64,000 bases of DNA. Origin: Corynebacterium faecale. GTDB lineage: Bacteria > Actinomycetota > Actinomycetes > Mycobacteriales > Mycobacteriaceae. The stretch covers positions 1,426,001 through 1,490,000 of the forward strand of contig NZ_CP047204.1 in NCBI RefSeq assembly GCF_030408735.1. Direction: 5' to 3'. The notes under the pieces were generated by a model. It searched no databases. It saw nothing but the letters and a program-made list of their open reading frames with translations, and was not told the DNA's origin. Below are positions 1 through 64,000 of the stretch, one piece after another. Both the position numbers and the translations under genes were made by a program. Each line of letters begins with the position of its first letter. Within the stretch, counting starts at the first letter, position 1.

Positions 1-1
1 C

Positions 2-748
2 TGGCGCACCGATGAACGCGGTTGCCTCAAGGGTGCCGGGTCCTGGCCGGAACAGCTCCAGGCCAACCTGGGACTGCCACGTGGCGAACTCATCGATGTC
101 TCCTGCTCCGGTGCCTCCATCAACTCCGATGGATTCCACTTCTCTGATGAGGTCCGCCACGCAGAAGCCCGTGGTGCCATCGGTGCCCGCACCGAGCACA
201 TCTTCGTCCAGCTGGGCAAGAACGATACCTGGGGATCCGGCGTCAACCTCCTGGAATCAGTACAGACCTGCCTCTTCGACTTGGGTGCAGGATGCGGTGA
301 CCGTGCTATCGCCTCCGGGAAGATGCAGAACCCTGAAGCCGTCACCGCTGAGCACTACGCCGAACGCGTCAAGCCGGTCATCGATTACCTGAAGTACTAC
401 GCCCCCAACGCCGAGATCACCCTTGTTGGTTACCAGGAGTACACCCCACGCGGTGGCAGCCAGGTCTGTGTCCGCCTCGGCGGCACCCCACTGGTGAAAA
501 ACGATGCCCCGGCCCTCGTGGACTTCATGAACCGACTTGACATGTCCATCGCCGGTGCCGCTGACATCCTCGGTGTCTCCCACGTTGATCTGCGCTCCGC
601 CACCGAAGGACACTCCAGCTGCTCCAATGATCCCTGGGTGGTCGGCGTGCTCGATGCCCGCACCGACATGCTTGCCGGACCATGGCACCCCTCCCATAAG
701 GGCGATGCCGTCACCGCAGGTATCCTCCGCGACCGGGTGAATGCCTAA
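2..748 (+). CDS. SGNH/GDSL-type hydrolase, C-terminal part (gene enters from left edge)
   Basis: The frame is open from the first complete codon and ends at the TAA at 746-748, so about 248 residues of a longer protein are seen. A block resembling SGNH block III (QLGKNDTW) is read at roughly 205-230, and a C-terminal D-P-W...HPSHKGD stretch supplies the Asp and His expected of an SGNH catalytic triad. Four or more Cys residues (GCLKGAG, SCSGAS, TCLF, GCGD) suggest disulphides in an exported enzyme. The N-terminus, with the nucleophile Ser and any signal peptide, lies outside the window. Three bases separate it from the acyltransferase gene, so the two are probably cotranscribed, which suggests cell-envelope ester chemistry. 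The substrate is unknown. Confidence 0.8.
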   Translation, partial: WRTDERGCLKGAGSWPEQLQANLGLPRGELIDVSCSGASINSDGFHFSDEVRHAEARGAIGARTEHIFVQLGKNDTWGSGVNLLESVQTCLFDLGAGCGDRAIASGKMQNPEAVTAEHYAERVKPVIDYLKYYAPNAEITLVGYQEYTPRGGSQVCVRLGGTPLVKNDAPALVDFMNRLDMSIAGAADILGVSHVDLRSATEGHSSCSNDPWVVGVLDARTDMLAGPWHPSHKGDAVTAGILRDRVNA

Positions 749-751
749 ACA

Positions 752-2221
752 ATGTCCAGTGTTTCTTCCGCTACAGAGGTGGCGTCGCAAAGCAAGAAGG
801 TCCGGCGGCCCAACCTGCCGTCGCTGACCGGCGCGCGTTGGCTCGCCGCGGTGGCCGTTTTTGTTCTTCACGCGCTGGTGTTTTTGAATGTCTACCCATT
901 CCAGAAGTCGGATCTGTTTGCCACGATCCACTCCTTCATCCCGATGCAGCTGGGCTCCGCGGGTGTGACGTTCTTCTTCATTCTGTCGGGTTTTTTGATC
1001 TACTGGTCCAACAGTGAGCTCAAGGGTGTGCGCAATACGCTGTATTACTGCAAACGACGCATCACCAAGATCTACCCCATGCATCTGATCGCCCTGGCCA
1101 TGTTCCTGGTGGCCTCGGCACGGTTCACCGCCTCCGGTGTGCAGTGGGTGCTCGACTTCGCAGATATCCAGTTCTGGCTACCCAACGCCCTTTTGATCCA
1201 CACCTGGAACCCAGACTGGGCATCACTGTCCGGCATGAACGTCCCATCGTGGTCACTGGCCGCGGAGATGCTGTTCTATCTCACCTTCCCACTGTTCATC
1301 CCGTTGGTGCGCAAGGTCAAGGGAGTGGGGAACTGGTGGGCATTCGCCATCACCTTCATCCTCTCCCTGGGTGCGATCACCTTCATCCACTTCTTCGCTG
1401 AAGGCCCGAAGGGCATTGAGAACTTCTTCGTGCCACGCCTGTGGGACACCGATGTATCCCCGGTTGCCGATGTCCACGCCGACCCCATCTGGTTCATGCA
1501 GTGGGAGATCCCCGTCCTGGAATCCTACTGGCTCTCCTACTACTTCCCACTGACCCGCCTCATCGAGTTCTACCTCGGTGTCTTCGGCGCCAAGCTGGTT
1601 GCCGAAGGCATGTTCCGCAACACCAAACTCAGCTGGCCGCTGCTGGGACTTCTGGTCTCCTATATCGCCACCTGGTTTGTACCACTGTCCTTCAAGATGT
1701 CCGTGATCATGTCCCTGCCAATGGCGTTCGTGGTCTGCACCCTGGCGGTGCGTGACATCAAGGGAGTCTCAGGCGAGATCGCCTCACCCCGGGCTGTGCT
1801 GCTGGGTAATATCTCCTTCGCCTTCTACATGGTGCAGTTCCCGGTCATGGTGGCGGTGCAGCGGTATATCGTGGCCGGTCAATCCTGGGGTTTCCTGGGC
1901 TGGGCCATGGTATCGATCCTGAGCTTCTTCATCTCTGTCATCTTCGCGTGGATCCTGTTCACCTTCGTGGATGATCCCCTGATGAAGGCAACGGCGAGGA
2001 AGTCAGGGAAATCCAGAAAATACCGGAAGTCACGGGACAAGGCACGCGAAAACGTTCTGGTCCGCGACCTGAAGATCCTCTTCGGCGTCAAGCCGAAGGA
2101 TCCGGTTGCTGTCGAGGATCTCGCACCGGCAGGTGGCGCCCCGACAGGCGTGCCTGTCGATGACACCGGACGCGTGACCCAGGACGCCGCCCACCCGGAA
2201 CCTGCCAACCAGCGCCTGTAA
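752..2221 (+). CDS. acyltransferase 3 (OafA/YrhL-like) membrane protein
   Basis: The protein has 489 residues. The family hallmark, an LPSLTGARWLAA start followed by a His in the first membrane helix (FVLHALVF), lies at residues 24-47. About ten hydrophobic helices follow, and then a charged, Pro-rich cytoplasmic tail of about 80 residues rich in Lys, Arg and Asp. Family members move acyl groups (acetyl, succinyl and similar) to extracytoplasmic sugars or lipids, and the N-terminal His is the catalytic residue. It starts 3 bases after the SGNH hydrolase stop; this acyltransferase plus SGNH pairing is recurrent in envelope O-acylation. The real acceptor cannot be told from sequence. Confidence 0.85.
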   Translation: MSSVSSATEVASQSKKVRRPNLPSLTGARWLAAVAVFVLHALVFLNVYPFQKSDLFATIHSFIPMQLGSAGVTFFFILSGFLIYWSNSELKGVRNTLYYCKRRITKIYPMHLIALAMFLVASARFTASGVQWVLDFADIQFWLPNALLIHTWNPDWASLSGMNVPSWSLAAEMLFYLTFPLFIPLVRKVKGVGNWWAFAITFILSLGAITFIHFFAEGPKGIENFFVPRLWDTDVSPVADVHADPIWFMQWEIPVLESYWLSYYFPLTRLIEFYLGVFGAKLVAEGMFRNTKLSWPLLGLLVSYIATWFVPLSFKMSVIMSLPMAFVVCTLAVRDIKGVSGEIASPRAVLLGNISFAFYMVQFPVMVAVQRYIVAGQSWGFLGWAMVSILSFFISVIFAWILFTFVDDPLMKATARKSGKSRKYRKSRDKARENVLVRDLKILFGVKPKDPVAVEDLAPAGGAPTGVPVDDTGRVTQDAAHPEPANQRL

Positions 2222-2350
2222 CCCGGCCCCCCTTTAAATCTTCATGGAGCGGCAACACGCCGACAACAATATCTCGGGTGTAACCCACACCATGACCCCG
2301 TAAGGTGGTCACGTGATGTGGGACCCACCACCCGCTAGGAAGGAAAAATC

Positions 2351-2779
2351 ATGATCTCTTATCGTAAGCTCGCTGCTTCCGCTGCGGCACTGGCTCTGTC
2401 CGCCTCCCTCGTTGCCTGTGGCGACACCGAGGATGATGCCGAGGAGACCACCACCTCGACCAGCACATCCACCACCTCCTCCACTCAGTCAGAGGAGGAG
2501 ACCACCTCTGAGGTTGAGGTCATCATCGAGGAGGAGGTAGAGGTTTCTTCCGATCCCGCTCCAGCAGAACGCCAGGCTCCGATCCAGCAGCAGGCTCCAG
2601 TGCAGCAGGAAGCACCGGCACCCGCTCCAGCTCAGGCCCCAGTGCAGCAGGAAGCTCCTGCTCCGGCTCCAGCCCCAGTTGAGCAGGCTCCTGCTCCTGC
2701 TCCGGCTCCTGCTCCTGCTCCGGCAGAGCAGGCACCACCACAGCTGCCCGGCGGTGGCGGCGGACACGCAGGTTACTAA
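2351..2779 (+). CDS. Pro/Ala-rich lipoprotein, function unknown
   Basis: The protein has 142 residues. A signal peptide with hydrophobic core (AASAAALALSASLVAC) ends in a lipobox, so Cys23 would be lipidated and the protein anchored to the outer face of the membrane. The mature part has a Thr/Ser/Glu-rich acidic stretch (residues 30-65) and then Pro-Ala-Gln-Glu repeats (QQAPVQQEAPAPAPAP and similar), ending in a Gly-rich tail (GGGGGHAGY). No enzyme domain is visible. Such Pro/Ala stretches usually act as rigid spacers across the cell wall. A strong ribosome site (AAGGAAGGA, about 2338-2346) precedes the ATG. The gene has its own terminator. Confidence 0.75.
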   Translation: MISYRKLAASAAALALSASLVACGDTEDDAEETTTSTSTSTTSSTQSEEETTSEVEVIIEEEVEVSSDPAPAERQAPIQQQAPVQQEAPAPAPAQAPVQQEAPAPAPAPVEQAPAPAPAPAPAPAEQAPPQLPGGGGGHAGY

Positions 2780-2798
2780 ACCCGCCTACGATTCACCG

Positions 2799-2840
2799 AT
2801 CCCCATTGGTTGAGGAACTCCTCAGCCGGTGGGGATTTTC
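2799..2840 (+). terminator. Rho-independent terminator after the lipoprotein gene
   Basis: A long imperfect stem (ATCCCCA...GGTTGAGGA / CCTCAgCC...TGGGGAT) is followed directly by TTTTC. It separates the lipoprotein gene from the regulator gene downstream. Confidence 0.75.
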
Positions 2841-2864
2841 AGGTTTCCCGATACACTGTGACCC

Positions 2865-3605
2865 ATGTCTTTGCATCCCGTCCGTTCCGCATGTTCCCAC
2901 CCGCACCCCTGCGACATGGCTACCAGGATCGCCGTGATGAAGAGATCACAGCTGACCCAGGGGCTCTCTGAGGAGCAGTTGACCAATCTCGCCCGTGACC
3001 TAAAAGCCTGGTCCTGGCACGAGGGGGATCCATTGCTTTTGGCAGGTGAGGAGGTGGAGGGCAGCTATATGATCGCCTCGGGCAGGGCCCGGATCACCCG
3101 GGACACCGTGGACGGCAAGGAATTGACCATGGATATCGCCGCTCCCGGAGACATCGTGGGGCCGGTGTCCACTGTCTCCACCGCGGCGGTGGATTCCGCC
3201 TGGGCCATGGAGACCACCTGTGCACTGTTCATCCCGGCGGATGCACTGGCGGAAGTGGTGGCGGAGTACCCCCAGTTTGCGGTGGCATTGTTGCAGATGC
3301 AGCAGGAGCGGTTGCGCCAGGCCCGTGAGAGGGAAGTGGGGCAGACCGTTCATACGGTGGAGCAGCGCGTGGCCGCGGTCCTGGAGGAATTGGCCGAGAA
3401 GCTGGGCCAGCACATGAGTGACGGATCGATACTGCTGCAGGTGCGTCTGCGCCGCCAGGATATCGCGGGCATGGCGGGCACCACGGTGGAATCAACATCC
3501 CGGGTGATGTCGAGGATGAAGAAAGACGGCGTTATTGATTCCGGCCGGGAATGGGTGTCCATCCTGGATTCTGATGCGCTCTCGGATCTGGCGTTCGGGG
3601 ACTAG
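2865..3605 (+). CDS. Crp/FNR-family transcription regulator, FNR-like
   Basis: The protein has 246 residues. A cyclic-nucleotide-binding-type beta barrel spans about residues 30-140, and a C-terminal winged helix spans about 165-240. The recognition helix reads TTVESTSRVMSRM, which keeps the Glu-x-x-Ser-Arg pattern of FNR (TVETISR), so a TTGAT-type half-site is predicted. With the ATG at 2865 the N-terminus carries Cys10, His12, His14 and Cys16 (CSHPHPC), and a further Cys lies in the barrel (ETTCALFIP, near the FNR Cys122 region). A -10-like TACACT (2852-2857) lies seven bases before the ATG, so the message may be leaderless and this start genuine. A later start at the MATRI or MKRSQ Met would lose the Cys/His motif. 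The ligand is unknown. Confidence 0.8.
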   Translation: MSLHPVRSACSHPHPCDMATRIAVMKRSQLTQGLSEEQLTNLARDLKAWSWHEGDPLLLAGEEVEGSYMIASGRARITRDTVDGKELTMDIAAPGDIVGPVSTVSTAAVDSAWAMETTCALFIPADALAEVVAEYPQFAVALLQMQQERLRQAREREVGQTVHTVEQRVAAVLEELAEKLGQHMSDGSILLQVRLRRQDIAGMAGTTVESTSRVMSRMKKDGVIDSGREWVSILDSDALSDLAFGD

Positions 3606-3791
3606 TCGGCCCATGGAAGAGTAAAAGCCGGAGTTCTGTGGAGCTATCCTGGGCACATGTGCGGAGAAAACATGGAGATCTCCAACTTTTACCCATGAAC
3701 CCGGCCCGCCAGATGTCGGGGACGTGACACAATGGGTGGAGCAGCTGCGGGGGCGGGTGAATAAACAGACTGCATAAACTCACGCTGCATG

Positions 3792-3829
3792 CATGAATAA
3801 TTTGCATTGGTGTGCATAACGTGTAGTAT
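3792..3829 (+). promoter_or_regulatory. argC promoter with ARG-box-like ArgR operator
   Basis: A -35 TTGCAT (3802-3807) and a -10 TAGTAT (3824-3829) are spaced by 16 bases. The -10 ends eight bases before the argC ATG and no Shine-Dalgarno sequence is present, so a leaderless message is inferred. An ARG-box-like element (TGAATAATTTGCAT, 3794-3807) overlaps the -35, and further TGCAT repeats flank it at 3771-3775 and 3813-3817. This is where the ArgR encoded in the cluster would be expected to act. Confidence 0.65.
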
Positions 3830-3837
3830 CGTGACCT

Positions 3838-4881
3838 ATGACGATCAAGGTTGCAGTAGCAGGAGCCAGTGGATATGCAGGTGGGGAGATCCTCCGCCTC
3901 CTTCTAGGCCACCCGGCCTATGCATCAGGTGAGTTGGAGATCGGCGCCCTGACCGCCGCCTCCACCGTGGGCACGAAAGTGGCCGACCTGATGCCGCATC
4001 TTCCGCAGTTGGCTGATCGGGTAATCGAGGACACCACCAAGGATGTACTGGAAGGCCACGATGTGGTTTTCCTGGGTCTACCGCACGGATTCTCCGCGGA
4101 GATCGCCAACCAGCTGGGCCCCGATGTCACGATCATTGACTGTGCCGCGGATTTCCGCCTCTCCGATTCGGATGCCTGGTCGAAGTTCTATGGATCCGAG
4201 CATGCTGGTTCCTGGCCTTATGGCATCCCCGAGATGCCCGGCCACCGTGAGCAGCTCATCGGGTCCAAGAGGGTCGCCGTGCCCGGTTGTTTCCCCACCG
4301 GCGCCACCCTGGCACTGCTGCCAGCGGTTCAGGCCGACCTCATCGAGCCGGATATTTCAGTCGTGTCCATCACCGGTGTCTCAGGTGCAGGCAAGAAGGC
4401 AGCCGTGCCCTTCCTCGGTTCAGAGACCATGGGTTCACTCAAGGCCTATAACACCGCGGGCAAACACCGTCACACCCCGGAGCTCACTCAGAACCTCAAA
4501 GAGGTCACCGACAAGGACGTGAACATCAGCTTCACCCCGGTGTTGGCACCACTGCCACGCGGCATCCTCACCACCGCCACTGCGCCACTGGTGGAGGGCG
4601 TCACCCAGGAGCAGGCCCGCAAGGTCTATGAGGATTTCTACGCCGATGAGCCTTTCGTGCATGTCCTGCCTGATGGTGTGCAGCCACAGACCCAGAATGT
4701 GGTCGGTTCGAATATGTGCCACGTTCAGATCGAGGTGGATTACGTTGCCAAGAAGGTGCTGGTCACCTCGGTGATCGATAACCTCACCAAGGGTACCGGA
4801 GGTGCTGCAGTGCAGTGCATGAACCTCGCGCTCGGCTTCGATGAAACCGCAGGTCTGCCTCAGACCGGCGTTGCGCCTTAA
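3838..4881 (+). CDS. argC: N-acetyl-gamma-glutamyl-phosphate reductase
   Basis: The protein has 347 residues, the usual length. It reduces N-acetylglutamyl phosphate to the semialdehyde with NADPH, the third step of arginine synthesis. The N-terminal Rossmann motif ([16 protein letters not shown]) and the catalytic Cys151 in VPGCFPTGA are seen. It is the first gene of a gapless arg cluster and starts just after an ARG-box promoter. Confidence 0.97.
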
Positions 4882-4933
4882 CCACCTTCCAACCAGACCA
4901 ATCACACCAAGCACAGCATTCAAGGAGCACCAG

Positions 4934-6100
4934 ATGGCCGATACCGGCATCACCGCACCCAAGGGGTTCGTCGCCTCTGCCACCACCGCGGGCATCAAAC
5001 CCTCCGGTAAGCCGGACATGGCACTCGTGGTCAACCAGGGGCCTGAGTTCACCGCGGCGGCGGTCTTCACGCGCAACCGTGTTATTGCAGCCCCGGTGAA
5101 GGTCAGCCGTGAGAACGTGGCCGATGGTCAGCTCAAGGCGGTTCTCTACAATGCCGGCAATGCCAACGCCTGCAATGGTGCCCAGGGTGAGGCCGATGCC
5201 CGCGAATCTGTGAACGCACTCGCCGCCAAGCTCAACCTGGATCCGACTGATGTCGGTGTTTGCTCCACCGGTCTGATCGGCGAGCTGTTGCCCATGGACA
5301 AGATCACCAGCGGCATCGATGCCCTCACCGCAGACGGTGCGCTGGGTGATCATGGTGACGCCGCCGCGCGTGCGATCATGACCACCGACACCGTGGACAA
5401 GGAAACCGTCATCTTCGCAGATGGCTGGTCCGTCGGTGCGATGGGCAAGGGCGTGGGCATGATGGCGCCATCGCTGGCCACCATGCTGGTCTGCCTGACC
5501 ACGGATGCCTCCATCACCCAGGCGATGGCGCAGATCGCACTGGCCAAGGCCACCGCCGTCACCTTCGACACCCTCGACATCGACGGTTCCACCTCCACCA
5601 ATGACACCGTCTTCCTGCTGGCCTCCGGTGCCTCTGGCATCACCCCGGACCAGGATGATCTCAATGACGCCGTCTTTGCCGCGTGTTCTGATCTGGCTGA
5701 GAAGATGCAGGCTGATGCCGAGGGCGTGACCAAACGCGTCAGCGTCACTGTCGAAGGCACCACCAACGATGAGCAGGCCATCAACGCGGCCCGCACCATC
5801 GCCCGTGACAACCTGTTCAAGTGCGCCATGTTCGGCTCGGATCCGAACTGGGGTCGTGTGCTGGCAGCCGTGGGGATGGCGGATGCCGACATGGAACCCG
5901 AGCACATCTCGGTGTTCTTCAATGATCAGGCCGTGTGCCTTGATTCCACCGGTGCACCCGGTGCACGCGAGGTGGACCTGTCCGGCGCGGACATCGCCGT
6001 GCGCGTTGACCTGGGCACCGGCGGAGATGGCCGCGCCACCGTGCGCACCACAGATCTCAGTTATGCCTATGTGGAGATCAACTCGGAGTACAGCACCTAA
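4934..6100 (+). CDS. argJ: bifunctional glutamate N-acetyltransferase / ornithine acetyltransferase
   Basis: The protein has 388 residues from the ATG at 4934, chosen because AAGGAG stands at 4922-4927; the open frame reaches back into argC but that part lacks similarity. ArgJ recycles the acetyl group from N-acetylornithine to glutamate. Self-cleavage should occur before Thr183 in the SLATML motif ([17 protein letters not shown]), giving alpha and beta chains. The STSTNDT motif typical of the family is present. No separate argA is needed if the enzyme also uses acetyl-CoA, which cannot be decided from sequence. Confidence 0.97.
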
Positions 6101-6141
6101 CCCCGGATACTGGAACGCTAATAAGCACGTGGGAGACAACC

Positions 6142-7095
6142 ATGAATGACCTGATCAAGAACCTCGGCTCGGAGGAGCGCGCGCATGTGCTCGCCGAGGC
6201 CCTGCCCTGGCTGCAGCACTTCCGCGACAAGATCGTGGTGGTGAAATACGGTGGCAACGCCATGGTGGATGAAAGCCTCAAGGCCGCATTCGCCGCGGAC
6301 ATGGTGTTTCTGCGCACCGTGGGTGCCAAGCCCGTCGTGGTGCACGGCGGTGGTCCGCAGATTTCGGACATGCTCCGACGTGTGGGCCTGGAAGGTGAGT
6401 TCAAGGGTGGTTTCCGCGTCACCACGCCTGAGGTCATGGAGATCGTCCGCATGGTGCTTTTCGGCCAGGTCGGACGTGACCTGGTTGGCTTGATCAACTC
6501 ACATGGCCCCTACGCGGTGGGAACCTCCGGTGAGGATGCCGGACTGTTCACCGCGGAGAAGCGCCTCGTGGACATCGAGGGCACCCCGACCGACATCGGA
6601 CTGGTGGGCAATATCGTCAACGTGGATGCCACCTCGCTCATGGATCTCATCGACGCCGGACGTATCCCGGTGGTGTCCACCATCGCTCCCGGCGCGGACG
6701 GCCAGGTGTACAACATCAACGCTGACACCGCCGCCGGGGCACTGGCCGCCGCCATCGGTGCGGAGCGTCTGCTCGTGCTGACCAACGTCGAGGGCCTGTA
6801 CACCGACTGGCCGGACAAGAGCTCGCTGGTGTCCAAGATTTCCGCCTCGGAACTGGATTCGATCCTGCCTGGACTTGATTCCGGCATGATCCCGAAGATG
6901 GAATCCTGTTTGGATGCGGTGCGTGGGGGAGTGAGTGCCGCGCATGTCATCGACGGCCGCATCGCCCACTCGGTCCTGCTGGAGCTGTTGACCATGGGTG
7001 GTATCGGCACGATGGTGTTGCCGGATGTCTATGACCGCGGCGATTACCCCGAGGGAACTGTATTTCGCAAGAACGACCAGGATGGGATCAAATAG
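6142..7095 (+). CDS. argB: N-acetylglutamate kinase
   Basis: The protein has 317 residues of the amino acid kinase fold. It phosphorylates N-acetylglutamate. The KYGGNAM and [10 protein letters not shown] nucleotide/substrate motifs are at residues about 33-75. The N-terminal helix (about residues 1-28) precedes the kinase core, a feature of the hexameric, arginine-inhibited class, so feedback control by arginine is expected. A GGGAGA ribosome site lies upstream. The stop codon directly abuts the argD ATG, indicating translational coupling. Confidence 0.97.
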
Positions 7096-8304
7096 ATGAA
7101 GAACCTCACAGCAGTGGAGGACACCCTCACCAGCTGGCCGCAGGTGGTGCTGAACACCTACGGAACCCCGCCTGTGGAACTGGTCTCGGGCAAGGGCTCC
7201 ACGGTCACTGATAATGACGGCAAGGTCTATATCGACCTGCTCGCTGGCATCGCGGTCAACTCACTCGGCCATGCCCATCCGGCCATCATCGAGGCTGTGA
7301 CCAGCCAGCTCAGTCAGCTCGGCCATGTGTCCAACCTGTTTGCCACCCGCCCGGTGGTGGAGGTTGCGGCTGAGCTCGTGCAGCGTTTTTCGCTTGGCGA
7401 CGATGCCACGGCCTCAGCCACCCAGGTCTTCTTCTGCAACTCGGGCGCCGAGGCGAACGAGGCGGCATTCAAGATCGCACGCTTGACGGGCCGTCACCGC
7501 ATCCTGGCAGCGGTCAACGGATTCCACGGTCGCACCATGGGATCACTGGCCATGACCGGCCAGCCGGACAAGCGCACTCCTTTCGCACCGCTGCCCAGTG
7601 GTGTGGAGTTCTACCCGTACGGTGACCTGGATTATCTGACCGCACTGGTGGAGTCCGATCCGACCGACACCGCAGCGATCATCCTGGAACCGATCCAGGG
7701 GGAAACCGGTGTGATCCCGGCACCGGAGGGCTTCCTCAAGGGCGTGCGTGAACTGTGCGATAAACACGGTGTGCTCTTCATCGTGGATGAGGTGCAGACC
7801 GGCATCGGCCGCACCGGGGATTTCTTCGCCCACCAACATGACGGTGTGACCCCTGATGTGGTGACCATGGCCAAGGGCTTAGGGGGTGGTCTCCCGATCG
7901 GAGCCTGCCTGGCCACCGGTGAGGCAGCCACACTGATGGGACCCGGCAAACACGGCACCACCTTCGGAGGCAATCCGATCTCGGCTGCTGCCGCACGCGC
8001 AGTGCTGTCCGTGGTGGATGAAGAGTTCTGCGCAGAGGTCACCCGCAAGGGGAAGTCCTTTGTGGAGCAGCTCCTGGAACTGCCTGGTGTGAGTGAGGTC
8101 CGCGGACGTGGCCTCATGCTCGGTGTGGTGCTGGACAGTGCCGTGGCCAAGCAGGCGGTGACCACCGGTTTCAAGCATGGTGTGATCCTTAATGCCCCAG
8201 CCGAGAACATTATCCGCCTCACCCCGCCACTGGTGATCACCGACGACGAGATCACCGACTCCGTTGCCGCCATCGGTGCAGTACTTGCTGAAGTAAAGGG
8301 TTAA
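7096..8304 (+). CDS. argD: acetylornithine aminotransferase
   Basis: The protein has 402 residues of the class III PLP aminotransferase family. It converts N-acetylglutamate semialdehyde to N-acetylornithine with glutamate as donor. The phosphate-binding [10 protein letters not shown] motif, the DEVQTG Asp and the Schiff-base Lys260 in MAKGLGGG are present. It abuts argB without a gap and is followed by argF after three bases. The enzyme may also serve in the succinylase-type lysine/DAP branch, as in other bacteria, but that is only inference. Confidence 0.96.
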
Positions 8305-9811
<1,507 letters not shown>

Positions 9812-9854
9812 CACTAGGTGGATCCGCGCATGGGATCCCGATTAAACGCACCGC

Positions 9855-9870
9855 GGGTATCTGCATACCC
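9855..9870. repeat. short perfect hairpin between argR and argG
   Basis: GGGTAT-CTGC-ATACCC forms a six-base stem with a four-base loop. No T run follows, so it is not a normal terminator. It could be an mRNA structure or an operator half. A TATATA stretch (9891-9896) and an AAGGAG site (9896-9901) follow before argG. Confidence 0.5.
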
Positions 9871-9912
9871 TCGGGAACAATTTCACACTTTATATAAGGA
9901 GCTAGAAACCCC

Positions 9913-11118
9913 ATGACCAATCGTGTCGTACTTGCATACTCCGGCGGCCTGGACACCTCGGTGGCCATCCCTTACCTGTCCAAGATGACCGGCGGCGAAG
10001 TTGTCGCCGTCTCCCTGGACCTCGGTCAGGGCGGCGAGAACATGGAATCCGTACGCCAGCGTGCACTCGACTGCGGTGCAGTGGAATCCATCGTGATCGA
10101 TGCCAAGGATGAGTTCGCAGAGGAATACTGCCTGCCCACCATCAAGGCCAACGGCATGTACATGAAGCAGTACCCGCTGGTCTCCGCCATTTCCCGCCCG
10201 CTGATTGTCAAGCACCTCGTTGAGGCAGCCAAGGAGCACGGCGGCACCCACGTTTCCCACGGTTGCACCGGCAAGGGCAACGACCAGGTTCGTTTCGAGG
10301 TCGGCTTCATGGACCTGGATCCAAACCTGGAGATCATCGCCCCTGCGCGTGACTACGCCTGGACCCGCGACAAGGCCATCGAATTCGCCGAAGAGAACAA
10401 CGTTCCGATCGAGCAGTCCGCTGCCTCCCCATTCTCCATTGACCAGAACGTCTGGGGCCGTGCCATCGAGACCGGTTACCTGGAGGATCTGTGGAACGCA
10501 CCCACCAAGGACATCTACGCCTACACCGAGGATCCGGCACTGGGCAATGCACCGGATGAACTGATCATCACCTTCAAGGCTGGCGCACCGGTTGCCATCG
10601 ACGGACGTCCCGTCACCATGCTGGAAGCCATCGAGGAGCTCAACCGTCGTGGCGGCGCTCAGGGCGTCGGTCGTCTGGACATGGTGGAGGACCGCCTCGT
10701 GGGCATCAAGTCCCGCGAGATCTATGAGGCACCCGGTGCCATGATCCTCATCACCGCCCACGAGGCCCTGGAGGATGTCACCGTCGAGCGTGAGCTGGCC
10801 CGTTACAAGCGCGGTATCGATGCCCGCTGGTCCGAGGAGGTTTACGACGGCCTGTGGTTCGGCCCGCTGAAGCGCTCCCTGGATGCCTTCATCGAGTCCA
10901 CCCAGGAGCACGTCACCGGCGATATCCGCCTTGTCCTGCACGCAGGTCGGATCACCATCAACGGCCGTCGTTCCGGTTCCTCCCTCTACGACTTCAACCT
11001 GGCCACCTACGACACCGGTGACAGCTTCGACCAGACCGCAGCCAAGGGCTTTGTCCAGCTGCACGGCCTGTCCTCCAAGATCGCCAACAAGCGCGACCGC
11101 GAGGCCGGCGAAAACTAA
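9913..11118 (+). CDS. argG: argininosuccinate synthase
   Basis: The protein has 401 residues. It joins citrulline and aspartate with ATP. The N-type ATP pyrophosphatase loop [10 protein letters not shown] is at residues 8-17, and the substrate-binding [18 protein letters not shown] segment is intact. A 101-base gap after argR with a hairpin suggests a possible second promoter for argGH. Codon use here is strongly biased (almost no rare codons), as expected for a well-expressed gene. Confidence 0.97.
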
Positions 11119-11146
11119 GAGCCAGTTTTTCGGCTGAGTGATAAGG

Positions 11147-11183
11147 GGCGGGGTGGTATGGCAAATCGCCGAACCACCCCGCC
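11147..11183 (+). terminator. attenuator-like hairpin between argG and argH
   Basis: Perfect 11-base arms (GGCGGGGTGGT / ACCACCCCGCC) enclose a 15-base loop. No U tract follows the stem, so full termination is not expected. It more likely stabilises the argG message or reduces argH expression. Confidence 0.6.
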
Positions 11184-11220
11184 TACACTTGAATCAAGAC
11201 TTTCTAGCAACAGACGTTAA

Positions 11221-12669
<1,449 letters not shown>

Positions 12670-12701
12670 GTCTTCCTGGCTGCGTAAACGTCAACTGACG
12701 T

Positions 12702-12749
12702 AAATCCCCGGTACCTGAACCATTGTTGGTTCAGGTACCGGGGATTTTT
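12702..12749 (+). terminator. Rho-independent terminator of the arg cluster
   Basis: A perfect 20-base stem (AAATCCCCGGTACCTGAACC and its complement) with a six-base loop ends in a TTTTT run. It lies 33 bases after the argH stop. Confidence 0.95.
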
Positions 12750-12765
12750 CTATGGGCCGGGGGTG

Positions 12766-12842
12766 TGGCAAAAACTGTTGGTTTGTGTGCAGGCTCCTGG
12801 GGTTTTGGGGGCGCGTACCCCACAAACCAACAGTTTTTGCCA
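12766..12842. repeat. long perfect inverted repeat (22-base arms), element 1
   Basis: The left arm at 12766-12787 (TGGCAAAAACTG...TTTGTG) is exactly complementary to 12821-12842, with a 33-base loop containing CCTGGGG. It lies just beyond the arg terminator, in the convergent gap before hxlR, and is too strong and too far from argH to be its terminator. It shares GTTGGTTTG and the CCTGGGG loop with the next element. Confidence 0.85.
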
Positions 12843-12886
12843 ACGGGTGTGCTGGGTTGTCCCGGTGGGGGAGTGGGGGCATGAAC

Positions 12887-12953
12887 GTTTTCGTTGGTTT
12901 GCGTTGAGCGTCCTGGGGTTATGCCGACGCTCAGCCCACAAACCAACGAAAAC
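12887..12953. repeat. inverted repeat related to element 1, element 2
   Basis: The outer arms GTTTTCGTTGGTTTG (12887-12901) and their complement (12939-12953) are perfect. The inner arms TGAGCGTC (12905-12912) and GACGCTCA (12926-12933) extend the hairpin. The loop again holds CCTGGGG. It ends two bases short of the complement of the hxlR stop, so it may also terminate hxlR transcription. Confidence 0.8.
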
Positions 12954-12955
12954 TA

Positions 12956-13342
12956 TCAACCCTTGAGCCCATCCTCTGACTCGGACACCCGCTCGCGGTT
13001 GTCCACCACCTGATCCATGTTCCCGATGGTCCATTGGACGAGCAGCTGCAGGAGGGGGAGGACCGAACGGCCGAGGGGGGTCAGTTCATAGTCAACCCGG
13101 GGAGGGATCTCCTTATGCATGGTGCGTTCGACCAGTCCGTCGGCGACCAGGCGCTGCAGGCGTTGGGAGAGCATCTTCTGGGAAATCCCCTCCACTGCCT
13201 GTTCCACCTCACCGAACCGCATTGCTCCGGTGCCCAGCGAGGTGAGGATCAGGATCGCCCACTTCTCGCCGACGGCGCTGAGGAGGTCGCGGCTGGCGCA
13301 GTGTGCACTGTGGGGGTTCCAGGGAGGGGACGCGTTGCTCAT
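12956..13342 (-). CDS. HxlR-family transcription regulator
   Basis: The protein has 128 residues with a winged-helix domain typical of HxlR (VGEKWAILILTSLGTGAMRFGEVEQAVEGISQ...). An N-terminal Cys in HSAHCASRDLL sits where redox-sensing HxlR members (YodB, HypR, QorR type) keep theirs. It is transcribed away from a NAD(P)-binding protein gene, with a perfect palindrome in the shared promoter region, so it probably represses that gene and itself in response to an electrophile or oxidant. That last step is inference from the family and layout. Confidence 0.88.
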   Translation of the reverse strand: MSNASPPWNPHSAHCASRDLLSAVGEKWAILILTSLGTGAMRFGEVEQAVEGISQKMLSQRLQRLVADGLVERTMHKEIPPRVDYELTPLGRSVLPLLQLLVQWTIGNMDQVVDNRERVSESEDGLKG

Positions 13343-13384
13343 AGATCCAGCTTATCGCGCGGACCGCGCCAAAGCTAACCATTA

Positions 13385-13401
13385 GTAAGTGAAACACTTA
13401 C
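13385..13401. promoter_or_regulatory. palindromic operator between hxlR and the NAD(P)-binding protein gene
   Basis: GTAAGTG-AAA-CACTTAC is a perfect seven-base inverted repeat with a three-base centre, in the 124-base divergent gap. Similar half-motifs (TTAGTAAG and TTAGTTAGTAA) flank it. It is the obvious binding site for the adjacent HxlR protein. Confidence 0.75.
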
Positions 13402-13466
13402 CCTTAGTTAGTAATCAGGTAGGGTGGGTGCCACACCATTCAACCCCCTGAGAGAAGGAGAACCCC

Positions 13467-14090
13467 ATGAGCAGGATCAGCATCATCGGAGCCACAGGAA
13501 TGATCGGCAGCGCCATCGCCCGTGAGGCGCAGGAGCGTGGCCATGAGGTCATCGGCACCAACCGGAGTGGCGTCGCCAGCAACCCGGTCCAGGGCGTGAC
13601 CTACAGGGCCCTCGACCTCACCGACACCGACGCCGTCATGGCCCTCGCAGTGGAGTCGGACGTGCTGGTCATCTCTGTGCCCGGCGGCCGGGAAACAGGT
13701 GATTTCGGACCCGTCATCCGGGCGCACGCCGATCTCATCGCCGCCGCCCCCACCTCCCGCATCTTTGTCGTGGGCGGTGCCGGTGGATTGGAGATGCCCG
13801 ACGGCACCCTGCTGATCAACGCCGGGGTCATTCCCGAGGAGTACGCCGACGAGCCACGCAGTTTCGTGGAGGTCCTCAACCTCTACCGTTCCGCAGACAA
13901 GGACCTGGACTGGGTCATGCTGGCACCGTCGCCGGAGATCGCCCCTGGTGAGAAGGCAGAATCCTATGTGCTGTCCGACGATGCCCCGGCCGGGGACAGG
14001 GTGACCACCGGAACCTTCGCCGTGGCTGTCCTGGATGAGATCGAGAACCCGGCGCACCGCCGCACCCGTTTCACCGTGGCGGACGCCTAG
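13467..14090 (+). CDS. NAD(P)-binding Rossmann-fold protein (NmrA/atypical SDR-like)
   Basis: The protein has 207 residues. It opens with a Rossmann glycine motif (IIGATGMIGSAIAREA) and has a central VVGGAGGLEMPDGTLL segment characteristic of NAD(P)H-binding, NADH-flavin-reductase-like proteins. GAGAAGGAG precedes the ATG. The divergent HxlR regulator suggests a quinone/aldehyde or redox-stress role. Substrate and cofactor preference cannot be read. Confidence 0.85.
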   Translation: MSRISIIGATGMIGSAIAREAQERGHEVIGTNRSGVASNPVQGVTYRALDLTDTDAVMALAVESDVLVISVPGGRETGDFGPVIRAHADLIAAAPTSRIFVVGGAGGLEMPDGTLLINAGVIPEEYADEPRSFVEVLNLYRSADKDLDWVMLAPSPEIAPGEKAESYVLSDDAPAGDRVTTGTFAVAVLDEIENPAHRRTRFTVADA

Positions 14091-14208
14091 CCGGTGCCGG
14101 TGCGGGCTCCAGCCGTGGTGCCACGGGTGTAGCACCACGGGTGTAACCAGGCACGGAGTATTTTTTCGAGCGGTTGCGGGCCCCGGTGGGCGCACTTACC
14201 ATCAGGCC

Positions 14209-15411
14209 ATGACTGACACCTCTGCGCGATCCGGAAGAAATCGTGGCAGGGGTGTTTCTGTTGTGTTGGGCATCATCCTGCTGGTCCTCGCTGTGGTGGC
14301 GGTCCTGGCGGGGAGGGGGACCATCACCATCCCCGGTTTCGGCCAGGATGACAATGCTGCAGCCCACCTGTCCGACCAGTCGGATCTCACCACCGTTCAG
14401 GCTGTGATCGGGTCGGAGAAGAAGGCGTTCTTCGATGACCCCGGGGTCCGGGACGTCTTCGCAGAGCACGGTTACCGGGTGGAGGTGACCACCGCGGGGT
14501 CGCTGAGAATCGCCACGGACACCGATCTCTCCGGGTTTGATCTTGCTTTCCCCTCGTCGGCACCTGCCGCGCAGAAGTTGCTGGAGAAGGTCACCTCCAC
14601 CGGTGAGTACACCCCCTTCAACTCGCCGATAGCGGTGGCCACCTTCGAGCCCGTCCTCACCATGTTGGAGCGCGCGGGTGTGGCACGGCAGGAAAACGGC
14701 CACTGGTACATCGATATGGTGGCCTATCTTGAGCTGGCGCAGGAGGGGACGCGGTGGCGTGATCTGGGGGATGAGTTCCCCTCGCCGGGCCGGGTGCAGC
14801 TGTCCTCCACGGATGTGCGCACCTCCAACTCGGCGGCCATGTATCTGTCGCTATTATCGTGGGCGGCCAATGACGGCGCGGTGGTGGCCGGCGCACCAGA
14901 CGCCACCGCCCTGGTACCGGAGCTCAGCCAGTTCTTCCTGGGGCAGGGATACACGGAGTCCACCTCCGCCGGGCCGTTCGCGGATTATCTCTCCCAGGGT
15001 ATGGGGTCCAAGCCGATGGTCGTGATCTACGAGGCCCAGTTCCTCAATGAACTCGCCTCGGAGGATGGCCGCATTGAACCCGGTGACGGGAAGGTGCTGG
15101 CGTATCCGTATCCCACGGTGTTCACCAAGCACACCGCCGTCGGTTTGACGGAGGAGGGCGCGGAGGTGGGTCGACTTCTCGCAGAGGATCCGCAGCTGCA
15201 GGAGTTGGCTGCGCGCCATGGTTTCCGCCCCCAGGATGGTCAGGTGTTCACCCGCGTGATGGCTGACCTCGATGTCGATGACGTCATCCCGGACCAGGTG
15301 CTGGGCATCGACCCGCCCGACTACGACACCCTGGAGGTCCTCATCGAGGGGGTCTCCGCCAGTTACAGCCCAGCGGGAGGGCCTGACGCGTCTCCGGAGG
15401 ATGAACAGTGA
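14209..15411 (+). CDS. membrane-anchored, binding-protein-like protein
   Basis: The protein has 400 residues from the ATG at 14209; the frame is open further upstream but that part overlaps the preceding gene. A single membrane helix (VSVVLGIILLVLAVVAVLAG) follows a basic N-terminus, so the rest should be outside the cell. The outer part resembles extracellular solute-binding folds (GSEKKAFFDD, SGFDLAFPSSAPAAQKLLEKV, YPYPTVFTKH). The gene overlaps the next by four bases or abuts it, depending on start choice, and forms a three-gene operon with a VWA lipoprotein and an XpaC-like protein. Confidence 0.72.
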   Translation: MTDTSARSGRNRGRGVSVVLGIILLVLAVVAVLAGRGTITIPGFGQDDNAAAHLSDQSDLTTVQAVIGSEKKAFFDDPGVRDVFAEHGYRVEVTTAGSLRIATDTDLSGFDLAFPSSAPAAQKLLEKVTSTGEYTPFNSPIAVATFEPVLTMLERAGVARQENGHWYIDMVAYLELAQEGTRWRDLGDEFPSPGRVQLSSTDVRTSNSAAMYLSLLSWAANDGAVVAGAPDATALVPELSQFFLGQGYTESTSAGPFADYLSQGMGSKPMVVIYEAQFLNELASEDGRIEPGDGKVLAYPYPTVFTKHTAVGLTEEGAEVGRLLAEDPQLQELAARHGFRPQDGQVFTRVMADLDVDDVIPDQVLGIDPPDYDTLEVLIEGVSASYSPAGGPDASPEDEQ

Positions 15412-17003
15412 TGAAGAGACTTCTACCCCTTGCCGCCCTGGTGCTGTCCACCGTCGTCATGGCCGGCTGCGCCCAGAGCACGGACACCGCCACGTCGGAG
15501 ACCTCCGGCGTGCCCTCGGTGGTGCGTGACGACGACCCACTCCGCATCGTCGCCGCCACCGAACTCCGTGACCTGGAGGCGGTGGTGGAGCAGGCCTCCG
15601 GGGACCTCGGTTTCACCATCGAGCTGGAGTTTCCCGGCGGCACGCTGGAGAACAGCGAACGGCTCAAACAGGGGGATTTCGATGATGATGTCGATGCCAC
15701 CTGGTTTGCCACCAACCGTTATGTGGACCTGATCGGGGCCTCGGACAAGCTGGGTGAGGCCACCAAGATCGCGTCCTCGCCTGTGGCGCTGGGGGTCGCC
15801 GGTGACCATGCCAGGCGCCTCGGGTGGGCGGACCGTCAACCCACTTGGGCTGAGATCGGCTCGGCTGCCGCCAGCGGGCAGCTCACGTTCGGCATGACGG
15901 ATCCCTCCACCTCCAACTCCGGGTTCTCCGCCCTGGTGTCGGTGGCCACGGCCTATGCCGACACCGGTCAGGCCCTGACCCTGGAGGATGTTGATGAGGT
16001 GGCGCCTGAACTGCGGTCCTTCCTGTCCGGACAGACCATGACCTCGGGATCCTCCGGGTGGTTGAAGGATGCCTTCCTCCGGGACCCGAACCGCGCGAAC
16101 GCGCTGGTCAACTATGAATCCGTTCTGCGCACCATCAATGCCGAGGACAACGCCGGCCTGCGGGTGGTCGTGCCCGCGGACGGGGTGGTGAGCGCCGATT
16201 ATCCACTGACACCCCTGGCCACCGCCGATGCGGAGGCAACCCAGCAGGTGGAGGCGCTCGCTGACTGGATGCTGGACCACCCGGAACACCTCACCGACAC
16301 CTTCCGCCGCCCGGTGGATCCCATGGCGGTCCTGCCACCGGAACTGGCCCAGGCGTTTGTCATCGAGCAGCCCTTCCCCGGCGACCGGACGGTGACCGAT
16401 GCCCTCATCGCCGCCTACAACAATGACCTGCGTGTCCCCGGCAACACCACCTTCGTGCTGGATGTGTCCGGATCCATGGCGGGGACACGGATGGAACTGC
16501 TGCGCTCGACGATGCTGGACATGATCTCCGGTGAGGCCTCCTCGCTGACCGGGGATGTCTCGCTACGCGAGCGGGAGAACGTCACCATCATCCCATTCAA
16601 TTCCTCCCCCGGGGAGCCCATCACCGCCACGGTGGATGAAGTGGGCGGCCCGCAGCGACAGGAGCTTGTCGACGGGGTGGTCGCTCTCCAGACAGAGGGC
16701 GGAACCGGCATCTACGACGCACTGATCCAGGCCTATGACGAGGTGGAAACCGGCGCCTCCATCCCCTCCATCGTGTTGATGACCGACGGCGAACAGACCA
16801 GTGGCCTCAGCTTCGGTCACTTCCAGCGCCTGTACTCCGAGCTGCCGACGGAGAAGAAACGCATCCCCGTTTTTGTCATCCTCTACGGCGAGGCCAACAT
16901 CACCGAGATGGAGAACCTCGCCGGGCTCACCGGTGGCAAGACCTTCGATGCCATGAACGGTGGCCTGGAGGAGGTCTTCAAGGAGATCCGTGCCTACCAG
17001 TAA
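15411..17003 (+). CDS. lipoprotein with solute-binding-like and VWA domains
   Basis: The protein has 530 residues from ATG 15411; a GTG at 15408 is an equal alternative behind GGAGG (15396-15400). A lipobox (VVMAGC) marks it for anchoring outside the membrane. Residues about 40-310 resemble a periplasmic binding protein (DDPLRIVAATELRDLEAVVEQ, TFGMTDPSTSNSGFSALVS). Residues about 340-530 form a von Willebrand A domain with an intact metal site (DVSGS, later GTGIYDAL and LMTDGEQT). The pairing suggests metal-dependent protein contact outside the cell. No ligand can be named. Confidence 0.82.
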   Translation: MKRLLPLAALVLSTVVMAGCAQSTDTATSETSGVPSVVRDDDPLRIVAATELRDLEAVVEQASGDLGFTIELEFPGGTLENSERLKQGDFDDDVDATWFATNRYVDLIGASDKLGEATKIASSPVALGVAGDHARRLGWADRQPTWAEIGSAAASGQLTFGMTDPSTSNSGFSALVSVATAYADTGQALTLEDVDEVAPELRSFLSGQTMTSGSSGWLKDAFLRDPNRANALVNYESVLRTINAEDNAGLRVVVPADGVVSADYPLTPLATADAEATQQVEALADWMLDHPEHLTDTFRRPVDPMAVLPPELAQAFVIEQPFPGDRTVTDALIAAYNNDLRVPGNTTFVLDVSGSMAGTRMELLRSTMLDMISGEASSLTGDVSLRERENVTIIPFNSSPGEPITATVDEVGGPQRQELVDGVVALQTEGGTGIYDALIQAYDEVETGASIPSIVLMTDGEQTSGLSFGHFQRLYSELPTEKKRIPVFVILYGEANITEMENLAGLTGGKTFDAMNGGLEEVFKEIRAYQ

Positions 17004-17658
17004 CAGCGGGTTTTTCACCTCCCGCAAAAACATCGTGGGCATGCTCGTGGCCACCCTGATCATCGTCGTGCATCTGGTGACGGGACTCGGGGTGTTCTGG
17101 CCCCTGGTGGCGGTGGCCGGTTACGGCGCGGGTGTGCTGCTCACCCCGGCCCGCACCACCCCGGCACTGGACCGGTCACCACGGGTCGAATTGGTACAGC
17201 CCGATCAGCTCAGGCAGCGCGTATATGACCAGCGCAGGGTGTTGCTGGACACCCGGGTGCCCGAGCCTGTCTCCAGCTCCATGGCAGAGCTGGAACGCGC
17301 TCTGGGGCGGGTGCTGGACAACTGGGGGCATCTGGTGGATTTCCCCGAACACCAGGTGACGGTGCGCTCCATGATCCTTGATTACATCCCGTCGGTGGTG
17401 CAGGCCTACCTGGCCATCCCGGATCGACGCAACGCCCAGGCCATCGGGGACATCATCGGATCCTTTGATCTGCTGCGTGGGGAGGCGGACAGTATCTATG
17501 ACGCCATCACCCGCAATAGCCTCAACCGGCTGGAGGACCACAACCGGATCCTGCACATGCAGTTTGGTCAACTCCCGCTGGAACGTGGGGAACGCGGGGA
17601 CAGTGGCGATGGCGGCGACGGGGGAGGCGTCGATAAGCGTGCGCCCGGGGCCAAGTAG
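16990..17658 (+). CDS. XpaC-like membrane protein
   Basis: The protein has 222 residues from the GTG at 16990, which overlaps the preceding gene by 14 bases; AGGAG lies at 16981-16985. Two hydrophobic segments (NIVGMLVATLIIVVHLVTGL and FWPLVAVAGYGAGVLL) come first. The cytoplasmic part has DYIPSVVQAYLAIP, which resembles the XpaC / 5-bromo-4-chloroindolyl phosphate hydrolysis family that often accompanies TelA. Residues near the C-terminus are Gly/Asp-rich. No TelA gene is in the window. Confidence 0.65.
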   Translation: MPTSNSGFFTSRKNIVGMLVATLIIVVHLVTGLGVFWPLVAVAGYGAGVLLTPARTTPALDRSPRVELVQPDQLRQRVYDQRRVLLDTRVPEPVSSSMAELERALGRVLDNWGHLVDFPEHQVTVRSMILDYIPSVVQAYLAIPDRRNAQAIGDIIGSFDLLRGEADSIYDAITRNSLNRLEDHNRILHMQFGQLPLERGERGDSGDGGDGGGVDKRAPGAK

Positions 17659-17668
17659 GATGTTCGGC

Positions 17669-17848
17669 ATGAGTCTTGATCCGAAGCTTCTTGAAGTCCT
17701 GGCCTGCCCCAAGGACAAGGGCCCACTGCGATATCTGGAGAGCGAGCAGCTCCTGGTGAATGAACGCCTCGGACTGGCCTATCGCATCGACGACGGCATC
17801 CCGGTGCTGCTCATCGACGAGGCCACCGAGTGGACCCCCTCCTCCTAG
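17669..17848 (+). CDS. Trm112-like small zinc-ribbon-type protein
   Basis: The protein has 59 residues. It matches the YcaR/Trm112 pattern: LDPKLLEVLACPKDKGPL..., a strand-rich centre and IDDGIPVLLIDEA at the end. Only one Cys is present (ACPKDKG), so the usual four-Cys zinc site of eukaryotic Trm112 is absent, as in many bacterial members. The ATG at 17669 is preferred over 17660 because AGGA lies eight bases before it. It precedes tyrS by 36 bases and may be cotranscribed with it. Confidence 0.8.
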   Translation: MSLDPKLLEVLACPKDKGPLRYLESEQLLVNERLGLAYRIDDGIPVLLIDEATEWTPSS

Positions 17849-17884
17849 TCGGAATCAGACAAGAAAGACACACCCCACACCATC

Positions 17885-19156
17885 ATGACCACCAATATCA
17901 TTGACGAGCTCAGCTGGCGCGGACTGATTAACCAGTCCACCGATATCGACGCCCTGCGTGAGGCCACCCAGGAACCGATCACCCTGTACTGCGGTTTCGA
18001 CCCGACCGGGCCCTCCCTGCACGCCGGACACCTCGTCCCGCTGCTCATGCTGCGTCGTTTCCAGCAGGCCGGCCACAACCCCATCGTGCTCGCCGGCGGT
18101 GCCACCGGCATGATCGGCGATCCCCGTGACGTGGGGGAGCGCACCATGAACTCCGCCGACACCGTCGCCGAGTGGGCAGATCGGATCTCCAATCAGCTCA
18201 GCCGTTTCGTTGACTTCGAAGGAGATCATGCCGCCCGCCTGGTTAATAACGCCGAGTGGACAAACAACATGTCCGTGGTCACCTTCCTTCGTGACGTGGG
18301 CAAGCACTTCCCACTGAACACCATGCTGGCCCGGGATACCGTCAAGCGTCGCCTGGAAACCGATGGCATTTCCTACACTGAGTTCTCCTACATGCTGCTC
18401 CAGTCCAATGACTACGTTGAGCTGAACAAGCGTTTTGATTGCACCCTCCAGGTGGGTGGCGGCGATCAGTGGGGCAATATCGTCTCCGGCGTTGATCTCA
18501 ACCGTCGTGTCCAGGGCAAGTCTGTCCACGGCATCACTGTTCCGCTGGTGACTGATTCCGAGGGCAAGAAGTTCGGTAAGTCCACCGGTGGCGGTTCCCT
18601 GTGGCTGGATCCGGAAATGACCAGCCCGTACAGCTGGTACCAGTACTTCATCAACGCAGCTGACGCTGATGTCATCCGTTACCTGCGTTGGTTCACCTTC
18701 CTCAACCAGGAGGAGCTCGCTGAGCTTGAGGTTGAGGTTGCTGAGCGCCCATTCAAGCGTGAGGCCCAGCGCCGTCTCGCCCGCGAGATGACCAACCTGG
18801 TTCACGGCGAAGAAGCCACCGAAGCTGTCGAGTTGGCTGCCCAGGCACTGTTCGGTCGTGCTGATCTGCGCGATCTGGACGAAAAGACCCTCGCTGCCTC
18901 TGTATCTGAGACCGAGGTTGCGGAGATTCAGGCAGGGGAGCCGCGCACCATCGTTGATCTCCTCGTCGCCTCCGGCCTTGTCGATTCCAAGGGTGCCGCC
19001 CGACGCACCATTTCCGAAGGTGGCGCATACGTTAATAACGAGCGCATCTCCGCCGATGACTGGGAACCATCCGCCACCGATCTGCTGCACGGCCAGTGGT
19101 TGGTGCTGCGGAAGGGCAAAAAGAACTTTGCCGGCGTGAAGATCCGCCAGGCCTGA
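17885..19156 (+). CDS. tyrS: tyrosyl-tRNA synthetase
   Basis: The protein has 423 residues, the normal bacterial length. Class I motifs are clear: the HIGH-type HAGH in [16 protein letters not shown] and the KMSKS-type KFGKS in [12 protein letters not shown]-terminal S4 RNA-binding domain ([23 protein letters not shown]) is present. No T-box leader fits in the short upstream gap. Confidence 0.98.
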
Positions 19157-19168
19157 TGCTTGACGACG

Positions 19169-19213
19169 AAAAGCCCCCTCCACTGTCCACGGAGGGGGCT
19201 TTCGTTCTCTTTT
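19169..19213 (+). terminator. Rho-independent terminator after tyrS
   Basis: The stem GAAAGCCCCCTCC / GGAGGGGGCTTTC is followed by a T-rich stretch (GTTCTCTTTT). It isolates tyrS from the rRNA promoter region. Confidence 0.9.
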
Positions 19214-19232
19214 AATGCGTTGACCAGGGAGT

Positions 19233-19261
19233 TTGCAGCTTCTGGCGGGTCTGTGTAGATT
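19233..19261 (+). promoter_or_regulatory. candidate rRNA operon promoter
   Basis: TTGCAG (19233-19238) and TAGATT (19256-19261) are 17 bases apart, just after the tyrS terminator. The rest of the 580-base upstream region is AT-richer and may hold further promoters; I could not decide which is strongest. Confidence 0.45.
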
Positions 19262-19432
19262 AGTTCAAGTCGCAGCGAGCCGCTACAACATCCCAACAAG
19301 GAGTTGCTAGCAAACCGAAGTGACACGGAGATTAACTCCAAGTTGACTTCTGAAATAGAAGAAACTACAGTGAATCTTCAGCTGCTGAGAGCGGAAATCA
19401 ACCAAAAGATTTACCCCAATCAGTATGTGAAT

Positions 19433-19458
19433 GTTGTTTGAGAACTCAATAGTGTGCC
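19433..19458 (+). promoter_or_regulatory. conserved rRNA leader antitermination-type element
   Basis: GTTGTTTGAGAACTCAATAG followed by TGTGCC is nearly identical to the leader element found before 16S in mycobacteria and related actinobacteria, where it is linked to processing and antitermination. A related version (GTGAGAACTGTATAGTGGAC) lies in the 16S-23S spacer at about 21576-21595. Confidence 0.75.
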
Positions 19459-19788
19459 ATTTATTTTTTGTTTGTCGTACCTTAACACGTTTGTGTTGGG
19501 GTGGTCATGCCGGGTGGTGGGGATGCATATACCCTAACCACTGTAAATAAAGGCTACCAAGGCTGGTCTTTGGTGTCGTTTAATTTTGTGCATGGTTTAT
19601 TACGATAACACCTGGCCTCCTTATGCTTTTCCCCGTCAGGGATTTAAGTGGGGGTTGGGAAGAATGTTTTTTTATTAACCATTATTTGGTTGAAACAGCC
19701 AGACACGCAGTTCATCTTAGGGTGGGTGTGTGTTGTTTGTTTTGCTAGGTTTTTCAGGCTTTTCACGGCCTTGAAATTATTTTCATAT

Positions 19789-24748
<4,960 letters not shown>

Positions 24749-24863
24749 TTTGGATAAATAACGCAATGTAACACACAGAACAATGATTTGATGTTCGCGT
24801 CCACTATGCAGTGTCTAGCACAGCACACGTACACACCCCTTGGTGGTGTGTGGCCTGTTGGTT

Positions 24864-24982
24864 GTGTCGGTGGTGATAGTAGCAGGGAAACGCCCGGTCC
24901 CATTTCGAACCCGGAAGCTAAGCCTGGTTACGCTGATGGTACTGCACTCGGGAGGGTGTGGGAGAGTAGGTTACCGCCGACC
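24864..24982 (+). rRNA. rrf: 5S ribosomal RNA
   Basis: The core CAGGGAAACGCCCGGTCCCA and CCGGAAGCTAAGCC is typical of actinobacterial 5S. The ends TCGGTGG and CCGCCGA form the terminal stem. Length is about 119 bases; ends are estimated. Confidence 0.93.
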
Positions 24983-25005
24983 TAAAACTTAAAAGAGATG
25001 AAGAG

Positions 25006-25065
25006 AGAGTGTGGTTCAATGGTTGAGGAGTCTTAAAATTCCTCCCATTGGACCACACTCTTTTT
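25006..25065 (+). terminator. rRNA operon terminator
   Basis: A long stem (AGAGTGTGGTTCAATGG...GAGGA with complement TCCTC...CCATTGGACCACACTCT, one mismatch) is followed by TTTTT. It ends the rRNA transcript. Confidence 0.95.
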
Positions 25066-25114
25066 CGTTGTATATAATAGAATTTTTTGAACCGTTCGCA
25101 GATGAAGGAACAAG

Positions 25115-26287
25115 ATGGCTGACAACGACGATCGCAATCGCGACAACAACCGCTCCGATAACGATAATCGTGCTCCCCGGGGTGAGCGCGGCTACCGTGG
25201 CGATCGTAACAATGACCGTGGTGGCTACCGCGGCGGTTCCTCCAATCGATCCTCTGATCGGCCCTCCGGCCGTTCATCTGAATCCCGCGATGGTGGCCGT
25301 GGTGGCTACGGGAATCGTCACGGTGACGATTCCCGTGGGGGTCAGTGGAGGGGCGATCGTGATGATCGTCGGGGTGGTGACCGCCCTTATGGTCGTGAAG
25401 AACGTGGCGCAGATCGCGGCAGCCAGCAGGGTGGCCGCGGCGGCGAACGCCGTTATGAGAAGCGTGATGACCGGGACAACCGTGGTCGTGGTGGCCGTCC
25501 CGGAGGACCGTCGCGTGGGCACTCCAACCGGGCGGGCGCCGGCCGTGAGGAGCAGCGCGATGCTCTGCACCCACAGCGTTCCGGGTTCCGCGAAGAACGC
25601 ATCAACACCCGCCTCAACGAGCCTGATCTTCCCGGCGATATCGATGTGAAGGATCTTGATCCTCTGGTACTGCAGGACCTGCGGGTGCTGTCCAAGGACA
25701 ATGCAGACGGCGTCGCAAAGCATATGATCATGGCCGCCACCTGGCTGGCGGATGACCCCAAGCTGGCGTTGCGCCATGCCCGGGCCGCCAAGGACCGTGC
25801 CGGTCGCATCTCCGTGGTCCGTGAGACCTGTGGCATTGCCGCGTATCACGCGGGCGAATGGAAGGAAGCCCTGTCTGAACTGCGTGCTGCCCGCCGCATG
25901 GCTGGTGGCCCCGGTCTGATCGCGGTCATGGCGGACTGCGAACGTGGTCTCGGGCGCCCAGAGAAGGCGATCGAGCTTGGTCGCACCGAGGATCTCACCG
26001 ATCTGGATGAGGAATCCCGGATTGAGCTGGCCATCGTGGTGGCCGGCGCCCGTCATGACCTGGGTCAGCATGAATCCGCTGTGATCGAATTGCAGCGGGT
26101 GAACCCGGACAAGAACTCCGCCGGACTAACCGCATCGCGGTTGTCCTATGCCTATGCCGATGCGCTGGTGCTCGCCGGCCGTGGAGATGAGGCACGGGAA
26201 TGGTTCCAGCACGCCGCTGATATTGATGAGGATGGTTTCCTCGATGCTGAGGAGCGCCTCGAGCAGCTGGATCAGGGAACCAACTAG
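25115..26287 (+). CDS. RGG-rich N-terminus plus TPR-like protein
   Basis: The protein has 390 residues. The first 150 are low-complexity Asp/Arg/Gly/Asn with many RGG-like and DDR repeats and would be disordered and may bind RNA. The C-terminal 220 residues are helical repeats (AARTW-like pairs such as ALRHARAAKDRAG and EWKEALSELRAARRMAG) resembling TPRs. It occupies the position of the mycobacterial Rv1691-type TPR protein before the HAD phosphatase. AAGGAACAAG precedes the ATG. No enzyme is visible. Placement after the rRNA operon and before tlyA is suggestive of ribosome-linked work, but that is inference. Confidence 0.8.
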   Translation: MADNDDRNRDNNRSDNDNRAPRGERGYRGDRNNDRGGYRGGSSNRSSDRPSGRSSESRDGGRGGYGNRHGDDSRGGQWRGDRDDRRGGDRPYGREERGADRGSQQGGRGGERRYEKRDDRDNRGRGGRPGGPSRGHSNRAGAGREEQRDALHPQRSGFREERINTRLNEPDLPGDIDVKDLDPLVLQDLRVLSKDNADGVAKHMIMAATWLADDPKLALRHARAAKDRAGRISVVRETCGIAAYHAGEWKEALSELRAARRMAGGPGLIAVMADCERGLGRPEKAIELGRTEDLTDLDEESRIELAIVVAGARHDLGQHESAVIELQRVNPDKNSAGLTASRLSYAYADALVLAGRGDEAREWFQHAADIDEDGFLDAEERLEQLDQGTN

Positions 26288-26298
26288 ACTCATAGTCC

Positions 26299-27294
26299 AT
26301 GAGCATTCTCACGGACTATGACAGCCTTCTCCTCGACCTCGACGGAACGGTATATGAAGGGGGACAGGCCATTGAGCACGCCGTTGACGCAATCAACAGC
26401 GCTGGTCTCCCTGCGATATACGTGACCAATAACGCGTCACGCGCACCCGAGATGGTGGCGGGACAGCTGCGGGACATCGGTCTGAAATCAGCAACCGCCG
26501 AGCATGTGATGACCTCCGCGCAGGCCGCGATCATCATGGCGTCCCAGAAAATCCCCGCTGGATCGAAGGTGTATGTGCTGGGCACTGATTCCTTCCGGGA
26601 TCTGGCCCGCGCGGCAGGTTTTGAGGTGGTGGCCTCCGCCGATGATAAGCCCTCGGTGGTGCTGCACGGACACAATCCTGACACCGGTTGGGCACAACTC
26701 AGCGAAGCCGCGCTGTCCATCCACAATGGTGCGTTGTATTTCGCCTCTAACCTGGACACCACACTCCCGATGGAGCGTGGACTCCACGTGGGTAATGGTT
26801 CCATGGTGGCGGCGGTGGTCAGTGCCACGGGAGTAACACCTGAGGCCGCCGGCAAGCCTGGTCCGGCGATGTTCCACGCTGCAGCAAAGACTCTCGGATC
26901 AACGAAACCGCTCGTGGTCGGGGACCGCCTCAACACCGATATTGCCGGTGGTAACGCCGCCGGCATGGACACATTCCAGGTGCTCACAGGGGTCAGCGGG
27001 CATTATGCGCTGCTTACTGCAGTGCCCGCAGAACGCCCGACCTTTGTCGCTGATTCACTCGCGGATCTTTCCGGTGACGCGGACCAGCTGCGCCCCGGTG
27101 ACCAGGGTGGTTTCACCGCCGACGTGGACGGTGAAGAGGTTGTGCTCGACGGTGGCACGCCTGACAGCACCGCGACGCAGGCGCTGCGGACCGTGCTGGC
27201 GGCCGCCTGGGCCGTTGAAGAGAGCGCCGTGCCGGTTACCCGGGTGCGTGCCGTCTCTGATGCGGCGCGCACAGCCCTGGAGTCCTGGTGGTGA
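26299..27294 (+). CDS. HAD-superfamily phosphatase, NagD/Rv1692 type
   Basis: The protein has 331 residues. HAD motif I is LLDLDGTVYEGG (nucleophile Asp), motif II YVTNNAS, and the C-terminal VGDRLNTDIAGGNAAGMDT carries motifs III/IV, with a C2-type cap between. The mycobacterial protein at this position is described as a glycerol-3-phosphate phosphatase, so lipid glycerol turnover is a reasonable guess. It lies 11 bases after the TPR gene. Confidence 0.9.
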   Translation: MSILTDYDSLLLDLDGTVYEGGQAIEHAVDAINSAGLPAIYVTNNASRAPEMVAGQLRDIGLKSATAEHVMTSAQAAIIMASQKIPAGSKVYVLGTDSFRDLARAAGFEVVASADDKPSVVLHGHNPDTGWAQLSEAALSIHNGALYFASNLDTTLPMERGLHVGNGSMVAAVVSATGVTPEAAGKPGPAMFHAAAKTLGSTKPLVVGDRLNTDIAGGNAAGMDTFQVLTGVSGHYALLTAVPAERPTFVADSLADLSGDADQLRPGDQGGFTADVDGEEVVLDGGTPDSTATQALRTVLAAAWAVEESAVPVTRVRAVSDAARTALESWW

Positions 27295-27452
27295 CAGTGC
27301 CCAGGCCCCATGATCCCCGGGCTCTGAGCGTCAGCCCGGCGAAGGTGCAAAGCATGCTTGACGACGTCCTCTCCCGGGACTCCCACACCCTGTCAGAAGA
27401 AGCCAGCAACCTCGAAGAGGCATACCGGATACTCAACGATGCCCTTGCCTAG
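27291..27452 (+). CDS. very small conserved-position protein
   Basis: The frame of 53 residues starts with GTG overlapping the HAD stop (GTGA) and ends at TAG 27450-27452. It reads as an acidic helical peptide (AKVQSMLDDVLSRDSH..., EEASNLEEAYRILNDALA). A tiny gene sits at the same place in mycobacteria (Rv1693), between the phosphatase and tlyA. No function is known. The overlap and coherent amphipathic composition support it being real. Confidence 0.65.
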   Translation: MTVPRPHDPRALSVSPAKVQSMLDDVLSRDSHTLSEEASNLEEAYRILNDALA

Positions 27453-27517
27453 ATACACTGAATTTTTCTCCCCTCATCTGTACCGCACGCATAATTAGGA
27501 AAGAAGATCCCCACCCG

Positions 27518-28342
27518 ATGGTCGCTCGTAGGAGACTGGACGCTGAACTCGTCCGCCGGAAGATTGCCCGTTCACGTGAACAAGCAGTGGAGATGATCCG
27601 TGAACGCAGGGTCTTCGTTGGTGGCATCCTCGCGATCAAGCCAGCGAGCGTGGTCGAACCTGAAGTCTCGATCCGGGTGGAGGAATCAGTCACCGAGGAC
27701 TGGGCTTCTCGCGGTGCCCACAAACTCATCGGTGCCCTGGAAGCCTTCGAGCCCCTCGGATTAAGCGCCAAGGGCCGACGCGTACTTGATGCCGGCGCCT
27801 CCACCGGTGGTTTCACTGATGTGCTGCTGCGACGCGACGCCGCCGAGGTGGTCGCCGTTGATGTGGGTTATGGACAACTCATCTGGCGTCTGCAAAATGA
27901 TGACCGGGTTCGGGTGGTGGACCGCACCAATATCCGTTATATGACCCTGGAAGACACCGGCGGGCCCTGCGACATGATGGTCGGGGATCTGTCGTTCATC
28001 TCCCTGCGACTGACCCTGCCGGCAATCGTGGCGTGCCTGACCGAGGGCGCTGATCTCCTGCCCATGGTCAAGCCGCAGTTCGAGGTGGGGAAGGACCGAC
28101 TGGGCAGCGGTGGGGTGGTCCGTTCACCGGAACTGCGTGCCGAGGTCACCCTCGAGGTGGCGGAATTCGCCAGGACACTGGGGCTCAGCGTCAAAGGGGT
28201 GGTCGCATCCCCACTCCCAGGCCCCTCCGGCAACGTAGAATACTTCTTATGGCTGGTCAAAGATGGTGGTGCAACAATGCCTGATCACGAACACCTGGTG
28301 AGCATGATCAACACAGCAGTGGAAGAAGGTCCGCAGCAATGA
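27518..28342 (+). CDS. tlyA: rRNA 2'-O-methyltransferase TlyA
   Basis: The protein has 274 residues: an N-terminal S4 domain (LDAELVRRKIARSREQAVEMIRERRVFV) and an FtsJ-type SAM domain (VLDAGASTGGFTDVLLRRDAAEVVAVDVGYGQ). In mycobacteria the enzyme methylates 16S C1409 and 23S C1920, and its loss gives capreomycin resistance. It overlaps nadK by four bases (ATGA). Confidence 0.93.
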   Translation: MVARRRLDAELVRRKIARSREQAVEMIRERRVFVGGILAIKPASVVEPEVSIRVEESVTEDWASRGAHKLIGALEAFEPLGLSAKGRRVLDAGASTGGFTDVLLRRDAAEVVAVDVGYGQLIWRLQNDDRVRVVDRTNIRYMTLEDTGGPCDMMVGDLSFISLRLTLPAIVACLTEGADLLPMVKPQFEVGKDRLGSGGVVRSPELRAEVTLEVAEFARTLGLSVKGVVASPLPGPSGNVEYFLWLVKDGGATMPDHEHLVSMINTAVEEGPQQ

Positions 28343-29304
28343 CCGGAGTAACTGATCGCATTGTCCTGTTGGTGCCCCACACGGGACGATCATCAAATAT
28401 TGAATCCGCCGTTCTGGCCGCGGAACATCTCGACCAGGCAGGCATCACCGTGCGGGTGATGATCAATGAGGAGGACGACCCGGTCCGCACCCACCCGGTG
28501 CTGGGCAGGTTCGAACAGGTCGTCCACTCCAAAAACGCTGCTGACGGTGCTGAACTGGTTCTGGTCCTCGGTGGTGACGGCACATTTCTCCGTGCAGCAG
28601 ACCTCGCGCACGCAGTGGATCTGCCCGTCCTGGGGATCAACCTGGGCCACGTGGGGTTCCTCGCGGAATGGGAGTCGGATTCCCTGGAGGACGCACTCAA
28701 ACGCATTATCGACCGTGATTACCGGGTGGAGGAGCGGATGACCCTGGATGTCATCGTCCGCGACAGTGATCTGGAGGAGATCGGCCGGGGATGGGCCCTC
28801 AACGAAGTCAGCGTGGAAAACCTCAACCGCCGTGGAGTCCTGGATGCCACCCTCGAAGTGGATTTCCGCCCTGTTGCTTCCTTCGGCTGTGACGGGGTGT
28901 TGATCTCCACGCCCACAGGATCCACCGCATATGCCTTCTCTGCCGGTGGTCCGGTCCTGTGGCCCGAACTCGACGCGATCCTGGTGGTACCGAACAATGC
29001 CCATGCGCTGTTCACCAAACCGCTGGTGGTCAGCCCAAAGTCCACCGTGGCCGTGGAATCCATGTCCGGAACCTCTCCTGCAATGGCCGTGATGGATGGT
29101 TTCCGTCCCATTCCCATGCCCCCCGGTTCCCGGGTGGAGATTGTCCGTGGCCACCGCCCGGTCCGATGGGTCCGGCTGGATTCCCTGCCGTTCACTGATC
29201 GTCTGGTCCGCAAACTGCACCTTCCGGTGGTTGGCTGGCGTGGGCCGGACAAGGCGTCAGCGCGCGCGGTTGAACCCGGGGCAGACGGAACCGACGCGTC
29301 TTAG
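28339..29304 (+). CDS. nadK: NAD kinase
   Basis: The protein has 321 residues. The GGDGTFLRA motif and the downstream NE-V, GSTAYAFSAGGP substrate loop are intact. It phosphorylates NAD to NADP. It is translationally coupled to tlyA through ATGA. The C-terminal 20 residues (DKASARAVEPGADGTDAS) are probably disordered. Confidence 0.95.
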   Translation: MTGVTDRIVLLVPHTGRSSNIESAVLAAEHLDQAGITVRVMINEEDDPVRTHPVLGRFEQVVHSKNAADGAELVLVLGGDGTFLRAADLAHAVDLPVLGINLGHVGFLAEWESDSLEDALKRIIDRDYRVEERMTLDVIVRDSDLEEIGRGWALNEVSVENLNRRGVLDATLEVDFRPVASFGCDGVLISTPTGSTAYAFSAGGPVLWPELDAILVVPNNAHALFTKPLVVSPKSTVAVESMSGTSPAMAVMDGFRPIPMPPGSRVEIVRGHRPVRWVRLDSLPFTDRLVRKLHLPVVGWRGPDKASARAVEPGADGTDAS

Positions 29305-29319
29305 GCCATGCGACTGAAG

Positions 29320-29348
29320 AGCCCGCGGCGGGGGCGCTGCGGGTTTTT
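29320..29348 (+). terminator. weak terminator after nadK
   Basis: CCCGC (29322-29326) pairs with GCGGG (29339-29343) followed by TTTTT. The remaining 195 bases to recN are AT-richer and hold a -10-like TAGAGT (29532-29537) that would give an almost leaderless recN message. Confidence 0.6.
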
Positions 29349-29544
29349 CCTTGCCTTGGGGGCGCGTGGGTGAGAGGGAAGGGTTGTTTTTGACCTCTGG
29401 GGTGAATCTTCGAACACCTCGACCACGACCGGACGTGTGTGCGAAACAGAAGATTCCCTGGTCAGACAAACTATTCGAAAACTTAACCTGAAATTAGCAA
29501 AACTGTTCCCATGAAATTCGGGATTCTGATGTAGAGTAACTGGC

Positions 29545-31326
29545 ATGCTCGCAGACATCGCCATTGAGAACCTCGGAGTGATTCCGGCCGCGTCCGCCGA
29601 ATTCAGTTCGGGTCTGACCGTACTGACCGGTGAGACCGGTGCGGGAAAGACCATGGTAGTAACCGGTTTACGCCTCCTTTCCGGTGGTCGCGCAGATGCC
29701 TCCCGCGTTCGCACTGGGGCGCCGCAGGCCGTGGTGGAGGGGCGCTTCATCACGGAGAACGTGCCCACTGACATTGTCGAACGTGCAACCGGAATAGTTT
29801 CGAACGCCGGCGGTGCTGCCGATGAGAACGGCGAGTTCTTGGCTGTTCGATCGGTCAATGCCAATGGTCGTTCAAAAGCCCACCTCGGAGGCCGTGCGGT
29901 TCCGGCGGCGATCCTGTCGGATTTCTCCGGCGAACTCCTCACCATCCACGGCCAGAACGATCAACTCCGCCTGCTGTCCCCGGAACGCCAGCTGGATGCC
30001 CTCGATCGTTTCCTACCCACCCTGACCAACCTGCGCATCGGCTATTCAGAGAAGTACTCCACGTGGAAGGAACTCTCCCGTGATCTGAAACAGCGGATCA
30101 GCTCGCGGCGCGAACTGGCGCAGGAGGTTGACCGCCTCCAATTCGCCATCAATGAGATTGATGCCGTGAGTCCGGAACCAGGGGAGGATGCTGAGCTGCT
30201 TTCCCAGATCCGTCGCCTCCAGGACGTGGACACGCTCCGCGAACAGGCCGCCACGGCCCTCGGTGCGATTGATGGCGTCGGTGCCCTCAGCGATGCGATG
30301 GGGGGTTCCGCAGGTTTTGATGAAGGCCAGGAATCCGCCTCGGATCAACTGGGTCAGGCCGAATCAGCATTGGGGGGCAGCGAGGACCCCAAGCTCAAGG
30401 AGATCTCCGGTCTGCTGTCCGAGATCACCTCGCTGCTGGGGGAGGTGTCCGTGGAGCTGGGCAGCTTCCTCGCCGATCTCCCTGCTGATCCGCAGGCACT
30501 CGATGAGATGCTCACCCGTCAGCAGCAGCTGAAACTGCTCACCCGTAAATACGCCGGGGACATTGACGGTGTCTTGGAATGGCGGCGGAAGGCCCAGCTG
30601 CGCCTGGAGAGTATCGATATCTCCTCGGAGGCGATTGACAAGCTCAAGGAGAAGGTGAAGAAGTCCGAATCCACCATGATGCGTGCGGCCAAGAAACTCT
30701 CCACCGAGCGTTGCAAGGCGGCGAAACGGCTGAGTGCAACAGTCACCGAGGAGCTTCAGGGGCTGGCCATGCAAAAAGCTCGGTTCATTGCGGCTATGAC
30801 CGCCGCAGAACCCGGCCCCACTGGAATTGACGCCGTGGAGTTCCAACTCGCAGCCAACGCGCTTGCACAGCCACGTCCACTGGCATCCTCGGCCTCCGGC
30901 GGTGAGTTGTCCCGGGTGATGCTGGCGCTGGAGGTCATCCTCGCTGCCGGCACCACCGGCACCACCCTGGTATTCGATGAGGTGGATGCCGGAGTCGGTG
31001 GGCGAGCCGCGGTGGAGATCGGGCGCCGTCTGGCACGCCTGGCCAATGACAACCAGGTCATCGTGGTCACACACCTCCCGCAGGTTGCCGCCTATGCCGA
31101 TACCCACCTCCATGTGGCCAAGGACGTGGGCGAGGGCTCGGTGAGCTCAGGGGTTGAAAGCCTGAGTTATGAACGGCGCATCGAGGAGCTCTCCCGCATG
31201 CTGGCCGGCCTGGATGACACCGAGACCGGACGAGCCCATGCCACCGAATTGCTCGAGCGCGCACAGCGTGAATGCGAGGACATCCGGGAGGAGGCTTCGG
31301 CCGGAGAATTCGCCGTGAGTGCGTGA
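29545..31326 (+). CDS. recN: DNA repair protein RecN
   Basis: The protein has 593 residues, SMC-like. The Walker A is GETGAGKT (residues 29-36), the ABC signature SASGGELSRVMLALE and Walker B TTLVFDEVDAGVGG are near 450-490, and a coiled-coil arm lies between. It acts in double-strand-break repair. A weak partial LexA-like element (TCGAACACCTCGA, 29410-29422) lies upstream but is not convincing. No Shine-Dalgarno is seen before the ATG. Confidence 0.95.
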   Translation: MLADIAIENLGVIPAASAEFSSGLTVLTGETGAGKTMVVTGLRLLSGGRADASRVRTGAPQAVVEGRFITENVPTDIVERATGIVSNAGGAADENGEFLAVRSVNANGRSKAHLGGRAVPAAILSDFSGELLTIHGQNDQLRLLSPERQLDALDRFLPTLTNLRIGYSEKYSTWKELSRDLKQRISSRRELAQEVDRLQFAINEIDAVSPEPGEDAELLSQIRRLQDVDTLREQAATALGAIDGVGALSDAMGGSAGFDEGQESASDQLGQAESALGGSEDPKLKEISGLLSEITSLLGEVSVELGSFLADLPADPQALDEMLTRQQQLKLLTRKYAGDIDGVLEWRRKAQLRLESIDISSEAIDKLKEKVKKSESTMMRAAKKLSTERCKAAKRLSATVTEELQGLAMQKARFIAAMTAAEPGPTGIDAVEFQLAANALAQPRPLASSASGGELSRVMLALEVILAAGTTGTTLVFDEVDAGVGGRAAVEIGRRLARLANDNQVIVVTHLPQVAAYADTHLHVAKDVGEGSVSSGVESLSYERRIEELSRMLAGLDDTETGRAHATELLERAQRECEDIREEASAGEFAVSA

Positions 31327-31401
31327 AAACTCTCAGCATAAGGGCTTCGCTCAGATCAGCCGTGTGGGGCGGTTAGGAGACCGCTGAGTAGTGTGCGGTT
31401 A

Positions 31402-31437
31402 GCTGATAACCCGTCGGAGCTCCGGATGGTTATCAGC
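31402..31437. repeat. hairpin after recN
   Basis: GCTGATAACC and GGTTATCAGC are perfect arms, with an inner GGAGCTCC palindrome. No T run follows. The flanking 31327-31609 shows no gene that I can recognise; a minus-strand frame at 31399-31581 reads plausibly but matches nothing known to me. Confidence 0.6.
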
Positions 31438-31609
31438 GATGTCCCAGGCTCTTGTGTGCTTGTAGGACACGATGAAGTTCATCTCATCATGGCATCCGTC
31501 CACCTGATGCTGCTGGTTCGCGCCCACGCCTGTGCGACGATGGTGGTTTGCGGGGAACGGGGGAGCAGTCTCGGGAATCACTGAGGACGGTCCACCTTGT
31601 GTGTGACGT

Positions 31610-32905
31610 TCACCGCCGCGGTACAGGCTCTTTTACCTGCAGTCTCCATAGCGAGGTGACTTCCTTCGAACGTGCGACGTGTAGAGGGTCTGAGCTATCT
31701 TTCGCCCGCCTATGGGTGGGCGTGGTGTCGAGCCGATCGATCACGTGAAGCCCCGCCTCGTCAATTGCGTCCAGAAGCATCTGTCGACTACGCAAACCAA
31801 GCAGCTCGGCGAGATCAGAGAGGATCAACCAACCTTCTCCATCATCCGTGAGGTGATGCGGTAACCCGGCCAGAAATTGCAGCAGCATTTTGCTACCGGG
31901 GTCATACACCGCCGCGTCGAGGGTGGTTGTCGCGCTGCCCGGCAACCACGGTGGGTTGCAGATGATGAGCGGTGCCCGTCCTGCAGGGAACATGCTGGTC
32001 AACTGGGCCTCTGCCGTGCCTTGTACGCCCAGTCGGGTGAAGTTGTCGTTCGCGCAGTCCACCGCACGCTGGCTGAGGTCTGTTCCCAGCACCTTTTTCA
32101 CGCCACGGTTGACCAGTACTGCGGCCAGTACGCCGGTGCCGGTGCCAATATCGAACGCTAAATCCCGATTGTTCAGCGGTGCCTGGGCGACAAGATCAAC
32201 ATACTCGTGGCGGGTGGGCAAAAAAGTACCGTAGTGAGGGTGAATCTTCGCGTTCAAAGCGGGAACGTCCACGCCGTTCAAGAACCACTGATAGGCGCCC
32301 TGCACCCCGATCAGCTCTTGCAGACTCACCACGGCACCCACGTCACCGGAGCTGCGGCGCTGCTCGTATCCGAACTCAACCGCCGGATCAACGTGCGGGG
32401 CCCGAGGCAAAGGCAGCACTGCACTCCCACTCTGTGCGTCAAAGGTGAGCGGCACCAGAATCAATGACATCATCCGCGAACGTTGGGCTCTGGCCTGGCG
32501 GATGCGGTAAAACTCCTCTGCATCGGTCACGGCAGGCTGAGCTGCTGACCGTCCCCGGCCCTTTGCCAGACGTCGATCTATTGCACTCAAAATCTGTTTT
32601 GCGTTATGGAAGTCGCCCAGCCATAGCATTGCTATGCCCTGAGCTGCATACTTCATCGCCTGAGCTGTGCTGAGCCGGTCATCGACCGCGACAAGCTTCT
32701 TGGGCGCTGCCCGGTCATTTGCCGACCACCACCTGGCTGAACCTGCCACCCCGTTGTGTTCCCAGGTCAGCAAGTCTTCCGTGGCAAACTGGTCCGGAGT
32801 AATGGGAATCAACCTCGTTCTATAACGGTGCTTCAGCAAGCGTGCAGCTGCTGGCACCTGCAGGTACATCCACCCGCTTGTCGTATCCGCAACGAGGGGC
32901 AGCAT
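31610..32905 (-). CDS. class I SAM-dependent methyltransferase, proteobacterial-type family
   Basis: The protein has up to 431 residues. The C-terminal half has a SAM motif (LAFDIGTGTGVLAAVL) and the catalytic NPPW motif typical of N-methyltransferases acting on Gln/Asn or adenine. The N-terminal domain (YAAQGIAMLWLGDFHNAKQIL, KIHPHYGTFLPTRHEYVDLVAQAPL) is a layout I know mainly from Pseudomonas/Burkholderia-type proteins. The start is uncertain, since the first 60 residues look poorly conserved. It sits as a lone minus-strand gene between recN and steA, which are neighbours in C. glutamicum. The substrate is unknown. Confidence 0.8.
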   Translation of the reverse strand: MLPLVADTTSGWMYLQVPAAARLLKHRYRTRLIPITPDQFATEDLLTWEHNGVAGSARWWSANDRAAPKKLVAVDDRLSTAQAMKYAAQGIAMLWLGDFHNAKQILSAIDRRLAKGRGRSAAQPAVTDAEEFYRIRQARAQRSRMMSLILVPLTFDAQSGSAVLPLPRAPHVDPAVEFGYEQRRSSGDVGAVVSLQELIGVQGAYQWFLNGVDVPALNAKIHPHYGTFLPTRHEYVDLVAQAPLNNRDLAFDIGTGTGVLAAVLVNRGVKKVLGTDLSQRAVDCANDNFTRLGVQGTAEAQLTSMFPAGRAPLIICNPPWLPGSATTTLDAAVYDPGSKMLLQFLAGLPHHLTDDGEGWLILSDLAELLGLRSRQMLLDAIDEAGLHVIDRLDTTPTHRRAKDSSDPLHVARSKEVTSLWRLQVKEPVPRR

Positions 32906-33642
32906 GAATGCGCCAAAGATAAATTTAGTTGCATCATCATAGCAGGATGCGGCTCCTCAAACACCGCTGCTGCCACAGCAGTCTTTCCGCTCCCATGATG
33001 ATGTCCTTGATTGACAGCTCCGCAATCGGTATCCGATAACGCCCACTTTAAGCCCGGCCCCGCTCCATCCCGGCCCCCTCCTGGTAGCGCTGGCAGATTG
33101 GGGAGCCAAAATCAACCACACTACCGCGGCTGGCAAGCCAGGGTTCACGCAATCAGATAACCATGATGCACTGAATTTCACCATGGAGGAGGAGACACCT
33201 CGCCACGGGCGGGGAGTTGGCCTCTGTCTCGCTGGAATAAGATCGCAATCTCCCACACATGAGATGGAAGATCGTTGCGAGGTTCTACTGTGCCCGGGCC
33301 CTTGCGCCACCCTCCGGTGGTGGTGTTATCGCCATCATTTACAACCGCCGCATGAAGCTGCGAGTCATGCCCACTGCACACAGACGACACCGCACTGGAG
33401 GGCCGTATCGGTCAGCGGCACAAGTCTCCCGGTGCTGCTGGACCGCGGCCATCAGTAGACCGTGCAACCCTCGACGAACAATCAAGCAGTCACTGGGGCG
33501 AGCCAGGTCAACCTCGGAATGTGCCCCAACGTCTTCTGGCTCTGACAAATCGGGCGATATTCGGTGTGATGAGGCAACACGGATAAGCTTCCTACTCTTT
33601 TCTAGGCGCGTCTCCACCAAAGGTTGAGACTTTTGATTCAGA
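32906..33642. other. non-coding stretch flanking the methyltransferase insertion
   Basis: Short frames exist on both strands (for example minus 32957-33310 and plus 33259-33627) but their composition (many Cys, Trp, Arg, Ser) is that of chance frames. No terminal inverted repeats, integrase or tRNA remnant is seen. It looks like decayed DNA beside an acquired gene. Confidence 0.55.
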
Positions 33643-34836
33643 ATGGGCAGCATGAGTCTGTTCAACCGCAAAGCTGACCTGCCTGGACTGGTCGGGGCGA
33701 CACGCCTCTGCACCCCAGAGGGCAAGGGGATCAAGCGTCTGTCCCAGGGGGATCTCGCCATCATTGATGCGCCTGATCTGGATCGGGCCTTCGCCCAACG
33801 CCTCCTCGCAGCCCGCCCAGCTGCGGTTCTCAACGTGTCCAGGTTCACCACCGGGTCCGTTCCCAATTTCGGACCCCAGCTGCTTCTCGACGGCGGTATC
33901 CACCTCATCGAGGGGTTTGACTCCGATATCCTGACCACCCTCAAAGAGGGAAAGAAGGGTCGTCTCACCGATGACGGCAAGCTTTACTACGGTGAGCGCC
34001 TGGTCGCCTCCGGTGCGCCCGTGACAGAGACCGCCGCGGTCGAGGCCTTTGTTGATGCACAGCAGTCCCTGGTGGACCACATGGAAGCCTATTTCGGCAA
34101 CACCATCCAGTTCATCCACTCCGAGGCTCCACTGCTCATCGACGGCATCGGCATCCCCAACTCCGGTGCCAATCTCGAGGGCCGCAAGGTACTCATCGCC
34201 AGCCCCGGAAACAACCACCGCACCAAGCTGAAGGAATTGCGCAACTTCATCCGCGAATATGACCCGGTGCTCATCGGTGTCGATGGTGCCGCGGACACCC
34301 TGGTGGAACTGGGCTACAAACCCGCACTGATCGTGGGCAACCCGACGGGTATCGGCGCAGATGCCCTGCGCAGCGGCGCGCACGTCATCCTGCCTGCTGA
34401 ACCCGATGGGCATGCCGAAGGCCTCGAACGCATCCAGGACCTGGGTATCGGGGCGATGACTTTCCCCGCAGCGGTGAGTTCCGCCACGGATCTCGCGCTG
34501 CTGCTCGCTGACTACCACAACGCCGAGATGATCGTGAACGTCGGTGCGCCGCTCGATCTGGATGCGGTGTTCGCCGGCGTGGAGACCGCCACGCCGGCGT
34601 CATTGCTCGCCCGTTCCAAGGCCGGAACGAAGCTTGTCGACGCCGACATCATCGCCAATCTGTACACCGTGCGAACCTCCGGAAGCCTGGCCTGGCTCTG
34701 GGCACTGCTGGGCATCCTCGTGGCTCTCGCGGTGATCATCGTCATCGCCGGCACGTCGGGGGATGGTTCCTTCACCGACAACCTCATCGATACCTGGAAC
34801 AGCTTCGCGCTGATGGTCCAGGGACTGTTCAACTAG
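33643..34836 (+). CDS. steA: cell-separation membrane protein SteA
   Basis: The protein has 397 residues from 33643; the ATG at 33652 is an alternative. The soluble part is a thiamin-pyrophosphokinase-like fold (GVDGAADTLVELGYKPALIVGNPTGIGADAL), and one membrane helix lies near the end (LAWLWALLGILVALAVIIVIAG). In C. glutamicum the orthologue at this position (cg1603) works with SteB in daughter-cell separation upstream of the RipC/FtsEX hydrolase system. It sits 18 bases before steB. The gene order recN-steA-steB-pyrG supports the call. Confidence 0.85.
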   Translation: MGSMSLFNRKADLPGLVGATRLCTPEGKGIKRLSQGDLAIIDAPDLDRAFAQRLLAARPAAVLNVSRFTTGSVPNFGPQLLLDGGIHLIEGFDSDILTTLKEGKKGRLTDDGKLYYGERLVASGAPVTETAAVEAFVDAQQSLVDHMEAYFGNTIQFIHSEAPLLIDGIGIPNSGANLEGRKVLIASPGNNHRTKLKELRNFIREYDPVLIGVDGAADTLVELGYKPALIVGNPTGIGADALRSGAHVILPAEPDGHAEGLERIQDLGIGAMTFPAAVSSATDLALLLADYHNAEMIVNVGAPLDLDAVFAGVETATPASLLARSKAGTKLVDADIIANLYTVRTSGSLAWLWALLGILVALAVIIVIAGTSGDGSFTDNLIDTWNSFALMVQGLFN

Positions 34837-34854
34837 GAAAGGTGAAGGAATATC

Positions 34855-35835
34855 ATGGCTAAAACGCGTGGTAGGGGCGCCCTGGCAGTCGCCGGCATCG
34901 CCATCGGTGTTGCACTGGGCACCGCTTTCGGCACCTATATCCTGGCGCCGAACCTCCCGGAGAATTCGGATCCCAACGCACCCGGGTCGGCAGATTTCGC
35001 GGCCGCGGAACAGCGTGCCGATGTCAACGAGGTACAGGCCGCCCAGGCGGACAGCGTCATCGGGCACATCGTGGAGGACCTGGTTGCCGGTCAGCTGCAG
35101 GACCGCCCCGTGCTCCTCATGCACACCACGGATGCGGAACAGTCCGATATTGATGATGTCGCGTGGCTGCTCCAGCGGGCAGGAGCGCTCAACGCAGGCA
35201 GAATCCAACTGGAGGAGCAGTTCTTCTCACAGGATAGCGCCGATCAGCTGAAATCCATCGTGGCCAACACCCTCCCTGCGGGTGCGCAGTTATCCGAGAC
35301 CCAGCTGGATCCCGGCACCCACGCCGGTGAGGCCCTCGGCTCCGGACTGTTGCTCAACCCGGAAAGCGGCGAACCGCAGGCCTCCACCGCGGAGCGCGCT
35401 CTCCTGCTCAACGCTCTGCGCGACACCGGTTTCATCACCTACGAGGACGGCACCATCCTGCCGGGCCAGGTCGTGGTGCTGATCACCGGTGACAGCGAAG
35501 GATCAGGAGATGAGTCCTTCGCGGCGGAAACCCAGGCACTGTTCGCCCGGGCCTTGGACTCCAGGGGCACCGGGATGGTGGTGGCCGGTCGCATCCATAC
35601 CGCTACGGATACCGGTGTGATCGGTCGCCTCCGCGCGAATCCGGATGCGGTGGAGAACGTCTCCACCGTGGATTCCGTGGATCGCACCTGGGGCAAGATG
35701 GCCACCGTGCTCTCTGCGAGGGATGAGTTGGCGGATCGCTCCGGTGCCTATGGCTCAGCCGCGTCTGCTGAAGCAGCCTCACCCAAACTCGATGGGGTGA
35801 CTCCTCCCCGGGAGGCAGAGGTGCCAGTGGAATAG
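34855..35835 (+). CDS. steB: SteB / MctB-like envelope protein
   Basis: The protein has 326 residues. An N-terminal helix (ALAVAGIAIGVALGTAFGTYILAP) anchors an extracytoplasmic part, with a coiled-coil-like segment after it (FAAAEQRADVNEVQAAQADSVIGHIVEDL). The mycobacterial relative Rv1698 (MctB) was linked to copper handling; the corynebacterial one to cell separation with SteA. AGGTGAAGGA precedes the start. Partner relation with SteA is strongly suggested by the operon. Confidence 0.85.
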   Translation: MAKTRGRGALAVAGIAIGVALGTAFGTYILAPNLPENSDPNAPGSADFAAAEQRADVNEVQAAQADSVIGHIVEDLVAGQLQDRPVLLMHTTDAEQSDIDDVAWLLQRAGALNAGRIQLEEQFFSQDSADQLKSIVANTLPAGAQLSETQLDPGTHAGEALGSGLLLNPESGEPQASTAERALLLNALRDTGFITYEDGTILPGQVVVLITGDSEGSGDESFAAETQALFARALDSRGTGMVVAGRIHTATDTGVIGRLRANPDAVENVSTVDSVDRTWGKMATVLSARDELADRSGAYGSAASAEAASPKLDGVTPPREAEVPVE

Positions 35836-35856
35836 GGGAGAGCGCACCTGCTCTGT

Positions 35857-35893
35857 CACCGCCACCCACTTCGACTGTGGGTGGCGGTGTTTT
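35857..35893 (+). terminator. Rho-independent terminator after steB
   Basis: Perfect 13-base arms CACCGCCACCCAC / GTGGGTGGCGGTG with a seven-base loop, followed by TTTTC. Confidence 0.9.
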
Positions 35894-36052
35894 CATCATG
35901 TAAAAATCTGTCGATCTATAGGCAGAAACCCTCAGAAATGCCTCCTGAGCTGCATGAATATGGCGGAATAAAACCTGTGTTATGCTAAAAATCCGTAGGT
36001 GTGAGAAGCCGGACACCGCGACATCATCTGCGCGCGTGCGTCGGCTCTGTGA

Positions 36053-37753
<1,701 letters not shown>

Positions 37754-37798
37754 TCCTGATGTGGTCGTGTCCACCCCTGCCTTTACAATGTGGGCATT

Positions 37799-38458
37799 AT
37801 GACTACCGCAGGCACACATGAGTTCACCGTTACTGATTCCGAGTTGTTGATCCAGTCGCCGATCCTGGCCGTCCGCAAAGATACGCTCATCATGCCGGGA
37901 GGGGGCAAGGCCACCCGTGAGATCGTCGAGCACTTCGGTGCGGTGGCGATCGTGGCGTTCGATGGGGAGAATATCGCGCTGGTGAGGCAGTACCGCCACT
38001 GCGTGCAGGATCGGCTGTGGGAACTGCCCGCGGGCCTGCTCGACATCGCCGATGAGGATGCCCTCACCGGTGCCCGGCGTGAGCTGGTGGAGGAAGCCGG
38101 ATTGGAGGCGGGGGACTGGTCGGTGCTCACCGATCTGATCACCTCACCTGGTTTCTGTGATGAGGCGGTGCGGGTCTACCTCGCCCGTGATCTCACACGG
38201 GTGGAGCAGCCCCCTGCCGACGGCGATGAGGAGGCTGACATGACCATGCAGTGGTTCCCGCTCACCACGGCCCGGGACATGGTGTTCAGTGGCGGGATCG
38301 TCAATTCCATCGCCATCGCGGGCATCCTCGCCGCTGATGCGGTGATTGCGGGTCGCGTTGGTGCGCGGGGCACGGATGCACCGTTCCGATTCCGGCCGAC
38401 GGCGCTGGCGGAGCGTCGTAAAGCAGCCGGCATCACGCCGGATATGAAGAAGCTGTGA
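37799..38458 (+). CDS. Nudix hydrolase, ADP-ribose pyrophosphatase-like
   Basis: The protein has 219 residues from ATG 37799; a GTG at 37790 is possible. The Nudix box is complete: [25 protein letters not shown], with REL-EE in place. The preceding PAG and the [12 protein letters not shown] segment fit ADP-ribose/NDP-sugar hydrolases. A TACAAT (37784-37789) ten bases upstream of the ATG suggests a leaderless message. It overlaps xerD by four bases. Confidence 0.88.
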
Positions 38459-39369
38459 AGGTACGCGAGGTTGCGCGGACCTGGTTGACGCATCTGGCGG
38501 TGGAGCGTGGTTTGTCGCAGAACACGCTGAGCAGTTACCGGCGGGATATCAACCGTTATTGCGACTGGCTGGAGTCCGCGCGGATTGCTGATATCGGTGC
38601 GGTGAACACGGCGGATGTGGAAGCGTATGTGATGGATCTGCGGCGTGGCGTTGAGGGCCGGGCGCCGTTGTCGGCGTCCTCGGCCGGGCGCGCGCTCATT
38701 GTGGCCCGCGGCCTGCACAAATTCGCACTTTCTGAAGGTCATGTGGGCGTGGATGTTGCAGCCGATGTGTCTCCGCCGGCTACTGGACGCCACCTGCCGG
38801 ATACCCTGAGTGTGGACGAGGTGGCCAGGCTCATCCATGCCATCCCCACCTCTGATATCGCCACGCCCGTGGATATCCGTGACCGCGCGCTGGTGGAGAT
38901 CCTCTACGGCACCGGGGCACGCATCTCGGAAGCGACCGGGCTGATGGTGGATGATGTGGCCCATGCGCCGGAGGTGCTGCGTATCACCGGTAAGGGATCC
39001 AGGCAGCGGCTGGTGCCCTATGGATCGATGGCGCAGGCAGCCGTGGAGGACTACCTGGTTCGTGCGCGACCAGGTTTGAGCAAGGGAAAATCCCACGCGT
39101 TGTTCCTCAACCAGCGCGGTGGCCCGCTGTCACGGCAGTCAGCCTGGGCGGCGTTGAAGAAAGCCACCGACCGCGCCGGCCTGAAGAAGGACATCTCACC
39201 GCACACCCTCCGGCATTCCTTCGCCACCCATCTGCTTGAGGGTGGCGCCGATGTCCGCGTGGTTCAGGAACTGTTGGGGCACTCCTCGGTGACCACCACG
39301 CAGATCTACACCCATGTCACCGCCGAGAACCTGCGCCAGGTGTGGAGGTCCGCGCACCCCAGGGCATGA
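38455..39369 (+). CDS. xerD: site-specific tyrosine recombinase XerD
   Basis: The protein has 304 residues, starting at a GTG overlapping the Nudix stop (GTGA). The catalytic residues are present: Arg156 in [12 protein letters not shown], His250 and Arg253 in HTLRHSF, the LGHSS His, and nucleophile Tyr285 in IYTHV. It resolves chromosome dimers with XerC at dif. No mobile-element neighbour is seen, and the conserved gene order supports the housekeeping role. Confidence 0.94.
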
Positions 39370-39373
39370 AGCA

Positions 39374-40945
39374 TCACCCGAGATGTATCCGGTTCCAGTG
39401 CTCGGTGTCACGCAGTAACTGCCGGTCATGGGTGACCAGGACCACCGCCGCCGGGGTGTCATGCAGGGCTTCGGTGAGCTGGTCCACCAGGTGCATGGAG
39501 AGGTGGTTGGTGGGTTCATCGAAAAGGAGCAGCTGGGGGTCTGTGGCCAGGATGGTGGCCAGGTCAACTCTGCGCCTTTGCCCCATGGACATCTCGGTAT
39601 ATTTCTTCCTGGCGGCTTCCGGTGAGAGCAGTCCAAAACGGATGGCGGCTTCCCCTGCTTTACCTACCTCACCCGATGCGGGGCTGTCTGGGGCCCGGAT
39701 GGACTCCTGGGTCAGGTAGCCGATGCGGGCATGATGTGAGACGGTCCCGGTACTGGGTGGGTATAGTCCAGCGAGAAGATCCAGCAGTGTGGTTTTGCCT
39801 GCGCCGTTGGCCCCGGTGATCACATACCGGTCGCCGGAGGTGATCTCCAGGGGATGGGGCAGGCTGAGACGGTTAACCACGGTCAAGTCAGAGCACCTGA
39901 TAAGTGTGGCTCCAGGGCGTACCTTCAGATCCGGGAAATCCAGCTCCAGCGGAGGGTGGGGCATGGGCACCGGAGCGGCATCCACCGCTGCCTGTGCCCT
40001 TTTCACTGCCTGCACCACACCCGGTGCGCGGGAGGCTCTGGTGTGTTTACCGGTTCCTTTCGGGGGCCGCCAGGCGGTATCCACGCGGCGGCGGGCCTCT
40101 TCGAGGTCGTCTGCGAGGCGTTCTCTCAGCCGTTGTTGATCGCGGTGGTCCTGCCTCCATCGCCCGAGCATGGCCTGACGGGAGTGGTGGTACTGGTCAA
40201 AGCCGTCACCGTGGATACGCGGGCTGCCATCTGGTGTCGGATCGAGATCGACGATGGTATCGGCGACATCCCGGACAAGCGCCCGGTCATGGGATACCAC
40301 GATCACCACTCCCTTGTGCCTTTTTATGGAGTCGGTGAGGAATTCCAGGGCTTCGTGATCGAGGTGGTTGGTCGGTTCGTCGAGAAGCACCACGTCATAA
40401 TCGCCGCCGAGGATGCACGCCAGGCGGACGCGGTAACGCTGGCCCACTGACATCTCCTCCAGTAAATGGCCGGGTTCGGTGAGGGCACTCAGCGCCTGCA
40501 GGGCGATCCCGATGCGGCGTTTCGCACTCCAGGCGTCAAGTGACTCGGCCACACCGAGGGCATCGGCGAAAGCGCTCTCAGCCCCCGGGGCACCGTCTGT
40601 GAGAGCCATGGTTGCCTGTTCCAGCGTGGACAAAGCTGTCAGTGATGGGCCAATGGCATCTTTGGTGAGATCGCCAATGGTCATGCCCGGTTCGGCAGGC
40701 AGATGCTGGTGTGCGATAGCGAGGTGCCCGTGCACATCGACGGTGCCAGCTGATGGTGCCAGGTCACCGGTGATGGTGGCCAGGAGGGATGATTTACCGC
40801 GGCCGTTCTCGCCGAGGATGGCGACGCAGCGGCCTGCGGTGGCAGTGAGGTCAAGGCCGGTGAAAAGTGTGGTGCCGGCGCGGGCCACGGAGAGTCCGCG
40901 GACAGTGACATGGGGGAGCCCGGAATGCGGGGTGGGGTGGGACAT
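39374..40945 (-). CDS. ABC-F family ATPase (ribosome-protection-like)
   Basis: The protein has 523 residues and two ABC domains in one chain with no membrane helices. Walker A motifs are GENGRGKSS and GANGAGKTT; Walker B motifs end in LLDEPTNHLD and LFDEPTNHLS. The signatures are shifted to MSVGQRYRV and MSMGQRRRV. A linker of about 80 residues, rich in Arg, separates them. ABC-F proteins act on the ribosome E site, and some dislodge antibiotics. The 137-base leader with a hexapeptide frame and a sequestered ribosome site argues for antibiotic-inducible expression (see separate entry). It converges on xerD with a four-base gap. Confidence 0.88.
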   Translation of the reverse strand: MSHPTPHSGLPHVTVRGLSVARAGTTLFTGLDLTATAGRCVAILGENGRGKSSLLATITGDLAPSAGTVDVHGHLAIAHQHLPAEPGMTIGDLTKDAIGPSLTALSTLEQATMALTDGAPGAESAFADALGVAESLDAWSAKRRIGIALQALSALTEPGHLLEEMSVGQRYRVRLACILGGDYDVVLLDEPTNHLDHEALEFLTDSIKRHKGVVIVVSHDRALVRDVADTIVDLDPTPDGSPRIHGDGFDQYHHSRQAMLGRWRQDHRDQQRLRERLADDLEEARRRVDTAWRPPKGTGKHTRASRAPGVVQAVKRAQAAVDAAPVPMPHPPLELDFPDLKVRPGATLIRCSDLTVVNRLSLPHPLEITSGDRYVITGANGAGKTTLLDLLAGLYPPSTGTVSHHARIGYLTQESIRAPDSPASGEVGKAGEAAIRFGLLSPEAARKKYTEMSMGQRRRVDLATILATDPQLLLFDEPTNHLSMHLVDQLTEALHDTPAAVVLVTHDRQLLRDTEHWNRIHLG

Positions 40946-41089
40946 GGTGAAACTTCCTGTGTTCTAAGGGTTGCTGAACCCGGCCCCCGCGTGGCCGCCG
41001 GACTGGAGAGTCCGTGTGCGGCCGAGGGATCGGGGCTTGGTGAGGGGGAGTTCAGCAACTCCTACAGGAAGTACAAATGCATGTGGCTG
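40946..41089 (-). promoter_or_regulatory. candidate translational attenuator of the ABC-F gene
   Basis: On the minus strand a short leader is followed by three structures. The ribosome site of the ABC-F gene (AGGAAG, complement of 40953-40958) lies in CAGGAAGT, which is exactly complementary to ACTTCCTG inside the leader peptide frame (41065-41072). Next to it GTTGCTGAAC (41050-41059) is complementary to GTTCAGCAAC (40970-40979). Between them a 12-pair hairpin stands at 40993-41023. Each half can instead fold alone (GGAGTT-GCTG-AACTCC and GGGTT-CAGC-AACCC). A ribosome stalled in the leader frame would break the long pairing and free the ribosome site. Confidence 0.7.
41062..41082 (-). CDS. 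candidate leader peptide MHLYFL
   Basis: An ATG at 41080-41082 (minus strand) opens a six-codon frame ending in TAG, directly in front of the first arm of the attenuator. A -10-like TAGATT (41090-41095) lies seven bases before it, so the message could begin at or next to the ATG and be translated without a Shine-Dalgarno sequence. Its Tyr and Phe codons coincide with the segment that pairs with the ABC-F ribosome site. Confidence 0.5.
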   Translation of the reverse strand: MHLYFL

Positions 41090-41119
41090 AATCTAACATC
41101 GGGTCGCGGTCGGCGGCAA
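41090..41119 (-). promoter_or_regulatory. promoter of the ABC-F leader
   Basis: On the minus strand TTGCCG (41114-41119) and TAGATT (41090-41095) are spaced by 18 bases. Confidence 0.5.
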
Positions 41120-41354
41120 GAGGGGGATCGCATAGCTGCTCGGCGGTCAAGCTTTAAGGGTTGACAAACTTTCAAAGCTCAGCGGACTCGGCGTGTATGC
41201 CACACGAAACCGGAAGTCGGATCTATCGTGCATGTAGTGTGGTCACAGCAGCTAATGACAGGTGGGTAATTAAGCACACCACCGACCTGGAGTGACCGGA
41301 ACGTCCACCGCAGGGCCAAAGTAGAACACCTAAGTCAAGGAAGAAGGTTTGACT

Positions 41355-42230
41355 GTGAGCGATTCGGGGAAAAGCAACACTCCAAAGGGTGAAGTGGGCT
41401 TGACTGGACGCCCCGTGCGCGAACTGCCCGAACCGGCAAAGCTTGATAAACACGGGCCTGGCACCATCATCGCGATGGCCAACCAGAAAGGTGGCGTGGG
41501 TAAAACCACCTCCACAATCAACCTCGGGGCCTGCCTGGCTGAGGCCGGCCGCAAGGTGCTGCTGGTGGATCTGGATCCCCAGGGTGCACTCACCGCGGGG
41601 ATCGGTGTGCATTATGAGGATGTGGATCTCACGATCTATGACGTGATGATTGACAACAACACCACCATCCATCAGGCCATCCACACCACCGGTGTGCCGG
41701 GCCTTGATGTGGTGCCTGCGAATATCGATCTGTCTGCGGCCGAGATCCAGCTGGTCAATGAGGTGGGCCGTGAACAGGTACTGGCACGCGCCCTGCGACC
41801 GGTGGTCAATGATTATGACTTCATCATCCTGGATTGCCAGCCCTCCCTGGGGCTGCTCACCGTCAATGCTCTTGCCTGTGCACACGGTGTCATAATCCCC
41901 ATGGAATGTGAGTACTTCTCGCTGCGTGGCCTGGCTCTACTGACCGATACCGTGGAGAAGGTGGCCGATCGCCTCAACTTTGATCTGGAGATCCTCGGCA
42001 TCCTGGTCACCATGTTTGACCGCCGCACCTCCCACGCCCGTGAGGTAATGTCACGGGTGGTCGAGGTGTTCGAGGACCGTGTCTTTGACACCGTGATCAC
42101 CCGCACCGTCCGTTTCCCGGAAACCTCCGTCGCCGGCGAACCGATCATCACCTGGGCGCCCTCGTCACAGGGGGCGGCCCAGTACCGGAACCTGGCCAAG
42201 GAAGTTATCGCCCGCGCCCAGGGACGCTAA
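41355..42230 (+). CDS. ParA/Soj-family ATPase
   Basis: The protein has 291 residues from GTG 41355, which has AAGAAGG at good distance; TTG 41349 is too close to that site. The deviant Walker A KGGVGKTT is at about residue 45, and DLDPQGALTAG and DCQPSLGLLTVNAL follow. It lies in one run with scpA (eight-base gap), as in other actinobacteria, where it appears linked to chromosome organisation rather than being the oriC-linked ParA. No parB is nearby. Confidence 0.9.
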   Translation: MSDSGKSNTPKGEVGLTGRPVRELPEPAKLDKHGPGTIIAMANQKGGVGKTTSTINLGACLAEAGRKVLLVDLDPQGALTAGIGVHYEDVDLTIYDVMIDNNTTIHQAIHTTGVPGLDVVPANIDLSAAEIQLVNEVGREQVLARALRPVVNDYDFIILDCQPSLGLLTVNALACAHGVIIPMECEYFSLRGLALLTDTVEKVADRLNFDLEILGILVTMFDRRTSHAREVMSRVVEVFEDRVFDTVITRTVRFPETSVAGEPIITWAPSSQGAAQYRNLAKEVIARAQGR

Positions 42231-42238
42231 CCGCCATA

Positions 42239-43042
42239 ATGATTCACCCTGATCCGGACAGTGCCGGTTTCCAGGTGCGCCTGTCCAACTTTGAGGGACC
42301 CTTCGACCTGCTCCTGCAGCTGATCACGAAGAAGAAGCTGGATGTCACAGAGATCGCCCTGTCGGAGGTCACTGATGAGTTCATCGCCTACACACGTCAA
42401 CTCGGCAAAACCAGCGATCTGGATGAAGTCACCGAGTTCCTCGTTGTGGCCGCAACACTGTTGGATCTGAAGACAGCGCGCCTGCTCCCACGGGGTGTGG
42501 TCACCGATGAGGAAGACCTGGAGCTGCTCGAGGTCCGCGACCTTCTCTTCGCCAGGCTTCTGCAATACCGGGCCTATAAGCAGGTGGCGGAGCTGTTTAC
42601 CCGGTGGCAATATGATGCGCGGCGCCGTTATCCGCGTGCGGTGTCCCTGGAACCGCAGTTTGCCAACCTGTTGCCACCGGTGGCGCTCGGCCACACAGCA
42701 CAGAGTTTCGCTGAGATGGCCGCAGTGGTGTTCCGTCCGAAGCCACCGCCGACGGTCTCCACCGATCACATCCACCGGGTGGAGGTGTCAGTTCCGGAAC
42801 AGGCGGGACGGATCCTGGATACCCTCAAACTCGCCGGTGCGGAACATTTTCTCACCTTCCAGCTGCTGACCGGGGACTGCACCACCTCCATGGAGGTCAT
42901 CGGCAGGTTCCTGGCTCTGCTTGAGCTTTATAAAGCCCGCGCGGTGGAAGCTGAACAGGATCAACCACTCGGAGAGCTCAGGGTCGCGTGGACCGGTATC
43001 GAGGTGGACCCGGCCGTGGTGGCGGCGACGAACTGGGAATAA
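42239..43042 (+). CDS. scpA: segregation and condensation protein A
   Basis: The protein has 267 residues. The N-terminal kleisin motif FQVRLSNFEGPFDLLLQLITKKKLDVTEIALSEVTDEF is typical, and the C-terminal winged helix follows. It bridges the SMC heads with ScpB. The scpB gene lies 1.8 kb downstream, separated by an acetyltransferase and a rhodanese gene. Confidence 0.94.
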   Translation: MIHPDPDSAGFQVRLSNFEGPFDLLLQLITKKKLDVTEIALSEVTDEFIAYTRQLGKTSDLDEVTEFLVVAATLLDLKTARLLPRGVVTDEEDLELLEVRDLLFARLLQYRAYKQVAELFTRWQYDARRRYPRAVSLEPQFANLLPPVALGHTAQSFAEMAAVVFRPKPPPTVSTDHIHRVEVSVPEQAGRILDTLKLAGAEHFLTFQLLTGDCTTSMEVIGRFLALLELYKARAVEAEQDQPLGELRVAWTGIEVDPAVVAATNWE

Positions 43043-43104
43043 AGAGCTGGCCGTGGTGAGCCGGCAGACCTTCATGCCCGGTCCACCCGACCAGCACGTG
43101 CTTG

Positions 43105-43668
43105 TTAAGGGCGCTCAATGAGGAACTTGAGGGTCTCCTCGTCCAGGTCGCGGTCTGCGTAGATGCGCACGTTGGGCTCCTCTGGGTTGTCCTCGGTCCC
43201 TATGCGGCGGCCCTCCCATACCTGCTTGAGTCCCAGCTTCTCCAGGATCCTGAAGGATGCCGGGTGGTTGGTGGTGACCCTGGCGGTCAGTGGAATGGCG
43301 GTGTCGATGCGCTGGGTGGCGGTGGTGGCGGCAGCGGAGATCTCGGACGCGTATCCGTTGCCCCAGAGGTCGGGGCGGAGACGGTACTTGAGGTCCCACA
43401 CCCGGCCGTCGACAAGCTCAACGCCGCCGACGCCGACGAACTCGGAGGGGCGTTCGCGGAGGTAGACACCCCAGGGGCCAAGGTCTTTCTGCTTCCAGCT
43501 GTTGTAGGTGCGCTTGATCAGCTCACGGGTTTCCTTGGGGTCGGTGTGCCGCGCCTGCGGGCGGTGGCCCCATACCCGGTTATCCGAGTAGATCTGGTGG
43601 GTTTCGTCCTCGAGCTCAACGGTGAGGGGGACGAGAATGAGTCGGTCTGTGCGTGTGATGGTAGCCAT
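43105..43668 (-). CDS. GNAT-family N-acetyltransferase
   Basis: The protein has 187 residues. The acetyl-CoA motif is seen as YRLRPDLWGNGYASEISAAAT (the R/Q-x-x-G-x-G/A pattern is WGNGYA) followed by HPASFRILEKLGLKQVWE. It is of the RimJ/RimL-like class that acetylates small molecules or protein N-termini. It points against the scp genes. The substrate is unknown. Confidence 0.88.
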   Translation of the reverse strand: MATITRTDRLILVPLTVELEDETHQIYSDNRVWGHRPQARHTDPKETRELIKRTYNSWKQKDLGPWGVYLRERPSEFVGVGGVELVDGRVWDLKYRLRPDLWGNGYASEISAAATTATQRIDTAIPLTARVTTNHPASFRILEKLGLKQVWEGRRIGTEDNPEEPNVRIYADRDLDEETLKFLIERP

Positions 43669-43755
43669 GTGAGAATGCTAGATCACGAACCCCCGATCTT
43701 GTGAGTCAGATCACGACAATTTTAGTATTTTGGCATAATAATTCCTAAACCCCCA

Positions 43756-43767
43756 GGTGGTACCACC
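43756..43767. repeat. perfect 12-base palindrome in the divergent gap
   Basis: GGTGGTACCACC lies between the acetyltransferase and rhodanese genes. The remainder of this 290-base gap is AT-rich around 43720-43750 and otherwise shows nothing. Confidence 0.4.
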
Positions 43768-43937
43768 GTGAAGCTTCTGTGAATCCCCCCGTTTCATATC
43801 ACTACCGGGTGTAATATTTACCCCCGTCCGCCCATGCATCACCCTCAAACCGCGAATATTGCAAACCCTGTCTTGGCCAGAATGCCCCTCAACCAGGGCC
43901 TGGTGTCTGAATCTTTCACCGCTCCTCTGCAGGGTTT

Positions 43938-43957
43938 AACCGGTAGAATAACCGGTT
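43938..43957 (+). promoter_or_regulatory. -10 element inside a palindromic operator before the rhodanese gene
   Basis: AACCGGT-AGAATA-ACCGGTT is a perfect inverted repeat whose right arm ends right at the ATG. A -10 hexamer TAGAAT (43944-43949) is embedded in it, eight bases before the ATG. No Shine-Dalgarno is present, so the message is probably leaderless, and a bound repressor would cover both promoter and start. Confidence 0.6.
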
Positions 43958-44833
43958 ATGACTTTTGATCAGGATTCTCCGACTGACACGAGTGGCAAGA
44001 CCGACACCGCCTACCCGGCCTTTCCCACAGGCCCTGTCGTATCCGTTGAGTGGCTGGCATCCCATCTCAACGATGACAACGTGGTGGTGCTGTGTGCGTC
44101 CATGGGGGACCCCGAGCCGTCTCGGGCATCAGGGATCCCGGGTGCCTTCCTCGCTGATCTGGATGCGGACTTCTCCGACCAGTCCGCATCGCTGCCGCAT
44201 ACCGTTCCGGCAAACCTCAAGACCCTGCTTCAGGGTTATGGCATCAGCGATGACACCACCGTGGTGGTCTATGACCGCCACGGCCTGATGGTGGCGCCCC
44301 GGGTCTGGTGGCTGCTGCGCATGGCGGGCGTGGGCTCCATCGGCATCCTGGATGGCGGACTGCCCGCCTGGACCGCCGCCGGACATGAGACCGCCACCCT
44401 GTCTGAGCCTTCAGGTGGGGGAGTTATCACCACCGAAACCGATCTGGACATGCTCGTGGGTATGGAAGGCGTGGAAAAAGCCCTGGCCAGGTCCAACAAG
44501 GTGGTGGTGGATGCCCGCAGTTCCGGGCGTTTCGCCGGTGTATCACCCGAACCACGGGCGGGCCTGGAACGTGGCCACATCCCCGGTAGCGTGAACCTGC
44601 CCTTCACGGAGATCGTTGATGATCAGGGTTTCCTCCGCCCCGTTCCGGAGCTGAAGAAGGCCGTGGAGGATGTCGCCGGTGACGCCACCACCCTGGTGTT
44701 CAGCTGCGGATCCGGTGTCACGGCCTGCGTGGATGCCTATGCTGCCATCATCGCAGGCTACCGCGACGTGGTGATCTACGACGGTTCCTGGACCGAGTGG
44801 GGCAATCCCGCCAATCAGAAACCGATCGGCTGA
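43958..44833 (+). CDS. sseA: thiosulfate/3-mercaptopyruvate sulfurtransferase (rhodanese)
   Basis: The protein has 291 residues with two rhodanese domains. The first is inactive-like and contains DRHGLMVAPRVWWLLRMAG. The second carries the persulfide Cys250 in FSCGSGVTA, a loop of the mercaptopyruvate type. It moves sulfane sulfur. An inverted repeat covers its promoter. Confidence 0.92.
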   Translation: MTFDQDSPTDTSGKTDTAYPAFPTGPVVSVEWLASHLNDDNVVVLCASMGDPEPSRASGIPGAFLADLDADFSDQSASLPHTVPANLKTLLQGYGISDDTTVVVYDRHGLMVAPRVWWLLRMAGVGSIGILDGGLPAWTAAGHETATLSEPSGGGVITTETDLDMLVGMEGVEKALARSNKVVVDARSSGRFAGVSPEPRAGLERGHIPGSVNLPFTEIVDDQGFLRPVPELKKAVEDVAGDATTLVFSCGSGVTACVDAYAAIIAGYRDVVIYDGSWTEWGNPANQKPIG

Positions 44834-44884
44834 TTCCAGCTGGCCCCGGTAACCCCGGCACGCCCACAGGTAAACTTCTCCACC

Positions 44885-45463
44885 ATGACCGACGATCCTG
44901 TCCCCGGACCACCGTCCCTGCCTCTGATCTCGCAGGCGCGTTCCCGCATCGAGTCGATCCTGCTGGTGGTGGACACCCCGGTGGCGGTCTCCACGTTGGC
45001 AGGGGTGCTGGAGATAGACCACTCGGAGGTGGGGGAGATCCTCCGGGATATCTCCCGGGAGCTCACCGAGCGGGGTAGCGGCATGGACCTGCGCGACGCG
45101 GATGGCGGATGGCGGTTATACACGCGCCGGGCCAACGCCGATGTGGTGGAGGCGCTGCTGCTGGACGGCACCCAGACCAGACTGTCGCGGGCCGCCATGG
45201 AGACGCTGGCGGTTGTGGCCTACCGCCAGCCGGTCACCCGCTCACAGATCTCCGCGGTCCGCGGGGTGAATGTGGACGGTGTCATGCGCACCCTCCAGAT
45301 GCGTGGTCTGGTCCGCGAGGTCGGGGTGGAGGAATCCACGGGTGCGCATCTCTACGCCACCACGGAACTGCTGTTGGAATTGTTGGGAATTGACTCCCTG
45401 GAACGGTTGCCGGATCTGGCGCCATTACTGCCGGATGTGGATTCCATCGATGAGACCTACTGA
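44885..45463 (+). CDS. scpB: segregation and condensation protein B
   Basis: The protein has 192 residues. Typical winged-helix features are seen: LESILLVVDTPVAVSTLAGVLE-like start, and TLAVVAYRQPVTRSQISAVRGVNVDGVMRTLQMRGLVREVG. It completes the SMC-ScpAB complex. Confidence 0.94.
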   Translation: MTDDPVPGPPSLPLISQARSRIESILLVVDTPVAVSTLAGVLEIDHSEVGEILRDISRELTERGSGMDLRDADGGWRLYTRRANADVVEALLLDGTQTRLSRAAMETLAVVAYRQPVTRSQISAVRGVNVDGVMRTLQMRGLVREVGVEESTGAHLYATTELLLELLGIDSLERLPDLAPLLPDVDSIDETY

Positions 45464-45569
45464 GCCGGTAGATTCCCCGTGACCAGGATAAGTAGTATTT
45501 TGGCCCCCGGCCCGCTAGAATGCTTGGGATTCAACTTCATACGCTTTATCTAGATTAAGGACACGTAAC

Positions 45570-46547
45570 GTGACCCCACCCGCTCGCCGAGATGGCACAC
45601 CGGACAAGAAGCAGCAGAGCACACGCTCTACTGGTGGCTTCAGGTCCAAGTCCCGTGGCTACAAGCCAGGTTCCAACAAGCCGAACACCCGCCAGAACCA
45701 GCAGTCGCAGAAAAAGGATGAGATTCTCCTCTCCAACGCGAAACCTGCCAGAAAACAACACGTACAAAGCTCCAGCGATGATTGGTCGCAGGGTTTCCTT
45801 GAGCGCAATACCGGCAACGGTGTGCGCCTGCAGAAGGTGCTCGCACAGGCCGGTGTGGCCTCACGTCGCCATGCTGAGATCCTCATTGATAACGGCCGCG
45901 TCGAGGTCAATGACAAGATCGTGACCACCCAGGGCACCCGCGTTGATCCGAACAAGGACGTCATCCGCGTTGACGGTGTACGCATCAATGTCAACGATGA
46001 TCTGGAGTACTTTGTGCTCAACAAGCCACGTGGCATGCACTCCACCATGAGCGATGACCTTGGTCGTTCCTGCGTGGGCGACCTGGTCAGCGAGAAGATC
46101 GCCTCCGGTCAGCGTCTGTTCCACGTCGGTCGTCTGGATGCGGACACCGAGGGCCTGCTCCTGCTCACCAACGACGGTGAGCTGGCCAACCGCCTCATGC
46201 ACCCGAAGTTCGAGGTCCGCAAGACCTACCTGGCCACCGTCCGCGGAGAGGTCAACAACAAGATTCTGGCCACCCTGCGCGAGGGCATCGAGCTGGAGGA
46301 TGGACCTGCCAAGGTTGATTTCATCCAGACCATCGATATCTTCCAGGGCAAGTCCCTGCTGCGCCTGGAGATCCATGAGGGCCGCAAGCACATTGTCCGC
46401 CGTATGCTCGATGAGGTCGGTTTCCCGGTTGAGCGTCTGGTGCGCACCAAGCTGCACACGGTTCAGCTCGGCGAACAGAAGCCCGGTTCCCTCCGCGCGC
46501 TGAACTCCTCCGAGCTGGCCAGCCTGTACAAGGTGGCCGAACTGTGA
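45570..46547 (+). CDS. rluB: 23S rRNA pseudouridine synthase B
   Basis: The protein has 325 residues from GTG with AAGGA upstream (45557-45561). The first 75 residues are a basic, Gln/Ser/Lys-rich tail. An S4 domain (GVRLQKVLAQAGVASRRHAEILI) and the catalytic domain with Asp in GRLDADTEGLLLLTNDG follow. It modifies a uridine in helix 89 of 23S. It overlaps cmk by four bases (GTGA). Confidence 0.93.
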   Translation: MTPPARRDGTPDKKQQSTRSTGGFRSKSRGYKPGSNKPNTRQNQQSQKKDEILLSNAKPARKQHVQSSSDDWSQGFLERNTGNGVRLQKVLAQAGVASRRHAEILIDNGRVEVNDKIVTTQGTRVDPNKDVIRVDGVRINVNDDLEYFVLNKPRGMHSTMSDDLGRSCVGDLVSEKIASGQRLFHVGRLDADTEGLLLLTNDGELANRLMHPKFEVRKTYLATVRGEVNNKILATLREGIELEDGPAKVDFIQTIDIFQGKSLLRLEIHEGRKHIVRRMLDEVGFPVERLVRTKLHTVQLGEQKPGSLRALNSSELASLYKVAEL

Positions 46548-47250
46548 CAGCTCTTTCCAACATGCCTGATGGCGGCCTGATCATCGCCATCGACGGCCCC
46601 TCCGGTACCGGCAAGTCCACCACCTCCCGTGAGTTGGCCCGCCGCCTGGATGCAAAATACTTGGACACCGGTGCGATGTACCGCGTGGCCACGCTGCATG
46701 TGCTCAACAAGGGTATTGATCCCGCCGACACCGATGCCGTGATCACCGCGACCGCCACGCTGCCACTGAGCATCTCTGATGATCCCTCATCCACCGAGGT
46801 GCTTCTGGCTGGCAGGGACGTGCAAGAAGAGATCCGCGGCGAAGAGGTCACCTCCCAGGTGTCTGCTGTTTCCGCGATCCCTGAGGTCCGCGATAACCTG
46901 GTCAACCTGCAGCGCGCCCTGGCCTTCCGGGCCCACCGCTGTGTGGTGGAAGGCCGTGACATCGGCACGGTTGTGCTTGTCGACGCTCCGGTCAAGGCCT
47001 ATTTGACCGCGTCAGCGCAGGTGCGCGCGCAGCGCCGTTACGATCAGGACACGGCCGCCGGCCGTGCCGCCGACTTCGACGCGGTGCTCGCAGCCGTCGT
47101 CAAGCGTGATGAGCTGGACTCCAACCGGGCCGCATCACCGCTGAAACCCGCGGAAGACGCCCACATCGTGGACACCTCCGACATGACCATGGATGAGGTT
47201 TTAACCCATCTGATCCAGTTGACTGAAGCCTCCGCTGAAAGGAGCAACCA

Positions 47251-47254
<4 letters not shown>
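46544..47254 (+). CDS. cmk: cytidylate kinase
   Basis: The protein has 236 residues from GTG. The P-loop [21 protein letters not shown], the TGAMYR CMP motif and [24 protein letters not shown] are intact. It phosphorylates CMP and dCMP. It overlaps rluB at its start and der at its end, giving a tightly coupled rluB-cmk-der unit. Confidence 0.96.
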
Positions 47255-48909
<1,655 letters not shown>

Positions 48910-48930
48910 ATTTTCCTACTGCCGTGTTTT

Positions 48931-48960
48931 AAACCCCCTTCGGGGAGGTGTTCGTCTTTA
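48931..48960 (+). terminator. probable terminator after der
   Basis: CCCC-TTCG-GGGG with extra pairing (ACC / GGT) is followed by a T-rich stretch (GTTCGTCTTTATTT). Confidence 0.55.
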
Positions 48961-49025
48961 TTTCTGGAGGCAGGCACTTTCCTCAGGGGGTTTCCTGGCT
49001 TTCGGTGTCCGGGGTTATTAGGGTG

Positions 49026-49532
49026 ATGCCCGTGAAGAGGACATATGGAAACAGGATCCCGCCTGTCTACCGGTGGGCGGTCAGCGCCCTGGTGGCCATC
49101 AGTCTGATGTTTGTGGTGATCGCTGCGGCAACCGGTGCCCTGGACCTGGTGAGAGCCACGGTGTTCACCGCTATCGGACTGATGTTTCTGGTGCTCTACC
49201 ATGTGGCGGGAACACTGGTGACGGCAGATGCCGAGGCGGTACGGATCTGGCTGTTCCCCTTGTGGAGAAAGCGCGTCCCCGCGGATCAGATTGCCTCCAT
49301 CCACGTTGAGACCATCACACCGATTGACCGGGAATGGGGTAATCGGGGCTCCCTGCGCAAGGATGGAGAGCTTTTCCTAGACGCCGGGCAGTCCCGGCGC
49401 TGTCTGGCCTTCTATCTGGTTGATGGCACCGTCATCCGGCTGGGGGTCTGCACACCGGAACATGGTGACTCAATGGCCCTGTCGCTTCATCAGCTCCTGG
49501 GGGTGTCCACGCGGCCTCCGCAGGGGGAATGA
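49026..49532 (+). CDS. small membrane protein of unknown function
   Basis: The protein has 168 residues from ATG 49026. Two hydrophobic helices (AVSALVAISLMFVVIAAATGAL and TVFTAIGLMFLVLYHVAGTLV) are followed by a soluble part with a PH-like feel (RIWLFPLWRKRVPADQIASIHV, RRCLAFYLVDGTVIRLGV). I do not recognise a named family. It ends two bases before the convergent GyrI-like gene. Confidence 0.65.
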   Translation: MPVKRTYGNRIPPVYRWAVSALVAISLMFVVIAAATGALDLVRATVFTAIGLMFLVLYHVAGTLVTADAEAVRIWLFPLWRKRVPADQIASIHVETITPIDREWGNRGSLRKDGELFLDAGQSRRCLAFYLVDGTVIRLGVCTPEHGDSMALSLHQLLGVSTRPPQGE

Positions 49533-49533
49533 T

Positions 49534-50052
49534 TCATTCCAGCAGTGTGTAGAGATCCGTTCGCATGGTTGCTGGATCCGCCTCGGGGGAGGGCTCGGTG
49601 ATATAAGCCTCCCAGAACGGCAGTGCCAGCTGGTTGCCGGACGCTGTCACCGTCTGCATGAAGCTCTCCCAGGCCCTGCCCAACTCCTCATAAGAGCCCA
49701 GATGGGATATGCGGGCGATCCGACCCGCGGGGAGTGTGGAGGCTTTGATCGTCAGCCCACTGGCGGTGGCAACCGGGTTCGCCAGGGCTCGATCCACCGG
49801 GATGCCCACCTCAAAGGTCGCGGTATCTGTGGGTGCGCGGTGATGAAGGCTGAAAGGTGGCCCCGCTGGATTGACACCAGCCTGAGCCAGCGCGGGAAAC
49901 AGTGCCTGGAAGGTGGAATCAAAAGCGGCTGACATCTCAGCTATGGGATGGTCCTGGAAGCTGACCACGGCGGTGGTGATGGCTGAGACCTCCAGGGCCT
50001 CAACTGCAGGGATGGGATCAGTGTTCAGATAGGAGCTTTCATGGTGGCGCAT
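49534..50052 (-). CDS. GyrI-like effector-binding-domain protein
   Basis: The protein has 172 residues from the ATG at 50052 (frame open to 50127; the first 25 residues look untranslated). It has the GyrI/SOUL-like fold pattern: ALEVSAITTAVVSFQDHPIAEMSAAFDSTFQAL, then PAGRIARISHLGSYEELGRAWESFM, ending in EAYITEPSP. Such stand-alone domains bind small cationic molecules or gyrase, or act with a separate regulator. It follows the methyltransferase gene on the same strand, so cotranscription is likely. Confidence 0.75.
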   Translation of the reverse strand: MRHHESSYLNTDPIPAVEALEVSAITTAVVSFQDHPIAEMSAAFDSTFQALFPALAQAGVNPAGPPFSLHHRAPTDTATFEVGIPVDRALANPVATASGLTIKASTLPAGRIARISHLGSYEELGRAWESFMQTVTASGNQLALPFWEAYITEPSPEADPATMRTDLYTLLE

Positions 50053-50145
50053 GTTGGTGGGGCATCCTCTCACTGGTGGTTTTGTTGCGTGGGGGAGTTC
50101 TGCAGTCAAGCAGGTTGTATACCTCACAGTAGTATCCCCATACCC

Positions 50146-50967
50146 CTATCGCTTGAGCAGGAAACCATCGCAGCGGTAGGGAAGAGATACCTGTTCACCG
50201 GGCTCATAGCCGAGGTGGTCAAAGAGGTACCAGGTGAGGTTGGCATCCACTTTGGCGCGGGTTGTCTCGCTGGACCGCAGCCAGTAGGAGCGTGTGTGGG
50301 CCAGTTCGATGATCTGCTCCGGGGTGAGCAGCTGTTCCCAGGTGGTGCGGACCTCCCGGGTGATCTGCCACGGCGCTTCAACCGGTGGCACAAAGCCTGG
50401 TTTGAGTACATCACCGGCGTGCATGATCCGGCTGAGGCGGTGCACCCAGGCGACGGTGGTGTCCAGGTTGTTCCACACCAATAACACCGCACCATTTGCT
50501 GCTACCACCCGATCGAACTCAGCAGAAGCCGCCGGGACATCCACCCAGTGCCAGGTCTGGGCGCAGGTGATCAGATCCACTGTGTGGTCAGTGACTGCTG
50601 TGTGCTCAGCGGTGGCCTGCCAGCAGGGGATGGTGGGGTAGGTGCGGTGCAATACGCGCAGCATATCCATGCTGGGATCTGCTGCCGCCACATCATGGCC
50701 GGCTGCGTGCAGCAACCCGGTGAGCTTGCCCGTACCGGCACCCACATCAAGCACGCGCGTATATCCCGTGGCCAGCGAGAGGATCTCTGCCGGGTAGCCG
50801 GGGCGGACATCTTCGTAGACATCGCTGCCTTCAGTGAAGGCGAGCCCGCCGGTGGCCCGGTGCTCAGCGCCGGAGAAGATCGGGGCATTGCGCTTGGACA
50901 CCGGTGGGATCGGCGGATGCAGCGGGGAGGCTGGGGAGGGGGCTGGGGAAGAGGAGCTGTCAGTCAT
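50146..50967 (-). CDS. SAM-dependent methyltransferase (Methyltransf_11 type)
   Basis: The protein has 273 residues. Motif I is VLDVGAGTGKLTGLL, followed by AADPSMDMLRVL and a TCAQTWHWVD motif found in the YcgJ/Crg1-like group. Only 84 bases separate it from the divergent ABC exporter. The substrate is unknown. Confidence 0.87.
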   Translation of the reverse strand: MTDSSSSPAPSPASPLHPPIPPVSKRNAPIFSGAEHRATGGLAFTEGSDVYEDVRPGYPAEILSLATGYTRVLDVGAGTGKLTGLLHAAGHDVAAADPSMDMLRVLHRTYPTIPCWQATAEHTAVTDHTVDLITCAQTWHWVDVPAASAEFDRVVAANGAVLLVWNNLDTTVAWVHRLSRIMHAGDVLKPGFVPPVEAPWQITREVRTTWEQLLTPEQIIELAHTRSYWLRSSETTRAKVDANLTWYLFDHLGYEPGEQVSLPYRCDGFLLKR

Positions 50968-51051
50968 GTCGGGGAACCATTCTAATCCCCACCCACTGGT
51001 CGGATTAGCGATATATCGCCAGACCTTACCGGTGGGCTAGGATATGCGCTT

Positions 51052-52680
51052 GTGTCTGTACCAACTGAACCTGCCCCGAGCAGGAGTATCGTCGACTATT
51101 CCTCGCTGCCCGGACCCGGCGCGCAACCATCCCGGATGCCGGCCCTGGATGCGAAGATGTGGACCCTGAAGGTCGCATTATCGCAGCGGCCGTGGAGTTA
51201 TATCGCCTCCATTGGCATGGCGGTGTCCTTTGTCTGCAATGGCCTGACCCCGGTGTTGGTGGGCAGGGCGGTAGATGATGCCATCGCCGCCCAGGATTTA
51301 CGCCGTCTGGTGTTTTGGATCCTCATGCTGGCGCTGTTGTTTATCACGGCGATCGGTGTGAACTGGGTGGCGCGCTACATGATGGTGCGCAGTCAGCAGC
51401 TGGTCAGTCATGATCTGCGCACCATGGTCACCGACCGCATCCAGGATCCCCGTGGGTTCAAGGGCCGTGACCGCACCGCCGGAGGGCTGTTATCGGTGGC
51501 TTCCAGTGATACCCAGCGCGTGGGTGATGTGGTGATGATGACGGTATTCCCGGTCGCGGAGGTTGTCTCTGTCATTTACGGTGCAACGCTTGCATTCCTC
51601 ATCAGTCCCTGGCTGGGTCTGGCCATCCTCATCGGTGGGCCGGTGTTGGTGATCATTGCCCTGCGTACCGCCAAGCCACTGCAGACCCGGTCCGTGGCAC
51701 GCCAGAAGGCCATTGCGCAGGCCGCAGCCACAGCCACTGATGTGGTGCAGGGATTGCGGATCCTCAAAGGTCTGGGGGCGATTGTCACGGTGCGTCGCCG
51801 TTATGAGGAGGTCTCCTCCCACGCCTATGACAAGACTGTTATCGCCAATGCCGCTGAAGCCCGCCTCAATGGGGTCACGGAGGCCACTGGCGCGATCTTT
51901 GTCTCCAGCATCGGTATCGCCGCCGGTTTCCTCGCGCTCAATGGGCAGATGTCCATCGGTGAGCTGATCACCGTGGTGGGACTTACCCAGTTCCTCATCA
52001 TGCCGATGACCATGTTGGGCAGGAACGTGGCATCCCGCTGGGCCTCGGCAGAAGCCTCAGCACGCCGTATCCGCGAGGTACTCGGTGCAGATGTTGAACG
52101 CACCTCTGAACTGGAGCATGCACACGCCCAGCAGATCATCTCCCAGCTGCCCGCAGGGATGACCGCGGTACGCAGCAACCCGGAGGTGGACTATGACCGG
52201 CTCATCTTCGCGCTGGAATCCCTGCCCCGCACACGTGTGATCGTAGCCCCTCATGCAGCCGATCTCTTCGACGGTACTGTCGCCGACAACATCCACCCCA
52301 GCCGTGCGATCGCCGAAAAAGCCATCCAGGTCGCCTCCTGCGATGACATCCCCGGCGGGGCGGAGAAGATGGTCGGTGAAGGCGGACGGATGCTCTCCGG
52401 AGGCCAACGACAACGCGTGGCACTGGCCCGCGCGATAGCCGCCGACGCCGAGATACTCATCCTCCAGGACCCCACCACCGCGGTGGATTCAGTCACCGAG
52501 CACAATATCGCCGAACAGGTCACAGCCTTCCGGGGTGACAAGACCACCCTGGTATTCAGCGACGCCCCCGCATGGAAGGCCATGGCTACAACCCAGATGG
52601 ACACCTTAGAACTGCGCCAGCTGATCCAACCCGCAGCAGACATGCATGAAGCACCCAACCAGGAGGACAACCATGGATAA
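51052..52680 (+). CDS. ABC exporter half-transporter, degenerate ATPase lacking Walker A
   Basis: The protein has 542 residues from GTG. Six membrane helices fill residues about 45-330 (type IV exporter). The ATPase domain is shortened: the segment after the coupling region reads LPAGMTAVRSNPEVDYDRL with no P-loop. It keeps LFDGTVADNI and an intact signature LSGGQRQRVALARA (near residue 448). Walker B ends ILILQDP, with Pro in place of the catalytic Glu, and no H-loop His is seen (VFSDAP). It overlaps its partner by eight bases. A -10 TAGGAT (51038-51043) suggests a leaderless message. Confidence 0.88.
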   Translation: MSVPTEPAPSRSIVDYSSLPGPGAQPSRMPALDAKMWTLKVALSQRPWSYIASIGMAVSFVCNGLTPVLVGRAVDDAIAAQDLRRLVFWILMLALLFITAIGVNWVARYMMVRSQQLVSHDLRTMVTDRIQDPRGFKGRDRTAGGLLSVASSDTQRVGDVVMMTVFPVAEVVSVIYGATLAFLISPWLGLAILIGGPVLVIIALRTAKPLQTRSVARQKAIAQAAATATDVVQGLRILKGLGAIVTVRRRYEEVSSHAYDKTVIANAAEARLNGVTEATGAIFVSSIGIAAGFLALNGQMSIGELITVVGLTQFLIMPMTMLGRNVASRWASAEASARRIREVLGADVERTSELEHAHAQQIISQLPAGMTAVRSNPEVDYDRLIFALESLPRTRVIVAPHAADLFDGTVADNIHPSRAIAEKAIQVASCDDIPGGAEKMVGEGGRMLSGGQRQRVALARAIAADAEILILQDPTTAVDSVTEHNIAEQVTAFRGDKTTLVFSDAPAWKAMATTQMDTLELRQLIQPAADMHEAPNQEDNHG

Positions 52681-54433
52681 GACACGGTTGAGCTTCCCCC
52701 TGGCCACCCTGCCACAGGTACGCAGCGAGATAGCCCGCCAACTGGGACGCATCCGCAACGCCCGCTGGTGGTTCCTCCTCGCCCTGATACTCCTCAGCGC
52801 CGGCTCCTATGCCACCGTGACCGTGCCACGCCTGCTCGGCCGGATCGTAGACCTGGTCGCACAAAACCAACCGGCAGACCTACTGTGGGAAACCGGGTTC
52901 ACGCTACTCGGAGTCGCCGTAGCCGGTGGAATACTCAGCGCCAGTGGCTTCTACCTGGTGGTACGGATATCAGAACGGGTGATCGCCAACCTGCGCGAAG
53001 ACATGGTCGGAACAGCCCTGGGCTTACCCACCCACCAGGTAGAAGACGCCGGCACCGGCGACCTGGTCAGCCGCTCCACCGATGACATCGCCGAACTCTC
53101 CTCCGCAGTCACCGAAACCATCCCCATCCTCACCTCCTCCTTCTTCACCATCCTGGCCACCACCATCGCCCTGACCACCATGGACTGGCGATTCCTCCTC
53201 ATCCCCGTCCTGGTCGGCCCCGTGTACTACCTGGCCTCCCGCCACTACCTCTCCCGCGCACCACAGCGCTACGCCCGCGAACGCGCCGCCATGGCCGAAC
53301 GGGCCCGACGCGTACTCGAAGCCATCCGGGGACGCGCCACCGTACGCGCCTACTCCATGGAAGAACAGATGCACACCCAGATCGGCAACGCCTCCTGGAC
53401 TGTGGTCACCCGCGGCATCCGCGCACGCACCACCATGCTCATCCTCAACACCTGGATGCTCAGCGCAGAATTCCTCATGCTCACCATCGCCCTCTTCATC
53501 GGCTACCGCCTCGTAGCAGCCGACGACATGACTGTCGGCGCCGTCACCGGAGCACTACTCATGATCATCCGCCTCCGCGGCCCCATGAACATGTTCATGC
53601 GCGTGCTGGACACAGTGCAATCCGGCTATGCCTCACTAGCACGTATCGTCGGTGTGGTCGTTGACCCACCCGTGCCCGTGCCCGACAGCGGTGCAGTCGC
53701 GCCGGGTGGGCGTGTGGAGCTACGTAATGTCAGCTTCAGCTATGGCGGTGACTGGGCCGTGCGCGGCGTGGACATCCGCATCAACCCGGGTGAGACGGTG
53801 GCCATGGTCGGCGCCTCAGGCGCAGGTAAGACCACGGTGGCAGCTCTGCTCGCTGGCCTGCGGGTGCCAGATGAGGGCGAAGTGCTTGTCGACGGTTCCC
53901 CTGTTTCCCATCTCTCCGACCGGGAACGCATTGCCCGTTTGGCAATGGTCAGCCAGGAGGTGCACGTCTTCTCAGGCACACTGCGTCAGGATCTCACCCT
54001 GGCCAAACCGGAGGCCACCGATGAAGAACTGTTGGACGCGTTGAGAAGGGTGAGGGCACAAGGCTGGTTCGATACTCTTCCCCAGGGGCTGGACACCGTG
54101 GTGGGTGCCCGGGGTATCCAGCTGGAACCGGTGGCGGCCCAGCAACTGGCACTGGCCCGTGTACTCCTGCTGGATCCGGCAATCGTGATTATGGATGAAG
54201 CCACCGCCGAGGCGGGGTCCGCCGGTGCCGGCGCTCTGGAAGCTGCCGCGGATGAGGTTACCCGTGACCGCTCCGCACTGGTGGTGGCACACCGGCTCGA
54301 TCAGGCATCGCGTGCTGATCAGATCCTGGTGATGGATAAGGGGCAGATCGTGGAACGTGGCACCCATGCCGAGCTGCTGGCCAGGGAAGGCATCTACCAC
54401 CGTTTATGGTCTGCCTGGAGTGTGGGCAGGTAG
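52673..54433 (+). CDS. ABC exporter half-transporter with active ATPase domain but degenerate signature
   Basis: The protein has 586 residues from ATG 52673, behind AGGAGGACAACC. Six membrane helices, then an ATPase domain with Walker A GASGAGKTT (residues 380-388), Q-loop VSQEVHVF, Walker B IVIMDEAT with catalytic Glu, and H-loop VVAHRL. The signature is LEPVAAQQLALAR instead of LSGGQ, and the D-loop is AEAG. It complements the preceding protein exactly, forming one composite ATP site. The substrate is unknown; the class usually exports lipids, peptides or drugs. Confidence 0.9.
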   Translation: MDKTRLSFPLATLPQVRSEIARQLGRIRNARWWFLLALILLSAGSYATVTVPRLLGRIVDLVAQNQPADLLWETGFTLLGVAVAGGILSASGFYLVVRISERVIANLREDMVGTALGLPTHQVEDAGTGDLVSRSTDDIAELSSAVTETIPILTSSFFTILATTIALTTMDWRFLLIPVLVGPVYYLASRHYLSRAPQRYARERAAMAERARRVLEAIRGRATVRAYSMEEQMHTQIGNASWTVVTRGIRARTTMLILNTWMLSAEFLMLTIALFIGYRLVAADDMTVGAVTGALLMIIRLRGPMNMFMRVLDTVQSGYASLARIVGVVVDPPVPVPDSGAVAPGGRVELRNVSFSYGGDWAVRGVDIRINPGETVAMVGASGAGKTTVAALLAGLRVPDEGEVLVDGSPVSHLSDRERIARLAMVSQEVHVFSGTLRQDLTLAKPEATDEELLDALRRVRAQGWFDTLPQGLDTVVGARGIQLEPVAAQQLALARVLLLDPAIVIMDEATAEAGSAGAGALEAAADEVTRDRSALVVAHRLDQASRADQILVMDKGQIVERGTHAELLAREGIYHRLWSAWSVGR

Positions 54434-54439
54434 TTGAAG

Positions 54440-54473
54440 AAAAGCGACGGCGTCTGGAGCACCGTCGCTTTTT
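54440..54473 (+). terminator. Rho-independent terminator after the ABC exporter
   Basis: AAAGCGACGG / CCGTCGCTTT with an 11-base loop, then TTTTT. Confidence 0.93.
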
Positions 54474-54506
54474 ACATCTCTGGAACAGGTTGCTGCCACC
54501 AACCAG

Positions 54507-54536
54507 TTGTAAGTTCATGTCATTGAACATTAGGAT
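54507..54536 (+). promoter_or_regulatory. promoter and palindromic operator of the ZIP transporter gene
   Basis: TTGTAA (54507-54512) and TAGGAT (54531-54536) are 18 bases apart. The spacer holds the inverted repeat GTTCA-N6-TGAAC (54513-54528). The -10 lies eight bases before the ATG and no Shine-Dalgarno sequence is seen, so the message should be leaderless. A metal-responsive repressor is the natural candidate, but its identity is not encoded nearby. Confidence 0.6.
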
Positions 54537-54544
54537 TCACTGGT

Positions 54545-55351
54545 ATGGATTGGTCCAATATTCTCTTCGCCTTCGGGCTGACGCTATTTGCAGGTTTGGC
54601 AACAGGCCTGGGCGGCGTCATCGCCGTCGCACGAAAGGCACCGGGGGAGAGATTCCTCGCCGGCTCACTGGGGTTCTCCGTCGGCGTGATGCTCTACGTC
54701 TCCTTCATGGAGATCATGCCCAAAGCTGTGGACGAACTTACCAGCGTATGGGGTGAACGGAATGGAAACTGGGCAGCCGTCGGAGCCTTCTTTATCGGCA
54801 TCGCCGTGATCGCGGTCATTGACCGCCTGGTACCCTCAGCCATCAACCCCCATGAACCCTCCACCGTGGGTGGGGCAGTGGAAGGCTTTGAACGCCGCAG
54901 CCGGATGATGAAGGCCGGTGTCCTCACCGCCATTGCCATCTCCATTCACAACTTCCCTGAAGGGTTCGCCACGTTCATCGCCGGCATGACCGATCCGATG
55001 ATCGCCATCCCCGTCGCAGTGGCCATCGCCATCCACAACATCCCCGAAGGTGTCGCGGTGGCCGTCCCCATCCGGGAAGCCACAGGATCACGCAAAAAAG
55101 CCCTCAAATGGGCCACACTATCCGGCCTGGCAGAACCTGCCGGCGCGATCGTCGGTTTCCTTCTGCTCATGCCATTTATCGGACCAGAAGCCATGGGCCT
55201 GTCCTTCGCCGCCGTCGCAGGCGTCATGGTCTTCATCAGCCTGGACGAGCTCCTGCCCACCGCGATCAGCTCCGGCAGGCACCACACCGCCATCTACGGC
55301 CTCCTGGCAGGTATGGCCGTGATGGCGATCAGCCTGTTGCTGTTTATCTGA
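54545..55351 (+). CDS. zupT: ZIP-family metal transporter (ZupT-like)
   Basis: The protein has 268 residues with eight predicted helices. The metal-binding helices carry HNFPEGFATF and HNIPEGVAVAV, the ZIP signature pair. It would import zinc or another divalent metal. A tandem promoter/operator precedes it. Confidence 0.9.
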   Translation: MDWSNILFAFGLTLFAGLATGLGGVIAVARKAPGERFLAGSLGFSVGVMLYVSFMEIMPKAVDELTSVWGERNGNWAAVGAFFIGIAVIAVIDRLVPSAINPHEPSTVGGAVEGFERRSRMMKAGVLTAIAISIHNFPEGFATFIAGMTDPMIAIPVAVAIAIHNIPEGVAVAVPIREATGSRKKALKWATLSGLAEPAGAIVGFLLLMPFIGPEAMGLSFAAVAGVMVFISLDELLPTAISSGRHHTAIYGLLAGMAVMAISLLLFI

Positions 55352-55724
55352 AAACAGAAAGAATCAGCCATCAGACTAGACAGATGCCCACAGGTGAACG
55401 TGATGGCCAGATTCTGCACGGCGATGCTCCGCCACTCAATGAAGAAAGGGAGAAGGACGCAGGCCCATTAGCGGAAGCCAAGCCGCGACCATGTTGAGGG
55501 AACGGGGGATCCGGTGACATCAATCGCGCCGGGTTGCACTGATGCAGTGAGTGCAATGTGTGGGGTCGAGGTTGTCCGGGCGATCCAGTGTCCACCTGCT
55601 GTCTACGCTGGGAGATCCTTTTGCCTATTGGCCGTGCCCTGGCCTTGTCTCAGGAACAGTGTTGGGCGTTGTGTGCTCCCGGGGCAACTGTTTATCATGA
55701 ATCAGTTGTCTAGCTCGGAAAAGG
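55352..55724. other. intergenic stretch without recognisable genes
   Basis: Short frames here (for example plus 55514 onward) have chance-like composition. Apart from the tRNA terminator at its end I see nothing. Confidence 0.5.
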
Positions 55725-55764
55725 AAAAACCAGATCAGAAGAAATTTAATTCCTCTGAACTGGT
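55725..55764 (-). terminator. terminator of the tRNA-Pro transcript
   Basis: On the minus strand ACCAGTTCAGAGGAA pairs with TTTCTTCTGATCTGGT, with small bulges, followed by TTTTTCC. Confidence 0.7.
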
Positions 55765-55770
55765 CTGTTG

Positions 55771-55844
55771 TCGGACTGACAGGATTTGAACCTGCGACCC
55801 CTACACCCCCAGTGTAGTGCGCTACCAAGCTGCGCCACAGTCCG
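55771..55844 (-). tRNA. tRNA-Pro (anticodon GGG)
   Basis: The minus strand reads CGGACTG...CAGTCCGA as the acceptor stem. The anticodon stem CTACA/TGTAG encloses CTGGGGG, so the anticodon is GGG. The T arm has GGTTCAAATCC. CCA is not encoded. Length is 74 bases. Confidence 0.95.
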
Positions 55845-55952
55845 CCGTTTCCGCACAAATCAAGGGTATGAAACCACCTGATTGCTATGCAGCAACGTGA
55901 TCAGGTTACACCAGTGTGATCACTAAATGAAAATCGGCTGGTGAACCGAGGC

Positions 55953-56345
55953 TTAACCCGCGACATTCCCAAGGGAGTAAACCCAGCGGCCATCAACCTT
56001 GCGGAAGGTGGAGTCTTCTTCCTGGACGCCGTCGGCAAGGCCGCGGTAGAAGGCCTGGAATTTCACCCGACCGGTGGAATCAAAGGGACCGCCGCCCTCG
56101 GTGTCCAGGATCTCCAGGCGGTAGAACTCCAGTCCCACATCCAGGTTCAGCTCAGACGGGCGGGTGTCCGGGTCCCAGGTGTCCAGGAGATAACCGGCTT
56201 CGCCTGCGGCGAAGGCGGTGAAACGGGATCGCATGAGCGTCTCGGCTGTGGGGGCATGGTGGTTGCCTGCGTGGTAGCGGTGGCAACACTGTCCATAGGA
56301 GAGTCCGGTGCCGCAGGGGCAACGGAGGTCGTAATCATAGGGCAT
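55953..56345 (-). CDS. YchJ-family SEC-C motif protein
   Basis: The protein has 130 residues. The N-terminal metal ligand pattern CPCGTGLSYGQCC is the SEC-C-like motif of the YchJ family, followed by LMRSRFTAFAAGEAGYLLDTW. The function of the family is not known. It starts six bases after the hydrolase-OsmC gene and is probably cotranscribed with it. Confidence 0.88.
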   Translation of the reverse strand: MPYDYDLRCPCGTGLSYGQCCHRYHAGNHHAPTAETLMRSRFTAFAAGEAGYLLDTWDPDTRPSELNLDVGLEFYRLEILDTEGGGPFDSTGRVKFQAFYRGLADGVQEEDSTFRKVDGRWVYSLGNVAG

Positions 56346-56351
56346 TGGTGG

Positions 56352-57551
56352 TTATCTATCCTTATCTTCGATGATGACTTCGTGGCTGAGTAGTTGTTCA
56401 ACCTCGGAGTTTCCTGCGGCGGCCAGGAGCTCGTGGCGTTGGCCGACGCTTAAGTCGCCGGTGAGTGCAATGCTGCGGCGAAGTTTGATCTGCGCGCCAT
56501 CGTCGGCGACGATGCGGGAGACGGTGACGTGGACGTCGTCAAGCTCGTTGATGCGTGCCTCGCGCGCGGCCTGACGGATCTGCTGGGAGGTCGCGGCAGC
56601 GAGCGCGGCGATCAGGAGCGAGACGGGTGTGTAGCCCAGGTCGCGCCCACCGGCCTGCTTTTCACGGTCGGTGATGAAGTTGTGGCGGCCGGTGCGCACC
56701 TCGTCGGCGTATTTACTGGAACCGATGGAGGAGGCCTCGGCCACGTCCACGGGCAGGGGCTCCCGATTGGCGGACTCGTTCTCAGGGACCAGGAAGGGAT
56801 CAATCCAGTTGCGGATGATCCGGGCCGCACGCTGGGCGGCGCCGTCGCGGGTGAGCAGGTGATCGGCCTTATCCAGGGACACCAGGGACTTGGGGTAGCG
56901 GGTGACCTGGAAGATCTTCTGCGCGTTATCCACGCCCACGGTCTGATCGATCGGGGAGTGTAACAGCAGCAGGGGTGCGCGCAGGCGGGGGAGATGCTCG
57001 ACCGGGTTGGTGTCCGCCAGGTCCTCCAAAAACTCCCGTGAGATCGTCACATCACGCCCGCCGAGGGTCAGTGTGACCGCACCCTGCTCATCCACATCAC
57101 TGATGCGGTCGGCGAAGTGGAGGACCGCATGCGCCGGATCAAAGGGCGCACCGATGGTGGCCACACCGCGCAGGGACTTGATCAGGGGTGCCGCCTTCAG
57201 CGATGCCGCACCACCGAGGGAATGGCCAATGAGCAGCTGGGGTGCGGAATAGTTCTCCTCCAGCCACCGGGCGGCGGCTGCGATGTCACGCACATTGGAG
57301 CTGAAGGTGGTCTCCGAAAAATCACCCTCTGACTGCCCGAGGCCGGGGAAATCGAAACGCAGGCACGCGATGCCGGCCTCGGCGAGTGATTTACTTACGC
57401 GCGCAGCCCCGGGAGTGAACCGGGAACCGGTGAAACAGTGGGCGAACATGGCATAGGCGACGGGGGTGGTCGCGGGGAGATCCAGAGTGGCCGCCATCAT
57501 CAGCCCTTCAGATGATGGAACCTTGACACTCACTGAATGCACAGCAGGCAC
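56352..57551 (-). CDS. alpha/beta hydrolase fused to OsmC-like domain
   Basis: The protein has 399 residues. Residues 1-255 are an alpha/beta hydrolase with nucleophile elbow GHSLGG (LLIGHSLGGAAS) and a late His in KADHLLTRD. Residues 265-399 resemble OsmC (VRTGRHNFITDREKQAGGRDLGYTPVSLLIAALAAATSQQIRQAA), where an organic-peroxide Cys would be expected, but the usual Cys in the AALAAAT segment is Thr here. The fusion is a known architecture. Substrate unknown. Confidence 0.85.
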   Translation of the reverse strand: MPAVHSVSVKVPSSEGLMMAATLDLPATTPVAYAMFAHCFTGSRFTPGAARVSKSLAEAGIACLRFDFPGLGQSEGDFSETTFSSNVRDIAAAARWLEENYSAPQLLIGHSLGGAASLKAAPLIKSLRGVATIGAPFDPAHAVLHFADRISDVDEQGAVTLTLGGRDVTISREFLEDLADTNPVEHLPRLRAPLLLLHSPIDQTVGVDNAQKIFQVTRYPKSLVSLDKADHLLTRDGAAQRAARIIRNWIDPFLVPENESANREPLPVDVAEASSIGSSKYADEVRTGRHNFITDREKQAGGRDLGYTPVSLLIAALAAATSQQIRQAAREARINELDDVHVTVSRIVADDGAQIKLRRSIALTGDLSVGQRHELLAAAGNSEVEQLLSHEVIIEDKDR

Positions 57552-57767
57552 CTTTCAATGGCACATTGGGAAGCCCATGTTGAGCTTGACCTTCCCCACC
57601 CTAGGCGCAACTTTCCCGCAGGTCACAGCCAAACCAGTGTCGATTTGGACAATGTGGTGGTACCAAAGCAATCCACGTCACTAAAAGGGGACGCGCCCGC
57701 GCACGGAAGATGTGGGGTGCGTTAAAGTCGGTGGAATGTACTCATCTAGCTCACTGGAGGTTTGAGC

Positions 57768-60059
57768 GTGGCTGGTTTCGACTGGTTCTGGAAGGCACTC
57801 GGCGGGAAACAGGGCCGCAATCAGAAGCGGAGCCTGGCAATCGTCGACCAGGCCGAGGGGCACACCCGTGAGCTCGAGACGCTTGACGACGCCCACCTCG
57901 CCGCCCGTGCCCGGGCGCTGGCGGGGGATGGCACCATCGATAACCCCGCGGAATTCCTCGCGCTGCTCGGCATCGCCGCGCAGCGCACGCTCGGCATGCG
58001 CCCCTATGCGGTGCAATCCCAGGCGGTGCTGCGCCTGATCGAAGGCGATGTGGTCCACATGGCCACCGGCGAAGGCAAGACGCTCGTGGGTGCCATGGCC
58101 GCCACCGGTTTGGGACTGCAGGGCAAGACGGTGCACTCCATCACCGTCAATGATTACCTGGCGGTGCGCGATGCGGAATGGATGCGCCCGATGGTGGAGT
58201 TCTTCGGTCTGACCGTCGGGGCGATCTCCGAACGGATGACCCCGCAGGAACGCCGTGAGACCTATCGCTGCACCGTGGTCTACGGTTCCGTCAATGAAAT
58301 CGGTTTCGATGTCCTGCGCGATCAGCTGATCACCCGCCGTGAGGATGCCGTCCAGCACGGGGCCGATGTGGCCATCGTGGATGAGGCCGACTCCGTGCTG
58401 GTGGACGAGGCGCTTGTTCCGCTCGTGCTCGCCGGTAATCAGCCGGGCCATGCGCCCCGGGGCAAGATCACCGAAGTGGTCCGCAAGCTGAAAGAGAACG
58501 ACGATTACACGGTCTCCGAGGACCGCCGAACAGTCTCCCTCACCGATAAGGGTGCGGCCCGCCTTGAGCATTCCTTAGGCATCGACAGTCTCTATGACGA
58601 TGACCACGTCGGCTCCACCCTCGTGCAGGTTAACCTGGCGCTGCATGCCCAGGCCCTGCTTATCCGCGATATCCACTACATCGTCCGCGAGGGCAAGGTC
58701 CAGCTTATCGACGCCTCCCGTGGCCGCGTGGCTGATCTCCAGCGCTGGCCGGACGGTCTCCAGGCAGCCGTGGAGGCCAAGGAGGGACTGGCCGTTACCG
58801 AGGGCGGCAAGATCCTGGACACCATCACACTCCAGGCGCTGATGGGCCGCTACCCGATGGTCTGTGGCATGACCGGCACCGCCGTGGAGGCCACCGACCA
58901 GCTGCGTACCTTCTATGATCTCCATGTCTCCGTGATCGACCGCAACAACCCGCTCAAGCGTTTCGATGAAGCCGACCGCATCTACGCCACCATGGCGGAG
59001 AAGAACCGCGCCATCATCGAAGAGATCGCCGTGCTTCACGGCACCGGTCAACCCGTGCTCGTGGGCACCCATGATGTGGCCGAATCCGAGGAGCTGGCTG
59101 ATGCCCTCCGCGACCTCGACATCACTGTCAGCGTGCTCAATGCCAAAAATGACGCAGAGGAAGCCAAGATCATCGCCGAAGCCGGCGATATCGGACGTGT
59201 CACCGTCTCCACCCAGATGGCCGGACGAGGCACTGACATCCGTCTCGGCGGACCCGATGAATCCAACTATGACCGGGTGGTGGAACTGGGCGGCCTGGCT
59301 GTCCTGGGCACCGCCCGTCACCGCACCTCCCGTCTGGACAACCAGCTGCGTGGCCGTGCGGGCCGCCAGGGCGATCCCGGCCTGAGCCTGTTCTTCGTCT
59401 CCCTGGATGATGATGTGGTGGTCAGCGGTGGGGCAGGGGAGAACGTCTCCGCTCAACCCGACGCCACCGGCCTCATCGACTCCAACCGCATCCGTGACTG
59501 GGTGGCACACTGCCAACGCGTCACCGAAGGACAGCTCCTGGAGATCCACTCCCAGAGCTGGAAATACAACAAGCTGCTGGCAGATCAGCGCGTGATCATC
59601 GACGAACGCCGCAGCCGCCTCCTGGATACAGACCTGGCACTGCAGGAACTCAGCGAGCGGGCACCGGATCGGGCCGAAGAACTGAAAGATGTGGACCGGG
59701 AAGTGCTGGTACAGGCCACCCGTGACATCATGCTCTACCACCTGGACTTCAACTGGGCTGAACACCTGGCACTGATGGACGATGTCCGTGAGTCCATCCA
59801 CCTTCGTGCCATTGCCCGGGAAACCCCACTGGATGAGTACCACCGCATCGCGGTGCGGGAGTTCAAGACACTGGCACAGCAGGCCGTGGATGATGCCGTG
59901 GACACGTTCCGCTCCGTGGTGATTGACCATGACGGCGCGCACCTGGATGATCACGGGCTCGCCCGTCCGTCAGCGACGTGGACCTACATGGTTTCCGACA
60001 ACCCACTCGCAGGTTCCGGCAACTCAGTTATAAGTGGAATCGGAAATATCTTTCGCTGA
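57768..60059 (+). CDS. secA2: accessory secretion ATPase SecA2
   Basis: The protein has 763 residues from GTG 57768, with GGAGG at 57756-57760; the TTG at 57762 is only one base from that site. The Walker A is MATGEGKTLVGAM, the DEAD-type box is DEADSVLVDEAL, and motif VI QLRGRAGRQGDPG is intact. It is about 80 residues shorter than SecA1 and lacks the C-terminal zinc-binding tail, as expected for the accessory SecA2. It drives export of a small set of proteins. Placement before odhI is conserved in Corynebacterium. Confidence 0.94.
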   Translation: MAGFDWFWKALGGKQGRNQKRSLAIVDQAEGHTRELETLDDAHLAARARALAGDGTIDNPAEFLALLGIAAQRTLGMRPYAVQSQAVLRLIEGDVVHMATGEGKTLVGAMAATGLGLQGKTVHSITVNDYLAVRDAEWMRPMVEFFGLTVGAISERMTPQERRETYRCTVVYGSVNEIGFDVLRDQLITRREDAVQHGADVAIVDEADSVLVDEALVPLVLAGNQPGHAPRGKITEVVRKLKENDDYTVSEDRRTVSLTDKGAARLEHSLGIDSLYDDDHVGSTLVQVNLALHAQALLIRDIHYIVREGKVQLIDASRGRVADLQRWPDGLQAAVEAKEGLAVTEGGKILDTITLQALMGRYPMVCGMTGTAVEATDQLRTFYDLHVSVIDRNNPLKRFDEADRIYATMAEKNRAIIEEIAVLHGTGQPVLVGTHDVAESEELADALRDLDITVSVLNAKNDAEEAKIIAEAGDIGRVTVSTQMAGRGTDIRLGGPDESNYDRVVELGGLAVLGTARHRTSRLDNQLRGRAGRQGDPGLSLFFVSLDDDVVVSGGAGENVSAQPDATGLIDSNRIRDWVAHCQRVTEGQLLEIHSQSWKYNKLLADQRVIIDERRSRLLDTDLALQELSERAPDRAEELKDVDREVLVQATRDIMLYHLDFNWAEHLALMDDVRESIHLRAIARETPLDEYHRIAVREFKTLAQQAVDDAVDTFRSVVIDHDGAHLDDHGLARPSATWTYMVSDNPLAGSGNSVISGIGNIFR

Positions 60060-60197
60060 TGTAACTTTCCATTTCGCCAGGTCACGATGATTTCATGAGT
60101 ATGCGGTGGCCTGCCGGGAGGGTTCTTGCGCCCCTCGGTAACCTGCAGGGGCTATGATGAATTACGTTAAGAACAATGTCGACACGGAGGAAATTCA

Positions 60198-60626
60198 ATG
60201 AGCGACAACACTGGCACTCCGGAGCCACAGGTCGAGACCACGTCGGTTTTCCGCGCCGATCTGCTGAAGGAGATTTCGGGCGCTGGAAGCGCTCCTGCGG
60301 CCACGGGCGCTGATAACCTCCCAGCAGGTTCGGCACTCCTTGTTGTGAAGCGTGGGCCCAACGCCGGCGCCCGCTTCCTACTGGATCAGCCCACCACCAC
60401 AGCTGGACGACACCCGGAAAGTGATATCTTCCTGGATGACGTCACCGTTTCCCGTCGCCACGCGGAGTTCCGCATCAACGAGGGCGAATTCGAGGTAGTG
60501 GATGTGGGATCCCTCAACGGAACCTACGTCAACCGCGAGCCACGCAACTCCCAGGTGCTTCAGACCGGCGATGAGATCCAGATCGGCAAGTTCCGCCTGG
60601 TCTTCCTCGCAGGCCCTGCAGCTTAG
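60198..60626 (+). CDS. odhI: FHA-domain inhibitor of 2-oxoglutarate dehydrogenase
   Basis: The protein has 142 residues. The N-terminal ETTSVFRADLL places Thr14 and Thr15 exactly at the PknG/PknA-type phosphorylation site. The FHA domain has the GRHPESDIFLDDVTVSRRHAEF and SLNGTYVN motifs. Unphosphorylated OdhI binds OdhA and lowers 2-oxoglutarate dehydrogenase activity, which sets the glutamate branch. GGAGGAAATTCA precedes the ATG, and a -10-like TATGAT (60153-60158) lies upstream. Confidence 0.97.
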   Translation: MSDNTGTPEPQVETTSVFRADLLKEISGAGSAPAATGADNLPAGSALLVVKRGPNAGARFLLDQPTTTAGRHPESDIFLDDVTVSRRHAEFRINEGEFEVVDVGSLNGTYVNREPRNSQVLQTGDEIQIGKFRLVFLAGPAA

Positions 60627-60785
60627 GGGAGTCGCCCACGGGGGAAGTCTCATTGACAGCGGTTGCAGGATCATCCCATCTTGCAACCGTTTTGCGTATA
60701 GCCTCTCACCCCCGTTTCAGGGTGCATTTCACTGCACTCTTGTCCATTGTCCATCCCTTTAATCCCAGCAGGTATCAGCAGCATC

Positions 60786-61559
60786 GTGAGCGCACTTCGT
60801 AGAACAGCAGCCGACGTGAACAGCGGTTCCACCGCATCAGAGACACCCAGGCCAGCAAAGAAGAACAAGACCATGTCCATCGGTGTGGTCCTTGAGCGTT
60901 TGAACGCGGAATTCCCTGATGTCACAGTCTCCAAGATCCGTTTCCTGGAATCGGAGGGTCTGATCACACCGGAACGCACCGCGTCCGGTTACCGCCGGTT
61001 CACCGAATCCGACGTGGAGCGACTGCGCTATATCCTGGTCACCCAGCGTGACAACTACCTTCCGTTGAAAGTCATCCGTGAGCAGCTGGAAGCCATGGAC
61101 AATGGATCGGTCACCGCGATTCTCGGAGCCGGTGGGGCAGGCGGTGCTGAGCCACTGGTCAGTCCCGAGAAGTTCCGCGCACCCGCGCTGACCCGCCTCA
61201 CTGACTCCGATGTGGCCGACAAGGCCGGGGTTTCCGTGGAGATCCTCTCGGAGCTGGTCTCCGCGAAGCTGATCAAGCCCGATGCCGCCGGGTTCTTCAC
61301 CCACGATGATGTGCTGATTGCCAATACCGCAGGAGCGTTGCGGGACATGGGTTTTGATCTCCGCCAGTTGAGGTCACTGGGCAACGCAGCAACCCGTCAG
61401 GCCGATCTGATCACCCAGGTCGCGGATCCGGTGGCTCGGGGCAAAAGCGATGTGGCCCGGCAGCGTGCCGAGGAACTCGCACAACAGATGTGTTCACTGG
61501 TCGTGTCCATGCACGCATCACTTGTTAAAAATGCGACACGGGAACAGTTGGGTTACTGA
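60786..61559 (+). CDS. ftsR: MerR-family regulator FtsR
   Basis: The protein has 257 residues from GTG 60786; an upstream TTG at 60747 is a poorer choice. The N-terminal MerR domain (IGVVLERLNAEFPDVTVSKIRFLESEGLITPERTASGYRRFTESDVERLRYIL) is clear. The long C-terminal part differs from small-molecule MerRs. In C. glutamicum the orthologue (cg1631) activates ftsZ. It comes just after odhI and before the bifunctional-nuclease-family gene. Confidence 0.88.
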   Translation: MSALRRTAADVNSGSTASETPRPAKKNKTMSIGVVLERLNAEFPDVTVSKIRFLESEGLITPERTASGYRRFTESDVERLRYILVTQRDNYLPLKVIREQLEAMDNGSVTAILGAGGAGGAEPLVSPEKFRAPALTRLTDSDVADKAGVSVEILSELVSAKLIKPDAAGFFTHDDVLIANTAGALRDMGFDLRQLRSLGNAATRQADLITQVADPVARGKSDVARQRAEELAQQMCSLVVSMHASLVKNATREQLGY

Positions 61560-61560
61560 G

Positions 61561-62199
61561 TTGGACACTAATTTCATTGAACTGGAATTCCACGGGATCC
61601 ACACCATGGACCCCGATGGATTCACCTGCGCCATCTTCCGGTGGATTGACGGCAATAAGATCCTGCCGGTCTGGTTGGACGAGGATGATGCGTTGAAGAT
61701 CCAGGCCTACCGTGCCGGATTCAGCCCCCGCCGTCCCACCTCCCATGAACTGCTCGCGGAATCCTTCACCCGCAATGGTCCATGGGTGAGCAGTCTGAGG
61801 ATTGTCAGCCACTTCGAGGGTGTGTACATGGCCTCGATCCTCACCTCCGAGGGCGAGGAATTTGATGCCCGCCCCAGTGACGTGATCATGCTCTCTGAGC
61901 TGCTGGAAGTTCCCATTTCGGCTGATGAGGAGATCCTCCAGCAGACCGCGGTGTTCCTCAGCGATGAGGATCTGGAAGCCTACTTCGGGATCACCGTTTC
62001 CTCCACCTCTGACGATGAGGTGGTGTTCCCTGAGTCTGCTTCCGGCGATGCCCAGGCCGACGCTGATTTCCAGCAACTCATGCAGAGCTTAGGCGTCACC
62101 GAAGATGATCTCTTTGTGGATCCCGACCCGACTGATGGCACCAATGAGGGCAACACCAAGGCCCCTGATTCTGATGATGACCCGAGCGAAAACAGGTAG
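61561..62199 (+). CDS. bifunctional nuclease (DUF151) family protein
   Basis: The protein has 212 residues from TTG 61561, one base after the FtsR stop; the start is not certain. The family core is clear: ILPVWLDEDDALKIQ, RPTSHELLAESF and FDARPSDVIMLSELLEVPISADEEIL. The C-terminal 60 residues are an acidic tail. The mycobacterial relative is reported as a nuclease, but the function here is not known. It is coupled to ftsR. Confidence 0.8.
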   Translation: MDTNFIELEFHGIHTMDPDGFTCAIFRWIDGNKILPVWLDEDDALKIQAYRAGFSPRRPTSHELLAESFTRNGPWVSSLRIVSHFEGVYMASILTSEGEEFDARPSDVIMLSELLEVPISADEEILQQTAVFLSDEDLEAYFGITVSSTSDDEVVFPESASGDAQADADFQQLMQSLGVTEDDLFVDPDPTDGTNEGNTKAPDSDDDPSENR

Positions 62200-62314
62200 A
62201 TAATCTATTCGAAAATTCACTTTGATGTTGGTGTTTTTGGCGTGTCGCGTGTATAAAGCTTGACCTTGGTCTAGGCTTTCTACCAGAATAGGTATAAGTT
62301 TCATGCTTATAATT

Positions 62315-62336
62315 CACACCGATGTAAGTCGGTGTG
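62315..62336. repeat. hairpin/operator before the second MerR gene
   Basis: CACACCGA-TGTAAG-TCGGTGTG has perfect eight-base arms. A TATAAT (62308-62313) lies just before it, so the hairpin is at the start of the message or acts as an operator. Another imperfect palindrome (GACCTTGGTC) lies at 62262-62271. Confidence 0.55.
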
Positions 62337-62373
62337 CTCTCAGACAGCCAACACTGAAGCATCGGAGACATCA

Positions 62374-62955
62374 GTGAATCAGAATAATAATAACCAGGGT
62401 GACCTTTTAGCACCCATCCAGGTGCCCGTGCAGGAGTCACTCTTTGACGTGGGCCCCGATGAGGAAGTCGGCTACCGCGTTCCCACCGCCTGCCAGGTAG
62501 CGGGGATCACCTACCGCCAGCTCGATTATTGGGCACGAACCAAGCTGGTAGTCCCGTCGATCCGGGGGGCGCGTGGTTCAGGCTCCCAGCGCCTGTACTC
62601 CTTCAAGGACATCCTGGTGCTCAAGATTGTCAAGCGTCTGCTGGACACCGGCATTTCTCTGCAGAATATCCGCCTGGCAGTGGATAGACTTCGTGACCGT
62701 GGCGTGGATGACCTCGCCGGCATCACCCTGGTCTCTGACGGCACCACCGTTTATGAGTGCCGCTCCAACGAAGAGGTCATAGATCTCCTCGGTGGTGGAC
62801 AGGGAGTGTTTGGAATCGCTGTGCCTGGCATCATGAAGGAACTGACCGGGGACATCTCCGCCTTCCCATCAGAGCGTATCGATGACACCTATGAGGTGGA
62901 GGCGATTAATTTTCAAGACGAGTTGGCTGCCCGACGCAAGCGTAAGACCTCTTAA
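62374..62955 (+). CDS. MerR-family transcription regulator
   Basis: The protein has 193 residues from GTG 62374, with GGAG (62364-62367) six bases upstream. The MerR-type winged helix is GYRVPTACQVAGITYRQLDYWARTKLVVPSIRGARGSGSQRLYSFKDILVLKIVKRLL. The long C-terminal part (GVFGIAVPGIMKELTGDISAFPSERIDDTYEVEAIN) has no Cys-rich metal site. It is the second MerR of the conserved odhI-ftsR-cluster. Target unknown. Confidence 0.88.
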   Translation: MNQNNNNQGDLLAPIQVPVQESLFDVGPDEEVGYRVPTACQVAGITYRQLDYWARTKLVVPSIRGARGSGSQRLYSFKDILVLKIVKRLLDTGISLQNIRLAVDRLRDRGVDDLAGITLVSDGTTVYECRSNEEVIDLLGGGQGVFGIAVPGIMKELTGDISAFPSERIDDTYEVEAINFQDELAARRKRKTS

Positions 62956-62980
62956 ATAACCCACCGCGCCACTGTAGATA

Positions 62981-63039
62981 GACCCGCATTCTGATTGAGT
63001 TTCTCCGAACTCAAGCCACAGGATGCGGGTTTATTTTTT
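62981..63039 (+). terminator. Rho-independent terminator after the second MerR gene
   Basis: ACCCGCAT / ATGCGGGT as the outer arms, TTGAGTT/AACTCAA inside, and TTATTTTTT after. Confidence 0.9.
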
Positions 63040-63076
63040 GCATTCGCAGTTTTACTGGGTCCTGAAGGTAGAGAAG

Positions 63077-63145
63077 CGTGCATAACGTCACAAGATCCTG
63101 GGCGAAACCGCCCCTTTTCACAGAAATCTTGTGACGTTATGCACG
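63077..63145. repeat. long perfect inverted repeat (20-base arms), element 3
   Basis: The left arm at 63077-63096 (CGTGCATAACG...AAGAT) is exactly complementary to 63126-63145, with a 29-base loop that begins CCTGGGC. It lies in the convergent gap between the MerR gene and the VWA gene, outside both terminators, like elements 1 and 2. Confidence 0.85.
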
Positions 63146-63284
63146 GTCGAAGGGATCTGCGGGAATATGATCTGGATCGTATTCAGCATCGGGGTCATGA
63201 CCGCTCAAGTGAACGCCCGAGGTTATATTCGCAACAGCCCACCTCAGGATGCTCAGATCCCTCCTAGATCGCACGAAGATGAGA

Positions 63285-63319
63285 GACAACCCCGCGGTCA
63301 GAAAGACCACGGGGTTGTC
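63285..63319 (-). terminator. terminator of the VWA protein gene
   Basis: GACAACCCCG with GGTC and its complement form a long stem around a TTTC loop, nine bases after the stop codon. The T run is weak on this strand. Confidence 0.75.
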
Positions 63320-63327
63320 GCATCTGG

Positions 63328-64000
63328 TTAGAACCCGAAGGCACTGCGCAGGCTGGCATCTACCTGCTGCGGGGTGGTTGCAGTGACCGCTGTGCCACCG
63401 GTGGAGGTGACATAGTCAGTCAGCACCTGATCCACCGGCTCAGAACCGACGTGGATGAGGCGGAAGGACACCCGGTCACCGCCGGCTGCGCGAATATCGG
63501 AGAGGAAGGCCTCGTCGGTGTAGTTGCTTGCAGAACCACTGGTCACCAGCACCACGCGAACCTCCCGGCCGGTGTTGTCTGCATGCTCCGAGGCGATTGA
63601 AGCCGCGGCCACGGCAGCGGCACGGGTCAGTGGAACTCCACCGGTGCCAAACCGTGCGATGGCGTTGGCCGCATTGTTCCCGTTGGAGCCATCAGGGAAG
63701 GAGACGTTGGGACGCCAACCTCGGGTGACTCCGGGGTTCAGCGGGGAGGAGTAGTTGTTCAGCGCCACCTGGTTGCCCTGACCACCGGTGTCACGAGCCA
63801 GATCGGCGAGGATGCGGCTGGTCATGGTGTGGTAACTCTCCTGGGTGCCATCCACCACGCGGTCCATGTTGTTGGAGGTGTCCAAGACGATGAGGGTATC
63901 GGAAGGCTGGCTCTGTTCAGCCACCACCGCGTTGTTCTCCTCAGAAATGGCGCGAGCCCGCTCCAGCAGCCCGGTGACATCCCCGGATGTCTCCCCGGCA
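63328..64000 (-). CDS. VWA-domain protein, C-terminal part (gene leaves at right edge)
   Basis: About 223 residues are visible, and the frame stays open to the end of the window, so the start lies outside. A von Willebrand A domain begins DTLIVLDTSNNMD, where the DxSxS metal motif is altered (DTSNN), and continues with RFGTGGVPLTRAAAVAAASIAS and VRVVLVTSGSAS. It may be secreted or membrane anchored, but that cannot be seen here. Confidence 0.8.
   Translation of the reverse strand, partial: AGETSGDVTGLLERARAISEENNAVVAEQSQPSDTLIVLDTSNNMDRVVDGTQESYHTMTSRILADLARDTGGQGNQVALNNYSSPLNPGVTRGWRPNVSFPDGSNGNNAANAIARFGTGGVPLTRAAAVAAASIASEHADNTGREVRVVLVTSGSASNYTDEAFLSDIRAAGGDRVSFRLIHVGSEPVDQVLTDYVTSTGGTAVTATTPQQVDASLRSAFGF

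Follow-up and report, generated by a model that had tools for sequence, protein, structure and literature searches.

A probable drug-inducible attenuator with the hexapeptide leader MHLYFL upstream of actinobacterial ABC-F genes

Introduction

Ribosome-stalling leaders of ABC-F genes have been described mostly in Firmicutes and in a few Streptomyces, as far as the accessible text of the relevant papers goes (PMC10314930, PMC10201436, PMC12421871). In the available part of one of them, the leader MsrDL (MYLIFM) precedes streptococcal msrD; sensing of the drug requires L3 and I4 but not Y2, and release factors are blocked by F5, with which they clash (PMC10314930). Other leaders of this kind are those of CplR (MR[I/M]), VmlR (MIN) and LsaA (MAGN) (PMC10201436) and the ARE5 leaders TiaAL (MVGDDDISG) and Are5scL1 (MLV) (PMC12421871). 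According to the same partial texts, CplR of C. difficile combines masking of the SD with termination (PMC10201436), and lincosamides, pleuromutilin and streptogramin A, but not erythromycin, arrest ribosomes at the start codon of TiaAL and Are5scL1 (PMC12421871). Control of an ABC-F gene by a short uORF is common to all of these systems and to the locus described here, and MHLYFL occurs in none of the leaders given in those texts. In ErmCL/ErmC, a ribosome stalled on the leader exposes the masked SD of the resistance gene, as is proposed here, whereas the peptide is unrelated and the target is a methyltransferase, and the masking strand of the present locus would be the leader's own codons (PMC10219788, available part). 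The ilvB leader of C. glutamicum is likewise read without an SD in Corynebacterium, but it is an amino-acid attenuator of 15 residues with an unrelated sequence (PMC4046766, available part).

In this work, a stretch of 64,000 nt from Corynebacterium faecale (contig NZ_CP047204.1, positions 1,426,001 to 1,490,000; "the window") was analyzed, in which a reading frame for MHLYFL precedes an ABC-F gene. MHLYFL and MsrDL are both hexapeptide uORFs before ABC-F genes with M1, L3 and F5 in common and a hydrophobic residue 6 followed by the stop; the identity of 3/6 residues was judged by eye in peptides too short for a claim of homology. Compared to MsrDL as given in the available text, MHLYFL has His for Y2, Tyr for I4 and Leu for M6, and its mRNA is probably leaderless (PMC10314930). 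A preliminary description of this DNA had likened the layout to erm/msr-type control. The nearest described leader peptide is MYLIFM of msrD and not an erm leader; unlike for msrD, an intrinsic terminator was not found in the window's leader. A description of the MHLYFL leader was not found in the open-access literature searched, a scope that covered the articles and not their supplements. Because the minimum ORF in the C. glutamicum small-ORF study was 48 nt, according to its available text, the 21-nt leader ORF would have been missed there (PMC4046766). The kind of control considered here, by a ribosome-stalling leader, is known; what appears new is a probably leaderless hexapeptide uORF in front of ABC-F genes of actinobacteria, for which we infer the stall, the inducer, the transcription start and the resistance function.

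Results

Organization of the leader and the ABC-F gene

The features of the locus were collected in Table 1. All lie on the minus strand, where the preliminary description had placed MHLYFL* just after a promoter, and its account of the leader and the pairing proved correct in every part that was checked. The promoter-like hexamers TTGCCG and TAGATT are spaced by 18 nt, and the ATG of the ABC-F gene follows 137 nt from the leader start. A strict sigma-70 scan with an E. coli-type consensus returned 0 matches at this promoter; the -35 consensus of C. glutamicum is weak (ttgnca) according to the available text (PMC3890552).

Table 1. Coordinates of leader, pairing segments and ABC-F gene in the window
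Feature	Position	Strand	Basis and remarks
-35-like hexamer TTGCCG	41114..41119	-	read from sequence
-10 hexamer TAGATT	41090..41095	-	sequence; 7 nt 5' of leader ATG
Leader ORF MHLYFL* ATGCATTTGTACTTCCTGTAG	41062..41082	-	sequence and comparison; probably leaderless, putative transcription start 41082
Leader arm ACTTCCTGT	41064..41072	-	end of Tyr codon, Phe, Leu, first stop base; pairs with ABC-F ribosome site
Alternative local hairpin GGAGTTGCTGAACTCC	41047..41062	-	sequence; mutually exclusive with inner stem
Inner stem 5' arm GTTGCTGAAC	41050..41059	-	sequence, predicted fold
12-pair hairpin between stem arms	40993..41023	-	predicted fold
Inner stem 3' arm GTTCAGCAAC	40970..40979	-	sequence, predicted fold
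Alternative local hairpin GGGTTCAGCAACCC	40968..40981	-	sequence; ribosome site stays outside it
Ribosome-site arm ACAGGAAGT of ABC-F gene	40952..40960	-	SD core AGGAAG 40958-40953
ABC-F gene (523-aa product with two tandem ABC ATPase domains)	39374..40945	-	ORF and domain searches

The ABC-F protein matched PF00005 in two stretches, and no membrane-domain family was present among its 10 Pfam matches. The best NCBIfam match was NF000355 (ribosomal protection-like ABC-F) with 273.1 bits, below the curated cut-off of 380, followed by the TlrC/CarA/OleB/SrmB model with 269.6 against a cut-off of 800. The gene is a probable ribosome-protection gene by sequence, and its product may work like the NF000355 protein despite the score below the cut-off. 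It sits between xerD and parA, and both of these genes flank relatives in six further loci (L002, L030, L059, L065, L101, L124); xerD or parA alone adjoins other relatives, whose stretch ends earlier.

Predicted structure of the leader RNA and the effect of an occupied leader

The preliminary description had stated that the codons for Tyr-Phe-Leu are exactly complementary to the ABC-F ribosome site, that an adjoining stem and a 12-pair hairpin extend this pairing, and that two small local hairpins could form instead. All three statements were borne out. The leader arm and the ribosome-site arm are exact complements over 9 nt, the two inner arms are exact complements and make a 10-bp stem, and both alternative hairpins are present in the sequence. 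The 146-nt segment of the window folded with -65.8 kcal/mol, compared to -42.75 ± 4.03 kcal/mol in shuffled sequences (z -5.72, 0/200 shuffles as good), and a 119-nt piece beginning after the leader reached z -2.50, with 6/200 shuffles as good. In the uninduced fold the SD of the ABC-F gene is predicted to be paired, which fits translational attenuators that mask the SD.

To mimic what a ribosome with its P site on codon 6 might cover, leader nt 1-31 were kept unpaired, with nt 36-66 as the control. The mean unpaired probability of the window's SD rose from 0.00 in the free fold to a predicted 0.50, and the 5-bp stem of the 3' local hairpin appeared. The same trend was found across the relatives described below. 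Among 23 leaders with the window's RNA design or a near variant of it, the mean for the SD increased from 0.13 to 0.40 (20 up, 1 down), and among 29 leaders with a second design from 0.17 to 0.37 (24 up, 3 down); that the predicted openness with the leader held reaches only 0.40 and 0.37 on average counts against the attenuator. With the control segment held, SD opening rose in 0/23 and 0/29 leaders. The presence of mutually exclusive folds that are altered by occupancy of the leader, as expected of ABC-F attenuators, is supported at the level of prediction, with covariation behind it.

A folded leader could also act one step earlier, by terminating transcription in an intrinsic or Rho-dependent manner until a stalled ribosome lets the polymerase pass, as for msrD, vmlR and lmrC. 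Many of the studied ABC-F leaders act wholly or partly by termination according to the available texts (PMC10314930, PMC10201436, PMC12421871). The C-rich and G-poor stretch before the window's hairpin could suit Rho, which is a suggestion from base composition. However, the scan of the window for intrinsic terminators gave none between the leader and the ABC-F gene, its sole site lying upstream of the promoter, whereas MsrDL is described as acting via an intrinsic terminator (PMC10314930, available part). Moreover, the leader codons pair and covary with the very ribosome site of the gene, which termination alone would not need. Transcription attenuation was therefore considered rather unlikely, and masking of the ribosome site is the preferred reading.

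Conservation of MHLYFL upstream of ABC-F genes

The firmest measure of peptide conservation came from a search that was not steered by the peptide. The ABC-F protein was searched in 201 genomes of the genus, and the best 30 matching loci were fetched. Upstream of the gene, 9 of them had MHLYFL and one had MLLYFL; in 19 the leader was longer and had a terminal arginine, and a single locus, L005, showed neither type, so that M[HL]LYFL stood in 10 of the 11 loci outside the longer-leader type. In L005, a GTG-started frame for VNYLFFVYWG lies 7 nt after TAAAAT and is perhaps a third leader.

When the peptide was searched as degenerate DNA, 16 of the 242 genus genomes, the window's own included, had one site each, and none was given by the reversed pattern in the same 242 genomes. 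All 16 sites precede an ABC-F gene (15 by phmmer, and L045, a cut stretch, by tblastn). Against the attenuator counts that the exact pattern was missing from 226/242 genus genomes, a count in which variants such as MLLYFL of L010 do not figure. Sites were present in 4 of the 301 genomes searched in the family, including the window's own, and the other 3 sites were also before ABC-F; among 394 genomes of the class, 4 had a site, of which 2 were already found and the other 2 precede ABC-F. Because few genomes at these ranks have sites and those sites stand before ABC-F, the MHLYFL element is by its sequence distribution patchy and moves together with an accessory gene.

A species-level scan of bacteria and archaea gave at least 118 stretches, a sample and not a census, with at least 110 sites that have a true stop; nine of the 118 stretches were dropped for a site without a true stop, presumably TGG. 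The sites were divided into actinobacterial and other ones by hand from the record titles. Among the matches listed, ABC-F was found downstream of 41 of the 44 actinobacterial sites by phmmer and of one more (L151) by tblastn, and the stretches of the remaining two (L121, L159) end directly after the leader. In comparison, ABC-F was found at 0/66 sites of other phyla among the matches listed, 4 of which had less than 400 nt downstream. The genera with sites among the matches listed included Agrococcus, Leucobacter, Gordonia, Nonomuraea, Rothia, Sciscionella, Nesterenkonia, Janibacter, Nocardia, Brevibacterium, Prauserella, Amycolatopsis, Demequina, Actinomadura and Tessaracoccus. At the level of sequence, a short uORF lies directly 5' of ABC-F and is conserved with it, as is characteristic of the attenuator class.

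In total 52 distinct leaders were compared, with L121 and L159 excluded; most came from the peptide-pattern search among the matches listed, so that identity of the peptide among them is partly by construction. Their stop codons were TGA in 35, TAA in 9 and TAG in 8, differing from MsrDL, which prefers UAA (PMC10314930, available part). The Phe codon was TTC in 52/52, which one search pattern required, and the His codon was CAT in 50/52, which suggests a constraint on bases in addition to that on the amino acid. The third bases of the Leu3, Tyr4 and Leu6 codons vary.

A TANNNT box ended 6 nt (25 leaders) or 7 nt (27 leaders) before the leader start in all 52, and any other distance occurred at most once. 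The control, 66 chance sites of other phyla among the matches listed, had a box at 6-7 nt in 2. The -10 motif of C. glutamicum is TAnnnT and 33% of its mRNAs are leaderless, as given in the available text (PMC3890552). Because of this fixed spacing and these data on C. glutamicum, the A of the ATG is the probable transcription start of the leader. The leaderless reading, at first given as possible, is made probable by the comparison, and a transcription start downstream of 41060, which the preliminary description had named as contrary evidence, is argued against by the same spacing.

The arrangement might also be accidental, a hexapeptide of random origin next to a gene with an SD that fits TTCCT by coincidence; TTCCT by itself is complementary to a good SD. 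Chance of this sort is contradicted by the conservation across actinobacterial families, by the covariation of the pairing and by the fixed -10 spacing, and its probability was regarded as negligible.

Covariation of the pairing and changes of the RNA design

The start codons of the ABC-F genes were picked by script, with four set by hand. In the window's design, AGGAA is masked by the Tyr-Phe-Leu-stop codons. Under permutations that leave the relatedness among leaders in place, the 23 leaders with this design or a near variant paired with their own sites at a mean of -14.57 kcal/mol compared to -11.91 (sd 0.52) after swapping, and 0/10,000 permutations were as good. After thinning to 15 less similar leaders, the values were -15.09 and -12.17 with none of 20,000 permutations as good, and own pairing was above the row median in only 11/15. 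The signal extended to positions that are free to vary without changing the peptide. In the 17 leaders with AGGAA (16 of the 23 plus L090, including the close relatives L068/L078 and L010/L031/L044), the third base of Leu6 was Watson-Crick paired in 12, compared to 5.8 expected (0/5,000 permutations reach 12), and that of Tyr4 in 13, compared to 7.9 expected (p 0.0014). At the second and third bases of the stop codon and at the base that follows it, covariation was not significant in these 17 leaders (p 0.22, 0.17 and 0.99). The preliminary description had made its reading depend on conservation and covariation in relatives; both were seen, including at synonymous positions, in favor of the attenuator.

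The second design, partly plasmid-borne, has a shorter leader-SD pairing, with UCCU:AGGA and GACGGC:GCCGUC in many of the duplexes. Its consensus, built from 24 of the 29 leaders (L050, L069, L090, L127 and L132 were left out), contains two stems, ACGGC:GCCGU, which starts within the stop codon, and another one ahead of the SD, and 7/29 pairs of the consensus show compensatory change. The swap test was weak for this design (647/10,000 shuffles as good, 29 leaders), by which its pairing is not proven. The ABC-F start codon had a mean unpaired probability of 0.04 over the 29 leaders, and in the fold of L050 the 5' end of the leader also pairs with the ABC-F start, where GCAU around the His codon can pair with AUGC. 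In addition, the consensus of a corynebacterial clade of 7 leaders (L038-L041, L043, L045, L046) pairs UCUGUAC of the leader with GUACAGA of the ribosome site, a masking duplex in another register formed by the Leu3-Tyr4 codons of an unchanged peptide.

An ABC-F tree was built from 60 distinct proteins out of 69 read. The longer-leader type formed one clade (100/100), and the number of changes required was 6 (at least 5) for the window's design and 3 for the second one. Because the designs change several times on this tree, the sequences indicate a peptide that stays the same within an RNA that has been remodeled more than once.

These changes bear on whether the peptide has any role. It might be a by-product, an ORF without a sensing role whose bases are kept because UUCCU must mask AGGAA, and the near-invariant TTC and CAT codons do point to base constraint, TTC with the proviso given above. 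Yet Met-His-Leu is kept though most of it is not part of the covarying duplex in the window's design, the corynebacterial clade masks in another register with the same peptide, third bases vary in three codons, and the spacing between the -10 box and the start is fixed, which together make a by-product very unlikely. Another explanation is a general uORF, in which any slowing of ribosomes, by amino-acid shortage or by any elongation inhibitor, would open the gene and the peptide itself would not be sensed. The leaders of CplR, VmlR and one ARE5 gene are only 3 residues long, and for CplR-type and ARE5 leaders an arrest close to the start codon is assumed or has been demonstrated, according to the available texts (PMC10201436, PMC12421871); Tyr, Phe and Leu codons could moreover report the supply of aminoacyl-tRNA. 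This explanation was judged unlikely, since the peptide is kept (9 MHLYFL and 1 MLLYFL in the 11 protein-found loci) while synonymous bases and RNA design change, and the leader has no run of one amino acid. Sensing through the peptide thus remained the preferred reading.

Other leader types and RNA elements

The sister ABC-F clade (L011-L029, L171-L173, L176) has a different leader of 11-18 residues that ends in R*, for example MYSGIASMKLRSAR, MTDMGFSIARIWGHR and MSFCMKPWFCR, with CGGCGG following the stop codon. These longer leaders look leaderless too, 22/23 starting 7 nt after a TANNNT box. They carry K-L-R or R/K-x-W, which resemble the +x+ macrolide arrest motif.

No Rfam family matched the window's leader up to E 1. 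At gathering scores, the loci of three relatives gave only the ALIL pseudoknot (RF01497), a frameshift element of insertion sequences, which lies away from the leader at L050:686-817 of Leucobacter chironomi, about 3 kb upstream.

Discussion

Taking sequence, folding and analogy together, we consider it highly probable that the ABC-F gene, a probable ribosome-protection gene, is controlled by a drug-inducible attenuator acting via the MHLYFL leader. Transcription would begin at the A of the leader ATG, and the six codons would be read from a leaderless mRNA. Without a drug, ribosomes would leave MHLYFL* fast, and the Tyr-Phe-Leu-stop codons would fold onto the ABC-F ribosome site; the predicted inner stem and hairpin would close this masking fold, whose pairing is supported by covariation, and keep ABC-F off. 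A ribosome stalled by a drug on the leaderless uORF is predicted to cover the leader arm, so that the 3' local hairpin GGGTTCAGCAACCC could form and the ribosome site would be freed. The ABC-F protein would then rescue ribosomes, which should switch the signal off again.

By analogy, macrolides are the likeliest inducers because of the likeness to MsrDL and because the leaders of the sister clade resemble the +x+ motif, and we hold this with moderate confidence. Within this group, macrolides carrying cladinose would be the most likely ones, considering the likeness to MYLIFM, the ABC-F relatives and the linked MFS pumps. A joint reading that we find reasonably plausible is that MHLYFL is one actinobacteria-wide, drug-dependent arrest peptide, convergent with MsrDL and read from leaderless mRNAs, which has been wired to at least 3 RNA switches: Tyr-Phe-Leu codons on the SD, Leu-Tyr codons on GUACAGAAAG, and UCCU together with bases that follow the stop codon on both SD and start codon. 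The sister ABC-F clade would instead have a KLRSAR/RIWGHR-type peptide, which is longer and likewise leaderless.

A six-residue peptide that recurs across actinobacterial families beside accessory or plasmid-borne ABC-F and MFS pairs offers a compact test of tunnel-drug sensing. It raises the questions of whether initiation on a leaderless mRNA alters the response to drugs and of what keeps the peptide constant through the successive changes in RNA design. In addition, MHLYFL could serve as a sequence tag for inducible ABC-F genes, which are mostly annotated merely as ATP-binding proteins.

The leader DNA is identical or nearly so in at least seven loci (L004, L050, L057, L060, L079, L127, L143) from Leucobacter, Rothia, Agrococcus, a Propionibacterium bin and a genome of the window's genus, and their ABC-F proteins are nearly identical where compared. 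Such near-identity of leader DNA and ABC-F across genera suggests recent transfer. A tblastn search of plasmids with a Leucobacter relative returned 20 records, of which 7 were fetched; 3 of these carried the MHLYFL leader (two with a GTG start) and 4 the longer type. On 4 of the 7 fetched plasmids (loci L170, L172, L174, L175) ABC-F is followed by an annotated MFS pump gene, and the same order was seen in loci such as L050, L054, L088 and L093. The best matches of the two pumps that were scanned were Tet(V) and an H+ antiporter family, both below the cut-off. As msrD adjoins mef (PMC10314930, available part), the ABC-F genes described here can adjoin an MFS pump gene, and the ABC-F and MFS pairs in plasmids and genomes of several actinobacterial genera parallel the mef/msr pairs.
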